Of a stretch of DNA of 56,895 nt, positions 1 to 56,895 are shown in pieces (the first letter of the stretch is position 1; each line of letters opens with the position of its first letter). The notes under the pieces are model-generated. The model did no database searches. It worked only from the letters and a program-made list of their open reading frames with translations, and had not been told where the DNA came from. A program made the position numbers and the translations under genes. Source of the DNA: Anaerolineae bacterium. Its GTDB lineage: Bacteria; Chloroflexota; Anaerolineae; Aggregatilineales; Phototrophicaceae. The DNA is taken from the NCBI GenBank assembly GCA_025454525.1, contig JALOOG010000015.1:1-56895 (forward strand), written 5' to 3'.

Positions 1-1630
1 TATTCTTTCGAGAGTGTGAGCGAGGAGGGGGAACTCTCGTTCGGGCTCCGTCGTCTGTAACTCGGATAGCGGCGTACACGTTATACTTTCAAGGTGTCGA
101 ACGCAAAATCTACGTGAACCTGAACGAGAGATAAGCAATACCGTGCATATATAACAGCCGAGTCTTGAGCTATCTGGCATCAAAGTTTGCTTTGTGTACA
201 ATCAGCACGAAGACACAAGCCGTGGGGATACGCCGTCTATGTTGCCTGTACTGCTGCTCAGCATGATACAGTTGCAACAGAAGTCCAAAGCTCGACTAAA
301 AAGTAAAATAAAAAAGTTCTTCGTTTTTACAAAACTCGACTGAAAAACTAAAAAAAAGTTTCTCGACTTTACAATCAAAAGGTTTAAGAGCACGTCGGGT
401 GCTTTGGGGAAACTAAGAAGTTCTAGCACACGGTTGTAGATTTTTTTTCATATTGCCGATATTAAAATCAATGGGCAAAAATATTCAATCTCAGGTATGT
501 GAATCGATTCAATTTTCAAGAAGTCTGAAGGATATCGATTATTGTCAAGTTAGTTTATTTTGCCTGGGATTCATCACAACCAGAAATGTGAGATTGCCAG
601 AACATTCGAAGATATTAAAAGGTATTGAGTCCTGAAAAATTCCACACACCAGAGTTCTTTCATATCTTGGCTTTTTATTTTGAAATTATGCTTCAAATTT
701 TGAAAACCTTAGAAATAAATGAATCGCACATTTCCACCATCAACAAAATTCTGAGCTTATCAGAATGTCGATTAGGCGAAATTAAAAAAAAAAAGGATTC
801 CAATTTGATAATAATTTGTTTTTCTTGTAGCGATATCAATACGGATTTCCTATTGACGATATGATCGATATCTACAAAAAAATCGTCAACACCCCCAGCC
901 CTGCCGTTTAATTTATTAATAATCTATCTCTACCTTATTAATACCTTATTATCTATTAAAATTTTTATCTTTAGTTTAATCTTTAATTTTTATTTTGAAA
1001 CTAGCAGCAGCTGGTCAATGTTACGAAGTGAGCAAGGCGTGGGCGAAAAATGTACAAGTAAGTACGAAGTAGAAACGCCCTGCTTGCCGACCTCTCAGCA
1101 GAGGCGTGTCAGAGCAACTGCGCAAAACCGAAGCCTGAGAATTGGCACAAGGCACAAGCTCAACTCGCGAGACTCGGCGACGAGCGAAAGTGATGCTGTA
1201 GAACCAAGCAGCAGCAGCAGGCACACAGGTACTAACCTGAAGGCTGAAGTGCCCGTGCCAAACTTATTGCACAAGGGATTTGATTAACTTGTTCTTCTTT
1301 GTCACGACGAAACGTGACGTATACAGTATAAGAAGATGGGGGGGGGGGGTGAAGAGTTGACGAGAGGGAAGTTGGAGAAGGACGCGATTGGGGTCCACGC
1401 CCACGCTGGCAAATCATCGCTCGTCGTGGCGTGAGACTGCCTCACTCTGCTGCCGAGTGCCGAGCTTTCAGTACTTTTCTCGTTACTGTTCTTCTTTTGA
1501 TTTCCTTCGCAATGCGCCCGGGAGAAGGAAGAGGGCAGGATATGTTTCGTCAAACTTGCGATATCACAACTTCTTCTCTCCTGATACGTAAACTGTATTT
1601 GATGTCTGACGAGCTTTTGAAGAGGGATGG
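1..1630. other. Anomalous non-coding left end, possibly foreign or chimeric
   Basis: This stretch holds no gene that I recognise on either strand. Its ORFs are short, low-complexity and unlike any bacterial family. It is very AT-rich between about 270 and 1000, with many A and T runs. It also has a CAG-type microsatellite near 1206-1220 and a run of 12 Gs at 1338-1349. None of this resembles the evenly coding, GC-moderate DNA that follows. The first real gene runs into it and its C-terminus loses family similarity there. The texture looks eukaryotic or low-complexity, so an assembly chimera is the simplest reading; a true insertion is the alternative. The exact boundary cannot be set by eye and lies somewhere around 1550-1710. 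Confidence 0.55.
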
Positions 1631-2533
1631 CTTCGGTCCCCGTGCCGCATTCCTAAGGTGGTCAAGGATTGAGGAACCGCAATTTTTTCTTGGCACAAGC
1701 TTCATTTGTTGCGATTGATTATTGCCACAGATAAACATTGGTTCCCATTGACGATATGGTAATGCACCCAATTGAATCAAAGAGTCTTTGCCAAGCATTT
1801 GCCCGATCTGTATCATTAGATGTCGCATTGTAATGGGTAGTCCGGATGAAATGTTATAGATGCCGTTCACTTGTTGAGTAGCAAGGGTAATTAGAGCTGA
1901 TGCGACATCTTCAAGGTGTAGATAATCGCGAATTTGTTCACCGGCAGTGGCTTCAAAAGATTTTCCAACTTGTAATGAATGAATTAAAGCAGGGACTAAA
2001 CGGCGCGGATCTTCGCTTGGTCCATATAAATAGAATAGGCGCGCCCAAGCAAAATTTACCCCGGCCGATGTCGCTATTTGTTGGCCAATTAAACACATGG
2101 ACAATTTGCAGGCAGCGTAAATTGTCGCTGGATGAGTTGGATCATCCTCATGAAGGTATCCTTTACTGGTGTCATATTCGGCACAAGTTCCAACACCAAC
2201 AAATTGACGACACCCTACATCAATTAGCGTTTGTAGAGCGATTAAACTGTGTTGAAGCGAAGGAATATTTTCGGATGAATACAGATATTTACCGGGTTCG
2301 GCATACCACGCGAGATGAATACAAGCATCTGGTTTAAATTGAGCTAAAGTTGATCGTAAAGTCGGTAAATCAGATAAACGTCCTTCAATCGCTTGGAAAC
2401 GTCCTGATAACCAATCAAGACGCGTTGTATTTTTATTTGAAACTAAAGCAGCCGTTTCAACTCCTTGCTCAATCAGCAATCGTATCACCGCTGCACCAAT
2501 AAAACCACTTGCTCCGGTCACAAAAACGCGCAT
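1550..2533 (-). CDS. NAD-dependent epimerase/dehydratase (extended SDR), C-terminus doubtful
   Basis: This is an extended short-chain dehydrogenase of the nucleotide-sugar type. A GxxGxxG NAD(P)-binding loop is at residues 7-13 and the catalytic Tyr-xxx-Lys pair is at Y139/K143, preceded by a typical Thr/Ser-containing strand near 114-116. It is the last gene of the CDP-sugar cassette: its ATG overlaps the stop of the upstream cupin gene (TAATG), so translation is coupled. In this context it probably reduces or epimerises the 4-keto sugar made by RfbG and C-methylated upstream. From about residue 277 (position ~1705) the sequence no longer resembles the family and runs into the anomalous left end. 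The natural C-terminus is therefore probably missing. Confidence 0.8.
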   Translation of the reverse strand: MRVFVTGASGFIGAAVIRLLIEQGVETAALVSNKNTTRLDWLSGRFQAIEGRLSDLPTLRSTLAQFKPDACIHLAWYAEPGKYLYSSENIPSLQHSLIALQTLIDVGCRQFVGVGTCAEYDTSKGYLHEDDPTHPATIYAACKLSMCLIGQQIATSAGVNFAWARLFYLYGPSEDPRRLVPALIHSLQVGKSFEATAGEQIRDYLHLEDVASALITLATQQVNGIYNISSGLPITMRHLMIQIGQMLGKDSLIQLGALPYRQWEPMFICGNNQSQQMKLVPRKNCGSSILDHLRNAARGPKPSLFKSSSDIKYSLRIRREEVVISQV

Positions 2534-2982
2534 TAGTGATTTCTTACGTCCCAGTTGTAAGGAATTGGATTATCAAAAGGATCCAGACGTGAACTACGGG
2601 TCGGATCATGGGGATGAGTGCAACAATTGGCCACAATGGCGTAAGGATCACTCATGCCTTTGAATCCGTTCCAAATATCAGGCGGAATGATCACAAGTGC
2701 GTAATTATCAGGCCCCAAAAAGATCTCCATAAGTTCACCTTTGGTAGGAGAAATCTCCCGATCGTCATAGATCACTAATTTGATACGCCCAAAGATACAA
2801 GCGTAATTCAGGGTCATTTCGCGATGTAAATGCCAACCTTTGATGATTTTAGGATAAATAGTGGAGAAATAAATCTCACCGAACTGCTGAAAATGTGGAT
2901 CGGTGTTTCGAATCATGTGCATGATCGTACCACGCTCATCTGGGATACGTTTTAAAGGAATAATTTGTACACCTTGGATCAT
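2533..2982 (-). CDS. dTDP-4-dehydrorhamnose 3,5-epimerase-like cupin
   Basis: This 149-residue single-domain cupin resembles RmlC-type sugar epimerases: a DERG turn near residues 15-18, a GWHLH segment near 49-53 that would carry the active-site histidine, and a late conserved IPP-W-GF segment. It is shorter than classical RmlC (about 180 residues), like the epimerases found in CDP-sugar clusters. Its ATG overlaps the stop of the methyltransferase gene (ATGA), and its own stop overlaps the next start. The likely role is C-3 and/or C-5 epimerisation of a CDP-4-keto-6-deoxyhexose. The exact substrate cannot be read from the sequence. Confidence 0.8.
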   Translation of the reverse strand: MIQGVQIIPLKRIPDERGTIMHMIRNTDPHFQQFGEIYFSTIYPKIIKGWHLHREMTLNYACIFGRIKLVIYDDREISPTKGELMEIFLGPDNYALVIIPPDIWNGFKGMSDPYAIVANCCTHPHDPTRSSRLDPFDNPIPYNWDVRNH

Positions 2983-4229
2983 ACAATCTTGACCTCTGGA
3001 ATAGGAATGATAAATTTACCACCTGCGGCACGGTAAGCCGCTTGTTGGTCGAGAATCTCAGATGCAAAATTCCAAGAAAGCAATAAAACGTAATCGGGAC
3101 GATCTTGAATCAATTTCTCTGGGGAAAAGATATAAAGATGTGTGCCGGGGGTATAATGTCCTTGTTTCACTGTACTGCGATCGACCACATAATCAAGTAC
3201 GTTTGCTCCAATATTAAAGAAATTGAGCAAGGTGCTTCCTTTAGCTGAAGCCCCATAAACTGCAATCCGTTTTCCTGCTTGTTTTAAGCGTGTGAGTTGT
3301 TGAAGTAAATCTTCCTTTAAAGTGGAGACCATTGCACCAAAATTTTTGTAGAAGCTATGTTCAGAAACACCCCAAGATTGCTCCTCATCTAACATTTGCT
3401 TTGGGCGAACGCTTTTTATGTCTAAAGGCCCATCTTGACGTTGAGCGAAAACACGAAGTGACCCTCCATGGATCGTCAAATATTCGACATCCACAATAGT
3501 CATATGATGACGTTGAAACAAACGAGATAGCGCGGTCAGCGAAAAATAACAAAGATGTTCGTGATAGATGGTATCGAATTCGCGATGGGCAATTAAATCT
3601 CGAACATAAGGAACTTCAATTACAATCACCCCTGATGGCTTGATCAAAATTCCTAAACCCTCAACAAAACCATTTAGATCAGCGACATGCGCTAAGACAT
3701 TATTGGCATGAAGTACATCGGCAGAAAAACCTTCTAATTGTAATCGTCGGGCTGTTTCTGCACCAAAGAAGTGTGCAACGGTGTGTATTCCTTTTTGATT
3801 AGCAACAGCAGCGATATTTTGAGCGGGTTCAATTCCCAAAACAGGGATGTTCTGTTGATTGTAATACTGTAAAAGATACCCATCATTGCTAGCGACTTCA
3901 GCGGCCAAACTTGACGTATCCAAGTGTCGATCTTGGATTAAGCGTTGTGTGATGTCTTTTGCATTGTTTAGCGCGGTGTCTGAAAACGAAGAGAAGTAGA
4001 AATAGTCACTGAAGAGAATTTCAGGATCAACCGTTTCTGTAATTTGCACAAGCGTGCAGTTGGCACAAAATACAACATCAAGCGGAAAGGTGGGTTCAGC
4101 CTGATGAATTTGATTTTCGGTAAGCAATCGATTTGCAAGGGGTGTTATCCCTAACGATAATACTGGTTTTAAATCCGTAGACCCACAGGAACGACAAGCA
4201 TGAATGGTAAAACTAGACACGTTGATCAT
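2979..4229 (-). CDS. NDP-sugar C-methyltransferase (class I, SAM-dependent)
   Basis: The 416-residue protein has the three-part layout of NDP-hexose C-3 methyltransferases such as TylC3. An N-terminal zinc-binding domain carries CxxC pairs at C12/C15 and C55/C58. A central SAM-binding Rossmann domain follows from about residue 90 (EVASND near 112). The C-terminal domain is Rossmann-like with the motif VYGASAKG near 320. In the cassette it follows rfbG, overlapping its stop, and would methylate carbon 3 of the 4-keto-6-deoxy sugar. The AAAGG upstream abuts this ATG. A GTG at 4220, with about 9 nt spacing to the same site, is an alternative start. Confidence 0.87.
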
Positions 4230-5199
4230 CCTTTAAGAAGTTTTGGTACCAATCAATAGTACGTTGTAGACCTGTTTCTAAGGTAAACAAAGGTGTCCAA
4301 TTGAGCATAGTACGCGCCTTTGTAGCGCTTAAATATTGATAACGAATTTCGTTACTAGCCTCATTACGAATTTCTGGACGTAGAGGTGTTCCCATAGAAT
4401 GCAAGATTTGTTCTACTAAATCGATTACTGTGATGTTCAATTCGTTAGAAAAATTAAAAGCCTCACCGCGTAGCTCTGGTTTTTGGGCTAATGCCTCCGC
4501 CAACAACATATAAGCCGCTACACCGTCTTCAACATAAAAATAATCTCGAACAAACAGCCCGTCCGAACGGATTATAGGAGATTCTCCACGAATGATAGAA
4601 CGAATCGTCCCTGGTACTATTCGATTCCAGTTTAAATCACCACCTCCGTAAAAATTACCGCATCGGGTTATCACCACCGGAAGTTGATAGGTTGTTGCAT
4701 AAGTCGTGCTGATCAGATCCGCACAAGATTTGCTGACATCGTAGGGATGAGTACCTTGAAGTGGGGTTGTTTCATCATAAGGCAATTTTTCTTGATCACC
4801 ATAGGCTTTGTCTGAGGAGGCAATTACAATTTGTTTCACGTTTGGACTACGGCGACACGCTTCTAATAAACACCATGTCCCACGAATATTGGTTTCAAAG
4901 GTAGAAATTGGGTTGCGATTGGCGATACCAACAATCGTTTGAGCTGCGAGGTGAAAAACGGTGTTGATCTCATATTCACCTAAAACACGTTCTAGAAGAT
5001 CTTGATCAACCAGATCGCCGCGAACCACTCGAATTTGATCCAAAAAATTGGCACGGACTAGTTCAGATTGTGGCACCCAATCGCGCATTAAACAAACAAC
5101 CTGAGCTTTTGCGGTGATTAATTGTTTTACTAACCAACTGCCAACGAGTCCGGTTGCCCCTGTCACAAATACCGGACGATCAATCCAAAATGGATTCAT
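4213..5199 (-). CDS. rfbG: CDP-glucose 4,6-dehydratase
   Basis: This is an extended SDR matching RfbG, which converts CDP-glucose to CDP-4-keto-6-deoxyglucose. Counting from the chosen start, the NAD-binding GxxGxxG is at residues 14-20, the IASSDKAYG segment with the catalytic Ser/Asp is near 126-134, and YxxxK is at Y153/K157. The [18 protein letters not shown] stretch is characteristic of CDP-glucose dehydratases. I chose the ATG at 5199 because it overlaps the rfbF stop (ATGA) and has GGGAAGA just upstream; ATGs at 5208 and 5217 are alternatives. It sits directly behind rfbF, which supplies its substrate. Confidence 0.92.
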
Positions 5200-5978
5200 T
5201 CTTCCCATACTTTCCATGCGGCTTGGCGCTCATTCCACAAAGATTCTAAATAACGCATATCACGTACCGTATCCATACACTGCCAAAAATCTTCATGTTT
5301 GTAGGCAGTGAGTTGTTTGTCGATCGCAAGTTGTTCCAATGCATCTGACTCCAAAATGCTGGTATCGTCTTTAAGATAATCTAAAAACTGTGATTCAAAC
5401 ACAAAAAAACCACCGTTAATCCAACCTGCTCTGGCAGGTGATTTCTCCTTAAATTCAGATACCCGATTGTCATCGTTGATCAACAGACTTCCGAAACGTG
5501 CTGGAGGACGAACTGCGCTAACGGTCCCTAAGCATTTGTGAGTATTATGAAATTCAAGCAAAGCGTGGAGATTGATATTGCTAACGCCATCTCCATAAGT
5601 AACCATAAACTTTTCACCTTGCAGATAAGGTGCAACACGTTTGATTCTTCCGCCGGTCATGGTGTTTAAACCCGTATCGATAAGATGAACTTTCCAATCT
5701 TCGGATTTTGATTGATGGACATTTACCGTACCTGTTTTTAAATCGACCGTCATATCAGTTTGTAACACAGCATAGTCTATAAAATACTGTTTGATTATCT
5801 CACCTTTATAGCCCAACGTGATAACAAACTCGTTGAAACCATAATAAGCATAATGTTTCATGATGTGCCACAAAATAGGTCGTCCACCAATTTCCACCAT
5901 AGGTTTAGGGCGAACTTGGGTTTCTTCGGTGAGGCGAGTTCCGAAACCACCCGCAAGAATTACAACTTTCATCCGCAA
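5196..5978 (-). CDS. rfbF: Glucose-1-phosphate cytidylyltransferase
   Basis: RfbF joins glucose-1-phosphate and CTP to CDP-glucose, the entry step for CDP-linked deoxy sugars. The 260-residue protein shows the nucleotidyltransferase signature LAGGFGTRL at residues 8-16, then [16 protein letters not shown], whose lysine contacts the sugar phosphate, and VTYGDGVSN near 128, which carries the metal-binding Asp. The length is normal. It is the first gene of the five-gene cassette and has a plausible promoter upstream at 6017-6045. A second in-frame ATG two codons in (5972) is possible. Confidence 0.94.
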
Positions 5979-6016
5979 TTACTTTCGAGTTCATCCGATC
6001 GCAAAGTTCCTTAGAA

Positions 6017-6045
6017 AGTATAACCCAAAGTTCTCTTCAAATGAA
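6017..6045 (-). promoter_or_regulatory. Putative sigma70-type promoter of the CDP-sugar cassette
   Basis: Reading leftward, a TTCATT -35 element (6040-6045) and a TATACT -10 element (6017-6022) are separated by 17 nt, about 40 nt upstream of the rfbF start. The -10 element is close to consensus and the -35 is moderate. This is pattern recognition only. Confidence 0.4.
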
Positions 6046-6074
6046 CGATTATTTTATATTCCATATTTTCTCCA

Positions 6075-6092
6075 TGATAAGGTATCTTATCA
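6075..6092. promoter_or_regulatory. Short perfect inverted repeat between divergent genes
   Basis: TGATAAG and CTTATCA are separated by GTAT, giving a perfect 18-base dyad with 7-bp arms. It lies between rfbF (minus) and the ATPase gene (plus). It could be an operator acting on the divergent promoters. No U-tract follows, so it is not a good terminator. Confidence 0.3.
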
Positions 6093-6188
6093 CAAGTAAA
6101 ACTCTTGACCAAAAACCCTGTTCGTTTCTGTGGAAAATCGACTACAATAGCATTAGAACATTTTTGCCATCACAAGGATATTGACATT

Positions 6189-7325
6189 ATGCAACCACGT
6201 CCGCGTGTTCAATCGATGGACTTTCGACGCGAAGAAGTTTCATATATCATGCAACGCTGGCGCGCTGGCGACTCCTGCTCTCTGGTCGGAGTCGGGAGCG
6301 TCGGAAAATCTAATTTGTTGCAACATCTCTCTAATTCTGAAACCCATAAACACTACTTGGGAATCGAAAAGCCGGATTTGTTTAAGGCAATCATCATCGA
6401 TCCGAATTTGATGGCCGCTCTACCTCATGCAGGAGATAATCTGGAACAGATTCAATGCTGGGCTGGGTATGAATTGATGATGCACCGTCTGTACATGGCA
6501 TTTTATCCATTTGATATTCTTGGTGAAGAAGATGCCCAACGTTTCTATAACACCTATATCGCATTTCAAGATGGCAGTAATCCTCTGTACGCTTATATGG
6601 GGCTGCGCTATTTTGAGTTGGGGCTAGATTACTTCTTGCGCCGCGGTGTTCGGTTGGTGTTTATGTTTGATGAGTTTGAAGAAATGATGAAAAATTTACC
6701 TGTTAAATTCTTTCAGACATTACGGGGGATTCGCGATACTAACAAGCGCCAAATTTCCTACTTAACTTTCACTCGTGCGCCATTACCAACACTGGTCGAT
6801 CAGTTTAATATCTCGATGCTAGGGATCGAACCATTTACCGAATTGTTTACCGATAATTTGTTATTTGTCGGGCCGTATAATGAGGTCGATGGATTGAATA
6901 TGGTCGAAAATCTGATGAGTCGCAATCAGAAAAATTACCCCGAACATACGGTCAAATTCTTATTGTGGGCCACCGGACGTTACGCAGGCTTGATCCGTTC
7001 TGCTTTCCGTGTGGTTGAGACGATCGGACCCATTGACTCTAACAGCACACTTAATGATGAAACTGCACGCCGCTTGGCTGCTAAACGCCCAGTTCGGGAA
7101 GAATGTCGCACCATTTGGACAAGCTTGACCCCAGCAGAGCATCATGTTTTGAAAGCTACAGCACGCATTGTCAGTTTTGAAAGCTCACCCGAAACCGATC
7201 ATGCCGTATCGTTACTCGTGCAAAAGAAATTACTACACGCCGATCGGTTACATCAGACCTTGGAAATTCAACCCCCTGTTTTCCGGGCCTATGTCTTTTC
7301 AAATCCGGAGATCGATATTGATTAA
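6189..7325 (+). CDS. AAA/STAND-like P-loop ATPase
   Basis: A Walker A motif GxGSVGKS is at residues 34-41 and a Walker B-like FMFDEFEE near 156-163. The rest looks like an ORC/STAND-type ATPase with a C-terminal winged-helix-like end; no effector domain is obvious. I start it at the ATG at 6189 because AAGGAT lies 10 nt upstream; an upstream TTG at 6105 would add 28 unconserved residues. The stop abuts the ATG of the YigZ gene, so the two are cotranscribed. The function is unknown. The family often senses a ligand or protein, but nothing here shows which. Confidence 0.75.
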   Translation: MQPRPRVQSMDFRREEVSYIMQRWRAGDSCSLVGVGSVGKSNLLQHLSNSETHKHYLGIEKPDLFKAIIIDPNLMAALPHAGDNLEQIQCWAGYELMMHRLYMAFYPFDILGEEDAQRFYNTYIAFQDGSNPLYAYMGLRYFELGLDYFLRRGVRLVFMFDEFEEMMKNLPVKFFQTLRGIRDTNKRQISYLTFTRAPLPTLVDQFNISMLGIEPFTELFTDNLLFVGPYNEVDGLNMVENLMSRNQKNYPEHTVKFLLWATGRYAGLIRSAFRVVETIGPIDSNSTLNDETARRLAAKRPVREECRTIWTSLTPAEHHVLKATARIVSFESSPETDHAVSLLVQKKLLHADRLHQTLEIQPPVFRAYVFSNPEIDID

Positions 7326-7934
7326 ATGGCACAAAGCTATTTCATTCCGATCGGCACACAACGTACTGAAAATTTGATCGTCAACTCACGGTTTATTACT
7401 ACCGTCGGGCATGTACGAAATACGAATGAAGTGAAGGCATTTCTACAGCAGATCCGCATAGAGATGCCTGATGCCCATCATCATGTCTATGCTTTTCGTA
7501 TTGGATACGGCAATAGCACACTTGAAGGTATGAGTGATGACGGTGAGCCATCTGGCACCGCGGGGCCTCCGGTATTGACAGTGCTACGTGGCTCCCCGAT
7601 CGGCGACGTGATCATCGTCGTGACTCGCTACTTTGGTGGAACAAAGCTCGGCACGGGTGGATTGGTACGCGCTTATACCGAATCGGCTCAAATTGCCTTA
7701 CAAACACTCCAGACTGAAGAAAAAATCGATAAGGCGCTTTTGGGAATTGAAGCGCCTTACCCTTACTATGAACAGATCAAACGACTGATCCATGAACATC
7801 ACGGATCTATTGAAGATGAGACATTTACCGTCAATGTCGCTATCCTAACACGTTTTGCGCTGATTCATATTGATCCGTTTACTCATGCGTTACGAGAATT
7901 GACCGCCGGACAGGTGATCCCGATCGAATTTTAG
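7326..7934 (+). CDS. YigZ/IMPACT family protein (UPF0029)
   Basis: The 202-residue protein has the N-terminal UPF0029 domain typical of YigZ and eukaryotic IMPACT. Conserved stretches are SRFITTVGHV, a DAHHHVYAFR segment, DDGEPSGTAGPP, and VTRYFGGTKLGTGGLVRAY near residues 99-117. A shorter C-terminal DUF1949-like domain follows. YigZ proteins are thought to act around translation or the ribosome, but the reaction is not settled. The start follows the upstream stop with no gap, and the gene ends exactly next to the convergent TPR gene. Confidence 0.92.
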   Translation: MAQSYFIPIGTQRTENLIVNSRFITTVGHVRNTNEVKAFLQQIRIEMPDAHHHVYAFRIGYGNSTLEGMSDDGEPSGTAGPPVLTVLRGSPIGDVIIVVTRYFGGTKLGTGGLVRAYTESAQIALQTLQTEEKIDKALLGIEAPYPYYEQIKRLIHEHHGSIEDETFTVNVAILTRFALIHIDPFTHALRELTAGQVIPIEF

Positions 7935-9938
7935 TTATTCCTCATCTTGAAGTTGATTGGCGATAAATTGACGGACTTTAACCAATTCGGGATGACGTGG
8001 CGAAAGTGCTTCGGCGCGCTTTAAATATTCGCGTGCCGCGTCATGTTCGTTATTCTCAAACAAACACCGGGCGATAAACGTCAACAATGGAAGATGCATC
8101 GGTGCAACTGTTAGCCCCTTTTTTAGATAGGTGAAAGCCAACTCTTGTTGACCGGATAACCATAAAGCACGTCCTAAATTGTCCAGCACATCGGGATCTT
8201 CTGGGAAAAATGCAACCGCGTCTAACAGATGTTGAATCGCTGCTTCATGTGAATTGCCGTTTAAAAAGCCGCGTGCTAACAGGATATACGCATCGATATA
8301 GTGTGGGGCATCCGCAATCACATCTTCTAAAAATTCTAGATCAAATTTGCTTAAACGCCCCCCGGCATTGACTTTATCGGTAATTTCTCCAAATACTTGT
8401 TCAAATTCGGGATCTTCAGCCATTAAAGTAAGATGCTCAATATCTGTATAAATCGTGAGATCTTCGGTCAAATGGCGCGCCGCTTCTAATTGTTCCAATG
8501 CCGCGTCATGTTCATCCGCAAAAATATAGGACACTGCAAGGCTCAATCGTAAATCTGGACGTTTGGGATGTTGGTCTACCGCGTTTTCTAGGATCTCTAG
8601 GGCCGGTTCGATCTCATCGACGTTCATCAGACTGTCAGTCACTAAACGAATCTGTTCACCTGTCGGATCACTGTTTACTAAGGTTTGGAACTTTCCCCAA
8701 AATAACGGCATATCGACTTCTGCCAATAAGAGAAGTTGCGCGGTCAACAGATTTGGTTGGGACTCTTTGGTTAAGACAATCGCTTGTTCATAAGCTGCGA
8801 TGGCTTCCCAAGTGATATAGTGATCGGTGTAATCATCCGGGTCGATTAGGATAAACTCCTCAATTTTCCACCCGTTCAAGTCCATTAACGGCAATAATTG
8901 ACCATACTGTACATACAAATTCGCGTGATCTACCCCCGCGTCAAATGCCCGTTGAAACGCATCAACCGCTCCTTGCAGATCGCCGCGTGTCCGGTATAAA
9001 TTGGTCAACATCAACCAGATTTGAGAGTCATCAGCGCGTGTTAACAACGTCTCTTCAAGTAGATCAATCGCGAGTTGTGATGCACCTGTTGCATAAAGCG
9101 CATCCGCGAAAATGGTTGCGGCGATTGTGCCACTAAATAAACGTAATAGGCGGTCGTAAGCATCGGACAAAGATAAATCACTGGAAATGAAACCAGGCAA
9201 TAATCCACGCGCAACTGATTGCACAATCGTCCACATGGCAAAATCGGATGAGGTGTCCCAATGATGGGTTAAAATCTGATCGAGTTGTTGCTCGAAATCT
9301 ACAGGTTTTCCCCATAGATGAAAGTTTAATGCCAATTCCCATTGTGTGAGATCGCGCAAGAGTGCTTCTGGAAGTTCGTTCGTTACCGCTTGATATTGGT
9401 TGTAGACGGGTGAACGCAACTCTGCGCCTAATTCACCGGCGATCTGAGTTGCAGCTTCCGGTAACCAATTGAGGATCTCAACTAAGGTTGGCGCTGTGTA
9501 TGAGAAAGTCACGATCTCTTCTGAATTTCCGAGATCATTCTCTAGATCAATCTCAAAATTCCATCCATCCTCACCTTGATTTAGACGACTCCAAAGCCCG
9601 ACATTATCGTCAAGGCTCTCAATGTGCCAATCGTCTACACCAAATTGCGAATGCGAAAGATCCCATTGATAAGCGGACGGATCGCCGTCTAAACGGGCAA
9701 AAAGGCGATAAACCATGATCTCTTGCCATTGTTCTAAGAGCAAAGCCAAAACGGTACTAAAACCTAAGGCAATTTCTGGTTGTTCTGAACTTATGGTCGG
9801 CCACATGCCAATACGTATACTACGCTGATTTTGAATGGTCTTGGCTAAATTTTGAACCGTGCCGAAGATCACACTTAAATTAGGGGAAAATAGCTCCGTT
9901 TTTCGGAGAGTCATTAATTTTTGAGCGTAATTTTGCAT
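7935..9938 (-). CDS. Tetratricopeptide-repeat protein
   Basis: This 667-residue, acidic, soluble protein contains several TPR-like helix pairs, for example around residues 295-400 and 545-650 (repeats with GDLQGAVDAFQRAF and ALWLSGQQELAF character). The N-terminal ~230 residues are not a recognised domain. The ATG at 9938 is chosen because AGGAGGAG lies at a good distance; the open frame extends to 10121 but the extra residues overlap the terminator of the upstream gene. TPR proteins mediate protein contacts; no enzymatic motif is visible. It lies behind the SH3-repeat gene but is separated from it by a terminator. Confidence 0.82.
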   Translation of the reverse strand: MQNYAQKLMTLRKTELFSPNLSVIFGTVQNLAKTIQNQRSIRIGMWPTISSEQPEIALGFSTVLALLLEQWQEIMVYRLFARLDGDPSAYQWDLSHSQFGVDDWHIESLDDNVGLWSRLNQGEDGWNFEIDLENDLGNSEEIVTFSYTAPTLVEILNWLPEAATQIAGELGAELRSPVYNQYQAVTNELPEALLRDLTQWELALNFHLWGKPVDFEQQLDQILTHHWDTSSDFAMWTIVQSVARGLLPGFISSDLSLSDAYDRLLRLFSGTIAATIFADALYATGASQLAIDLLEETLLTRADDSQIWLMLTNLYRTRGDLQGAVDAFQRAFDAGVDHANLYVQYGQLLPLMDLNGWKIEEFILIDPDDYTDHYITWEAIAAYEQAIVLTKESQPNLLTAQLLLLAEVDMPLFWGKFQTLVNSDPTGEQIRLVTDSLMNVDEIEPALEILENAVDQHPKRPDLRLSLAVSYIFADEHDAALEQLEAARHLTEDLTIYTDIEHLTLMAEDPEFEQVFGEITDKVNAGGRLSKFDLEFLEDVIADAPHYIDAYILLARGFLNGNSHEAAIQHLLDAVAFFPEDPDVLDNLGRALWLSGQQELAFTYLKKGLTVAPMHLPLLTFIARCLFENNEHDAAREYLKRAEALSPRHPELVKVRQFIANQLQDEE

Positions 9939-9966
9939 CCGATTACTCCTCCTAAAAATTAAAACA

Positions 9967-9999
9967 AAACACCCTGCCATTTTACCTGACAGGGTGTTT
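9967..9999 (-). terminator. Rho-independent terminator of the SH3-repeat gene
   Basis: A 10-bp stem (AAACACCCTG / CAGGGTGTTT, loop 13 nt) is followed, in the leftward direction, by TTTTGTTTT. It lies between the secreted SH3 gene and the TPR gene. Confidence 0.75.
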
Positions 10000-10021
10000 A
10001 TCTGTGAGCGGTCGGCCGAAA

Positions 10022-11458
10022 TTAACCGCCGATCACCGGAATTTGACCCGTATCCCCTGATAAGGTGATGAATGCCGCTTGTACCCATCCAAAACCGAAT
10101 GAGGCGCGGATTTGTACCCAATTAAAGTCCGCAGTCCGTGCGACAACATCAACTTCCACCGGCCCGGTGATCTGACCAACCGTGCCTAAGGTTAAATTGG
10201 GAGCTGCATAGATCAACACATTTGCGCCGTTGATCACGCCACGCGGTGTCGCCACTATGCCTACCACACCACGAATGATCGGAAGGCGACTGCCATCACC
10301 ACGGAATAAGGTAAATTCGCTGTTGACCCATCCTTGCCCGAATGTGCCTTGTACCAGATACCAGACCCGATCAGGTGCAATCCCTAATACGGGAAGTTCT
10401 GTTCCACCCGCAACCGTCGCTACGGCTGTGTATTGTGCGCCGGGGCCGCTCCGAACATTCAAGAAACCCGTGTTGATCACGACGCGGGGAATCGCTAGGG
10501 TCGCTACCCCCGGTGGGACACTAATACCGCTTGTACCTCCGGTTGAAGTCCCCGGTTGTTGGAATGCCCCTGCCCGTGAAGCTGCTCCACCCTGTTGGCA
10601 ATAGGGTACGCGGACTTCTCCGGCTTGACGAATGGTTAGCGCCCCAATTTCAACCCAACCGAAATTTCCACTAGAAAGTTCGATCTTTAACAGATCCCCG
10701 ACACGATCTAAAACGTAGGCTTCGTCAAAGGCCGAAATGAATAAGCCGCCATTGGGGCCAGAGCCGTCTGGGCCGCGTTTTAACTCAAGATCTTGTTGAG
10801 CAATGGCAACACTTAAGGTACAACCGTAGGGACGCAGACGGGTCTTAGATGCCTCGACCCAACCGCTAAGCCCTTCTGGAGTCGAAATTTGTAACCATTG
10901 GATGCCTTCGGCAAAAGTCGCACCATTGATCGTGAAGATAATGCCGGGATCAGGGCCAAGCATGGTTAAGTTGACAGCGTTGATCGTCGGTTGGGCGCGT
11001 AACGGGTGTTCGATGATGATAGAAGCACCAAATTCACGACGATTCGAGAAACCTAAATCTACTGCGGTGTCATCATTGGGGGTTGTCCCTGGCGCGGTGA
11101 ACGCTAAAGAACGCGGATCAACCGCAGGCGGAGCATCGACAAAGGGGACATTGCTAAAATCACCACGCGGTAGTACATATTGAGCATTCACCCAACCTGC
11201 ACCGACCACCGTCGATACTTGATACCAGACCCGATCTTGGGCAACCCCTAGAACCGGTAATGCTGTTCCGCCGACCACCGTCACCAGTACGCTATATTGG
11301 ATGCCGGGCCCGGTGCGAACATTTAAAAAGCTTGTGTTGACCACCATGACCGGGGCAACAAATGAGGCACGTTGCGCGGCAATTTGACTCACCGGAAAAA
11401 TTGCCGTGAGCAAAGCCACCAATACAACGAGCGACAGAACTTTGGCTCTTGTTTTCAT
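10022..11458 (-). CDS. Secreted bacterial SH3-domain repeat protein
   Basis: A signal peptide is seen at residues 1-29 (basic MKTRAK, hydrophobic core, AQRA cleavage region). At least two clear SH3b (SH3_3) repeats follow, around residues 38-100 and 330-395. Each has the NTSFLNVRTGPG / NTGFLNVRSGPG pattern, a DRVWY strand and a GWVN end. Two more diverged SH3-like units lie around 195-280 and near the C-terminus. SH3b domains usually bind cell-wall peptides or act as spacers outside the cell. No catalytic domain is present. GGAGGG lies upstream of the ATG. Internal duplication is visible in the DNA. Confidence 0.85.
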   Translation of the reverse strand: MKTRAKVLSLVVLVALLTAIFPVSQIAAQRASFVAPVMVVNTSFLNVRTGPGIQYSVLVTVVGGTALPVLGVAQDRVWYQVSTVVGAGWVNAQYVLPRGDFSNVPFVDAPPAVDPRSLAFTAPGTTPNDDTAVDLGFSNRREFGASIIIEHPLRAQPTINAVNLTMLGPDPGIIFTINGATFAEGIQWLQISTPEGLSGWVEASKTRLRPYGCTLSVAIAQQDLELKRGPDGSGPNGGLFISAFDEAYVLDRVGDLLKIELSSGNFGWVEIGALTIRQAGEVRVPYCQQGGAASRAGAFQQPGTSTGGTSGISVPPGVATLAIPRVVINTGFLNVRSGPGAQYTAVATVAGGTELPVLGIAPDRVWYLVQGTFGQGWVNSEFTLFRGDGSRLPIIRGVVGIVATPRGVINGANVLIYAAPNLTLGTVGQITGPVEVDVVARTADFNWVQIRASFGFGWVQAAFITLSGDTGQIPVIGG

Positions 11459-11506
11459 AGGTGCGCCCTCCTTCTTCGAGCGTCTTTTTAGCCAAAAGTA
11501 TAAACC

Positions 11507-11714
11507 TTACAAACCAAGTATAGGGGCAAAAGCCAATATAGGCAAAATATACTCACGCAAGCGCAAGACAATCACTTTAAGAATCGCGGCAGCGGCTAAG
11601 ACCAAAAAATAATTCGGCGACAGCGGCAACGTGGTTAGAGGGATCGTAAGATTACGCTCTACAGTCGAAAACCCAACACGAAACCGCAAAAACACGCTCA
11701 AACCGGATGCTCAT
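11507..11714 (-). pseudogene. Possible small membrane protein interrupted by a frameshift
   Basis: An ATG at 11714 with AGGAG at good spacing opens a frame that stops after 20 codons. Just inside it, a second frame runs from about 11701 to a TAA at 11507 and encodes a strongly hydrophobic segment (about 20 residues, with a run of four alanines). Deleting one T from the run of five Ts near 11690 would join them into one ~68-residue protein with a single membrane helix. This may be a sequencing or assembly error, a decayed gene, or coincidence. No family is recognised. Confidence 0.3.
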
Positions 11715-11873
11715 CAAATACTCCTAAAAACACCATTCATGCTAGACAAAGCATAGCACGGATGAGCGAAAAATTCGTAACATTTGTCACGACTTTTTGC
11801 TACGAGTTTTGAAACGATCCCGTAATCCGCCTTATCGTCTGGCAAGCGTAGGTTAAGCGTAGGTCAAAGAGCG

Positions 11874-11903
11874 TTGATCGTGAGCGGCATCTGATGTTAT
11901 GGT
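11874..11903 (+). promoter_or_regulatory. Putative promoter of the L,D-transpeptidase pair
   Basis: TTGATC (11874-11879) and TATGGT (11898-11903) are 18 nt apart, about 27 nt before the chosen start. Each hexamer matches the sigma70 consensus at four positions. Confidence 0.35.
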
Positions 11904-11930
11904 AGAGCTATAACGATGTTGAGGAGACTT

Positions 11931-12995
11931 ATGATGAAAAATGTACTGACCTTGCTTGCGTTAGCGTTTGGTTTGTTGGGGATGTCACAAATTTTAGCGA
12001 CCGAAGAAGAGTCTGTGCCGATCTGCACATTAGGCGGCACTTGCGAAAGTCAAACTTGGGGCGTTGATGCCGCCACTATTGCCGATTATCCCGCGCCGAA
12101 TGTAAACCCTTTACCTGTGAATGAGCAACGCTTGTATGATCGGCGTTATCGTCGGGTCACGACTCCGGTTGATATTTTTGATGTACCGAATGGGAATATC
12201 GTTGGGGGATTGCCCGCGGGTTTTAACTTTGTGACCGTGTTAAACGAACAAGACGGTTGGGCGCAAATTGACACCAATAAATGGGTGCGGGCGGACGCAC
12301 TTAACACCGATGTCGCCCTCTCACGTTTTACTGGAATTATGTTACCAGAAGAACCGCTGCCTTACACTGTGGCTTGGGTACTCACGCATTTACGGGCGGC
12401 CAAAACCCCCGGCGGCGCGGCCTCGGATGCAAATCCGTTCCTATGGCGCTATACCCTAGTGAGCATCTATAGCACTGTTGAAGTTGACGGTTGGCGGTGG
12501 TATCAGATCGGTGAAGATCAATGGGTGAAACAAACGCAAGTGGCGAAAGTGTTACCCGTCGAACGGTTTGACGAGATCGATACCGAACGTTGGATCAGCA
12601 TTGACCTGTATGAACAAGTCTTGATCGCCTATGAAGGCAATCGCCCGGTGTTTGCTACATTGATCTCATCAGGGTTGGAAAAATGGACAACGAATGAAGG
12701 CCTGTTCCATGTCTATATCCGTTATCCACGCACGATTATGAGCGGTGCAGACGGGTTGCCAGAGTTCTACTACCTTGAAGAAGTCCCGTGGACGATGTAT
12801 TACGACAATGACATCGCGATCCACGGTGCCTATTGGCATGATGGTTTCGGTTATCGTCGGAGTCGCGGATGTGTGAACGCTTCGATCACCGATGCCGCTT
12901 GGTTATATGAATGGTCTGCACCAGAGTTTGATTTTAGTGTCGCAAATGACACGGGACCGGCGATCTACGTCTATAGCAGCGGTGATTATCGCTAA
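11931..12995 (+). CDS. L,D-transpeptidase (YkuD), secreted, first of a tandem pair
   Basis: This is a predicted cell-wall enzyme making 3-3 peptidoglycan cross-links or anchoring proteins. It has an N-terminal signal/anchor, a cysteine-containing linker, two SH3-like segments (about residues 60-110 and 145-195), and a C-terminal YkuD domain from about 210. The catalytic region reads HGAYWH, then SRGCVN about a dozen residues later, giving His and Cys nucleophile positions. GAGGAG ends 7 nt before the ATG at 11931, so the ATG at 11916, which lies before the ribosome site, is unlikely. The downstream gene is a close paralogue. Confidence 0.9.
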   Translation: MMKNVLTLLALAFGLLGMSQILATEEESVPICTLGGTCESQTWGVDAATIADYPAPNVNPLPVNEQRLYDRRYRRVTTPVDIFDVPNGNIVGGLPAGFNFVTVLNEQDGWAQIDTNKWVRADALNTDVALSRFTGIMLPEEPLPYTVAWVLTHLRAAKTPGGAASDANPFLWRYTLVSIYSTVEVDGWRWYQIGEDQWVKQTQVAKVLPVERFDEIDTERWISIDLYEQVLIAYEGNRPVFATLISSGLEKWTTNEGLFHVYIRYPRTIMSGADGLPEFYYLEEVPWTMYYDNDIAIHGAYWHDGFGYRRSRGCVNASITDAAWLYEWSAPEFDFSVANDTGPAIYVYSSGDYR

Positions 12996-13021
12996 TTTAA
13001 GGAAGGGATGAGGGATGCGCC

Positions 13022-14065
13022 ATGAAAACGACGATCAAGATCTATCAAATTGCGTTATTGGTGTGGTTATTGATGGTATCGATAGCGGTAGCACAAGAAC
13101 AACACTGCGATGATTGCGGGATTTCGAGGGCTGAAATCGAGGCGCATCCCGAACCCGATGTTACCGCTTTGCGCTACGATGAACGGGTATTACATGACCG
13201 GGCCTATAAACAGGTGATTGGGCGGATTGATATTTATGATGCGCCTAATGGCAATATTCTACGTTCGCTGGATGCTGGCTTTAACTTCTTGACCTCTATC
13301 AATAGCGTAGACGGGTGGACGGAAGTCAATCAAGGTGAATGGGTTAAAACTGAACATTTGAGAAATTCTAACGGAGTCATCTCGTACTTTACCGGGGTGT
13401 TGTTACCAGAAGAACCCTTGCCCTATACGATGGCTTGGTTATTGGTCAACCTATATCCTAGCAAAACGCCGGGGGGTGAGCCGAATGAAGCTGAATACCC
13501 GTTGACCTATCGTTATACCCGTGTATACATCTATGATATGGTGGAAATTGATGGGTGGCGCTGGTATCAGATCGGGGTGGATAAATGGGTGCATCAGACC
13601 CAAGTTGCCAAAGTGCAGCCGATCGAACGTCCAGAAGGAGTCACAACGGAACGATGGATCGCGATCGATTTATATGAGCAGACCTTGATCGCTTATGATG
13701 GTGATACGCCCGTATTTGCTTCATTGATCGCTACAGGTTTACCGCGTTGGCCCACTCGTGAAGGGATCTTTAACATCTATTGGCGGCGCTTGCGCGAAGA
13801 TATGTCTTGGGGAACGCCCGGCGATGACTTCTATTATTTAGAGGAAGTGCCGTGGACGATGTTCTTTGATGAAGGACGTGCGATCCATGGTGCCTACTGG
13901 CATGACGGTTTTGGGTATCGGCGGAGTCATGGATGCGTTAATCTGTCGATCACCGATGCTAAATGGCTCTTTGAATGGGTCGCGGAGGGGATGGGATCAC
14001 GGGCATCCGCAGACATTGAGGAAGGCCCCAATGTCTACGTGTATAGCAGTGGTGAATATCAATAA
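13022..14065 (+). CDS. L,D-transpeptidase (YkuD), secreted, second of a tandem pair
   Basis: This is a paralogue of the preceding gene with the same order: signal peptide (residues 1-24), SH3-like segments, YkuD domain with HGAYWH and SHGCVN. The catalytic Cys and His are kept. It starts 26 nt after the upstream stop with GAGGG before the ATG, so both are probably cotranscribed. The two copies agree strongly in the catalytic half and differ most at the N-terminus and in the segment after the linker, as expected for a local duplication followed by divergence. A strong terminator follows. Confidence 0.9.
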   Translation: MKTTIKIYQIALLVWLLMVSIAVAQEQHCDDCGISRAEIEAHPEPDVTALRYDERVLHDRAYKQVIGRIDIYDAPNGNILRSLDAGFNFLTSINSVDGWTEVNQGEWVKTEHLRNSNGVISYFTGVLLPEEPLPYTMAWLLVNLYPSKTPGGEPNEAEYPLTYRYTRVYIYDMVEIDGWRWYQIGVDKWVHQTQVAKVQPIERPEGVTTERWIAIDLYEQTLIAYDGDTPVFASLIATGLPRWPTREGIFNIYWRRLREDMSWGTPGDDFYYLEEVPWTMFFDEGRAIHGAYWHDGFGYRRSHGCVNLSITDAKWLFEWVAEGMGSRASADIEEGPNVYVYSSGEYQ

Positions 14066-14070
14066 ACTGC

Positions 14071-14106
14071 AAAAGGTCAAAGGCCCATTAACCTTTGACC
14101 TTTTTT
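14071..14106. terminator. Bidirectional terminator between convergent genes
   Basis: AAAAGGTCAAAGG pairs with CCTTTGACCTTTT around an 8-nt loop (CCCATTAA), followed by Ts on the plus strand and Ts in the opposite direction. The minus-strand arm is part of the coding sequence for the last residues (KKVKG) and stop of the histidine kinase gene. Confidence 0.85.
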
Positions 14107-15740
14107 AATTCTTCAGCCCCGATCGGCAATTTGACGGTAAACGTCGTTCCTACATTTAATTCGCTATGGACTTCGATGCTGCCATAATGATGTTGAATAA
14201 TGCCATAACTGATGAATAAGCCGAGTCCGTTGCCGTCCTCCTTGGTCGATACAAAGGGTTCAAAGATCGTCTCCACGATGTCCGCGTGAATGCCTTTGCC
14301 GGTATCGCTCACGGTGATCACAATCTCACGGGCTTCTTGGCGCGTGTTGATGGTTAAGCGCCCTCCGGTGGGCATCGCTTCACTTGCATTGATCACAAAA
14401 TTCATAAAAACCTGCTCAAGGCTGTCTTTGCTACCCAACACCAACGGCAAAGGATCGAGATTCAAATCGATCTTCTGATTTTGCTGTTCCATAGACTTAC
14501 GGATCAAGGCGATCACGTTTTCGATCACTTCGTTGATTTGGATCGGTTCTGGGGTAAACGAGACTTGAGAATGATCTTTTCCGGTGAACTCTAAAAGACG
14601 TTGTACGATGCGATGGATTCGATCAACGCATTCTTGTGCAATCACAATATCACGTTGATCGATGGGATTTTGCGCTTGAAGATCTTCAAGCATATTGTCA
14701 AGGTTCACCCGAATCGGAAATAGCGGATTGTTGATCTCATGGGCAATGCTGGCGGCTAAACGTCCAACGGAGGCTAATTTCTCCGAACGGATCAACATAT
14801 TTTGGGCGGATTGTAAATCGCGGGTGCGTTCTTCTACCGTCACTTTTAGACGCGAGGCGTAATTGGCTTGCCATTGGTAAAGCTCCGCATTTTTAAGCGC
14901 TAAAGCGGCTTGCCGGGCGATGCCATTGGCTAATTGTCCGTGATTGCTATCGTAAGGGATCTCCTCACTGAGGATACACATCACGATCTGCAATAATTTG
15001 TCTCCTTCATCGCTGTATTGCAAAGGGACGACTAAACCGTTGGGCAAATTGGGAATCAGCGGCGACTCGGATGACCAGATAATCTCATGGCTTTGTGGGA
15101 GAATTTGGTCGATAAACGCTTGATGGTCAATTTTGGGGAGGGGTTTATCTTCTGATTTGAGATGCTGTAATAAATGGGTGATGTTTCCGGTGCGATCTAA
15201 GCGATAAATAGTGGTCGCATCGCCGGGAAGCAGTTCTAATGATAGGCGTAAGATCAAGTCTAAGACTTGATCAAGTTCAAGGTATTTGCTTAACTCTTCA
15301 CTGACCCGTAAGAGGGCCTCTAACTCATGGGTGCGGCGTTGTAGTTGGCTTTCTAATTTACGGGCGCGCATCTTACTTTCGGCCCGGGCCATGAGTTCGC
15401 GCCAGTGAAAAGGCTTTCGGACATAATCATCCGCGCCGAGATTGAGACCTTGCACGGTGTCGGAGATTTCGCCGTGGGCGGTCATCAAAATGGTTGGGAT
15501 GCTGGCAGTGAGGGGTGTTTCACGTAATTGACGTAACACCTCAAAACCATTGAGGCCGGGCATTCGCACATCTAATAGGATAAGATCGGGAAGCAGCTGT
15601 TTAGCGGTTTCAAGGGCGGCATGTCCGTCATGAACAGAATGCACGCGATAGCCTTCATATTCAAAGACACGTTGTAAAAATAAGGTGGTGGCTGCGGTAT
15701 CATCGGCAACTAGAATCGTGGCGTTGGGTGTGGTCGGCAT
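14088..15740 (-). CDS. Response-regulator/histidine-kinase hybrid
   Basis: The 550-residue protein has a receiver domain first (residues ~7-122, phospho-acceptor D57 in LLDVRMPG, Lys in VRKPFHW). A coiled linker follows, then a GAF-like sensor region (~150-300), a HisKA dimerisation domain with SIAHEINNP near 330, and a HATPase domain with NFVINASEAM, DTGKGI and GNGLGLFIS. Such REC-first kinases often receive phosphate from another kinase. No partner regulator or membrane segment is present here. It is monocistronic, convergent with the L,D-transpeptidases, and its end overlaps the terminator. Confidence 0.92.
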   Translation of the reverse strand: MPTTPNATILVADDTAATTLFLQRVFEYEGYRVHSVHDGHAALETAKQLLPDLILLDVRMPGLNGFEVLRQLRETPLTASIPTILMTAHGEISDTVQGLNLGADDYVRKPFHWRELMARAESKMRARKLESQLQRRTHELEALLRVSEELSKYLELDQVLDLILRLSLELLPGDATTIYRLDRTGNITHLLQHLKSEDKPLPKIDHQAFIDQILPQSHEIIWSSESPLIPNLPNGLVVPLQYSDEGDKLLQIVMCILSEEIPYDSNHGQLANGIARQAALALKNAELYQWQANYASRLKVTVEERTRDLQSAQNMLIRSEKLASVGRLAASIAHEINNPLFPIRVNLDNMLEDLQAQNPIDQRDIVIAQECVDRIHRIVQRLLEFTGKDHSQVSFTPEPIQINEVIENVIALIRKSMEQQNQKIDLNLDPLPLVLGSKDSLEQVFMNFVINASEAMPTGGRLTINTRQEAREIVITVSDTGKGIHADIVETIFEPFVSTKEDGNGLGLFISYGIIQHHYGSIEVHSELNVGTTFTVKLPIGAEELKKVKG

Positions 15741-15797
15741 ATCCGTCTCTCTTGATGATCCTAAATTAAGACTAGCAGTTGGGTTTCATGGAGCTTA

Positions 15798-17048
15798 ATG
15801 CTACAATCATCCGTATCGACTGTTCACAATAACCAGAAACCCATGAATACACAGATTAAAGAATACGGGCGTTCGATCGCACTGGGCGCGTTGATGGGAG
15901 TCATGCTGGCAGTGGTGTTCGCCGCGGGTTTTGTCATGCGAGACATCATTCAAATCCCAGATTTGGCTGCAACTGATGCAACAAACGAGTATCCATTATT
16001 GGATGAAGTCAACACCTATCTTGAACGCTACTACTTGCGTCCACTTCCAGATGATACCACAAAACAGTATGCGGCTATCAAAGGAATGTTAGAGTCGTTG
16101 GAAGATCGCAATACCTTTTTTATTGAACCACCGGTTGCCCAAAGCGAGTCGGATGCATTGGCTGGGACGTATGGCGGGATCGGGGTGCAATTACAACGCT
16201 CCGAAATGGGGGATTATTTGCTCTATCCATTTGAAGATAGCCCGGCAAAAGCGGCTGGAATCATGGATGGGGATATTTTGGTTGCCGTTAATGGAACGCC
16301 GATCGAGATCACCAGCCAACAAGACGCGATTGATCAACTGTTGCGCGGTGAAGTGAAAGATAATAACGGCGTTGAGATCACGGTGCGGCGGATATTGGGT
16401 GACACCAATGAGGAATTTACCGAATTTATCCCATTTGGTGTGATTAATGTACCGTCGGTGATCTGGCGGGTATTGACCGAAGATCAACGGATCGGTTATG
16501 TGCTGATTTTGCGATTCACGAATCGTACCCCGGATGAGTTGGAAATTGCGTTAAGCGATTTGCGCGCACAGGGTATTCAAGGGTTGATTTTGGATCTACG
16601 AAACAATGGCGGCGGGTTGTTACAAGAATCCGTTGAGGTTGCAAGTAAATTTTTAGAAGGCGGTGTTGTATTATATGAACAGCGACGCGACTCTGAAAAA
16701 GAATATCCGGTGGTGGGTGAACCGTTGATGCCAGATGTGCCGATGGTGGTGTTGGTGAATCAATGGACGGCGAGTGCGGCCGAATTGGTGGCGGGTGCGC
16801 TGTTAGATCGGGAGCGTGGGATTTTGATCGGACAACAAACCTACGGTAAAGGCACGATCCAACAGATTTTTGAGTTAGGCGATCGATCATCGATTCATGT
16901 GACATCGGCGGAATGGTTTACCCCGAATCGAAATAAAATTGATGGTGTAGGATTGTCTCCAACGATTGCGATGATCCCGGATCCCAATGGCCGGGATGTG
17001 GAGATCGGAGAAGCGATTCGCTATTTACAGCAAACATTTTCAGACTGA
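15798..17048 (+). CDS. S41 family C-terminal processing peptidase (CtpA-like)
   Basis: The protein has an N-terminal membrane anchor (about residues 27-49), a PDZ domain (about 115-200) and an S41 serine protease domain. The nucleophile Ser is in TASAAELVAG near 325 and the general-base Lys in TYGKGTIQ near 350. These enzymes act outside the membrane, trimming proteins from the C-terminus. GGAG lies 4 nt before the ATG at 15798; a downstream ATG at 15843 has no ribosome site. It begins the operon that continues with smpB. Confidence 0.9.
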   Translation: MLQSSVSTVHNNQKPMNTQIKEYGRSIALGALMGVMLAVVFAAGFVMRDIIQIPDLAATDATNEYPLLDEVNTYLERYYLRPLPDDTTKQYAAIKGMLESLEDRNTFFIEPPVAQSESDALAGTYGGIGVQLQRSEMGDYLLYPFEDSPAKAAGIMDGDILVAVNGTPIEITSQQDAIDQLLRGEVKDNNGVEITVRRILGDTNEEFTEFIPFGVINVPSVIWRVLTEDQRIGYVLILRFTNRTPDELEIALSDLRAQGIQGLILDLRNNGGGLLQESVEVASKFLEGGVVLYEQRRDSEKEYPVVGEPLMPDVPMVVLVNQWTASAAELVAGALLDRERGILIGQQTYGKGTIQQIFELGDRSSIHVTSAEWFTPNRNKIDGVGLSPTIAMIPDPNGRDVEIGEAIRYLQQTFSD

Positions 17049-17062
17049 CTAGGATGTAAGTT

Positions 17063-17521
17063 ATGACGGGACGTAAGATCGTCACACGGAATCGCAAAGC
17101 GTCACACGATTATCACCTCATGGATACGTATGAGGCGGGGATCGTGTTAACAGGGACGGAGATTAAATCGATTCGCGCTAATCAGATCAACATCGGTGAG
17201 GGGTTTGTACAGGAACAAGGTGGTGAGTTATGGTTGATGGGTGTGCATATTACCCCCTATAAACAAGCGAGTCGCTTTGATGCCGTCGATCCGTTACGGC
17301 CGCGAAAATTGTTGTTGAAGAAAAAAGAGATCGCACGGGTGATCAGTCAATTGCGCGAACGGGGATATACTGTTGTGCCGACGATGATCTACTTAGAGCG
17401 GGGTCTTGCAAAAGTTGAAATTGCATTGGCCAAAGGTAAAAAGCTGTATGATAAACGCGAGGCGCTTTCAAAACGAGATTCTGATCGGGAAATTCAACGT
17501 GCATTAAAGGATCGGTATTAG
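17063..17521 (+). CDS. smpB: SsrA-binding protein SmpB
   Basis: SmpB binds tmRNA and delivers it to stalled ribosomes for trans-translation. The 152-residue length is normal. Conserved parts include RNRKASHDY near the N-terminus, the E-AGIVLTGTEIKSIR segment, the KLLLKKKEI region, and the basic C-terminal tail with KRDSDREI, which enters the ribosomal A site. It starts 14 nt after the protease stop, and its stop abuts the next ATG. The tmRNA gene itself is not in this window. Confidence 0.96.
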   Translation: MTGRKIVTRNRKASHDYHLMDTYEAGIVLTGTEIKSIRANQINIGEGFVQEQGGELWLMGVHITPYKQASRFDAVDPLRPRKLLLKKKEIARVISQLRERGYTVVPTMIYLERGLAKVEIALAKGKKLYDKREALSKRDSDREIQRALKDRY

Positions 17522-18307
17522 ATGTTTCCTCAATCCATTCGTGCTATCAATGCTCTGGCTGATGACGAAAAGCGTAAGATCTATAGCTTGTTGCTGCCAG
17601 AATGGTTAGGAACCAGTTACGGAATCGATTTGCAGACCCTAACACGTAATGGATTGCCGGCGGTGTTTTTTCGTTACGTACCGGGTAGTCGGGCGGTGGA
17701 GATCAGTGTGAAACGGCATCCAGCGGATATTGATCCGATCTTGTATCTGCACATGGCCGATACCTTTAATCATCAGTTGATCGTGTTATTGACGGTGGTG
17801 AACGATCCGGATGCACCGCGTTTTAATACGGATGTGGATGTGCATGGGATGCCTACCCACTTTGGAACTAGCGGCCGGAATCTGTTTGCTGAACAGGCCG
17901 CAATGGAGGCCGGACTTGCTCCGGGTCAAGTGCGGGCGGGGTTACGGGTTTTTAAACAATCCGTGCCGATTTTTGAGCAGTTTGTCGAGAAAATGGGTTA
18001 TGATCTCTTTTTGATTGAACCGTTAGCCTATCATAACGCCATTATTTTTGAACGATACGGATTTAGTTATTTACGTGGTCATAGTGAAATGCAGCGTATT
18101 CATCGTGAGTTTCAACCGGGGGGGACTTTGTATCGTAAATTGACACCGGAAAATGTGTTTCGACAACCGGATGCGTATCAGACCATTCGTCGGCGATCTT
18201 GGGCAATCCATGATGGGATCTTAGGACACCCTTTTACAGGATTTCAGATGTACAAACGTATCGGCACTCATGCAAATATCAATACTTTTCCTGATGCAAA
18301 ATGGTAA
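17522..18307 (+). CDS. Conserved-looking hypothetical protein
   Basis: I do not recognise this 261-residue soluble protein with certainty. It has no signal peptide or membrane helix. The segment YHNAIIFERYGFSY near residues 170-183 is reminiscent of the C-terminal motif of GNAT acyltransferases, but the rest does not clearly support that fold. Its start touches the smpB stop and its end overlaps the ATG of the next gene by 7 nt. Tight coupling with SmpB and a STAND ATPase suggests a shared process, but the function is open. Confidence 0.65.
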   Translation: MFPQSIRAINALADDEKRKIYSLLLPEWLGTSYGIDLQTLTRNGLPAVFFRYVPGSRAVEISVKRHPADIDPILYLHMADTFNHQLIVLLTVVNDPDAPRFNTDVDVHGMPTHFGTSGRNLFAEQAAMEAGLAPGQVRAGLRVFKQSVPIFEQFVEKMGYDLFLIEPLAYHNAIIFERYGFSYLRGHSEMQRIHREFQPGGTLYRKLTPENVFRQPDAYQTIRRRSWAIHDGILGHPFTGFQMYKRIGTHANINTFPDAKW

Positions 18308-20661
18308 AAAAAGACGTGATGGAACCACCATACATTAGTGCGGATGCGATCCGCACCACTTTAGACGACTTGTTAAATACCACCACTCGCCGGGGACGAA
18401 GCCCGTTAGATGCGCTGACGCTCGTTGATGAATTTTTGAGTGATCCCAGTTTGCCGCGGATGGAAAATTCGCGCGTGTTTGCGATCAACTCGATCCTGCT
18501 AAACTTGATTACACAAGAATTTAAAGAACAGCGACGTATCCATCGGCTGTCTACGTTAGAAGATAACGCGACGCGCCAGCAACATATCGAAACGATTAAG
18601 CAGGACGCGATTGTCAATTCACCTAACTTAATTGCTTGGTCATTGCTGTACTATCACTATGTGGAGGTGGATGTCGATATTTCGCTTGAGTTGTTCGCGG
18701 ATTGTGTCAGTGTTGATCCGCGCACGATTCGCCGCCGATTGATCTATGCGTTGGAGACACTCACCAATAAAGTGATCGAAGCGGAATGGAATATCCGCAA
18801 AAAAATCCAACGTCAATTGTTGTTGGCGAATTTACCCACGATGCAAAAAACGCTATTGTTCGGACGAGAATATGCATTTGAGGAAATGCAAAAACTTTTT
18901 GAGAGTGATCTCCCTAAACATATCTTGGTCACGGGGGCAACGGGTAACGGTAAAACCGTGTTTGTGCAGGAATTTTTACGACAACAGATCATGGGCGGTG
19001 CGAAAAAGCCAATTGAAGCCTTGGTCTGGTTAAAATCCCCAGGATCACTGCAAGAGATCGAGTCCCAAATTCGGAGTCGGTTACTCACTAAGGAGAATCA
19101 GCTTAAGTTACAGCAATATTTTTTGCATTATACAACGATTATCGTCATTGATGATCCGGCAACGATGAAGATGAACGAATGGGATCATTTGTTAGGGTTG
19201 TTAAGTGCGGCGACGGTGTTTGTGATCCATGAGACCCATATCGCACTCACAAAACCGATCGTTACACTGAAGATGCGTGAATTGGATGAAGCCGAGACAT
19301 TCGCGTACCTAGACTCCTTGCCGTATATTGCGGATACCGGTGTTGATCTGGCTAACCAACTTCATTTAATCCGTGAATTGGTCGGTGGTAATCCGTTGGC
19401 TTTACGGCTGACCTATGAATCGCTGTTAAATGACGCAAATCCGTTTACGGTGCGAACGACGATTACCGATATTTTCTCACATCTGTTTGTTAACCAGACA
19501 GAACAGGCTAAACAGGCTTGGGTGACGATGTTATTGTTGCCCGCAGAAGGGTTTGATCTGAATTGGTGTTATCGGGTTTGGCCGGAATTATCCCACCACG
19601 GTATCACGGCGCTGACCAAACAACACATCATGGTCATGACAGACGAACATCAGGCGGTTTTGCAATCAGTCGCACGCACAATCGCGATCGAATACGTGCG
19701 AAAAGATCAGGACTTACAAAGCTTTTTACAGACTCAATTGAGTCTGCTTATCGCCTTTATCGAACACGCTCCCCACGAGGGTATTTCGGTGATGGAATGG
19801 TTGTTATATACCGAATATCCTGATCTTCCCTATGAAGTTGGCGTTGCTTGGATTCGTTATTTGATTCCCTTGCAAAAAAATAACTACGGTCGATGGTTGA
19901 CGATCCTTGAGAAAACAAAAAACCGGACGGAATTGGATTTTCAGATCGAATATGGCAGTGTGTTATGGCGGACGCATCGATGGCAAGCGGCGCAACAGGT
20001 GTTGGAACACACGATCTTTGAGGCCGGTAAAAGTGGCAGATTTGAACAACAAGCGCGGGCGATGCTTGAATTGGCAACCTTATTCCGGTATTGGAATGCC
20101 CTAGATAAAGCGAATGCATTGCTACAATCGGCTTTAGACATCGCGCAGCGATTTAAAGATAACACGCTTGAACGTCATATCGCGTTAGAATTTGCCCAAA
20201 TCGCACTTCAACAACGCGATGGAACGCTTGCCTTAGAATACTTGACCAACACAACCCCTAGTCCGAAAGGATGGATGTTGACGGCAGAAGCGTATCTGCT
20301 ATTAGAAAAGCCTAGCGAAGCATTGGCAGCGGCGGACAAAACCAGAAGGTTTTTTGAAAATGACAAGCTCAACCTTGCCTTGAACCAGATGATTACGGGG
20401 CGAGCCTATATGCAGAAAAATAACGATGAACTTGCGCTGGATTTTATGTTACGCGCAATCACCTTGCTTGAAACGTTACAATATCCGTTGGTGTTGGCGC
20501 GAGCTTGGGTTAACTATGCGGTGTTGTTATCGAAACGCGAAAGCTATGAGAAGGCTTATGAGTTTTTGCTGAAGGCGGAAAAAGTACAAACGGAACTTCA
20601 TGATGTCTATGGTTTAGCGCTTACCCGTCATAACCGGGCGATTGTGAATATGGATCGTTGA
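18301..20661 (+). CDS. STAND-type P-loop NTPase with TPR-like C-terminus
   Basis: The 786-residue protein has an N-terminal helical region with a possible HTH (DPRTIRRRL near 140). An NB-ARC-like NTPase follows, with Walker A GATGNGKT near 211-218 and Walker B TTIIVIDD near 277-284. A long helical TPR-like array occupies the C-terminal half (from ~510). STAND proteins act as ligand-triggered switches. No effector enzyme domain is visible, so the N-terminal region or a partner would give the output. It overlaps the unknown upstream gene by 7 nt, implying a joint role. Confidence 0.8.
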   Translation: MVKKDVMEPPYISADAIRTTLDDLLNTTTRRGRSPLDALTLVDEFLSDPSLPRMENSRVFAINSILLNLITQEFKEQRRIHRLSTLEDNATRQQHIETIKQDAIVNSPNLIAWSLLYYHYVEVDVDISLELFADCVSVDPRTIRRRLIYALETLTNKVIEAEWNIRKKIQRQLLLANLPTMQKTLLFGREYAFEEMQKLFESDLPKHILVTGATGNGKTVFVQEFLRQQIMGGAKKPIEALVWLKSPGSLQEIESQIRSRLLTKENQLKLQQYFLHYTTIIVIDDPATMKMNEWDHLLGLLSAATVFVIHETHIALTKPIVTLKMRELDEAETFAYLDSLPYIADTGVDLANQLHLIRELVGGNPLALRLTYESLLNDANPFTVRTTITDIFSHLFVNQTEQAKQAWVTMLLLPAEGFDLNWCYRVWPELSHHGITALTKQHIMVMTDEHQAVLQSVARTIAIEYVRKDQDLQSFLQTQLSLLIAFIEHAPHEGISVMEWLLYTEYPDLPYEVGVAWIRYLIPLQKNNYGRWLTILEKTKNRTELDFQIEYGSVLWRTHRWQAAQQVLEHTIFEAGKSGRFEQQARAMLELATLFRYWNALDKANALLQSALDIAQRFKDNTLERHIALEFAQIALQQRDGTLALEYLTNTTPSPKGWMLTAEAYLLLEKPSEALAAADKTRRFFENDKLNLALNQMITGRAYMQKNNDELALDFMLRAITLLETLQYPLVLARAWVNYAVLLSKRESYEKAYEFLLKAEKVQTELHDVYGLALTRHNRAIVNMDR

Positions 20662-20718
20662 TCGTCTTCAAAATTCGGCTAAAATGCGCTTTTTGCCTAT
20701 TTAGGAATGAGTATAGGT

Positions 20719-21732
20719 ATGGAAACACAAAGGAAACGGGTGCTTTCTGGGATTCAACCTTCTGGAAATTTAACCCTTGGAAATTACATTGGTGCTTTGC
20801 GGCAATGGGTAGCGGAACAAGCGGTTTATCAGTGTTATTTTTGTGTGGTAGATCTGCACGCAATCACCGTCCCACAAGACCCGGCTGAATTACGTCAAAA
20901 AACGCGGGAAGTGGCAGCGCTCTATCTCGCGGCGGGGATCGATCCAGAACGTTCGACGATCTTTATCCAATCGCATGTCTCAGCGCACGCGGAGTTAGGT
21001 TGGATGCTAACTTGTTTAGCCCCGCTGGGTTGGTTGTATCGCATGACCCAGTTTAAAGACAAATCAGCTAAACAACAACAAGAGTCGGTTGGCGCGGGAT
21101 TGCTCAACTATCCGACGCTTATGGCGGCTGATATTCTGTTGTATCAGGCGCACGCTGTCCCGGTGGGTGATGATCAACGGCAACACTTGGAATTTACCCG
21201 CGATCTGGCCCAACGGTTTAATCATCATTACGGTGAGACCTTTGTGATTCCAGAAGTGATGATCCCAAAAGCCGGCGCACGCATTATGGGTTTGGATAAT
21301 CCCAATGCGAAGATGAGCAAAAGTGAAGCTTCTGAATATCACGCGATCTATTTGACCGAGACTCCTGAACAATCGAAGAAAAAATTGATGCGGGCTGTCA
21401 CCGACTCGTTTGCAGAGATTCGCTTTAGTGATGAGCCGGAACGGGCCGGAGTTAATAACTTGTTGACGATCTATGAAGCGTTGAGCGGACAAACGCACGA
21501 TGCGATCGAAGCTCAATTTGTCGGAAAAGGCTATGGGGATCTGAAAAAAGCGGTCGCCGAAGTGGTGAATGAGACTTTAAACCCGATGCGATCACATTAC
21601 CAAAAATTGACCCAAGACGCGGGTTACTTAGATGGGATCTTAGCAAGCGGTGCGGAACGCGCACGAGAACGGGCTGAACAAACGCTTGATCTGGTGCGGG
21701 AGCGAATGGGGTTTACGATACCTAAGCGCTAA
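20719..21732 (+). CDS. trpS: Tryptophan--tRNA ligase
   Basis: TrpS charges tRNA-Trp. Class I synthetase motifs are present: a HIGH equivalent in PSGNLTLGNYIGA near residues 12-24 and KMSKS near 197, with the conserved GDDQRQH segment between. The length (~338 residues) is normal. Two ATGs compete: 20707 directly abuts AGGA, too close for good initiation, so I prefer 20719, which lies 12 nt behind AGGA. It follows the STAND gene by under 60 nt. Confidence 0.95.
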   Translation: METQRKRVLSGIQPSGNLTLGNYIGALRQWVAEQAVYQCYFCVVDLHAITVPQDPAELRQKTREVAALYLAAGIDPERSTIFIQSHVSAHAELGWMLTCLAPLGWLYRMTQFKDKSAKQQQESVGAGLLNYPTLMAADILLYQAHAVPVGDDQRQHLEFTRDLAQRFNHHYGETFVIPEVMIPKAGARIMGLDNPNAKMSKSEASEYHAIYLTETPEQSKKKLMRAVTDSFAEIRFSDEPERAGVNNLLTIYEALSGQTHDAIEAQFVGKGYGDLKKAVAEVVNETLNPMRSHYQKLTQDAGYLDGILASGAERARERAEQTLDLVRERMGFTIPKR

Positions 21733-21802
21733 TTAAATGTGAGGTATGTTTTCCTCACCCTTGACCCCCCTGAAAATCGCGTGTACTATGTTTATAGTCT
21801 CT

Positions 21803-21875
21803 GCTCCATTCGTCTAGGGGCCTAGGACGTAGCCCTCTCAAGGCTAAAACACGGGTTCGAAACCCGTATGGAGCA
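21803..21875 (+). tRNA. tRNA-Glu (anticodon CTC)
   Basis: A full cloverleaf can be drawn: 7-bp acceptor stem GCTCCAT/ATGGAGC, anticodon stem TAGCC/GGCTA with loop CTCTCAA giving anticodon CTC, and T-arm ACGGG-TTCGAAA-CCCGT. CCA is not encoded. It lies downstream of trpS and is followed by a terminator. Confidence 0.95.
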
Positions 21876-21905
21876 AAAAAAGCCGCTAATCAGCGGCTTT
21901 TTTTA
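21876..21905. terminator. Bidirectional terminator after tRNA-Glu
   Basis: AAAAAAGCCGCT and AGCGGCTTTTTT flank a 4-nt loop (AATC), giving a strong hairpin with a T-tract in both directions. It serves tRNA-Glu and the convergent Rieske gene. Confidence 0.9.
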
Positions 21906-22808
21906 TCTCTGTAATTGTTGTTCTGGTGTTACCCGTATCTCAATTTGTGAGCGGATCACCCGGACTTGATAGGTCGGTTGACGATAGGTAGAAGGCCCAT
22001 GTACCACCGATCCGTCTCGTAAATTAAAGACTGAATCGTGCCATGGACACTGCACACACTCGCCCTTGAATGTGCCGCGTTCAAGTGGGCCGCCTGCATG
22101 GCTACAAACCGCGCCAATCGCATAGATCCCGCCGTCCTCGCGATAAACGAGAATTGCTTGATCGTTGATCATGACTCGCTTTGATTGTCCTGCGCTTAGC
22201 GAGTCCGCGGGTAAAACGGCTGTCCAACCTTCTGGTTTCGGTGTAGTGGGCGCGTGATTCACACCCACCCGAAAACGATAGACCAATTCTCCGCCTAACC
22301 ATGCTGAAAAGGCTAACCCGCTAAACGCGATCAACGAAAATCCGATCCCTTGACCACGCTCTCCCCGTTCACGCGCTCGAAGCGATAATATATACAATGC
22401 TAAACCGATTGAATTGATTGCGGCGTGAATTAGGCCAAAGGAAGCAGCCTCTTTTTTAATGGTGGAGTAATCGGTCATGCCAGCCAGCGCGGTGGGAACC
22501 GCGGAGACCGTGCCGATTTTGGTGAGGGTGTCCGCCATATCTTGATGACGCGGTGAACGAGTAAACAAGGAAAGCACATCAAAGACCGTGCCTAACAACC
22601 ATGATCCGATCGTGAGGTCGGTTAAGATCGGGTGCAAAGGATGGCCGATCCAAACGCCATGTAAAAAGTCCGCGATCCGACGCAATGGTGTACCGCCTGC
22701 TAAAATCCACCGATGGATAGTGGATTTTAAGGTGTGTGCGGTGGATGCGATTCCGGGAATGGTATCCAGAATTTTGTGGATGTGGTCGAATAGGACACTG
22801 AGTTTCAT
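21903..22808 (-). CDS. DUF2231 membrane protein fused to a Rieske [2Fe-2S] domain
   Basis: The N-terminal ~190 residues form a DUF2231-like membrane domain with about four helices and a GHPLHPILTDLTIGSW motif near 55-70. The C-terminal ~100 residues are a Rieske domain with both cluster motifs, CSHAGG (~232-237) and CPWHDSVF (~252-259), giving two Cys and two His ligands. It is probably a membrane-bound electron-transfer protein. TAGGAGCC lies before the ATG. The upstream CofC-like gene ends 9 nt earlier, so they form an operon. Confidence 0.9.
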   Translation of the reverse strand: MKLSVLFDHIHKILDTIPGIASTAHTLKSTIHRWILAGGTPLRRIADFLHGVWIGHPLHPILTDLTIGSWLLGTVFDVLSLFTRSPRHQDMADTLTKIGTVSAVPTALAGMTDYSTIKKEAASFGLIHAAINSIGLALYILSLRARERGERGQGIGFSLIAFSGLAFSAWLGGELVYRFRVGVNHAPTTPKPEGWTAVLPADSLSAGQSKRVMINDQAILVYREDGGIYAIGAVCSHAGGPLERGTFKGECVQCPWHDSVFNLRDGSVVHGPSTYRQPTYQVRVIRSQIEIRVTPEQQLQR

Positions 22809-22817
22809 GATCGGCTC

Positions 22818-23351
22818 CTAGACGGCATCAGGTAGACTTAATTCCGGGGTGTAATAGATTTTAGCGATCACCCCGGCCTCTTTGGCGGCGGCAAAATTAC
22901 GGTTAAAACTGCCTGTGCCAAAATAACAATCGGTACAAGTGGCTGGATTGATCAACAAAGCGGCGGTTTCATCGTCGATAGGATGCGGGCTTAAAGCGAT
23001 CGTCCAATCACTACGACCGAGACGCAATAATTCATCGATTTCAGTCTGAAGCACGGGTAAATCACCCGATAATAGCAGGATCGCGGTATCTTCATCATGT
23101 AACCCCTTAAAACAAGCGCTGTCGAAATTGAGGGGTTGTTGGTCATCAAAGCGTGGATCATGGATCACTTTCACACCGACATATTGACGGGCAATCACCA
23201 AGATTTTCGGATCACGGCTGATCACAGCAACTTGTCGGAATTGAAAATCATGCAAGAGGGTCGTTAAATTGCTACGAAGCAGTTGTAAAGCAGCGGCTTG
23301 CTCCCGCCGATCATTGGATTGTCTAATGTGCAGAATGGCCCATATGTTCAT
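22818..23351 (-). CDS. CofC/FbiD-like nucleotidyltransferase
   Basis: The 177-residue protein resembles 2-phospho-L-lactate / phosphoenolpyruvate guanylyltransferases of coenzyme F420 synthesis. It has an LLSGDLPVLQTEID segment near 93-106, the equivalent of the CofC metal-binding Asp, and GTGSFNRNFAAAKEAG near 143-158. It is somewhat short, with a divergent N-terminus lacking the clear nucleotide-binding GRAKSRL-type start, so activity is uncertain. AGAGG lies before the ATG. No other F420 gene is in this window. A more general GT-A nucleotidyltransferase role is the alternative. Confidence 0.65.
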   Translation of the reverse strand: MNIWAILHIRQSNDRREQAAALQLLRSNLTTLLHDFQFRQVAVISRDPKILVIARQYVGVKVIHDPRFDDQQPLNFDSACFKGLHDEDTAILLLSGDLPVLQTEIDELLRLGRSDWTIALSPHPIDDETAALLINPATCTDCYFGTGSFNRNFAAAKEAGVIAKIYYTPELSLPDAV

Positions 23352-23455
23352 CTTTAACCTCTTTCGTTATACACTTAGACAGAATAGCTTCCCAAAATAA
23401 TCTACCCGTGAGAGAATAATGAAATTACAATCGCTATGAATGAGAGGTCAGTTAG

Positions 23456-24367
23456 ATGAATCCGGTTTATTCTGCTTATTTCGCCGATCCGTTTGTTTTG
23501 CGTCATGAGGGTGCCTATTATGCGTATGGGACTGCACCTGCATCAATGGAAGGCGCGCAATTTCCGATCTTATATTCGCAAGACTTACATCAATGGGAGC
23601 AGGTGGGATGGGCATTACAACCTCGTCGTGGCCGTGAATTTTGGGCCCCGGAAGTGGCGTATCATGCAGGAAAATTTTATCTGTATTACTCTACAAGTGG
23701 CGTAGAAGGCCAAGATCATCAGTTATATGTGGCGGTCAGCGATACCCCCACGGGGGTATTTCAAGAGATGGGACAAGCCCTTGTTCCCGATGAACCGTTT
23801 ACCATTGACGCACATCCCTTTCAAGACAGGGATGGTCAATGGTACTTATACTATTGTAAAGACTTTTTGACACTAGATGATGATCATCGCGTGGGGACGG
23901 GGATCGTCGTGGATCGTCTGATTGATATGACTCGTTTGGCAGGTGAACCAAGCTTGGTGGTGCGGCCGTATGCAGATTGGCAATTGTTTCGTGCGGCGCG
24001 GTCTATGTACGGTGGGATCTACGATTGGCACACGGTAGAAGGTGCGGCTGTGTTGCATCATGAGGGACGCTATTATTGTTTTTACAGCGGCGGTGCGTGG
24101 GAATTGGAGAATTATGGTGTGGCGTATGTGATTGCGGATCATCCAATGGGGCCCTATCAGCGCCCTGATCCGGCGGATGTGCCGATTCTCAAGACGATTC
24201 CGGGGCTACAAATTGGGCCGGGACATAATTCGTTTACGATCGCGCCAGAGGGGGGGACGGCCATCGTCTATCACGCATGGGATAGCGCGATGACCGCCCG
24301 CCGGATGTGTGTGGATCGCTTGATCTGGCAAGCGGGTAAACCGCGGTTAGCTTTGCCGTTGACGTAA
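23456..24367 (+). CDS. Glycoside hydrolase family 43-like protein
   Basis: The protein is a predicted five-bladed beta-propeller glycosidase of 303 residues. The GH43 catalytic triad can be assigned: Asp in FADPFVL near residue 11, the pKa-modulating Asp in TIDAHPF near 123, and the acid Glu in TVEGAAVLHH near 199. WAPEV and YYLYYS-type blade motifs are present. There is no signal peptide, so it should act in the cytoplasm on imported oligosaccharides such as arabino- or xylo-oligomers. Its last 21 nt overlap the convergent GH5-like gene. Confidence 0.87.
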   Translation: MNPVYSAYFADPFVLRHEGAYYAYGTAPASMEGAQFPILYSQDLHQWEQVGWALQPRRGREFWAPEVAYHAGKFYLYYSTSGVEGQDHQLYVAVSDTPTGVFQEMGQALVPDEPFTIDAHPFQDRDGQWYLYYCKDFLTLDDDHRVGTGIVVDRLIDMTRLAGEPSLVVRPYADWQLFRAARSMYGGIYDWHTVEGAAVLHHEGRYYCFYSGGAWELENYGVAYVIADHPMGPYQRPDPADVPILKTIPGLQIGPGHNSFTIAPEGGTAIVYHAWDSAMTARRMCVDRLIWQAGKPRLALPLT

Positions 24368-25756
24368 AATTAAGGCGATGTCGTCTAACTCGGATGGAAG
24401 TTCAGGGAGAGCGAAGGCCGTTTTGCCATAGGTTACTTGAGCGGTCAATTGATCGAACAGGATTCCATGTGTGGTTTCCCACAATTCGACCTGATACTCG
24501 CCATCCGTTAGGACATAAGGAATATGGACATGGACACCGCTTAAACTTGGTGGATTTTCAAGACGGGTATCGCGCAATAACCATAACAACGCGGTTTTAC
24601 CGTCGGTACAACCAGTTTTGAGAATCCCCGGTTTACCTAAGCGGAGTCCATTGATCGGACGACTGTTAAAATTTACCCAATCAACTGCGGTCGCAAAGCG
24701 GGCTAAGCCTAACAAATTTTGGCGAAATTCGGGTAATAACCAATGCGGTTGTGTGTATGGCCACCGCATTCCAGAACCCGCTCCACCTGAGATCAAATGC
24801 GCCCAACTGAGATGATGGTGATATTTTTGATCGAGCGTAAGATCGCTGATCCATTGATCAATCGGGCCGGATTCGGTGTCTAAGTATGGGCGAGTACGAT
24901 GAATCGCTTGTAATGAGAGTTGTACCCCATCGATCATTTCCTCCGCGCCTTCAATGGCATCAATCGGGGCGCGGATGCCAAGTCCGACGTAGAGATGCGT
25001 ATTTGCAAAATCAAGTTCTGGGTGATTGTAGATCACATTGCCTAATTTGCCGGAGGGCGTGGCACTAGCAGATGAGACGGTGAGCATGTGAGTACGTCCC
25101 CACGTCTTGACTTCAAGTTGACGGACAAAGGTCGCCATTTCGGTAATGTAAGCTTCGATTTCTTCGGGAGTCGCGCCCCAATAGAGTTCAATCTCGTTCA
25201 TCAGATCCCATGCGAGGATATTGGGTGATCCGCCCCAACGTTTGATCACAAATTCCCAGCGCTGTTTGTGGGCAGCGATGCTGTCGGGTGAAGTTAACCA
25301 ATCGTGTTTGTGTTCAACCACGCGCTGATAAGAATAATTGGCCCAATGATGGACTTGCCAAAAAGTATCATAGGGAGTTAGTAGTAAATAAAGCCCATGG
25401 CGTTCGGCTAAATGGATAAATTCATCCCAAAAACGCACAACATTCGGAGAAAACTCCCCCGGTGCGGTCTCTAAGTAACCGGCTTCAAATTGGGCGTATT
25501 CCAACATGATCCGACTGGTGTTGATGCCATGTGCGCGTAAATCTTTGATGTAGGCTTCCGTTTGTGCTGTGGAGGATGACTCTAATAACTCGACCAGACC
25601 TGGCCAAGTGATCGCATCGTTATGCCCGATGATCACAAAACCTTGTGCGATCTCATCTTGGAAGTAACGCCCGTTGGGTGCGACGGAAATATAGCCCTGA
25701 TATTGCGGTAAAACGATGGTTGATTGACTGGGTAAAGATAAAGAAGAAGGTAACAT
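24347..25756 (-). CDS. GH5/cellulase-superfamily glycoside hydrolase
   Basis: The 469-residue TIM-barrel glycosidase (clan GH-A) has the acid/base Glu in WDLMNEIE near 195-200 and the likely nucleophile Glu in YLDTESGP near 300. It has no clear signal peptide. The C-terminal ~90 residues look like a beta-sandwich. Substrate specificity (mannan, glucan or other) cannot be told. GAGGA precedes the ATG. A promoter and a dyad lie just upstream. Together with the convergent GH43 gene it suggests intracellular breakdown of plant-type polysaccharide fragments. Confidence 0.82.
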   Translation of the reverse strand: MLPSSLSLPSQSTIVLPQYQGYISVAPNGRYFQDEIAQGFVIIGHNDAITWPGLVELLESSSTAQTEAYIKDLRAHGINTSRIMLEYAQFEAGYLETAPGEFSPNVVRFWDEFIHLAERHGLYLLLTPYDTFWQVHHWANYSYQRVVEHKHDWLTSPDSIAAHKQRWEFVIKRWGGSPNILAWDLMNEIELYWGATPEEIEAYITEMATFVRQLEVKTWGRTHMLTVSSASATPSGKLGNVIYNHPELDFANTHLYVGLGIRAPIDAIEGAEEMIDGVQLSLQAIHRTRPYLDTESGPIDQWISDLTLDQKYHHHLSWAHLISGGAGSGMRWPYTQPHWLLPEFRQNLLGLARFATAVDWVNFNSRPINGLRLGKPGILKTGCTDGKTALLWLLRDTRLENPPSLSGVHVHIPYVLTDGEYQVELWETTHGILFDQLTAQVTYGKTAFALPELPSELDDIALILRQRQS

Positions 25757-25770
25757 AAAGTCGTTTCCTC

Positions 25771-25826
25771 ACACACGTAAAATCGTGTGTCATCCAAACA
25801 TAACGCTATGTTACAATCGTTTGCAA
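25771..25826 (-). promoter_or_regulatory. Putative promoter and operator dyad of the GH5-like gene
   Basis: Reading leftward, TTGCAA (25821-25826) and TATGTT (25797-25802) are 18 nt apart. Just downstream, near the expected transcription start, ACACACG and CGTGTGT flank TAAAAT (25771-25790), a perfect 7-bp-arm dyad. The placement fits a repressor operator or a leader hairpin. Confidence 0.4.
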
Positions 25827-25860
25827 CTTAAGAAAAGAGGGAATTTATTAAGGTTTCAAT

Positions 25861-25884
25861 GCCGGAGAAAACAGTTTCTCCGGC
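25861..25884. terminator. Strong hairpin after the UGM-like gene
   Basis: GCCGGAGAAA and TTTCTCCGGC form a perfect 10-bp stem with a 4-nt loop, 28 nt past the stop of the flavoprotein gene. There is no long T-tract on the leftward side, so it may end transcription weakly or protect the mRNA end. Confidence 0.5.
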
Positions 25885-25911
25885 GTAAAAATTTATGTTG
25901 GTCTTTGGCGG

Positions 25912-27396
25912 TCAGTCTACATAACCGTTAGCGGTTTTAACCGAGTAGGGGTAACGGCGAGAGGTGATCTGCCCATGGCCTAATGTGCCGTGGATCGTGC
26001 CGTTAACTGGGGCGGCATGGTGTGAAAAATCGTTCCATGTGACTTCGGGTTCATTGAGTAACCAACGATTCACCCATTCTACGCCTTGCATCACCGAATG
26101 ATCCATGTTGCCGATCTCATATTGCCATGCGCCAAAACGTCCCCGGCTGTAGATCTGATGATCGCTTAAATACGGTTGGATCGTGCCTAATGCGGCATTG
26201 CGATCAAGCGTTGGCACGGGATAACTGTAATCTACGTCGATCAGATAAGTGGTTTCGATCCGATCAAGATCAGCAGGTTCAATCAATCCCGTGTTTAAAA
26301 AGCCTTCGATCACCCGATCGATGATCGTGGCCTTGTCTTCTTCCTTGTGTGGGCTGTAACTGGTCTCGGAAAGCAACAGGAAGTTGTTATCCGGATCAGG
26401 GACGATGTATGGTGAATAATTCGACAAATAGGTGACGCGGTAAAAGGGCGCGTGATCCTCTGGGAAGTAAAGCCAACATTTTTCACTGGGACAAGGGCGC
26501 TGAATCCCAACTCCGACGATCAAACCACTGGAGTGATGTAAACCTTTGATCGCATCGCGCACGGTATCCGGCGGATTATCAAGGCGCGTGACCAAGAGAT
26601 CAAGCGGCATGGTGGAGAGCAGTAAGTCGTAATCAACGATCTCACCGTCGCTAAAGTGGATCTGTTTGGCATGTTGATCGATTGTGACAGCGGTCTTGTC
26701 TAAATGGAGATGATCGCGGATGTATTTCACAAAGGGTTGGTAGAGTCCCCCTGTGCCACCATACAAAGGATACTTAAATTTATTGTTGGGGCCCCAGCCT
26801 TTGTCCGCTTTATCTAAGATGATATTGCCTAAGATCCGCTCTAGATTCGGCATGGCGACTCGTTCACCTAACCAATCGCGACTCATGTGCGAGACCGGGT
26901 GCGCCCATACTTTGAAATTATAGGGTTTCATGAAGTATTTGGCGATGCCCGCGCCGAATTGTGCATCAATCAGATCATCAAAGTTTTGGGCGCGTTTGAG
27001 TGCATCCGGGTTCTTTTGCGCTTCGATCAACCCCAAAACACATTCTAAGACGATCTCTTTAGGCAGATAGCTGATGTTGTTCTGGAATGGGTATGGTACA
27101 AACCGATCCATGATCCACACCCACGCTTCACGCATGATCTCGGTATAATTATCCCCTAACAATTTGTCGACCAGATCGTCAAAATAGGGATAATGCGAAA
27201 ACATCACATGCCCGCCGATGTCATAGGTGAATCCAGCATCATCGACAAAACTGGTCGCTAAACCTCCGACGTAATTGTTACGTTCGTAGATCGCCCAATT
27301 GCGATAGCCTAGTTCTTGTAGACGATAAGCCGCTCCTAGCCCAGTGGGGCCGGCACCTAAGATCACGATCTTTTGTTCAGTATCGGTCTGATTCAT
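25912..27396 (-). CDS. UDP-galactopyranose mutase-like / amine-oxidase-family flavoprotein
   Basis: The 494-residue FAD protein has the dinucleotide-binding GAGPTGLG at 14-21, then YERNNYVGGLATS near 38-50, and FTYDIGGHVMFSH, typical of the protoporphyrinogen oxidase / UDP-galactopyranose mutase group. The GHVMFSH stretch and the length are like UGM-like sugar-cluster flavoproteins. It lies downstream of the glycosylation operon, so a role with a nucleotide sugar or lipid carrier is reasonable. It is not a canonical Glf, so the substrate is open. Confidence 0.78.
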   Translation of the reverse strand: MNQTDTEQKIVILGAGPTGLGAAYRLQELGYRNWAIYERNNYVGGLATSFVDDAGFTYDIGGHVMFSHYPYFDDLVDKLLGDNYTEIMREAWVWIMDRFVPYPFQNNISYLPKEIVLECVLGLIEAQKNPDALKRAQNFDDLIDAQFGAGIAKYFMKPYNFKVWAHPVSHMSRDWLGERVAMPNLERILGNIILDKADKGWGPNNKFKYPLYGGTGGLYQPFVKYIRDHLHLDKTAVTIDQHAKQIHFSDGEIVDYDLLLSTMPLDLLVTRLDNPPDTVRDAIKGLHHSSGLIVGVGIQRPCPSEKCWLYFPEDHAPFYRVTYLSNYSPYIVPDPDNNFLLLSETSYSPHKEEDKATIIDRVIEGFLNTGLIEPADLDRIETTYLIDVDYSYPVPTLDRNAALGTIQPYLSDHQIYSRGRFGAWQYEIGNMDHSVMQGVEWVNRWLLNEPEVTWNDFSHHAAPVNGTIHGTLGHGQITSRRYPYSVKTANGYVD

Positions 27397-27443
27397 ATGC
27401 TATTCCTTTTTGTTATAAACTTTGTAATACCGGATGGAAAAAT

Positions 27444-28082
27444 TTAATCCGCTACTAGCTTTTGCCGAATAGCAATGGCAGCGGCTTCGGTGCGACTGGT
27501 GGTTTTGAGCTTCATCAAGATGTTGCTGACATGCTTTTTAATGGTTGACTGACTCACCGTCAAACGATCGGCGATCTCGGTGTTGTTCATGCCTTTGACG
27601 ATTAGGGTTAAAACTTCGCGTTCTCTGCCCGTAAGTCGATGTTGCCCGTGATGTTGAGTGGAATCGACCAAGATCTGGGCAGCCTGTTGAGTCAAGACGG
27701 AACGCCCGCAATACGCTTCACGGATTGAGCTATTGAGATCATCTAAGGAAACATCTTTGAGTAAATAGCTGATTGCACCTGCTTCGATCGTCTCGCGGAC
27801 GAGATCTTCGCTGATAAAATTGCTGATCATGATCACACGGATAGCGAGATTGTGTCGTCGGATCAAACGTGTGGCGTGAATGCCGTCCATTTCTGGCATC
27901 ATAATATCCATGAGTACGACATCCGGCCGTGTTTTATAACATAGATCGACCGCTTCCCGTCCGTTGCGTGCCTCACCGACTAAATGTAAGTCTGAACATA
28001 AATGGATCATGCTGGTGATCCCTTTGCGTAAGAGTTCGTGATCGTCCGCTACCAAAATACGAATGACCTCGTGAGGTATCAT
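27444..28082 (-). CDS. LuxR/NarL-family response regulator
   Basis: This is a standard two-domain regulator: receiver (residues ~7-122) with acidic DD at 13-14, phospho-acceptor D59 in LMDIMMPEMDG and Lys in LLKDVS, and a LuxR-type HTH (~145-205) beginning LTGREREVL. No histidine kinase is adjacent; the nearest in the window is at 14.1-15.7 kb and is unlinked. It lies between the glycosyltransferase operon and the UGM-like gene, which it could control. Confidence 0.95.
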   Translation of the reverse strand: MIPHEVIRILVADDHELLRKGITSMIHLCSDLHLVGEARNGREAVDLCYKTRPDVVLMDIMMPEMDGIHATRLIRRHNLAIRVIMISNFISEDLVRETIEAGAISYLLKDVSLDDLNSSIREAYCGRSVLTQQAAQILVDSTQHHGQHRLTGREREVLTLIVKGMNNTEIADRLTVSQSTIKKHVSNILMKLKTTSRTEAAAIAIRQKLVAD

Positions 28083-28153
28083 GTGTGAACTCCTCTCTTT
28101 ATCCCTATGATAACCAACCTAGCATAGGTTTAGATGAGGAATTTATAAAGATT

Positions 28154-28957
28154 TTAATATTGCAATACTTTCGGCGCATCCACAGTGCGATTAACGACGG
28201 TAGTCGGTAATTCTTGGTGATAGACCCGCGTTGGGATCAAACCACACCCCCCGAAACGTTCCATCACCCGAATTTGCGCGTAGACATCTTCACCACAATG
28301 TTCATCTGGGAGTTGTTCCCAAAATTGAAAGCCGCCCGATGTCCGTAATTTTTCGGTGTCGTATAAAACGCATCCCCCGACCCACGCCACTTTGTAAACC
28401 TGTTGGGTTAACGGCGTTAGACCAAGATCGCGGGCCACATGCAGGATGTTTGCGGCATTGTGGAGTGGGTAACGTTGCCATTCAACGGTATCTGGTCGGA
28501 TGATCTCCGGTGTTACCTGTTGATCCCAAAATTCGATCGCTTGTTGATGAGGACGCACGTCATCCAAGTAACTCAGACCTGGCACGCAACAGCCGACAAA
28601 CCCACACTTGTATTGTTGGATCGCTGTTAACATCCGTTCAAGCGCGTCTGATTCATAAATCAGATCGTCATCTGAAAATAGGATATACTGGGCGTGCGCT
28701 TGATCTAACAGAAATTGACGATGTTCCGCTAAACCCCGACGTGGGAGATGTTTATGAACCTCAACAGGATGCCCATGGAAGCGCAACACTCGTAAGACCG
28801 TTTGTAGCTCTGAGTTGTCTTTTAAGTCCGATTCTTCGGTTTGATCGGAGATCACAACCCGAAAATCACGGAAAGTCTGACTAATGAGGCTGGTTAAGGT
28901 GATCGCTAACGCATGAGCGCGCCGATAGGTTGGAATCAAGACATCAATCTGCGGCAT
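28154..28957 (-). CDS. Family 2 glycosyltransferase
   Basis: The 267-residue GT-A enzyme has an N-terminal IDVLIPTYRR start, a nucleotide-binding region, and the metal-binding DDD (FSDDD near residues 94-98). The late GEDV segment near 230 would hold the catalytic-base region. No membrane helix is present. Its start overlaps the stop of the upstream GT9 gene by 14 nt; it is the last gene of the eight-gene glycosylation operon. Donor and acceptor are unknown. Confidence 0.9.
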   Translation of the reverse strand: MPQIDVLIPTYRRAHALAITLTSLISQTFRDFRVVISDQTEESDLKDNSELQTVLRVLRFHGHPVEVHKHLPRRGLAEHRQFLLDQAHAQYILFSDDDLIYESDALERMLTAIQQYKCGFVGCCVPGLSYLDDVRPHQQAIEFWDQQVTPEIIRPDTVEWQRYPLHNAANILHVARDLGLTPLTQQVYKVAWVGGCVLYDTEKLRTSGGFQFWEQLPDEHCGEDVYAQIRVMERFGGCGLIPTRVYHQELPTTVVNRTVDAPKVLQY

Positions 28958-30089
28958 GATCGCTTACCTCGCTTTTCAGACTCGATAAAAATCGTCTACC
29001 ATAACGCCGATCATAATCAACCAGATCAAAAGCTGCTTCGATCACCGATTCAACCGTCACACCGGCCACAAAACAAGCTTGATGTGTGCAATGCTCCGAA
29101 GGGGGATCGAGGATCATCATGTCTTGGCCACACAAGGGGCATTGCATCGTCCAAGACGGCAAAGAACGGTGACGACTCCGATTAAAGTGTCCCCAATTCA
29201 GCATATTACCACACCAAAAGATCCCAACATTTGGCGCGTTCACCGCGTTGGCAAGGTGCATCGGGCCGGTATCATTGGAGATCACCACCGCGCTTTGGGC
29301 TAATAACGCCGCTAATCCCCCCATGGAAAGGCGTTCACACGCATCAATCGCCGGAAAGCGCATTTCGGCGATCACACTTTCAACCACCTCACGTTCACTA
29401 GCGACACCTGTGATCACGACCTGTAGGCCTAAGTTAGCTAATGCATCACCGACTTGCGCGAAACGCTCCGGTGGCCAACGTCGCCGTAAGTCGGATGCGC
29501 CGGGATGAATCACCCCATACGATCCCGGAAGAAGATCAGGAAAGACGGCCCGAAATGCCTGATGATCAGCATTTGTTAAGGTGATCAATGGTTCATAGTG
29601 ATCGGGAATCGCACCTACTAAGCGCACCAGCTCCACTAAGCGCATCAATTCATTTTGATAAAACACGTATGGAATCCAACGATCCAGTTCAGGTGCATCA
29701 GGTGTTTTCATGCCGATGTTGAACTTTGCACCCAGATTTTTGAGAAATGGATTGGAATTACGGCCGCCCCCGTGCATCTGAATTGCAAGGTCGAATTGTT
29801 CCGTTTGCATTTGTAGGAAAAACGCCGCTAATTCATGCGGATCGGGCGGCGTATCTGGATGATCGGGTTCAACCCGCACTCCATAACTAATTGGGATCAC
29901 GAGCGCACGATCCACAAAGGACGGGCGCTCTTCGATAAATTTTTTGTGCCATGGACGACCCAGATAGACCATTTCCGCATCAGGATAGGTTTTGCGTAAT
30001 GCGGACAAAGCGGGAGTCGCTGCCACATAATCTCCGAGTGCGGTCGCCCGTAAAACCGCAATTTTACGGATGTTGGGCAGTATATTCAT
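28944..30089 (-). CDS. Family 9 glycosyltransferase (heptosyltransferase-like)
   Basis: The 381-residue GT-B enzyme is of the ADP-heptose:LPS heptosyltransferase family. An ALGDYVAATPAL motif near 15-26 corresponds to the N-terminal GD-l-lTP signature; VIHPGASD-RRRWP near 197 and ISNDTGPMHLA near 270 are the donor-site motifs. A C-terminal cysteine-rich piece (CPLCG, CTHQAC) is unusual for the family. It overlaps the neighbouring GT9 gene by 26 nt. A heptose donor fits the hldE/gmhB/gmhA genes of the same operon. Confidence 0.9.
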   Translation of the reverse strand: MNILPNIRKIAVLRATALGDYVAATPALSALRKTYPDAEMVYLGRPWHKKFIEERPSFVDRALVIPISYGVRVEPDHPDTPPDPHELAAFFLQMQTEQFDLAIQMHGGGRNSNPFLKNLGAKFNIGMKTPDAPELDRWIPYVFYQNELMRLVELVRLVGAIPDHYEPLITLTNADHQAFRAVFPDLLPGSYGVIHPGASDLRRRWPPERFAQVGDALANLGLQVVITGVASEREVVESVIAEMRFPAIDACERLSMGGLAALLAQSAVVISNDTGPMHLANAVNAPNVGIFWCGNMLNWGHFNRSRHRSLPSWTMQCPLCGQDMMILDPPSEHCTHQACFVAGVTVESVIEAAFDLVDYDRRYGRRFLSSLKSEVSDHAAD

Positions 30090-31140
30090 AAGTCAGTTCC
30101 TTTACTGCATTTAGAATATCGATCGGTGTTGCATCGATCACCGGTTGCGAGACATATTGGTGATAAGTGTGGCGTAACAAGACATTGCGACTCTGCAATT
30201 CGGGGGGAACGTCGAAATACAAAACGCGATGCGGCACGTTCCAAGGGGTATGTTGGGGATTGGTGTGAGCATACAATACGATCACGGGCGTATTCATCGC
30301 CGCCGCGATATGCACAATTCCGGTGTTGTTAGCGATCAACAAGGGGGCCGAAGCAACCAGTCCGATCAACTCCCCTAGCGATAGTTGACCCGCTAGAGAA
30401 ATCCCATTCACCCCTGTGGCAACTTGTCCACACAGATCGATCTCTGACGTGCTTCCGGTCACGACGATCTGCCAACCTAGAGTGCGGAGTTGTCGGCCGG
30501 CTTCAAGGTACTTGGCCGTTGGATAGCGTCGTTTTGATTCGCTCACCCCCGGATGAAGGATCAACCATGCTTGATGCAGATCAAGCCCTAAAGTTTGCAT
30601 TTTGTGTAGGGATGAGGCGCGTAAACTGGGATCAATGCGGAGTTGTAACTTGGGATCGATGTAATCGACTCCAACAGACTCGATTAGCGCCAGTTGACGT
30701 AAGACTTCATGTTGAATCGGGACAAACGGCTCTTGATCGGGTTGCCAATGAGTCAGTAAGCCATAGGGATTTTCACGGCAATACGCGACTCGGATCGGGA
30801 TATCAGCTAAATAACATAACATCGCGGCCGGCAAGGGATTTTGGCTAAAAACGGTGAAAATAATCGCGCAGTCAAAGGCTTCGGCCTTTAACCGTTCGAT
30901 CAACGCTTGGACTTGTGCGCTTGCGCCTTGGTAAGCATCGCTTTTGACCCATGGCACTTCAAAGGCGATCACCTGATCGATGTCCGGGATGAATTGGGCG
31001 ATCTCCGCGCCGATCAGTGAGGTTAACAATGTTAGGCGGATCGTGGGATCAGATTGTTTGAGCGCGTGAAAAGCGGGCGTGGTCATGATCACATCGCCGA
31101 AATTGTCTAAACGCACACATAACAGGTTACGTCCTAGCAT
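30064..31140 (-). CDS. Family 9 glycosyltransferase (heptosyltransferase-like)
   Basis: This second GT9 enzyme has the N-terminal RLDNFGDVIMTTPA motif near residues 9-22, a donor-site LILHPGVSESKRRYP near 193-207 and IANNTGIVHIAAAM near 268-281. The ATG at 31140 is chosen because GGGGGA precedes it and the family start begins there; the open frame runs on into hldE to 31245. It lies 1 nt from the hldE stop. Like its neighbour it probably transfers a heptose. Confidence 0.9.
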   Translation of the reverse strand: MLGRNLLCVRLDNFGDVIMTTPAFHALKQSDPTIRLTLLTSLIGAEIAQFIPDIDQVIAFEVPWVKSDAYQGASAQVQALIERLKAEAFDCAIIFTVFSQNPLPAAMLCYLADIPIRVAYCRENPYGLLTHWQPDQEPFVPIQHEVLRQLALIESVGVDYIDPKLQLRIDPSLRASSLHKMQTLGLDLHQAWLILHPGVSESKRRYPTAKYLEAGRQLRTLGWQIVVTGSTSEIDLCGQVATGVNGISLAGQLSLGELIGLVASAPLLIANNTGIVHIAAAMNTPVIVLYAHTNPQHTPWNVPHRVLYFDVPPELQSRNVLLRHTYHQYVSQPVIDATPIDILNAVKELTYEYTAQHP

Positions 31141-31141
31141 T

Positions 31142-32557
31142 TCAATCCCCCACCACTTCGATAAGGTACGGCAAGATCTCAACGTGTCCGCCGAATGATT
31201 CGACGAGTTTCGCTTCGGGAAGCGACGCTTTGCGATAATTACCACCTTTCACAAAAACATCGGGTTTTACCACTTTAATCAGCTCATCAGCGGTCTGCTC
31301 ACCGAACTGCACGACATGATCCACACAATCTAGCGCGGCCAAGACGTGCATTCGATCTTCTAAGGCGGTGGTGGGGGCAGTTCCTTTGACACAGCGCAAG
31401 CTTTCATCATTGTTAACCCCGACAATCAACACATCACCAAGGCTTTTTGCCTGTGAAAGATAGGTAATGTGGCTACGGTGTAAATTATCGAAACAGCCGT
31501 TGGTGAAGATGATGCGTTTTCCCAGATCCCGATAAGTAGTCACTTGGTGCGAGAGTTCTTCACGGTTGGCAATCACTTTCGAGGAAGGGGTAAAAAACTG
31601 GGTTAATTCGTCTTGTGAACAGGTCGCTGTACCTTTTTTGCGAACGACGATATTGGCGGCTGCGGCCGCGATCTCGGCGGCCGTGATCGTTTCGCATCCG
31701 CTGGATAGCGCTAAGGTGAGTGCGCTCACATAGGTATCGCCAGCTCCGGCAGCTTGTGAGTCTGGTGTTGCTTTGGCATGAGTGCGATAAGGGGCGCGAT
31801 CACGCTCAAAGATCACCGCACCTTCTCGATCTAGGGTCAATGCGACGATCTGTGATCCGGTAATCTCCAAGATGCGTTGATGATGCGAAAGGATCTGATC
31901 GACTCGTGTGTCGTTCTTTTCTTCGGTGAGTTGAAGTAATCCTACGGCTTCACCATAATTCGGTTTCACCGCCGTGGGTCGGAGTTCGTGGTAACGGGTT
32001 AAATGTTTGGAATCCACGATCAACGGCTTTTTGTCGGATTGTTGTAACGTTTTGAGCGTATCGATGAGTCGATCTGTGCAGATCCCATAGCCATAATCAG
32101 AGATCAGGATCGCATCTGCATTTGAGTAAAGCTTTTTCAATCGTTCGATCAAATGCGACTCAACTGTGGGTGAAAGTAAGTTGGTTGTACCGTAATCGTA
32201 GCGCACAATCAATTGATCACCAGAAAGCACACGCTTTTTAGTCAAGGTTTGTCGAGACGCATCGTAGAAAATGCTTTCGGTATCGACTTTCGCTTGTTTA
32301 AGAAGGTGAGAGACGATCTGACCTTCGTGATCTTTTCCGGTGACGGTGAGATAGCTGACTTGTGCGCCCATTAGCGCTAAATTGAGGGCTGCATTGGCCG
32401 CACCGCCGGGGACATCTTCACGCGATTGTAAATTGACCACGGGTACGGGGGCCTCACGACAGATCCGAGTAGAGGTCCCTTTAAGGTAGACATCTAACAT
32501 CAGTTCACCGATCACAATCACTTTTTGTTGTGCAAATTGTGCGATCCACCGCTTCAT
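31142..32557 (-). CDS. hldE: Bifunctional heptose-7-phosphate kinase / heptose-1-phosphate adenylyltransferase (HldE-like)
   Basis: The N-terminal ~320 residues form a PfkB/ribokinase-family kinase (GGAANAALNLALMG near 53-66, catalytic AAGAGDTY near 269-276) that makes heptose 1,7-bisphosphate. The C-terminal ~140 residues form the nucleotidyltransferase that makes ADP-heptose, starting FTNGCFDNLH and containing VKGGNY. The HxGH nucleotide motif here reads HRSH: the Gly is Ser, while both histidines remain. I chose the ATG at 32557, which overlaps the gmhB stop (ATGA) and has AGGA upstream. Confidence 0.92.
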   Translation of the reverse strand: MKRWIAQFAQQKVIVIGELMLDVYLKGTSTRICREAPVPVVNLQSREDVPGGAANAALNLALMGAQVSYLTVTGKDHEGQIVSHLLKQAKVDTESIFYDASRQTLTKKRVLSGDQLIVRYDYGTTNLLSPTVESHLIERLKKLYSNADAILISDYGYGICTDRLIDTLKTLQQSDKKPLIVDSKHLTRYHELRPTAVKPNYGEAVGLLQLTEEKNDTRVDQILSHHQRILEITGSQIVALTLDREGAVIFERDRAPYRTHAKATPDSQAAGAGDTYVSALTLALSSGCETITAAEIAAAAANIVVRKKGTATCSQDELTQFFTPSSKVIANREELSHQVTTYRDLGKRIIFTNGCFDNLHRSHITYLSQAKSLGDVLIVGVNNDESLRCVKGTAPTTALEDRMHVLAALDCVDHVVQFGEQTADELIKVVKPDVFVKGGNYRKASLPEAKLVESFGGHVEILPYLIEVVGD

Positions 32558-33126
32558 CGTATCGTTTCCTGTTTCAGGATGATCTGAGAGACTTGATCCC
32601 ATCCGTCGATCAAAAAATCTGGCTGACTCAGTGGGGTAAACTCCCGTTGTGGGTCATAAGGCTTTTCGATCAAAATGGTCTGACAACCGACTCGGTTGCC
32701 CGCTTCGCAATCTGCGGCGATGTCCCCAATCATCCAAGATTGATGCAGGTCGATGTCGAGATCACGCGCCGCTTGTTCTAAGAGTCCCGATTTTGGTTTA
32801 CGACATGCACATTCCACACGGTAAGCGGCGATCGGTGCGTCAGGTAGATGTGGACAGTAATAAAACCCGTCTAGAGCGATCCCAAAGCGCTGTAATAACG
32901 CATTGAGTCGATGTTCTACAGCGATCAAGGCGCTTTCTGCAAATAATCCCCGTGCGATCCCTGATTGATTCGAGATCACGATTAAGGCATATCCGGCTTG
33001 CTTTAAATGCCGGAGTGTTTCTCCGGCATTCGGCGCTAACGTGATCAAGGTGGGATCGACGTTATAAGGGATGTCTGGGATCAAGGTGCCGTCTTTGTCG
33101 ATAAACACCGCTCGGATCATGGCCAT
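32554..33126 (-). CDS. gmhB: D-glycero-D-manno-heptose 1,7-bisphosphate 7-phosphatase (GmhB-like)
   Basis: The 190-residue HAD-IIIA phosphatase has nucleophile and acid aspartates in FIDKDGT (residues 8-14), a SNQSGIARG segment near 51-59, the zinc-binding CPH...CACRKPKSG region near 91-115, and GDIAADCEAG near 136-145. It removes the C7 phosphate between the two HldE reactions. It overlaps the SDR gene by 10 nt upstream and hldE downstream, so the three are coupled. Confidence 0.93.
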   Translation of the reverse strand: MAMIRAVFIDKDGTLIPDIPYNVDPTLITLAPNAGETLRHLKQAGYALIVISNQSGIARGLFAESALIAVEHRLNALLQRFGIALDGFYYCPHLPDAPIAAYRVECACRKPKSGLLEQAARDLDIDLHQSWMIGDIAADCEAGNRVGCQTILIEKPYDPQREFTPLSQPDFLIDGWDQVSQIILKQETIR

Positions 33127-33842
33127 GAGGTCTCGGTCATCGGGATCACCATGACTTCTGGGATAATCGTTTCGGCGGGTTGTTGGAGGAGATAGATCAC
33201 CGTGTCCGCCACATTTTTCGGGTCTTGTAGGTTTGAGAGTGGCGTATCTGGGAAACGATCTAAGATAAATGGGGTCTGCATCCCACCTGCGATCACCGCG
33301 CTCACTTTAACCTTGTGTTGACGAGCTTCGACAAACAAGGCATGAGATAATCCCAATAATCCCCATTTTGAAGCATGATAAGCAGACGCATTGGCCCACA
33401 TGCGTTTCGCGGCGGTGGATGCGATGTTAACAATATGTCCACTTCTTTGTCCGTACATCGTTGGGATCACCGCTTTGGCCATGAGGAACGGCCCGCGCAA
33501 ATTAACCCCGATCACCCGATCCCATTGTTCGATACTCAATTCATCCAGTGGCAATGTGTGATCGGTGCCGGCGTTGTTGATCAGGATATCGATTCGTCCG
33601 TATTTCTGAAGAATCTGTTGGATACCCGTCTCTACGCTGTTCGGGTCGCTCACATCAAGGCGAATCCCCTCACTTACACAGCCGGCCGCGGTGAGCGTTT
33701 CGGCAACGCGAGTCGCTTTTTCGTGTTGAATATCGCCACAGATCACAATCGCCCCTTGTTGAGCGAGTGCATGAGCGATCGTCTCACCGAGTCCCTGACC
33801 GCCCCCGGTCACAATCGCTACTTTACCCGTTAATGAAGTCAT
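33117..33842 (-). CDS. Classical short-chain dehydrogenase/reductase
   Basis: The 241-residue classical SDR has the cofactor-binding TGGGQGLGE near 12-20, NNAG near 88-91, the catalytic Ser in NIASTAA near 138 and YHASK near 152-156. It lies inside the heptose operon, where the extended SDR HldD would be expected, but its length and motifs are of the FabG type and not those of an ADP-heptose 6-epimerase. The substrate is unknown; a sugar-modifying role is suggested only by context. Confidence 0.88.
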   Translation of the reverse strand: MTSLTGKVAIVTGGGQGLGETIAHALAQQGAIVICGDIQHEKATRVAETLTAAGCVSEGIRLDVSDPNSVETGIQQILQKYGRIDILINNAGTDHTLPLDELSIEQWDRVIGVNLRGPFLMAKAVIPTMYGQRSGHIVNIASTAAKRMWANASAYHASKWGLLGLSHALFVEARQHKVKVSAVIAGGMQTPFILDRFPDTPLSNLQDPKNVADTVIYLLQQPAETIIPEVMVIPMTETSWP

Positions 33843-33857
33843 TCGATCCCCTTTCAG

Positions 33858-35735
33858 TTAGGCGCTTTCGGATTGCATAATGGGTAAGATGCGAACCGTA
33901 GAAGCTGTTTCGATCGGTGTTTGTGCTAAGAGTGCGGTTTCTACCAATTCACACAGGATATGTAAGATTTGGATGTGTAACTCTTGGATGCGTTGGGTGT
34001 CATACGACGGCACGAGGATATGAAGATCCGCGTGATCGATCAATTCGCCGCCACTTTTGCCTAAAATGGCAATCGTGGTGATGTTTTTGGCGCGTGCTTG
34101 CTGGAATGCTTTAATCACATTGGCGGAGTTGCCACTGGTGGACAATCCGATCACCAGATCGCCGGATTTGCCGTAGGCTTCTACTTGACGGGCAAAGACC
34201 CGATCATAGCTGTAATCATTTGACCATGCGGTTAAGATCGATGTATCTGCGGTGAGCGCGATCACGGGTAAACCGGGACGCTGTTCATCCATAAAGCGAC
34301 CAACAAATTCGGCGGCAAAATGTTGCGCTTGTGAGGCGCTACCACCATTTCCACAGATCAACACCTTACCGCCTTCGGTGAACACTTCAGCAATGGCTTG
34401 CGCCGCTTTCAGAATCGGCAAGCGCAACAATTCATGGGATTTGCGGATCGTCTCTAGCGATGACGTAAAAGAGCGTTCGATGATCGCAATTTGTCCTTCA
34501 CCTCTGTTACGAGTCAAGACTTTTTCGTAGAGCGTAGCCACCGCTTGTCCGACTCGCGTCCAAGTAAAATGTGTGCTGACTCGCCGGATCGCGTTTTGTC
34601 GGAAAATTTGATGTAATTGTGGTTGGGTCAGGACTTCATGTAGCTTTTCGGCCAAGGTTAACGGTGTTTTGGGAGGGACTAGAAAACCGGTTTTACCGTC
34701 CACCACACTGTATTTGATCCCACCCACACGCGATCCAATCACCGGAGTGCCACAGGCCATTGCCTCTAAGGGGGTCATGCCAAAGGGTTCATACCAAGGG
34801 GTGGAGACGAATACATCTGCCGCTGAATAGTAATATTTCAGTTGATCGCGGCCCTTGCGTCCGATGAATGTCACCCATTCCCCAACGCCTTGTGTTTGCG
34901 CGATCTGCACGAGACGGCCGATCTCTGGGGTTTGAACCGGATCGGGTTGGTCCGAATCACCCCCTACAATCAAAAGTCGGGCTTTGGTCTGACACCGTTT
35001 GATCAAGATCGCGAGGGCTTCGATCACGGTCTCAACGCCTTTACGTGGCACCATGCGCCCTAACTGCAAGATCAATTTTTCGGATGGATCTAGGTTCAGC
35101 ATCATGCGGGCGAGCTGTGGGTCTACTGGGTGAAATTGCTGTGGGTTGATGCCGCATGGGATGATCGTGATCCGATTGGCATCCGCATGATAGTGCGCGA
35201 TCAAGTCCTCTTGATCTTGTGGGCATTCGGCGATGATCTGATCGGCTTCTTGCACGATTTGTTGTTCGATCTCAAGGCGTTGACTGGGAAATTGATCCGC
35301 TTTGCCTTGGTGCAACAAACGAATTTTGCCTAAGGCATGGAAGGTAATCACAAACGGAATGCCTAAGCGTGCTTTGATCTGACAAGCCACTAACCCAGAC
35401 ATCCAGAAGTTGGCATGAAATAGTTGATAAGGATCGGATTCAGCAAAACCGATCACGTTTTCAGTGAACTCATCCATGTACTGGAGTAAATCCTCTTTAC
35501 GGATAAAGGCGATCGGGCCGGCTTTAATGTGGATCACACGCACATTGTTTGACCATGTGATGATTTGCGGCATTCGTGGATCGTCCCAACGGGTAAAGAC
35601 ATCGACAAGGTAGCCTAATTCACCTAATTGTCGGGCGAGTTCACCCACATAGACGTTCTGTCCGCCGCTGTCTACCCCGCCGAGGGTGGCTAATGGGGAG
35701 GCGTGTTCGCTAATCAATCCAATTTTACGCTTCAT
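33858..35735 (-). CDS. Fusion: GT4 glycosyltransferase + sedoheptulose-7-phosphate isomerase (GmhA)
   Basis: The 625-residue two-enzyme protein carries a GT-B family 4 glycosyltransferase at residues ~1-415, of the sucrose-phosphate-synthase/MshA type. It begins SEHASPLATLGG with GGQNVYVGELA, and has donor motifs GRMVPRKGVE near 226 and EPFGMTPLEAMACG near 317. A SIS domain matching GmhA follows at ~435-615: CGNGGSASQAQHFAAEF, LTADTSILTAWSNDY, LSTSGNSANV, and the late QELHIQILHILCE. The zinc-ligand His/Glu and Gln/His positions of GmhA are kept. GmhA makes heptose-7-phosphate for the HldE and GmhB encoded next door. No stop or frameshift separates the halves. Confidence 0.92.
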   Translation of the reverse strand: MKRKIGLISEHASPLATLGGVDSGGQNVYVGELARQLGELGYLVDVFTRWDDPRMPQIITWSNNVRVIHIKAGPIAFIRKEDLLQYMDEFTENVIGFAESDPYQLFHANFWMSGLVACQIKARLGIPFVITFHALGKIRLLHQGKADQFPSQRLEIEQQIVQEADQIIAECPQDQEDLIAHYHADANRITIIPCGINPQQFHPVDPQLARMMLNLDPSEKLILQLGRMVPRKGVETVIEALAILIKRCQTKARLLIVGGDSDQPDPVQTPEIGRLVQIAQTQGVGEWVTFIGRKGRDQLKYYYSAADVFVSTPWYEPFGMTPLEAMACGTPVIGSRVGGIKYSVVDGKTGFLVPPKTPLTLAEKLHEVLTQPQLHQIFRQNAIRRVSTHFTWTRVGQAVATLYEKVLTRNRGEGQIAIIERSFTSSLETIRKSHELLRLPILKAAQAIAEVFTEGGKVLICGNGGSASQAQHFAAEFVGRFMDEQRPGLPVIALTADTSILTAWSNDYSYDRVFARQVEAYGKSGDLVIGLSTSGNSANVIKAFQQARAKNITTIAILGKSGGELIDHADLHILVPSYDTQRIQELHIQILHILCELVETALLAQTPIETASTVRILPIMQSESA

Positions 35736-36702
35736 ACTGTTTGACTGCTTTCAGACTCTGTTGTTCAAAAATTTGTAACCACTCCGTCTTAAAACGTTCG
35801 ATGTTGAAGCGCTCTAAGGCGGTTTGGCGGGCATGTTGGCCTAATCGGCGGGCGAGATCCGGATCATCTAACAATTGCCGCATATCTTGGATCAAACGAT
35901 CTGGGTCAAGGGAGAGATAACCATTTTTTCCTGATTGGATCACGGTTACAAGTTCGGTGGTTTGGAAACCGACAATTGGAAGTCCGGTGAGCATTGCTTC
36001 AATAATCGCGAGTCCCATACTGGTGTATCGGATCGGGTTGAAGAAAAAGCGGTATTGCCCGATAAAATCTGGCAATTCATTGTGAGGGACTTCGCCAATC
36101 CCGCCTACTTGATCTGCATTCATCCCAATTAAATCTACCGGAATCGTTTTGCGGATGTACTCAAACAGATCAGCACCTAAACGCCGTCCACGGGAATGGA
36201 GGTTATTGATCACCACAATCCCACGATCTAATGTCCCTTGATAGCGATAGCCCGGATCTACCACCCCGTGATCAATGGTCAAGGTAGGCACACCGTTGGT
36301 ATCCCACATCAGACGGTTAAAGTCGGTGCAATGTACAACTGGAAGATCGGAATTACTCACGATATGACGGGTGTCGGTAGGATGTTCCCTTGGAGGATCA
36401 TGTTCAAGATAAAGTTTAGGGAGTGTCAATTGGGTTTCCGAGAAGATTTCGTATTGATCGTGTTCATAATGGGGTCGCGCTTGAAACAAAATCATATCAA
36501 AATCGTGATCATGAAGTTGTTCTAATGGGATTTCATAGACATTTGGGCCAAAGGGAAACGGCCCGCTGCGTCCACCATAGCCGAACCCGCGTTCTTGACT
36601 CAATGGCAGGTAAAAATCACAATCCACTTGGGAGAGGTAATACAAGTAGGTGCCATGAACGTGCCAAGTGAATACTTTCAAACGACGTTGAGAGTCAGTC
36701 AT
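35725..36702 (-). CDS. GT4-like glycosyltransferase
   Basis: This is a 325-residue GT-B enzyme, short for the family and with a divergent N-terminal half. The C-terminal half has NNLHSRGRRLG near 163, EVPHNELPDFIGQYRFFFNP near 205-225 and MGLAIIEAMLTGLPIVG near 230-246, the EX7E-type donor site. The ATG at 36702 is chosen for AAGGATC upstream; the open frame extends to 36906, but that part crosses the promoter and the preceding terminator. It starts the eight-gene operon and overlaps the fusion gene by 11 nt. Confidence 0.85.
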   Translation of the reverse strand: MTDSQRRLKVFTWHVHGTYLYYLSQVDCDFYLPLSQERGFGYGGRSGPFPFGPNVYEIPLEQLHDHDFDMILFQARPHYEHDQYEIFSETQLTLPKLYLEHDPPREHPTDTRHIVSNSDLPVVHCTDFNRLMWDTNGVPTLTIDHGVVDPGYRYQGTLDRGIVVINNLHSRGRRLGADLFEYIRKTIPVDLIGMNADQVGGIGEVPHNELPDFIGQYRFFFNPIRYTSMGLAIIEAMLTGLPIVGFQTTELVTVIQSGKNGYLSLDPDRLIQDMRQLLDDPDLARRLGQHARQTALERFNIERFKTEWLQIFEQQSLKAVKQYEA

Positions 36703-36759
36703 GGGTGAGATCCTTTGTTGTTTATACAGATGGATCGTGCTAGGTTTTTCAAAATTAAG

Positions 36760-36789
36760 ATTACAATTTCTATAATCAGAATATGCCAA
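36760..36789 (-). promoter_or_regulatory. Putative promoter of the heptose/glycosyltransferase operon
   Basis: Reading leftward, TTGGCA (36784-36789) and TGTAAT (36760-36765), each five of six to the sigma70 consensus, are 18 nt apart and about 58 nt before the first start of the operon. Confidence 0.5.
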
Positions 36790-36870
36790 AATGGAGATTG
36801 TGGGAATGGGTGAGAGGGCGTATCTTCTTCGGTAGTCACATGACCACCTTTGCGTGAAGTTAATATGAGT

Positions 36871-36897
36871 AAAAACGGGACGTAGGTTTACGTCCCA
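36871..36897 (-). terminator. Terminator after the kinase gene
   Basis: GGGACGTA and TACGTCCC form an 8-bp stem with a 4-nt loop, followed leftward by GTTTTT. It ends the kinase/phosphatase/VWA/hydrolase operon just past the kinase stop. Confidence 0.8.
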
Positions 36898-36902
36898 TTT
36901 GG

Positions 36903-38744
36903 TCACACGGTGAGGTAAATTAGACGTTGCTCATTTAGCGCGATTAAACCTTGTCCATAGGCAAACAACCGATCACCCCCATGGATCACTTTTTCCGTTT
37001 GGGGAAACGTGGTTTGTTGTTGGGTTAGCAAGTGTTGTTTGATGACTCCTTGATCCGTCGCAAACAACAGCTGATGGGTCGCATACGTCACGCTATCCAA
37101 CGGGTTAAACAGGTCAATCTCTTGCCGGATTTGTGAGTTCAACAGGTTTCCGTGTAGGTTAAATTCGTCAAGGCGGATCTGTTCAACCCCGTTCAGTTGA
37201 GTGAGTCGTAGTAAGAGCAAGCTGCTTTCGCTAAATTTGACGGTCGCTTCGATCAAAAACTCTCCGCTCATCAATTCTGGTACGGCTAGATCGATTCGTT
37301 CCCCTTGGTTCAAAAGCCAGTAGGTGTATTGATTAAATATTCGGAAATATCCTACGATCCGCTCACGCTTGGGATCAACCCGTAGCCAAGTTTGACCTTC
37401 TACAATGGCCAAGATCGCTTGTTCCACCCATTGATCAAAGCGCATTTCACCGCGCATCAAGTAGCCATTGGATAAGCGGTAAAGTGCCTTGGTGCTGGTG
37501 GCGAATACGCGTTCACGGTTGCCATAGAGTCCGGTGGAAGTTTTGGTCTTTCCTATCGCTTTACCACCGTCGGTATCGATGATAAACAGATCATCCGACT
37601 CGATGTTGGGTGAGATGATGATATAACGGTCAAAAAAACCGTAGGTTGCGTTCGGGATCGCGTTAAAGAGTTCGACTCGTCCGGTTTGTCTTTCTCCCGT
37701 CAAGGTATATAACACCGCTTTTCCGTCTTCATGACAGATCACCCGGATTTCATGATCAACAATCGTCCATGCGACAATTTTACCCGTCGTGCGTAACAAG
37801 GTGCGGGCGTTGGATGCCTGTGCGAGAGTCGCGGCTGGTATTAAAGTAGCACAGTGTGGACAGCGGGCGCGCTGCATCGGGTAAGGCTCACCGCAAAAGG
37901 CGCATTTTCGTAAGGATGCTGCGTAAAGTTGTAATTGATCTAATGGAAATTCTCCTCGATGGCCTTGTGTGAACCATTGATCAAAGACATTTGCGAGATC
38001 ATCGCTCAATAAATCCAGAGAATAGGCGATCTTCGGATAAATCACATCTGCACAGAACACGCTCATCTTTTGATGCGCCCGTTGGGTTAACAATTTGACA
38101 TGGGGATGCACCCCTCCGTAAGGATGTGACAGAAGCAATGATTTAAACAGTAAGACCGCGAACGAGTACCAGTCATGGATCGGTTGAAAGGCCGGTTTTG
38201 CGCCCAGATCGACACCATATAACAACGGATCGATAAAGGCTTCTGTGCCTACTGCACAGGGATATTGCTCAAATTGAAAGCTATCGACATCAATAAAAAG
38301 CAATTCGGAGCCTTTAAACATCAAGTTTAAATCATTCAGATCACCCACCACCATCCCGGCTTGATGAATTTGGCGTAGGGTTTCTCCTGTGGTCATAAAC
38401 AGTTGGCTAATCGCCTGTGTGTTAATCCCGCTAGTTGCTCGGTACTTGCGGGATGCCAGTTGTCGAATTTCGGTATACTCCCCTTCTAGTAGCCGCATGG
38501 TAAAACCAATCACTTGGGGATTACGCTTCTGATTTAGCACTAACTTTTGGGGTGAGATCACGGTTGACGGGAGCGTGGGTGTTTTTGGGAGCATCGCCCG
38601 TAATTTCTGCTCACGTTGGACATCGGGTTTCAGGTAGATCTTAACCGCTTCTTGGCCGCGTTTAAAAACGGTGGCTTCTCCGCCGATGCCAATAGTATCT
38701 TGATTATTAAGGGTGATTTTTTGTCCATCAATCACAATATCCAT
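36903..38744 (-). CDS. YegI-like protein kinase with zinc ribbon and beta-rich C-terminus
   Basis: The N-terminal ~270 residues are a eukaryotic-like kinase: glycine loop GIGGEATVF near 20-28, catalytic loop GDLNDLNLM near 137-145, and DVDSF in place of DFG near 151-155, as in the YegI / TerY-P-associated kinases. A zinc ribbon follows (CAFC and CPHC pairs near 282-305). The last ~290 residues form repeated beta-rich segments, perhaps a propeller. It is the last gene of a module with a PP2C phosphatase (3-nt gap) and a VWA protein. Confidence 0.85.
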   Translation of the reverse strand: MDIVIDGQKITLNNQDTIGIGGEATVFKRGQEAVKIYLKPDVQREQKLRAMLPKTPTLPSTVISPQKLVLNQKRNPQVIGFTMRLLEGEYTEIRQLASRKYRATSGINTQAISQLFMTTGETLRQIHQAGMVVGDLNDLNLMFKGSELLFIDVDSFQFEQYPCAVGTEAFIDPLLYGVDLGAKPAFQPIHDWYSFAVLLFKSLLLSHPYGGVHPHVKLLTQRAHQKMSVFCADVIYPKIAYSLDLLSDDLANVFDQWFTQGHRGEFPLDQLQLYAASLRKCAFCGEPYPMQRARCPHCATLIPAATLAQASNARTLLRTTGKIVAWTIVDHEIRVICHEDGKAVLYTLTGERQTGRVELFNAIPNATYGFFDRYIIISPNIESDDLFIIDTDGGKAIGKTKTSTGLYGNRERVFATSTKALYRLSNGYLMRGEMRFDQWVEQAILAIVEGQTWLRVDPKRERIVGYFRIFNQYTYWLLNQGERIDLAVPELMSGEFLIEATVKFSESSLLLLRLTQLNGVEQIRLDEFNLHGNLLNSQIRQEIDLFNPLDSVTYATHQLLFATDQGVIKQHLLTQQQTTFPQTEKVIHGGDRLFAYGQGLIALNEQRLIYLTV

Positions 38745-38747
38745 CTT

Positions 38748-39452
38748 TTAGTTACCCTTTTCGATCACAATCAAGGTGGTATCGTCTTTAAAGCGACGCT
38801 CTTGATTAGACCAGTAATTGAGCTTACGTTGTAGGCCGCGAGGATGAGATTGCCCCCACAGCTCTGAAACTAGATCTAATTCAAAGCCGTCGCTTCCAAT
38901 GGCGAGGCGTTGCCAATTTTTAGCGAGGGTTTGACACTCAAAGCCGGTGGGGAGCTGATAAGCGGGTGGAAGATGTCCTTTGACCAAGTGATAAGCGAGA
39001 TAAGTCGGCTCATTTTTCTGGTCAATCATGGTCTTAAAGTCATCAATCACCAGCAAACCATCTCCGGCGGTAAACAGCACGCTTGTTTCGTGGTGGATAA
39101 TCACCCCTACTACCGTGAACAAGAGGTATTTCTGTACAAAAATGCGGCGTTGTAGATCCGGCATTAAGGTGCATAAATTCTCTAAAAAGCTTAAGGTGTC
39201 TTGGTAGAGGCATTCGGGAAGATCATGTGCATTATGTCCTTCCTCTAGCAGTTGGGCGGCCCGTCGTGAGAGATATTCGGCACCTAACATCGCTCCGACT
39301 TCAGAGCGTTCCCCTTGACTACAGCCGTCACAGATAATGCCGATGATATAGTCTTCATGTTCGATCAGTGCGTAACTGTCTTGACAATTTGCTTGTCGTA
39401 ACAGGTGATCGCGTCCAATCACTTGGCCGGCTCGTATATGGTAGTTTTGCAT
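38748..39452 (-). CDS. PP2C-family Ser/Thr phosphatase (YegK-like)
   Basis: The 234-residue PP2C-like phosphatase shows the metal-binding aspartates in CQDSY (residues 23-27) and ICDGCSQGERSEVGA near 38-52, a third in TAGDGLLVI near 128-136, and a final KDDTTLIVIE. It is shorter than typical PP2C, as in the YegK / TerY-P group. It presumably reverses phosphorylation by the kinase encoded next to it, possibly on the VWA protein. AAGGA precedes the ATG. Confidence 0.87.
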   Translation of the reverse strand: MQNYHIRAGQVIGRDHLLRQANCQDSYALIEHEDYIIGIICDGCSQGERSEVGAMLGAEYLSRRAAQLLEEGHNAHDLPECLYQDTLSFLENLCTLMPDLQRRIFVQKYLLFTVVGVIIHHETSVLFTAGDGLLVIDDFKTMIDQKNEPTYLAYHLVKGHLPPAYQLPTGFECQTLAKNWQRLAIGSDGFELDLVSELWGQSHPRGLQRKLNYWSNQERRFKDDTTLIVIEKGN

Positions 39453-39474
39453 AAACCTAGGTCCTTTGCGAAAA

Positions 39475-39498
39475 GAATCGCCCTGATTAGGGCGATTC
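39475..39498 (-). terminator. Terminator after the VWA gene
   Basis: GAATCGCCCT and AGGGCGATTC form a 10-bp stem with a 4-nt loop, then TTTT leftward. It lies between the VWA and PP2C genes and could make the phosphatase/kinase genes less expressed than the hydrolase and VWA genes. Confidence 0.75.
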
Positions 39499-39500
39499 GC

Positions 39501-40265
39501 TTAAGGTGTAAAAAAGCCGTTGCCATTGGTATTAATCACACCTTGGCTTGCCCGGATGACACTCCCAGAGATCATCTGTAAGGCTCGGCGGATCTCAGCG
39601 GGACTATTGTTGACCGTCAGCACTTGATTAAAGCCGATGTTTTTAGCGATCTGTTGGAAGGTGGCTGGATGCCCTAAACCGACAAACGCTAAGGTGTAGT
39701 ATTCCTGTTTAATCAGGTCTTGTGAGACGGTGTGTACGGCGGAAGCGGTGTATTTCGATACATTGTCTTCACCGTCGCTAATCACCACGATAATCGCACG
39801 GGTGCGAAGCCCGTTATTGCGTAAATCTTGGCCATAGGCAACGATACCGCGAAAGCCGTCTAAGATCGTGTCATAAAGGGCGGTAGACCCTTGTGGATCG
39901 TAATCCGCTTTGGTTAAGTCTTTCACGCGGTCAATGGGGGTATATCCAAACAGGAGGCGTGGCTGATCAGCGAATTTCCACGCGCTCATCAAGATGCTAT
40001 CGCTGTTTTTGGAGTCATTGAGGGCGCGGGTCATTTGGTTAAACGAGTCGATCACCTCATTGCGTACTCCGCCCATGGATCCGCTTTCGTCAAGGATCAC
40101 CACTAACAAGGTGACATCATCGGTATTCAATTCGTCAATTTGTGCGCCGATACAGCCTAAGGCGGCTTGTCCGTTCAAGTTTTGGATTAGCAGGTCTACG
40201 GATTGGTGACTCATGCCGTTTTGTTGCACATTTTGGAACAGGTTATGTAGATTTTGGCTGCTCAT
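39501..40265 (-). CDS. VWA-domain protein (YegL/TerY-like)
   Basis: The protein is about 254 residues. The VWA domain (~45-230) has an intact metal-ion-dependent adhesion site: DESGSMGG near residues 59-66, a Thr/Ser region with DPQGSTALYD near 123-132, and the later Asp in ISDGEDN. It has no signal peptide, so it is cytoplasmic. The ATG at 40265 is chosen for the GGAG upstream; 40280 is the alternative. It fits the TerY/YegL member of the kinase-phosphatase-VWA triad. Confidence 0.87.
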   Translation of the reverse strand: MSSQNLHNLFQNVQQNGMSHQSVDLLIQNLNGQAALGCIGAQIDELNTDDVTLLVVILDESGSMGGVRNEVIDSFNQMTRALNDSKNSDSILMSAWKFADQPRLLFGYTPIDRVKDLTKADYDPQGSTALYDTILDGFRGIVAYGQDLRNNGLRTRAIIVVISDGEDNVSKYTASAVHTVSQDLIKQEYYTLAFVGLGHPATFQQIAKNIGFNQVLTVNNSPAEIRRALQMISGSVIRASQGVINTNGNGFFTP

Positions 40266-40282
40266 CTTTGCATACTCCATTT

Positions 40283-41197
40283 TTAACCAATTGCATCGGT
40301 TGATTGAACGAGTTTCATACCTTGTGCCACAAATTGAGCGATTTGGGCTTCGGTTTGAGTTTCAAAGCCGGCAATCGATGAGGTGCAGTCGTCTAAGAAC
40401 CGCAATTTGCGGATCACCTCTGGATTGTTGGCAAAGTGACGCATTACGGAGCGCATGGTTTCGAGGACACAATGACTCCGGGCTTGTCCGGCGATGTAGA
40501 TCAAGTCGAATTGGGTCAACATATCTAAGAAGCGTGTGTTGAGACCGCCTTCAGGGTGTTTGCTGTATTTCACTTCTGGTTCCACGACGGAATAAAATTC
40601 GGTATGGGCAATCGTGCCTTTCGTGAGATAAGTTGGTTGGGCCATGCGTGCGCCGCTGTGATACATAATCGCTTCCGAGAGTGCCGGAACGAGCGAGCGC
40701 CCGTTTGTACCTTCCATACAATGAAAGGGCCAGATCATCAATTGTTTTTTGCCGTGTTGTTCTAATTCTTCCAAGTAACGGATCGACCAGACTGGTTCGG
40801 TCGTCGGTTGCCATATCCCTTTACGCACGTCTTCCGCGCTAATCACTGTAAAAGGTGCGGGATGTTTCCCGTTTGAATCACGCCACCATGACGGGTAGAA
40901 GATCTGGAAGGGGGTGTGGGTATCCAGTGAGGCCGCGATTTGGGTGATTTGATGCACATTTTGATAGATCCATTGAAGGGTGCGGCGGGTGTCTTCAAGT
41001 GCATTCGGCACGGTCAAGCGTCCAATCGGCGCGGGGAACACAAAATCGACCTGCACATCGATCAACCAAGCCAAGACACGCGGGCTATCTTTGCTGGCGG
41101 GACGTTGGAATGAGGCGAGACCGGACTCATAAGCGGCTTGGAAATTGGGTTCATAGATCTGATCAACATTTGGGATGTGGAGTTGGTTGAAAGTCAT
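40283..41197 (-). CDS. Isochorismatase-like cysteine hydrolase
   Basis: The 304-residue member of the isochorismatase/nicotinamidase superfamily has the catalytic triad assignable as Asp in LIDVQVDF near 46-53, Lys in LTKGT near 189-193, and nucleophile Cys in RSHCVLE near 238. It is longer than plain nicotinamidases (~200 residues). It is the first gene of the operon with the VWA, PP2C and kinase genes; the next start is 17 nt on. AGGAGC precedes the ATG and partly overlaps a long inverted repeat. The substrate is unknown; a nicotinamide-like amide or a nucleotide-derived molecule is possible. Confidence 0.85.
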   Translation of the reverse strand: MTFNQLHIPNVDQIYEPNFQAAYESGLASFQRPASKDSPRVLAWLIDVQVDFVFPAPIGRLTVPNALEDTRRTLQWIYQNVHQITQIAASLDTHTPFQIFYPSWWRDSNGKHPAPFTVISAEDVRKGIWQPTTEPVWSIRYLEELEQHGKKQLMIWPFHCMEGTNGRSLVPALSEAIMYHSGARMAQPTYLTKGTIAHTEFYSVVEPEVKYSKHPEGGLNTRFLDMLTQFDLIYIAGQARSHCVLETMRSVMRHFANNPEVIRKLRFLDDCTSSIAGFETQTEAQIAQFVAQGMKLVQSTDAIG

Positions 41198-41209
41198 AAT
41201 CGTTCTGCT

Positions 41210-41241
41210 CCTATCGGCGTAAACTTGTTTATACCGATAGG
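41210..41241 (-). promoter_or_regulatory. 32-bp near-perfect palindrome overlapping the hydrolase ribosome site
   Basis: CCTATCGG...CCGATAGG with inner GTAAAC/GTTTAT arms gives 13 of 15 paired positions on each side of a 2-nt centre. In the leftward mRNA the end of the dyad contains the AGG of the AGGAG ribosome site, 10 nt before the ATG at 41197. It could be an operator or a translation-controlling hairpin. Confidence 0.55.
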
Positions 41242-41295
41242 ATAGACGACCGATCTCAATTTGGGCTTTTTAAGTTCGGGAAGTTGTCTGAAAAA

Positions 41296-41313
41296 ATCCT
41301 GTACAATCAGGAC
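41296..41313 (-). terminator. Weak terminator overlapping the AfsR-like gene end
   Basis: GTCCTG and CAGGAT pair around a 6-nt loop and are followed leftward by a run of Ts. The stem includes the TGA stop codon of the gene. Confidence 0.5.
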
Positions 41314-43910
41314 AACAGCTGTTTAAGCTCTGTTAAACTCGGTTGGTCAATCGTCAAGGACTCTAATAGGCTGCGATGCGCTCCTACCACCCCGGCCTGA
41401 TTGCAGATCGTCACGGCGGCGGCGTAGTCTTTTTGGGCATTCTCTAGCGCGGCCGGTTGTGTGAGGGCGAGTCCGGCGTTGGCGAGTCCGCGGGCATAAC
41501 GCACGCGATACAGCCCCGGCGTAAATTCTAGCAATTGATCGGCTGTTTGAATCGCTTGGATAAACACTTCTTCGGAAGGTCGTCCAAGGCGGGTAAAGAT
41601 CACCCCTTGTAGGGCCAAAACCGACGGCTGATTTACAGGGACTTCCTCATTTTGTGAGATCTGCCGGATTACCCGTTCCGCCGACTCCAGATCGCCGGAT
41701 AGCAGGTACGCGGTTGCAAGGTAACTTCCCTTGTAACTGGTCTCGCGTTGGGCGTGATTCTTGTCTGCAATGATCAGCGACTCGTGAAGCAGTCGAATAG
41801 CCTCGTTATAATTCTTTTGGGCCATTCGCACGACTCCCAGATCCCCGACGTTGACCGCATACCCATATTCATCGCCGATCTGTTGAAAGATCGTCAATGC
41901 CTGCTCAAAGTTAGCCGCGGCAGCATCATAATCACCGCGCAAATAGGACACCCACCCTAGCCCACCTTGGGCGTTGGCAATTCCGGCGATGTCTTGTACC
42001 CGTTCAAATTGTCGGATCGCCTCCTGAAAATAATTTTGTGCGTCACTAAACAGCCCTAGATCGTATTTAATCCATGCAAGGTTATTGGCAGCGAGTGCCA
42101 GATCCCCAGTTTCATCGGTGAGGATTGCAATTTGATACGCCTTTTGGTAACAAGCTTCTGCCTCATGAAAGCGTCCGATGCCTTGATAGGATTCCCCGGT
42201 TCGTAGCAAGATTTGACGTGACCACCGTGCATCGTCTACCTTGTCGATTAATTTCAAGTAACGTTCGTTAAGCGCGGCGTAGTATCCCCAACGTGAGAGG
42301 TAACGTAGATCAAGATCAATGAGCAGTTGTGCGGCTTCGCTGTAATCGCCTGCGTAGATCAGGTGATCAATCTCTCGTAAGTGATAGTAGAGTGCGTCAA
42401 CGTGTTCGCTTTGGATTTCGTCGGTTTGATGTTTGCGGTAGACCCTAGAGATCTCTCGATGCACCTTTGCGAGGTAATAATCTGGGTTTTCTTGGGCATT
42501 TTGTGGGATGCGTGAATAGCAATAGGCTAAATCAATCGCATGAGTTGAGAGTCGTCCGGTCGCTGGGTTATACCGTAGAAAAAAAGAGCGCACCAGACGA
42601 TTTAAAATCGTGCGTACTTGAGTCGGAGCTAGGTAAGCGTTGGCGGCATCGCTAATCATTTCCGCGGTAATCGGTTGTTCAAAGGCGGCCACGATCTCCA
42701 TGACTCGTAGCCAAGTCGGATCCAATTGCGAGAGGATGCTGTGAACCACACTTTCATTGACTTCGCCGGCCAGTAGCCCTTGATCATCAATCAACGCTTG
42801 GGGTGTCAGGATCGGATTTTCCAATAGGAATCCGGCGGCGGCCTCTAAGGCACGCGGATACCCTCCGGTGCGTTGCGAGATTTCGTGTAAGAGTTGGCTA
42901 TTTGCATCGCGGAGTCCGGCGCTGCCGTCTGGGTCACAATTGCTAAGGAGTTGTGCGCCTTCAGTTGGGGATAATCCGCGCTCTAACGGGATGATCCGTT
43001 CCCAGACTTTGGCGGCTCTGGGCAATGCGACGGGTTCGCGACTGGTGACGATGATTCGCAACGAACTACTTTGTTGTAGGGTCATGCGTAAGAGCAGTTC
43101 TAGCGCTTCGTCTTCTAATTCCCCGGTTGCCGTCTGATAAGTTTCAAGATTGTCTAACAGTAGGATGTAATTTCCACCGTTAATTGCATCCAATAGCGCG
43201 GTAATTTGTTGCGCGATATGAGATTTATCGCCAAGCAGTGTTTCTGGCATCCATTCGGTGTCTTCAAGCAATTTTTTAAAATCGGTGAGGATGCGTAGTA
43301 AGTTAATGCCGGTGCTGGTGGCACTTAATAAGATCATGCCATCAAAACGGGTAGACAGGTCGGAGCTTAGGATGTCATTTAAGACTTTGCAGACAAGCGC
43401 TGTTTTCCCGATACCGCCGCGTCCGTATATGCTAATCAAGCGTGCTTTCTCTTCTAACAGGTGTACCAGATCCGCTTGTTCTTTATCGCGTCCTACGTAA
43501 CGTGAGTCGATCAGTTGTGGGAATGGGTTAATCACGGTGAGCCGTTTAATCTTAGTGGGTGTATTTATTCCCGGAGCATCGATCAGTCGCTTACTTCCTT
43601 CTCGTTGAAGTCGATAGCCTATTCCCGGTTCAGTGAGGATGTATTGTGGTTCAGCCGGATTTTCTTCTAATTTACGCCGTAGGCGGCTGATATAGGTATG
43701 TACATAATCGCTTTCGGTGCGATATTCATCTCCCCATACCCGTTTGAGTAAGGTTTCATGGCTTAGCACCTGATTTTTGTGGCGGATGAGTTCAGTTAAT
43801 AGAGACCATTCCGTCGGAGTGAGTCGGATCGATTTTCCATTGCGGGTAATGCGATATGCAGATAGATCGATGTCAAGATCACCGATCTCAATCCTTTCAG
43901 GTTGGGACAT
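41307..43910 (-). CDS. AfsR-like regulator: OmpR-type HTH, NB-ARC ATPase, TPR array
   Basis: The 867-residue STAND regulator has an OmpR/PhoB-type winged-helix DNA-binding domain (~8-105; TPTEWSLLTEL, YVHTYISRLRRKLEE, GIGYRL). An NB-ARC ATPase follows (~140-430) with Walker A GRGGIGKT near 162-169 and LLLDNLE as Walker B near 248, then a TPR array (~540-850) with repeats such as FHEAEACYQKAY and YNEAIRLLHESL. Such proteins activate transcription after ligand binding. The target is unknown. An ATG at 43910 and a GTG one codon earlier are both possible starts. Confidence 0.92.
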   Translation of the reverse strand: MSQPERIEIGDLDIDLSAYRITRNGKSIRLTPTEWSLLTELIRHKNQVLSHETLLKRVWGDEYRTESDYVHTYISRLRRKLEENPAEPQYILTEPGIGYRLQREGSKRLIDAPGINTPTKIKRLTVINPFPQLIDSRYVGRDKEQADLVHLLEEKARLISIYGRGGIGKTALVCKVLNDILSSDLSTRFDGMILLSATSTGINLLRILTDFKKLLEDTEWMPETLLGDKSHIAQQITALLDAINGGNYILLLDNLETYQTATGELEDEALELLLRMTLQQSSSLRIIVTSREPVALPRAAKVWERIIPLERGLSPTEGAQLLSNCDPDGSAGLRDANSQLLHEISQRTGGYPRALEAAAGFLLENPILTPQALIDDQGLLAGEVNESVVHSILSQLDPTWLRVMEIVAAFEQPITAEMISDAANAYLAPTQVRTILNRLVRSFFLRYNPATGRLSTHAIDLAYCYSRIPQNAQENPDYYLAKVHREISRVYRKHQTDEIQSEHVDALYYHLREIDHLIYAGDYSEAAQLLIDLDLRYLSRWGYYAALNERYLKLIDKVDDARWSRQILLRTGESYQGIGRFHEAEACYQKAYQIAILTDETGDLALAANNLAWIKYDLGLFSDAQNYFQEAIRQFERVQDIAGIANAQGGLGWVSYLRGDYDAAAANFEQALTIFQQIGDEYGYAVNVGDLGVVRMAQKNYNEAIRLLHESLIIADKNHAQRETSYKGSYLATAYLLSGDLESAERVIRQISQNEEVPVNQPSVLALQGVIFTRLGRPSEEVFIQAIQTADQLLEFTPGLYRVRYARGLANAGLALTQPAALENAQKDYAAAVTICNQAGVVGAHRSLLESLTIDQPSLTELKQLLS

Positions 43911-43942
43911 CACATTTTACTGCCTTCATCAGATCATTGGGT

Positions 43943-43981
43943 TAAAAACGGATCTTACCCGATTGCTTTCAGGTAAGATCG
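43943..43981 (-). terminator. Terminator after the TPR membrane-anchor gene
   Basis: GATCTTACC and GGTAAGATC form a 9-bp stem with a 12-nt loop, followed leftward by CGTTTTTAA. It lies just after the stop of the gene at 43995. Confidence 0.75.
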
Positions 43982-43994
43982 TTCCTATATGGGT

Positions 43995-44915
43995 TCACAT
44001 TGGGCGGAAACGGGCGCGAAATTCCGCAGTGGTTATTTCGCCATTGCTGTATTGTTGGGCGACACTGAGTGGAATCGCGCCATTGACCAGTTCGCGATTA
44101 TTTTGCTGGCAGTTCACCACGCGCACCCCTATTGCTTCGGCTTCGGTGCTAATGATGCTATTTTGACCGGCTAGGATCTCCATCACGTTAAACAAAGTAT
44201 TGATGACTTCGGAAGGCGTGCTACACACCGAGACGGTCAGCGTTTGTCCGGCTGAGGTGGTTTCAATGCTAGGAGTCTCACTGCCTGGTGCAAGCGCATA
44301 GCCTCCTAAGGCCGAGATCACTGCGCTTTCTGCTCCGGAGGCATTACTTGGTGTGGAGGTCGGGAAAGTGCTATTGACGGTTGGAGTCAGATTATTCGCA
44401 ATGGAAGGCGGTGTACTTGTGGGGGTCACGTTATTATTATTCAACACTGATAGCAGCGCGATCCCAATCACCACCAAGATTATCGCCCCTACCCCTATCA
44501 TCAATAACCAACGGCGGTTAGTTGATTCGATTGGAGAGTCTTCACTGTCGAAATCATCCTCAAAGTCATCTTCGTCCAGATCATCGAGAAAATCAGGCGT
44601 TGTATTTGCTCGGATCGGTTCGATGCGTGCTGGAATCGTCATCGCCGCCGTTGGTGTAGACGGTTGGGTGACTTTGGACAATTGTGCTTGAAGTGATTTT
44701 GCACCCGGATACGCAGGATCTAGTGCGAGGACTTTTTCAAGGGCGCGTTGTCCTTCGGCCGGTTCAGCGACAGCGTGAGCGTATAACCACCATGCGTCTA
44801 CATCATCGGGATGGGCGGCGAGGTAACGATCAAGTAAAGTACGCGCCTCACCCAACTGTTCGTTCTCGATGAGTTGAAACGCTCGTGTTAGTTCTGGATG
44901 GGTGGTATCACTCAT
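43995..44915 (-). CDS. Membrane-anchored TPR protein
   Basis: The 306-residue protein has an N-terminal TPR-like pair (~5-70), an acidic linker (DDLDEDDFEDDFDSED near 110-125), one membrane helix (~135-158), a Ser/Thr/Pro-rich spacer, and a C-terminal extracellular domain of ~110 residues that I do not recognise. The TPR part should be cytoplasmic and the C-terminal part outside. The ATG at 44915 has GGGAG upstream; the longer open frame to 45014 overlaps the tRNA-Leu terminator. Confidence 0.8.
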   Translation of the reverse strand: MSDTTHPELTRAFQLIENEQLGEARTLLDRYLAAHPDDVDAWWLYAHAVAEPAEGQRALEKVLALDPAYPGAKSLQAQLSKVTQPSTPTAAMTIPARIEPIRANTTPDFLDDLDEDDFEDDFDSEDSPIESTNRRWLLMIGVGAIILVVIGIALLSVLNNNNVTPTSTPPSIANNLTPTVNSTFPTSTPSNASGAESAVISALGGYALAPGSETPSIETTSAGQTLTVSVCSTPSEVINTLFNVMEILAGQNSIISTEAEAIGVRVVNCQQNNRELVNGAIPLSVAQQYSNGEITTAEFRARFRPM

Positions 44916-44996
44916 CGCGGAGGTCTCCCTGTAGGTGTATCTCGTCACACAATGCTTTGAGTTTACATCTAAGCTTAACGTCTCGCAAGCGGCGAC

Positions 44997-45030
44997 AAAA
45001 AACCCACTTCTCATTTGAAAAGTGGGTTTT
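44997..45030. terminator. Bidirectional terminator after tRNA-Leu
   Basis: AAAACCCACTT and AAGTGGGTTTT form an 11-bp stem with a 10-nt loop and a T-tract leftward, directly downstream of the minus-strand tRNA-Leu. Confidence 0.85.
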
Positions 45031-45040
45031 AGTTTAGGTG

Positions 45041-45122
45041 TGCCTTGGAGAGGACTCGAACCTCCACCCCGTGAAGGACATGGCCCTCAACCATGCGCGT
45101 CTGCCAGTTCCGCCACCAAGGC
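45041..45122 (-). tRNA. tRNA-Leu (anticodon GAG)
   Basis: On the minus strand GCCTTGG pairs with CCAAGGC as acceptor stem. The D-arm carries the GTGGCGGAACTGGCAGACGC pattern of tRNA-Leu, the anticodon stem is CATGG/CCATG with loop TTGAGGG (anticodon GAG), a long class-II variable arm follows, then GGTTCGAGTCC in the T-arm. No CCA is encoded. Confidence 0.95.
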
Positions 45123-45259
45123 AATCAATAATATGGATTATACGGAGAATGATCGTCCTGTCAATCCCGTGATTCTTTGGTAAAGTTTGCTAAAATATCC
45201 CCTTGTGAGCTTGGGCGCGCGGTGCGCCTTTTTTGATGTGATGACGAGGACTGAAGCGA

Positions 45260-46264
45260 ATGCAAATTGCGGTAGACGCGATGGGAACGGATGCCCATCC
45301 CATCCCAGATGTTGCGGGAGCGGTCATGGCTGCGCGGGAAGTTGCGGTAAAGTTGGTAGGTGATGAGCATCGCATCAAAGCGGAGTTAGCAAAGCATGTG
45401 ACCAAGGGGCTTCCTATAGAGATTATCCCTGCTGCTGAAGTGATCTCTATGGATGATAAGCCAAGTGTTATCCTCAAAGGTAAACCGCAGTCCTCGATGC
45501 ACCTTGGAATGCAATTGATTAAAGATCGGCACGCCGATGCGTTTGTCACCATGGGCAATACAGGTGCGGCTCATGCTATCGCGATGTTGGGTATTTTAAA
45601 GCGGATTGCAGGGGTGAAGCGCCCTGCCCTTTCGGTTATTTTTAAAATTCAGAATAAGCCGATTATCTTCTTAGATGTGGGTGCAAATGCGGATGTTAGA
45701 CCGGATTGGATGGTTCAATTTGCCCTTATGGGATCCATTTACGCGCAACAGGCGTTAGAGCTTCCCTCTCCGCGTATTGCCTTGCTCTCTAATGGCAAGG
45801 AAGAAGGCAAGGGATCGGATCTTATCCGTCTCACAAGCGAGATGCTCACACAATCGTCGTTAAATTTCGTGGGCAACGTTGAACCCATGGATATTTTTTA
45901 TCCCCAAGTGGATGTCGTGGTTTCAGATGGTTTTGTGGGCAATATTCTACTCAAGACGTTTGAGGCTTCTACTCGTTATCTGGGTAGTCTCATCCGTGAA
46001 GAAGTCACCCGCACATGGATCGGTAAGTTCGGTGGTTTGTTGTTGCGGCCGGCTTTAGCACGGGTCAGAACGCGGATTGATACGGGTGAAATTGGCGGTG
46101 CGCCCCTTTTAGGAGTCAATGGGGTTGTCATCATAGGCCATGGTGGATCGAATGCCAACGCCGTTAAAAATGCAATCCTTCAGGCTCGCAAGGCCGCGCA
46201 AGGTCGCATTGTAGACCGCATTGCCGAACAAATCACGCTGATACCAGCGGATAAAGGGGATTAA
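45260..46264 (+). CDS. plsX: Phosphate acyltransferase PlsX
   Basis: PlsX converts acyl-ACP to acyl-phosphate for phospholipid synthesis. The 334-residue protein has the family start QIAVDAMGTDAHP, the PSVILKGKPQSSM region, FVTMGNTGAA near 95, LDVGANADVRP near 138 and NGKEEGKGSDL near 178. The length is normal. GAGGA lies upstream. It is followed after 5 nt by fabF. The rpmF gene often found before plsX is absent here. Confidence 0.95.
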   Translation: MQIAVDAMGTDAHPIPDVAGAVMAAREVAVKLVGDEHRIKAELAKHVTKGLPIEIIPAAEVISMDDKPSVILKGKPQSSMHLGMQLIKDRHADAFVTMGNTGAAHAIAMLGILKRIAGVKRPALSVIFKIQNKPIIFLDVGANADVRPDWMVQFALMGSIYAQQALELPSPRIALLSNGKEEGKGSDLIRLTSEMLTQSSLNFVGNVEPMDIFYPQVDVVVSDGFVGNILLKTFEASTRYLGSLIREEVTRTWIGKFGGLLLRPALARVRTRIDTGEIGGAPLLGVNGVVIIGHGGSNANAVKNAILQARKAAQGRIVDRIAEQITLIPADKGD

Positions 46265-46269
46265 AAGCT

Positions 46270-47532
46270 ATGGAGTTATTACGAAATGGTCGTCCGCGGG
46301 TGGTCGTCACTGGATTAGGGGCGGTAACGGCACTTGGATCGGCTAAATCTTTATGGGAAAGTTTAAAAGCGGGAACATCGGGAATTTGTCGGATTCAAAC
46401 TATCCCAATCGATCATGTTCCGATTAAAATTGCCGGAGAGGTGCGTGATTTTAATTCCTCCGCTTATATTGATTATAAAGAGGCACGCCGGATGGGACGT
46501 GCTTCTCAATTTGCCGTTGTGGCCGCGCATCATGCAGTTGAGGATGCGGGTTTAAGCGTGGATCAGATTGAGCATTTAGGCGAACGAGTCGGTGTAGTGG
46601 TGGGAACAACGCTCGGATCTCATGAGTTATCGACCAATGCCACCATTGAATACCGTACCCGCGGCTATCGTAAACCCAACCCATTGTCCTTGATCAACGC
46701 TTTACCGAACATGCCGGCTCATTATATTAGTCGGTTTTTTCAGGCTTTGGGGCCCTTAAATACCCCTTCCACGGCTTGTGCGGCTGGGACGCAATCGATC
46801 GGTGAGGCGGCCGAATTGATCCGTAATGGACGTTCGGATGTTGTAATCTCTGGTGGGGTCGAGTCGATTTTACAGGATTACACCATTGCGGGTTTTCATG
46901 CGATGACCGCATTGGCCACTGAGTACAATGATCATCCAGAAGCGGCTAGTCGTCCTTTCGATCGTACTCGTTCCGGGTTTGTCATGGGAGAAGGCGCAGC
47001 GATTGTGGTCTTAGAAAGTTTGGCACATGCTTTGAAGCGTGGGGCGCGCATTTATGCCGAAGTTTTGGGACATGCTTCTTCATCCGATGCGTTTCATGTG
47101 GCAGCGTTGGATCCTAAAGGAGATGGTGCGGTTCGGGCGATGAGATGGGCCTTAGAAGACGCGCATTTAAACCCAGATCAAATTGATTATATCAATGCCC
47201 ATGGAACCTCGACTCCGGCCAATGATGCGATGGAGACATTAGCAATCAAGCGTGTATTTGGGGAACAGGCTTATAAGATCCCGGTGAGTTCCACCAAGAG
47301 CATGATTGGTCATACTTTTGGTGCATCGGGCGCAATTGAGGCGGTTGCTTCAATCATGACAATCTTTGAGCAGATCATCCACCCTACCATTAACTATCAC
47401 ACCCCAGATCCAGACTGCGATTTGGATTATGTGCCGAATGTGGCTCGCGTGATGCGTGATTTACGTTATGTGTTGTCGAACAGTTTTGGCTTAGGCGGGC
47501 AAAACGCTTCAATTGTGTTTGGTGTGGTCTAG
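46270..47532 (+). CDS. fabF: Beta-ketoacyl-ACP synthase II
   Basis: FabF elongates acyl-ACP by condensation with malonyl-ACP. The 420-residue thiolase-fold enzyme has the Cys-His-His triad: Cys in PSTACAAGT near 168, His in NAHGTSTP near 313 and His in SMIGHTFGA near 349. The VVTGLGAVTALG start is typical. It lies in an operon with plsX, consistent with fatty acid and phospholipid synthesis. Confidence 0.95.
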   Translation: MELLRNGRPRVVVTGLGAVTALGSAKSLWESLKAGTSGICRIQTIPIDHVPIKIAGEVRDFNSSAYIDYKEARRMGRASQFAVVAAHHAVEDAGLSVDQIEHLGERVGVVVGTTLGSHELSTNATIEYRTRGYRKPNPLSLINALPNMPAHYISRFFQALGPLNTPSTACAAGTQSIGEAAELIRNGRSDVVISGGVESILQDYTIAGFHAMTALATEYNDHPEAASRPFDRTRSGFVMGEGAAIVVLESLAHALKRGARIYAEVLGHASSSDAFHVAALDPKGDGAVRAMRWALEDAHLNPDQIDYINAHGTSTPANDAMETLAIKRVFGEQAYKIPVSSTKSMIGHTFGASGAIEAVASIMTIFEQIIHPTINYHTPDPDCDLDYVPNVARVMRDLRYVLSNSFGLGGQNASIVFGVV

Positions 47533-47551
47533 GGGGTATGTTACCCCCTAG
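47529..47551. terminator. Hairpin after fabF
   Basis: CTAGGGGGTA and TACCCCCTAG form a 10-bp stem around TGT. It includes the fabF stop codon. No clear T-tract follows, so termination strength is uncertain. Confidence 0.5.
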
Positions 47552-47605
47552 GGTTATCTAGTGTCGTGGTGTATTCCCTAGACTTATTTAGCGTTGTGGC
47601 GGATC
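47546..47605. repeat. Degenerate 30-bp tandem repeat at the end of the binding-protein gene
   Basis: Two adjacent 30-bp units both begin CCCTAG and share a TTAT-TAG-GT-GTGG core (13 of 16 bases in that part). The right unit holds the last codons and stop of the solute-binding protein gene; the left unit looks like a copy of that gene end placed after the stop. Confidence 0.4.
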
Positions 47606-48880
47606 AAAATACTCTAAGGTGCGAAAAGACATCATCAACGCGATGTCATGCGGTGCTGGGTCGTTATAAAAGCCCAGTTGCAATTCTTCGGTGAGAATTT
47701 CCTCAATTTCAACCCATGTGGACATAATCGGTAAAAATTTCAGGTCTGGGATCACATCTAAAAACACGCGACTGTTCAACGGTTTTTTGTTGGGGTCGAG
47801 AAACGCGGGCGACTCAGCGACGGCTCGTAAAGACGGTACGGTTCTCCCAGATTGTGCCACAATGGTTTGTCCGGCCGGTGAATTGGCGTATTCAATAAAT
47901 GTCCAAACCGCCTCTTTATCATCAATCATGCTTGGCATACAGTACGCATCGGCGTGTAGCACCCCGGCGCGTTGTTTCCCTTGTGGTAACGGTGCCACAT
48001 CCCAATCAAACGCGGTAATTTCGCGGTAGGTTGGCACACCCCGCCGGCTATTCAGATACATCGCGGTTCTACCGTTCATGAAACGGCTTTCACTATCTTC
48101 AGCCGATTCAGCTTCTGCATTCGGCACAACACCGTGAACCGTTTGCAATTGGATAAACCATTGCAATGCCTCTAATCCCTCGTTAGATCGGTCTAGTGTC
48201 AACACAGTTGGGTTAAAGTCAGTATTGGTCAATTCTCCGCCATTTTGCCACAAAAACGGGGCTAACCGCACAATCGAGACTTCCGTGCCAAGTCCGTAAA
48301 TATCGGTGTTACCGTCTCCATCAAGATCTTGTGTAAGGCGTTGAGCTGTTTCTAGGAAATCATCCCACGTCCAATCATTGTTAGGATAAGATACGCCGGC
48401 CGCATCAAACAAATTTTTGTTGTAGTACACCACTAAGCTAGATAAATTTTGCGGAATACAGATCAATTTTCCCTCCCAGTAAAACGGCTCTAGTGCCTCT
48501 GGGTAAAAATCCTCTGTTTGAATCAAGGGACTTCTATCCAAGTAATCGCCTAAGGGTTCAAGCACCCCACGCGCTGCAAATTGTGCATAACGTCGATAGT
48601 TGATCAGCATCACATCGGACGGCGTATTGGCAGCAAAATCGGCACCGATTCGGGCGCGGTAATCACTTTGGCTTGGGATATGGATCAATTGTACTTGGAT
48701 CGTGGGATGTTCCGACTCAAATGCTGTAACGAGTGCTTCATAAGCGGCTCGCTCTGCCGGATCACCAAAGATCATGAACGAGATCTCCGTATTGGATTCT
48801 GAAGTGTTAGGCGAACAGGCGTTTGAACTCAATACCAAGATCAAGATAAAAATCTGTAATGTTTGTCGGTGGATGTTCAT
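47588..48880 (-). CDS. Sugar ABC transporter substrate-binding lipoprotein
   Basis: The 430-residue family 1 extracellular solute-binding protein starts with a lipoprotein signal peptide (hydrophobic residues 9-20, SSNAC lipobox with Cys near 22), so it is anchored outside the membrane. An FMIFGDPAERAAYEALVTAFE start and NLSSLVVYYNKNLFDAAG near 150 are typical of sugar-binding proteins. It overlaps the permease gene by 4 nt. The bound sugar is unknown. Confidence 0.92.
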   Translation of the reverse strand: MNIHRQTLQIFILILVLSSNACSPNTSESNTEISFMIFGDPAERAAYEALVTAFESEHPTIQVQLIHIPSQSDYRARIGADFAANTPSDVMLINYRRYAQFAARGVLEPLGDYLDRSPLIQTEDFYPEALEPFYWEGKLICIPQNLSSLVVYYNKNLFDAAGVSYPNNDWTWDDFLETAQRLTQDLDGDGNTDIYGLGTEVSIVRLAPFLWQNGGELTNTDFNPTVLTLDRSNEGLEALQWFIQLQTVHGVVPNAEAESAEDSESRFMNGRTAMYLNSRRGVPTYREITAFDWDVAPLPQGKQRAGVLHADAYCMPSMIDDKEAVWTFIEYANSPAGQTIVAQSGRTVPSLRAVAESPAFLDPNKKPLNSRVFLDVIPDLKFLPIMSTWVEIEEILTEELQLGFYNDPAPHDIALMMSFRTLEYFDPPQR

Positions 48881-49707
48881 AAGTTGTTAAAAATCCCTTT
48901 TTCTGACCAAAAATAGCGTTGAATCAACCCGAACAATAAGACAATTGGTGTAATCATCACCACCGACGCGGCCATCAACAGCGGCCAATTGCTTCTATCC
49001 AATTGTTGTAGCATTTGTAGCCCTACTGACAAGGTGTATTTTTCCGTTGATTTTATGTAGAGCAATGGACTGATAAAATCGCTCCAATACAGGATAAACG
49101 TCAATACCATTACAGTCACAATCGTTGGTTTTGCTAGGGGCATTGCAATCACCCGCCATATTTGGATCGCCATTGCCCCGTCTAACACCGCCGACTCATA
49201 CAATTCTTTTGGGATGCGCCGGAATGTCCAGTAGAATAACAGAATGAACAACGGACTAGATCCCATCATTGCAGGCGCAATAATCGCCCAAATGGTATCA
49301 ATCCACCCTAACCGTGAGAACAAGACAAAACGCGCTAACCATAAGCTGGTGACTGGGATCATCAACAAAATAATCGCCAGCAAGATCAAACGATTTTGTG
49401 TGCCTTGGGTGAACTGCGCCATAGCAAAACCGGCCCAAGAGGCCGTAACCAACGTTAGCGGGATTGCCATGCCAATTACCAACAACGAGTTTAACAGGTA
49501 TTGACCTAACGGAATAAGTTCAAATGCTCGTTGGTAATTGCTCCATGAGATCGGGTTAGGAATCCACTCTATCACAGGTGGAGGGGGTAATCCCGGCTGT
49601 CGAAGTGATGCAGAGATCACCCAAATCATCGCGATAACAGAAACCGATGAGACCAAGATCGCCGCCAAATGGTAGCTTATCGTTCTAATCCTTCTAATCA
49701 TACGCAT
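48877..49707 (-). CDS. Carbohydrate ABC transporter permease (MalG-like)
   Basis: The 276-residue inner permease has about six membrane helices and the cytoplasmic EAA-type loop ESAVLDGAMAIQIWRVIAMP near residues 173-192, which contacts the ATPase. It overlaps the upstream permease gene by 14 nt and the binding-protein gene by 4 nt, so the three are coupled. No ATPase gene is adjacent; a shared MsmX-type ATPase from elsewhere is likely. Confidence 0.93.
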   Translation of the reverse strand: MRMIRRIRTISYHLAAILVSSVSVIAMIWVISASLRQPGLPPPPVIEWIPNPISWSNYQRAFELIPLGQYLLNSLLVIGMAIPLTLVTASWAGFAMAQFTQGTQNRLILLAIILLMIPVTSLWLARFVLFSRLGWIDTIWAIIAPAMMGSSPLFILLFYWTFRRIPKELYESAVLDGAMAIQIWRVIAMPLAKPTIVTVMVLTFILYWSDFISPLLYIKSTEKYTLSVGLQMLQQLDRSNWPLLMAASVVMITPIVLLFGLIQRYFWSEKGIFNNL

Positions 49708-50572
49708 TTTGATTCCGCCACCCTTTTAACACCACGAATACCGTGATTAAGATGACACTCACACCACAGATCATCAACACGGTCATGGTTGCCCCTGAGC
49801 CGTAACGAAAATCCTCAAACGTCTCTTTGTAAATGTGTAACGGTAGGAACATCGTTGCATAATACGGATCGCCGCCTGTCATGATATAAGCCGGAGTAAA
49901 GGTGTTTTGCGTGGTCAGTAGGACATCGCGTAGCGTTAACAGGATCAGCCAAGGACGCAATAATGGAAATGTGATATACCGAAACTTTTGCCATCCTGTA
50001 CCACCATCAACCGCTGCCACGTCATAGTAATCGCGTGGGATATTGTGCAACCCTGCTAACAAGACGACAAACCCCTCACCGATTTGAAACACCGACATCA
50101 GGACAATGGCCGGAAGTGCAAAACGCGCATCCGTTAACCAACCTGGCCCCTCGATTCCAATGGCTTCCAATACTTGGTTGAGCGGCCCATAAATCGGATT
50201 AAACACCCATAGCCAGATCAAAGCATAAGCGACATCAGGGATAAGCGTGGGTAGATAGACTGCGGTTCGATAAAGTCCAACTCCCCTTCTACGATGTTCT
50301 AAAAAGAGCGCCAAAGCCAATGCGCCTAAGATCCGTAACGGTACAGCCAATAGGACAAATAGCAAGGAGTTCAACATCGCTCTTGGCAGGATATCATCAA
50401 ATTGGGCCAGATCGCGAAAATTATTGAATCCATACCAGCTCGGTGGTGATAGCAAATCGTATTGTGTAAACGCCAAGATTAAAGTAACGATCGCCGGAAT
50501 CACAATTAAGATCACCGTCCCCATCAAGTACGGGAGCAGCATCCATCTTAATGTTCTTCGATAATTTAACAT
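49694..50572 (-). CDS. Carbohydrate ABC transporter permease (MalF-like)
   Basis: The 292-residue permease has about six membrane helices and an EAA-type loop (YYDVAAVDGGTGWQKFRYIT near 185-205). It is the first gene of the importer operon. The ATG at 50572 is chosen for AAAGG 10 nt upstream; the longer frame to 50614 would run through the palindromic operator-like site. Confidence 0.92.
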   Translation of the reverse strand: MLNYRRTLRWMLLPYLMGTVILIVIPAIVTLILAFTQYDLLSPPSWYGFNNFRDLAQFDDILPRAMLNSLLFVLLAVPLRILGALALALFLEHRRRGVGLYRTAVYLPTLIPDVAYALIWLWVFNPIYGPLNQVLEAIGIEGPGWLTDARFALPAIVLMSVFQIGEGFVVLLAGLHNIPRDYYDVAAVDGGTGWQKFRYITFPLLRPWLILLTLRDVLLTTQNTFTPAYIMTGGDPYYATMFLPLHIYKETFEDFRYGSGATMTVLMICGVSVILITVFVVLKGWRNQNAYD

Positions 50573-50600
50573 TTCAATGTAACCTTTAACAATTACCGTC

Positions 50601-50636
50601 TTGCCAATTGGCAAACAATTTCAACTGGTGTATTTT
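50601..50636. promoter_or_regulatory. 14-bp perfect palindrome in a divergent promoter region
   Basis: TTGCCAATTGGCAA (50601-50614) is a perfect dyad. On the plus strand its TTGGCA can serve as -35, with TATTTT (50631-50636) as -10 at 17 nt. On the minus strand TTGCCA with TGTTAA at 17 nt is possible. A LacI- or similar-type operator controlling the importer and/or the TPR gene is a reasonable guess. Confidence 0.45.
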
Positions 50637-50663
50637 AAAAGAGAAAGTAGGCATGAGGGCTGT

Positions 50664-51917
50664 ATGCGTAACCAGTTGAACACAATTGATGCTTTGTTGA
50701 AAAAACGCGAGATCAAAAAGGCTGAGATCATCATCGCTCGACATCTTCGCACCGCCACCACTGAATCCCAGCAGGCCAAATTGTTCATCTACCGTGCGCG
50801 TACTCGCCTCTTAAATGCTCGTCCAGAGGCCGCCCTTGATGATCTACTCAAGGCTCGCACCCTATCCGCCGATTTGTTAGAAACAGCTGAGAATATTGAG
50901 TTGTTGGCAGATTGTCATTTTGCACGTTTCGAGTTGTCCTCGGTTGGGTTTGCAGATCGTAATCATGCAGAGCAAGCCTTGCAATTGTACCATCAAATCA
51001 TCCGTGATTTTCCCCAATATCACAACCTTGGCTGGGTTTACTACCAACTAGGACGGGTATTTCTGAGTGAAAGTAACGTTTCCCAAGCGGTAGATCATTT
51101 TCAGCAGTCATTACTCATGCCAAGCCATTTACCGCCTTTAACCGCCTATTGTTACGAACGTTTGGCGTTTGTTGCCTTCTATGAACAACGTGATTTCCAA
51201 CGTGCTTTGGCATTTCTTGCGAAGGCCGTGGACACATATCCGGTGATAGAAGATCAGATGTGGCTCATTCAAGTCTATATTCTCCGCAGCCGGGTATATC
51301 GTGAAACCCAACAACCTCAATTAGCTTTGCAGGCCGCACAAATGGCCTTAAATCTCGCTTCCTCTGGACGGTCAGATCGCCGAATGGGACTCGCCGAAGC
51401 GTTATTGACCAATGGTGAACTTCTGAGTCACATTGCCGGAAGAGAACGAGATCTCATCACTTATTTAGAGCAGTTTTTGCAGATTAGCAAGCGCCCCTTA
51501 GGGGTTGATGTCACTTGGTCGCGTGTTTACGAAATGTTAGCGGATGCCTATTGTGTAGTGGGACGCTTTGATGATGCGATCAATGCTTATAATCTTGTGA
51601 TGCAGTTTAATCCCTATCATCCTTGGGAGATCTCCATTTACTATCGAATTGCGCGTGCTTACTATCAGCAAGGGGCTTATGAAAAGACCATTGATGCGGT
51701 TCAACATGCTTTACAAGTAGCGCAAAATGACGGACATGAGCATGATTACCGGATGTATGATCTTTTGGGAAGCGCTTATTTTGCTTTAGCGCGTTATCAG
51801 CTTGCGAGTGAAGCTTACGCGACTGCTTTAGCGATTGCTCCGCAAAAAGATGAGCATCTTGACAAAATTCGTAAGTATCATCAGTTCTCATTGGAAAAAC
51901 TGAATCAAACTCTGTAA
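50664..51917 (+). CDS. Tetratricopeptide-repeat protein
   Basis: The 417-residue soluble protein consists mostly of TPR motifs from the N-terminus to ~400, for example NLGWVYYQLGRVFL, FDDAINAYNLVMQFNP and YQLASEAYATALAIAP. No signal peptide or catalytic motif is present. The ATG at 50664 has GAGGG at good spacing; the earlier TTG at 50601 lies in the palindrome and is unlikely. It precedes trmFO by 36 nt, but a shared function is not evident. Confidence 0.82.
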   Translation: MRNQLNTIDALLKKREIKKAEIIIARHLRTATTESQQAKLFIYRARTRLLNARPEAALDDLLKARTLSADLLETAENIELLADCHFARFELSSVGFADRNHAEQALQLYHQIIRDFPQYHNLGWVYYQLGRVFLSESNVSQAVDHFQQSLLMPSHLPPLTAYCYERLAFVAFYEQRDFQRALAFLAKAVDTYPVIEDQMWLIQVYILRSRVYRETQQPQLALQAAQMALNLASSGRSDRRMGLAEALLTNGELLSHIAGRERDLITYLEQFLQISKRPLGVDVTWSRVYEMLADAYCVVGRFDDAINAYNLVMQFNPYHPWEISIYYRIARAYYQQGAYEKTIDAVQHALQVAQNDGHEHDYRMYDLLGSAYFALARYQLASEAYATALAIAPQKDEHLDKIRKYHQFSLEKLNQTL

Positions 51918-51953
51918 ACTGAAGTTAAAATCAAACTTGATTTCGAGGAAATT

Positions 51954-53288
51954 ATGCGAGTAACGGTCATTGGGGGCGGTTTAGCGGGGAGTGAAGCGGC
52001 GTGGCAGCTTGCGGAACGTGGTTTTGAGGTCGATCTTTACGAAATGCGTCCTAAACGCACCACGGGCGCGCATGTATCGGATCGTTTGGCCGAGTTGGTA
52101 TGCAGCAACTCTTTAGGATCGAAGTTACGCGATCGGGCCTCCGGTTTATTGCAGTACGAACTCCGTTTATTGCGCTCCAAACTATTAGAATGTGCCGAAT
52201 CTTCATCCGTTCCGGCCGGTGGAGCGTTAGCAGTAGATCGTGAGTTATTCGCTCAAACCGTAACCGATGCCATTTACCAACATCCTAAGATTACGCTCAT
52301 ACGGGATGAAATGCCTTCTATACCCGCTACTCCCACCATTATTGCAACTGGCCCTTTGACTTCTCCAACACTCGCTAAGGCGATCGCTGATTTAACGGGT
52401 GAAGAGTACCTATACTTTTATGATGCAGTATCTCCGATTGTCGTTTCCGACACGATCAATATGGAGATTGCTTTCCGCGCCAGTCGTTACGATCGGGGTG
52501 ATGATGATTACATCAACTGTCCAATGAACAAAGAGGAGTATCAACGTTTTGTCAGCGCGCTTAAATCCGCCGAAACCACTGAATTACGTGACTTTGAGCG
52601 CGAAGATCCTAAATTTTTTGAGGGTTGTTTACCAATTGAACAAATGGCGCATCGCGGTGATGACACGTTGGCGCATGGCCCAATGCGTCCTGTTGGATTG
52701 CGTGATCCGCGTATCGGAAAGCGCCCTTATGCGATCGTGCAGTTACGCCGAGATAACGTCGCCGGCACACTTTATAATTTGGTGGGCTTTCAGACCAATA
52801 TCAAATGGGGACAACAAGAAGAAATTTTGCGATTGATTCCTGGTCTCGAAAATGCAGAGTTTATTCGTATGGGTCAAATGCACCGCAATACGTTCATCAA
52901 CTCTCCTGTTTTACTGCGTCCAACCATGGCCTTTAAACACCGTACCGATCTCTTTTTTGCGGGTCAGATTGTTGGGGTAGAAGGTTATATTGGCAATGTG
53001 GCTACAGGTCTAGTCGCAGCAGTCAATTTAGCGCGTGTACTCCATAACCGTTCCGAATGGATTTTACCGCCGACCTCCATGCTGGGCGCTTTATGCCATT
53101 ATGTCACCAATGCCGATCCTAACTATTTTCAACCCATGAAAGCCAATTTCGGAATCATGCCAGAGTTACCAGAGCGTGTAAAAGGCAAACGCGATCGCTA
53201 CAATAGTTATTCGGATCGCGCTTTAGAAGATTTAGCCGCCTCTATCGCGAATGACTCTTCTTTTGTATCATCAATTGTGATGAATTAG
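51954..53288 (+). CDS. trmFO: Methylenetetrahydrofolate--tRNA-(uracil-5-)-methyltransferase
   Basis: TrmFO makes m5U54 in the T-loop of tRNA using folate and FAD. The 444-residue flavoprotein has an FAD motif [11 protein letters not shown] at residues 7-17, [12 protein letters not shown] with the catalytic-region cysteine near 50, [14 protein letters not shown] near 85-98, and a late [17 protein letters not shown]. Length and start are normal, with GAGGAAA before the ATG. Confidence 0.96.
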
Positions 53289-53324
53289 ATCTTCTTTTTT
53301 ATACTTTATACACGGAGTTTAATC

Positions 53325-54503
53325 ATGCCCTTACATGCGGCGCGCTTAGATACCCTTCCCCCTTACGTATTTGCAGTTTTAGGGGAGCGCTTAAGACAAA
53401 TGGAATTAGCCGGAATCGATGTGATCCGATTGGACATCGGTAGCCCGGATATGCCTCCTCCTCCCCATGTCGTCGAGACTTTATATCGCTCATCCCAGAA
53501 CCCTGATCATCATGGTTATTCTGGTTATCGTGGCATTCCCTCGTTTCGTCAAGCGATCGCCCGATATTACCAACACAAATTTAATGTAGAGCTGAATGCT
53601 GAAAAGCAAGTTCTACCGTTACTGGGGAGCAAAGAGGGAATCGTCAATCTGTCTTTAGCATATCTAGATAAGGGCGATCTTGTTTTGATTCCCGACATTG
53701 GTTATCCCTCTTATATGCAAGGAGCGCGCCTAGCAGGTGCAGATATTCATTGGCTACCTGTTTCTCCAGAGAATCATTATCAACCTGATTTTGATGCCAT
53801 CCCAACGGACATTGCACACAAAGCGAAATTGTTATGGATCAACTACCCTAATAATCCAACCGGAGCGGTAGCCAACTTAGATTTTTATCGCCGTGCAATT
53901 GATTTTTGCAAAGCGTATGACATTTTGTTGGTATCAGATAACCCATATTGTGAAGTCGTTTTTGATGGATATATGGCACCAAGCGCCATGCAGATTGCAG
54001 GTGCGTCCGATGTCGCTGTGGAATTTATTTCATTTTCTAAAAGTCACAATATGGCTGGATGGCGTTTAGGTGCAGCTGTCGGTTCACCAACAGCTTTACA
54101 AACCCTTCTACGTATCAAAAGCAATATGGATAGCGGACACTTTCACCCTATCTACGAAGCGGGTATTGATGCCATTGATCATACACCGCAATCATGGTTA
54201 GATGAACGCAATCGCATTTACCAAAATCGCCGTGATCGTATTTTAGCCGCCCTTCCAGATATTGGTTTACAGGCAGATAAACCGCTAGGTTCATTGTACT
54301 TATGGGCGACCCCCTTACACACAGATGCTCAAACCTATGTTGAACGCGCCTTAACCGAAGCGCATGTCTCACTTGCTCCTGGTGGAGCTTATGGCCCCGG
54401 TGGTACAAATTATCTACGCATCAGTGTAGGGATGTCTGATGAACGTATCGATGAGTCTTTAAATCGGCTCAAAGTTTGGTATTCGGCACATCAATATGCA
54501 TGA
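53325..54503 (+). CDS. Class I/II PLP-dependent aminotransferase
   Basis: The 392-residue fold-type I aminotransferase resembles LL-diaminopimelate aminotransferase/AspC-like enzymes. It has DIGSPDMPPPPHV near the N-terminus, YSGYRGIP, GSKEGI near 103, NYPNNPTGA near 175, and the PLP lysine in SFSKSHNMAGWR near 243. An Arg in LRISVG near 366 would bind the substrate carboxylate. The amino acid is not certain. Its end overlaps the hflX start by 8 nt. Confidence 0.9.
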   Translation: MPLHAARLDTLPPYVFAVLGERLRQMELAGIDVIRLDIGSPDMPPPPHVVETLYRSSQNPDHHGYSGYRGIPSFRQAIARYYQHKFNVELNAEKQVLPLLGSKEGIVNLSLAYLDKGDLVLIPDIGYPSYMQGARLAGADIHWLPVSPENHYQPDFDAIPTDIAHKAKLLWINYPNNPTGAVANLDFYRRAIDFCKAYDILLVSDNPYCEVVFDGYMAPSAMQIAGASDVAVEFISFSKSHNMAGWRLGAAVGSPTALQTLLRIKSNMDSGHFHPIYEAGIDAIDHTPQSWLDERNRIYQNRRDRILAALPDIGLQADKPLGSLYLWATPLHTDAQTYVERALTEAHVSLAPGGAYGPGGTNYLRISVGMSDERIDESLNRLKVWYSAHQYA

Positions 54504-55806
54504 ACCTCAAATCATTCAGCAAGAACCGGAAAAAGCATATTTAGTAGCGGTAACCGTTCGCGGTAGTCGCCCATTATTGAGTATGCAAGACTCATTAAGC
54601 GAACTACAATTGCTTGCGAAAACCGCAGGAATTTCTGTGGTAGGCCAAGCAACACAAGTAGTTCAAAATATCGATCCTGCCACTTTTGTCGGCTCTGGTA
54701 AACTAGAAGAAATTCAGCAACAACTCATCGAATTAAGCGCACAATCAGTGATCTTTGATGACGAATTGACTCCACGTCATCAACGCGAAATCGAGAAACG
54801 TCTAGGGGAAAACATCAAAGTGCTAGATCGCACAACCCTAATTCTTGATATATTTGCACAACATGCCCAGACACGCGAAGGATCACTACAAGTAGAATTG
54901 GCTCAATATGAATACCGTTTACCGCGCCTTACCCGTCAATGGACACATCTTTCACGTCAAACAGGCGGCAGTGGATCAAAAGCGGGTGTAGGATTACGCG
55001 GCCCGGGCGAAACACAACTTGAAGTCGATAAGCGTGAAATTGGTCGCAGGATTTCAAAACTTAAGTCGGATCTTGATGGTGTTCGTCAACATCGTAGCCG
55101 TCACCGTCAACAACGCAGTCGTTCAGGGGTACCTGTAGTTGCCTTAGTAGGTTACACCAATGCCGGAAAATCTACCCTATTGAATGCAATCACAGGTGCA
55201 GATGTATATGTCGCTGATCAATTATTCGCGACACTTGATCCCACCACACGCAGAGTAGAACTTCCTTCAGGTCGAAATGTGGTATTTACAGACACCGTAG
55301 GTTTCATCCAAAAACTACCAACGACCCTGATCGCTTCATTTCGTGCAACTTTAGAAGAAGTGACCGAGGCGGATCTATTGTTGCATGTCGTAGATACCTC
55401 GCATCCAAACGTATTACAGCACATTGAAGCCGTCGAAGATACGCTTGCGGAAATTGACGTTCCGATGATCCCGCGCATTCTTGTATGGAATAAGTCAGAT
55501 CGATTAAAAAACGTTGAGATACCAGCGCTTGAAACACAAGAAGGTTACTTTGCACAAGTGAGAGTATCCGCTCAAACCAAACAGGGGTTAGATGAACTAT
55601 TACAAACAGTTGAGCGAGCGTTGAATATCGCACTAAAACACGCTACACTATTGTTACCCTATGATCGTGGCGATATTCTCTCGTTGTTATTCGCCCAATC
55701 CGCGATTAAATCTCAGGAACACACACCAGAAGGTGTAAAAGTGGTAGTACAACTCCCCCCCGACCTATACGAGCGTTTGAAGATCTATCAGGTAAAAACC
55801 AAATGA
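54496..55806 (+). CDS. hflX: GTPase HflX
   Basis: HflX is a ribosome-associated GTPase that splits stalled or stressed 70S ribosomes. The 436-residue protein has the N-terminal HflX domain (~20-195; VGSGKLEEI, a LDRTTLILDIFAQHA stretch, and GGSGSKAGVGLRGPGETQLE) and a G domain with GYTNAGKST (G1) near 218-226, DTVGFI (G3) near 262, and NKSD (G4) near 332. The stop overlaps the next ATG. Confidence 0.95.
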   Translation: MHEPQIIQQEPEKAYLVAVTVRGSRPLLSMQDSLSELQLLAKTAGISVVGQATQVVQNIDPATFVGSGKLEEIQQQLIELSAQSVIFDDELTPRHQREIEKRLGENIKVLDRTTLILDIFAQHAQTREGSLQVELAQYEYRLPRLTRQWTHLSRQTGGSGSKAGVGLRGPGETQLEVDKREIGRRISKLKSDLDGVRQHRSRHRQQRSRSGVPVVALVGYTNAGKSTLLNAITGADVYVADQLFATLDPTTRRVELPSGRNVVFTDTVGFIQKLPTTLIASFRATLEEVTEADLLLHVVDTSHPNVLQHIEAVEDTLAEIDVPMIPRILVWNKSDRLKNVEIPALETQEGYFAQVRVSAQTKQGLDELLQTVERALNIALKHATLLLPYDRGDILSLLFAQSAIKSQEHTPEGVKVVVQLPPDLYERLKIYQVKTK

Positions 55807-56057
55807 AACTTTTAGAGCGTATTGATCGTTCGACATTTCTCTCAAAGCTATTGGATCGTTTATCAGACATCATTGCAAAACGCCGGGGATTACCGGTTAT
55901 TGCCGGAATAGGATTTGTAATTCTTGCATTGATTGTCCAAATAATCGATGTATTCGTGGGTTCACAATTTTTAGAGTTGATAGGTGTTTTGGCATTACAT
56001 ATAGGTATTTTAACCGCGCTAATCGGTTTATCGCTTGCAACTCCCATTGGTCGTTAA
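55803..56057 (+). CDS. Small two-helix membrane protein
   Basis: The 84-residue protein has a basic amphipathic N-terminus (~1-29) and two hydrophobic segments (~31-53 and ~58-80). The ATG overlaps the hflX stop (ATGA), so it is translationally coupled, which supports its being a real gene. No family name is recognised. Confidence 0.7.
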   Translation: MKLLERIDRSTFLSKLLDRLSDIIAKRRGLPVIAGIGFVILALIVQIIDVFVGSQFLELIGVLALHIGILTALIGLSLATPIGR

Positions 56058-56069
56058 AAACACACAATC

Positions 56070-56104
56070 TGTTCCTATTCGCTGTTTGATGTCGAATAGG
56101 AACA
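56070..56104. terminator. Long hairpin after the last operon
   Basis: TGTTCCTATTCG and CGAATAGGAACA form a perfect 12-bp stem with an 11-nt loop, 13 nt after the last stop. There is no T-tract, so it may be a transcript-end stabiliser or a protein-binding dyad instead of a simple terminator. Confidence 0.5.
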
Positions 56105-56417
56105 CAAACCCCTTAAATAACCTTGCTAAAAAGAGGATAGATGATTGCGGAGCAAAAACAATTCATTAGCCAAAGCACTGGCGAGAAAGCACAACCATAC
56201 CACATCGAAAACCTCACACGAACATCTCAGACAATGCCTGCGTTTTAGCCTACCTATCTGTGACCAAGCAGCAATGAGCAAAACATTTTTAGTTAAAAGC
56301 CAAAATATCCATCATCTATCACCCATAATTGTCACACAAAAATTATCTATTTCGTAAATGATTTACTTAAAATACTAGCGCAATTTAGTAAAAGTTTTAC
56401 CTGCTCTGATCTTGATA

Positions 56418-56605
56418 AACCACACATATTCAGCAAATCAATAACGCCTAGTGAAAGAGCAGAGCGGGTAAAACGAGTAGATGAAGCATTTCAATTAAAC
56501 CGAACAAACTCCAGAATACCCATCAACACTCCCCCATCGCATCCAAAATTTACGTGTTCGGATTTAAAACCAACGCAGCCTACCTGCTAATCATATACTC
56601 TCAGT
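56418..56605. repeat. Degenerate direct repeat, copy A
   Basis: This ~188-nt unit starts AACCACACATATTCAG and ends near ATATACTCTCA. It is repeated almost base for base in copy B, 286-288 nt downstream, with scattered substitutions and a 2-nt insertion. A third, shortened and more diverged unit lies between them. Confidence 0.8.
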
Positions 56606-56703
56606 AAGCCCAAAAACCCAAGTGAATGAGCGGAGCAGGCCAAACGGGTAAACCAAGCAAACTCCAAAATATCTATCAAGCTCACCCATTCCATCGTCAT
56701 CCG
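56606..56703. repeat. Degenerate direct repeat, shortened middle copy
   Basis: AGTGAATGAGCGGAGCAGGC and the following CAAACTCC-AAATA-C-ATCAA-CTC-CCCAT text align with the core of copies A and B after an internal deletion. It is clearly related but more diverged. Confidence 0.55.
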
Positions 56704-56895
56704 AACCACAGATATTCAGTAAACCAATAACACCTAGTGAAAGAGCAGAACAGGCGAAACGAGTAGATAAAGCATTTCAATTAAACCGAACAAACTCCAG
56801 AATACCCATCAACACTCCCCCATCGCATCCAAAATTTATGTGTTCTGATTTAAAACGTCAACGCAGTCTACCTACTAATCATATACTCTCACCAA
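56704..56895. repeat. Degenerate direct repeat, copy B (to window end)
   Basis: This is the second near-full unit, starting AACCACAGATATTCAG and running into the end of the window. It shares long identical blocks with copy A, such as CATTTCAATTAAACCGAACA and the adjoining ~50 nt. The repeat array may continue beyond the window. Confidence 0.8.

Follow-up and report, generated by a model that had tools for sequence, protein, structure and literature searches.

The window, the whole 56,895-nucleotide stretch of Chloroflexota DNA that was analyzed, carries a confirmed fusion of a family 4 glycosyltransferase (GT4) with a sedoheptulose-7-phosphate isomerase (GmhA), in which two full-length domains share one uninterrupted frame. 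The fusion is best read, with a probability of roughly 0.55, as one bifunctional cytoplasmic heptose-glycan protein that benefits from co-localization and a fixed stoichiometry rather than from direct hand-over between its halves. The observations behind this reading are the single frame, the intact motifs, the operon, the single GmhA match in the genome and the recurrence of the fusion. We infer that both activities are present, that the protein is a tetramer and that co-localization is the benefit of the fusion. The GmhA half would act as the isomerase that provides the committed heptose supply, and the GT-B GT4 half would extend the same heptose-containing glycan by a sugar. Because the solved GmhAs are tetramers, a GmhA core would carry four GT arms, each attached via the continuous helix, and the tethering may thus place committed supply and glycan assembly side by side in fixed proportion. 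The parts of the fused gene are as follows.

33858..35735, minus strand: GT4 and GmhA sedoheptulose-7-phosphate isomerase fused gene, 625 aa, ATG start, TAA stop
34506..35735, minus strand: GT4 half, aa 1-410, GT-B fold (Pfam and structure comparison)
33918..34481, minus strand: GmhA/SIS half, aa 419-606 (NCBIfam and structure comparison)
34428..34562, minus strand: junction, a predicted continuous helix, aa 392-436, linking the final helix of the GT half with the initial helix of the GmhA half (AlphaFold)
34308..34322, minus strand: zinc ligands H472 and E476, corresponding to H64 and E68 of GmhA (alignment)
33960..33986, minus strand: zinc ligands Q584 and H592, corresponding to Q175 and H183 of GmhA (alignment)

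The minus-strand frame at 33858-35735 has no internal stop, and the plus strand there has many. Pfam analysis of the protein identified Glyco_transf_4 (aa 24-199), Glycos_transf_1 (aa 214-384) and SIS_2 (aa 428-559), all above their cut-offs. The cut-off of the NCBIfam gmhA model, TIGR00441, is 209.45 bits and was passed narrowly, by the protein with 210.5 bits and in the genome search with 214.4; the same cut-off was passed in 0 of 36 related genomes in one set and in 1 of 12 in another, there by an unfused gene. Both halves match their respective families across nearly the whole length, and the GT4 half shows both Pfam domains, the predicted GT-B fold and the E-x7-E motif expected of GT4 (GT-B) enzymes. 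The frame and the profile matches thus bear out the initial annotation, which had described an in-frame fusion of two complete-looking enzymes in 625 residues. The scores were below the cut-offs of the MshA model TIGR03449 (290.2 vs. 462.5 bits) and the sucrose-phosphate synthase (SPS) model TIGR02472 (147.7 vs. 576 bits).

The possibility was considered that the join is an artefact of assembly or annotation, as the source genome is a 230-contig assembly. However, there is no in-frame ATG between codon 380 and codon 481, GTG and TTG codons being present, and both other frames are stopped between codons 407 and 449, so that a missed start or a frameshift at the junction is unlikely. Furthermore, the Chloroflexota-type join recurs with similar linkers in ten further loci and is therefore not an error of this contig. 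A missed stop or start between the halves, the weak point that the initial annotation had named, is accordingly improbable, and with the same join in further genomes the artefact reading was rejected as extremely unlikely.

Structure prediction, which had been proposed as a check, gave a GT-B half and a GmhA-like half joined by one helix. The AlphaFold2 model, a monomer computed with 50 relatives, had a mean pLDDT of 92.0 and a pTM of 0.72, the latter making the placement of the halves uncertain. Within the connecting helix, aa 411-420 had a mean pLDDT of 72 and aa 421-430 one of 81. When the GT half was compared with solved structures by Foldseek, the best matches were SPS Tll1590 (6kih, TM 0.93) and MshA (3c4q, 0.91), both by target length; the 3c48 chains of MshA reached only 0.53-0.54, with an rmsd over 10 Å. 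The best solved matches of the GmhA half were 1tk9 (TM 0.95) and 2x3y (0.90), at 45-46% identity and an rmsd of 1.3-1.8 Å, and the closest solved GmhA by sequence was 2xbl, from Burkholderia pseudomallei. The likeness to GmhA thus comprises a full-length TIGR00441 match, all four zinc ligands and this structural agreement. The fused domain differs in standing behind a GT4 in one chain and in having glutamine at the D61 position, whereas the solved GmhAs are, in the available accounts, stand-alone tetramers.

All four GmhA zinc ligands are conserved in 24/24 fused proteins. The available text on B. pseudomallei GmhA gives H64, E68, Q175 and H183 as the zinc ligands and D61 as the residue that couples paired sites (PMC5705639). 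That on Neisseria gonorrhoeae GmhA, a tetramer, gives H61, E65 and H183 together with Q175 of the neighboring subunit (PMC5387315). In the fused protein the D61 equivalent is Q469, and aspartate is found there in only 5 of the 24 fused proteins. The available text does not describe D61 as invariant, and because unfused relatives vary at this position too, it was not treated as GmhA-defining, and the idea that the change is specific to the fusion was rejected.

At an E limit of 1e-3 the source genome contains exactly one TIGR00441 match, the fused domain, although a second GmhA gene may have been missed because the assembly is 97% complete. A search of the same genome with the fused protein at the same limit returned 28 matches, and its isomerase half was covered only by the fusion itself. 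Thirteen fused genomes were considered, namely the source genome and two sets of six, with E limits of 1e-3, 1e-25 and 1e-20 and excluding G600, G792 and G496. In seven of them (G000, which is the source genome, G277, G013, G056, G400, G401 and G402) no GmhA match other than the fused domain was present, and the other six have further GmhA-like genes (G193, G038, G053, G407, G408 and G409). More broadly, TIGR00441 at E 1e-25 found GmhA in 33 of 36 Chloroflexota genomes with the GT or the fusion, that is, in all 6 fused genomes given and in 27/30 with the GT alone. At this limit no GmhA was found in G121, G302 and G129, and the GT is therefore not always accompanied by GmhA.

The SIS half could conceivably have a non-catalytic role, as a sensor or a DiaA-like scaffold, since the D61 equivalent is glutamine and, in the available text of PMC5705639, the D61A mutation leaves B. 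pseudomallei GmhA with 6% activity. However, D61 is variable in unfused relatives as well, the four zinc ligands are present, the domain is the sole GmhA match in a genome that has the remaining pathway, and the protein scored 154 bits against a cut-off of 352 with the DiaA model PRK10886. The zinc ligands and the single-GmhA status thus make a non-catalytic SIS half very unlikely, and the GmhA half was taken as a probable isomerase.

The surrounding genes agree with a role of the putative bifunctional protein in heptose metabolism. All are on the minus strand, in the order GT4b, fusion, SDR, GmhB-like, HldE-like, two GT9 and GT2.

35725..36906, minus strand: GT4-like glycosyltransferase GT4b, upstream of the fusion with an 11 nt overlap (Pfam)
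33117..33842, minus strand: SDR (short-chain dehydrogenase), 15 nt downstream of the fusion (Pfam)
32554..33126, minus strand: GmhB-like heptose-1,7-bisphosphate 7-phosphatase (HAD-IIIA) (NCBIfam)
31142..32602, minus strand: HldE-like heptose-7-phosphate kinase / heptose-1-phosphate adenylyltransferase (NCBIfam)
30064..31245, minus strand: GT9 heptosyltransferase-like GT9b (Pfam, NCBIfam)
28944..30089, minus strand: GT9 heptosyltransferase-like GT9a (Pfam, NCBIfam)
28154..28957, minus strand: GT2 glycosyltransferase, relatives of which recur across many loci (Pfam)

The GmhB-like gene was below the cut-offs of the GmhB models (141.4 vs. 178 and 126.9 vs. 149.6 bits) and above that of the HAD-IIIA model (113.7 vs. 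44.6 bits). The HldE-like gene matched nearly the whole model with 346.2 bits, below the cut-off of 521. The gmhB, hldE and GT9 neighbors named in the initial annotation were thus recovered; although clear, the matches to GmhB and HldE stay under the curated family cut-offs. A relative of GT4b adjoins the GT4 gene in most related loci. No HldD epimerase match above the cut-off was found in the source genome (best score 121.9 vs. 274.6), which is compatible with D,D-heptose without proving it. A second HldE-kinase-like gene is present on another contig of that genome (G000:C207:18339-19298; 292.1 bits vs. a cut-off of 345, in a 333 aa frame). A promoter and terminator scan of the DNA gave fewer sites than shuffled sequences (13 vs. 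22.5 and 12 vs. 17.5). Upstream of GT4b, the window has a frame at 36903-38744 with a weak, below-cut-off kinase match, followed by an ORF at 38748-39452 and another at 39501-40280 that has no Pfam match at E 1e-8. By eye only, 36903-40280 looks like a kinase, phosphatase and VWA set.

The GT residues H133, R227, K232, E316 and E324 are conserved in 24/24 fused proteins; we take these to have the donor and catalytic roles of their counterparts in MshA. The GT4 half resembles SPS Tll1590 (6kih) and MshA (3c4q, 3c48) in its GT-B fold, its E-x7-E motif and its retained donor-side residues. It differs from both in scoring below their model cut-offs, in having signature residues of its own, D22, Q26, F110 and A134 among others, and in its location in heptose loci. 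All 108 compared GT rows scored higher against this GT4 than against the paralog from the source genome, which supports one subfamily without proving it because the rows were fetched by their likeness to this GT4. The available text of a GT4 review provides background on SPS (PMC11046441). A GT relative in Paraburkholderia (L163) adjoins a HAD-IIIA hydrolase, an annotated heptosyltransferase II, a carbamoyltransferase (L163:15263-17008) and a GT9. This neighborhood speaks for a connection of the GT subfamily with heptose beyond Chloroflexota and Actinomycetota as well.

Direct channeling, in which the GT4 half would glycosylate heptose 7-phosphate or sedoheptulose 7-phosphate coming from or destined for the GmhA half, was weighed against co-localization. 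The closest solved GTs, Tll1590 with fructose 6-phosphate and MshA with inositol phosphate, use sugar-phosphate acceptors. Two basic residues are nearly invariant among the subfamily rows, K80 (108/109) and R153 (109/109). The K80 position is also basic in Tll1590 (R) and MshA (K), while the source-genome paralog has proline there, and Tll1590 has arginine at R153. However, R153 is retained in the paralog too, and the arginine pair of MshA falls at 154-155 of the alignment, next to R153 and to a gap of one residue, which makes the match unsure. Moreover, the positions presumed to be acceptor contacts in MshA differ, Y110 being F, T134 being A and R154 mostly L or F, and the same GT4 subfamily often occurs without a fused GmhA. 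Direct channeling is therefore very unlikely. A self-feeding enzyme, assembled independently in two lineages, whose GT4 half directly glycosylates the heptose phosphate made by its GmhA half, is a further proposal that we hold to be quite improbable; if true, it would define a branch of heptose metabolism that bypasses free ADP-heptose at that step.

On the established route to ADP-heptose and its use, the HldE kinase, GmhB and the HldE adenylyltransferase act between the product of GmhA and a transferase that uses ADP-heptose. Because three reactions separate GmhA from ADP-heptose use, simple channeling is unlikely, and co-localization with fixed stoichiometry remains the preferred reading. 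The suggestion in the initial annotation that the fusion couples substrate supply to glycan assembly is weakened by these intervening reactions, whereas the placement of the fusion in a heptose operon held and some selective value is suggested. HldE itself, a kinase and adenylyltransferase, is a precedent for domain fusion in ADP-heptose synthesis; it differs in joining two steps of one pathway rather than an isomerase and a glycosyltransferase.

A search for the same domain architecture across genomes, also proposed at the outset, showed that the GT4-GmhA fusion is rare but recurrent. In a contig scan, 80 of 266 relatives were kept. Both domains were in one frame in 15 of these loci (L009, L010, L011, L015 and eleven from Kocuria, Tersicoccus and Dietzia). 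The gmhA gene was next to the GT4 gene but unfused in 38: in 18 of the 80 loci the two share a frame that one stop codon interrupts, and in 20 they occupy different frames and overlap or lie within 100 nt. The two were further apart in 4, and GmhA was absent from the stretch examined in 23. The sequence around the single stop was inspected for 9 of the 18 same-frame loci. In seven of these junctions (L023, L025, L028, L033, L040, L043 and L044) the stop, TGA or TAG, is separated from an ATG by one codon; this unfused state is one codon short of fusion.

Genome surveys were carried out with E limits of 1e-60, 1e-100 and 1e-95. The full-length fusion was found in at least 7 of 400 Chloroflexota genomes, the source genome included, with carriers listed in six families, and in at least 4 of 396 Actinomycetota genomes (the Kocuria centre, G600 with a Chloroflexota-type fusion, and two more); weaker fusions could escape these counts because of the E limits and because only the best matches were used for Chloroflexota. 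Among the matches listed there was no full-length fusion in 398 Pseudomonadota or 200 Gemmatimonadota genomes, in which the GT alone occurred in at least 4 and at least 1, respectively, centres included. A plasmid collection gave 19 matching records at E 1e-60; in no record did a single place span 80% of the query, so that a full-length fusion was not found there. The fusions in L009, from a MAG named Bacillota, and L138, from G600 in the Actinomycetota set, are of the Chloroflexota type and may reflect mislabelled bins or horizontal transfer.

Twenty longer stretches, 4 fused and 16 unfused, were also compared. The operon in the unfused Chloroflexota stretches consists of gmhA, gmhB, hldE, two or three GT9 genes, GT4b, GT4, often GT2, and then SDR. 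A separate GmhA-like gene is present at the gmhB end in 12 of the 16 and absent from L124, L128, L130 and L132. The fused stretches (L118-L121) have the order GT4b, GT4-GmhA, SDR where present, GmhB, HldE and GT9.

The origin of the fusion was analyzed with a careful GmhA tree of 77 rows, which left out 16 near-duplicates as well as L049_n0 and L126_n1, and with a quick GT tree that kept 82 of 110 rows and left out 28. Loci dropped before counting were the duplicates L089, L090, L091, L092, L093 and L139 (the same as L118, L119, L010, L120, L121 and L018), the source-genome paralogs L003-L008, and L095-L117, a group of 23 short loci; longer stretches among L122-L137 cover 14 of these, and the remaining 9 were left out. 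In the GmhA tree, the 11 Chloroflexota-type fused domains form one clade (96/95), and the 11 actinobacterial fused domains fall inside actinobacterial rows that are mostly unfused. Constraining all 22 to a single clade lowered the log-likelihood by 83.5 and was rejected (p-AU 0.000163), and the fusion therefore arose at least twice; one origin of the 11 actinobacterial domains was not rejected (p-AU 0.265). The two fused sets were also apart in the quick GT tree. There, the GT-only L012, L013 and L014 fall inside the Chloroflexota-type fused group, so the join was later lost or gained more than once in that group.

These results bear on whether the fusion is neutral, with co-transcribed neighbors having lost a stop and both enzymes working but their joining having no functional consequence. 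Fusion is indeed a short step, because the GT4 and GmhA genes are so often close or in the same frame (the 18 and 20 of 80 loci above), and its distribution in the Chloroflexota and Actinomycetota surveys is sporadic. Nevertheless, the join has been long retained, since the Chloroflexota-type fused GmhA domains make up one supported clade with carriers in six families. The separate origin in Actinomycetota, moreover, involved the same GT4 subfamily and the same domain order. Because one GT4 subfamily was joined to two separately derived GmhAs, as the AU test indicates, some selective value is suggested, and a neutral fusion is possible but the less likely explanation.

To our knowledge, the heptose glycans of Chloroflexota and Actinomycetota have been little studied. 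That the same pair of activities has been fused repeatedly and independently is evidence from nature for their working together. The recurrence draws attention to a GT4 subfamily associated with the heptose loci of Chloroflexota, Actinomycetota and some Proteobacteria, and the fusion offers one protein through which the substrates of this GT can be sought. The GT4 and GmhA families are well known; neither a description nor a characterization of their fusion, which the initial annotation had allowed might exist, was found in the part of the open literature searched. In the available text of a paper on archaeal fusions, glycosyltransferases are a category and sedoheptulose appears in a legend only, a GmhA fusion being absent (PMC11237513).

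Additional SIS-type genes were encountered among the relatives. Five unfused Chloroflexota operons have a second, divergent SIS gene beyond the SDR, encoding a putative isomerase (L125:11685, L126:12270, L129:6894, L134:5912 and L135:5827), in which the zinc ligands are changed (E68 to D, Q175 to E) and threonine is at D61; four of the five were included in the careful GmhA tree and group there as a clade with long branches (100/100). Furthermore, GmhA matches were located in unusually long frames, one of 384 aa at G809:C18:19045-19497 (the Hydrogenophaga genome of L022) and one of 495 aa at G807:C402:7401-7859 (the Gemmatimonas genome of L016), each of which may be another fusion or simply a long frame.
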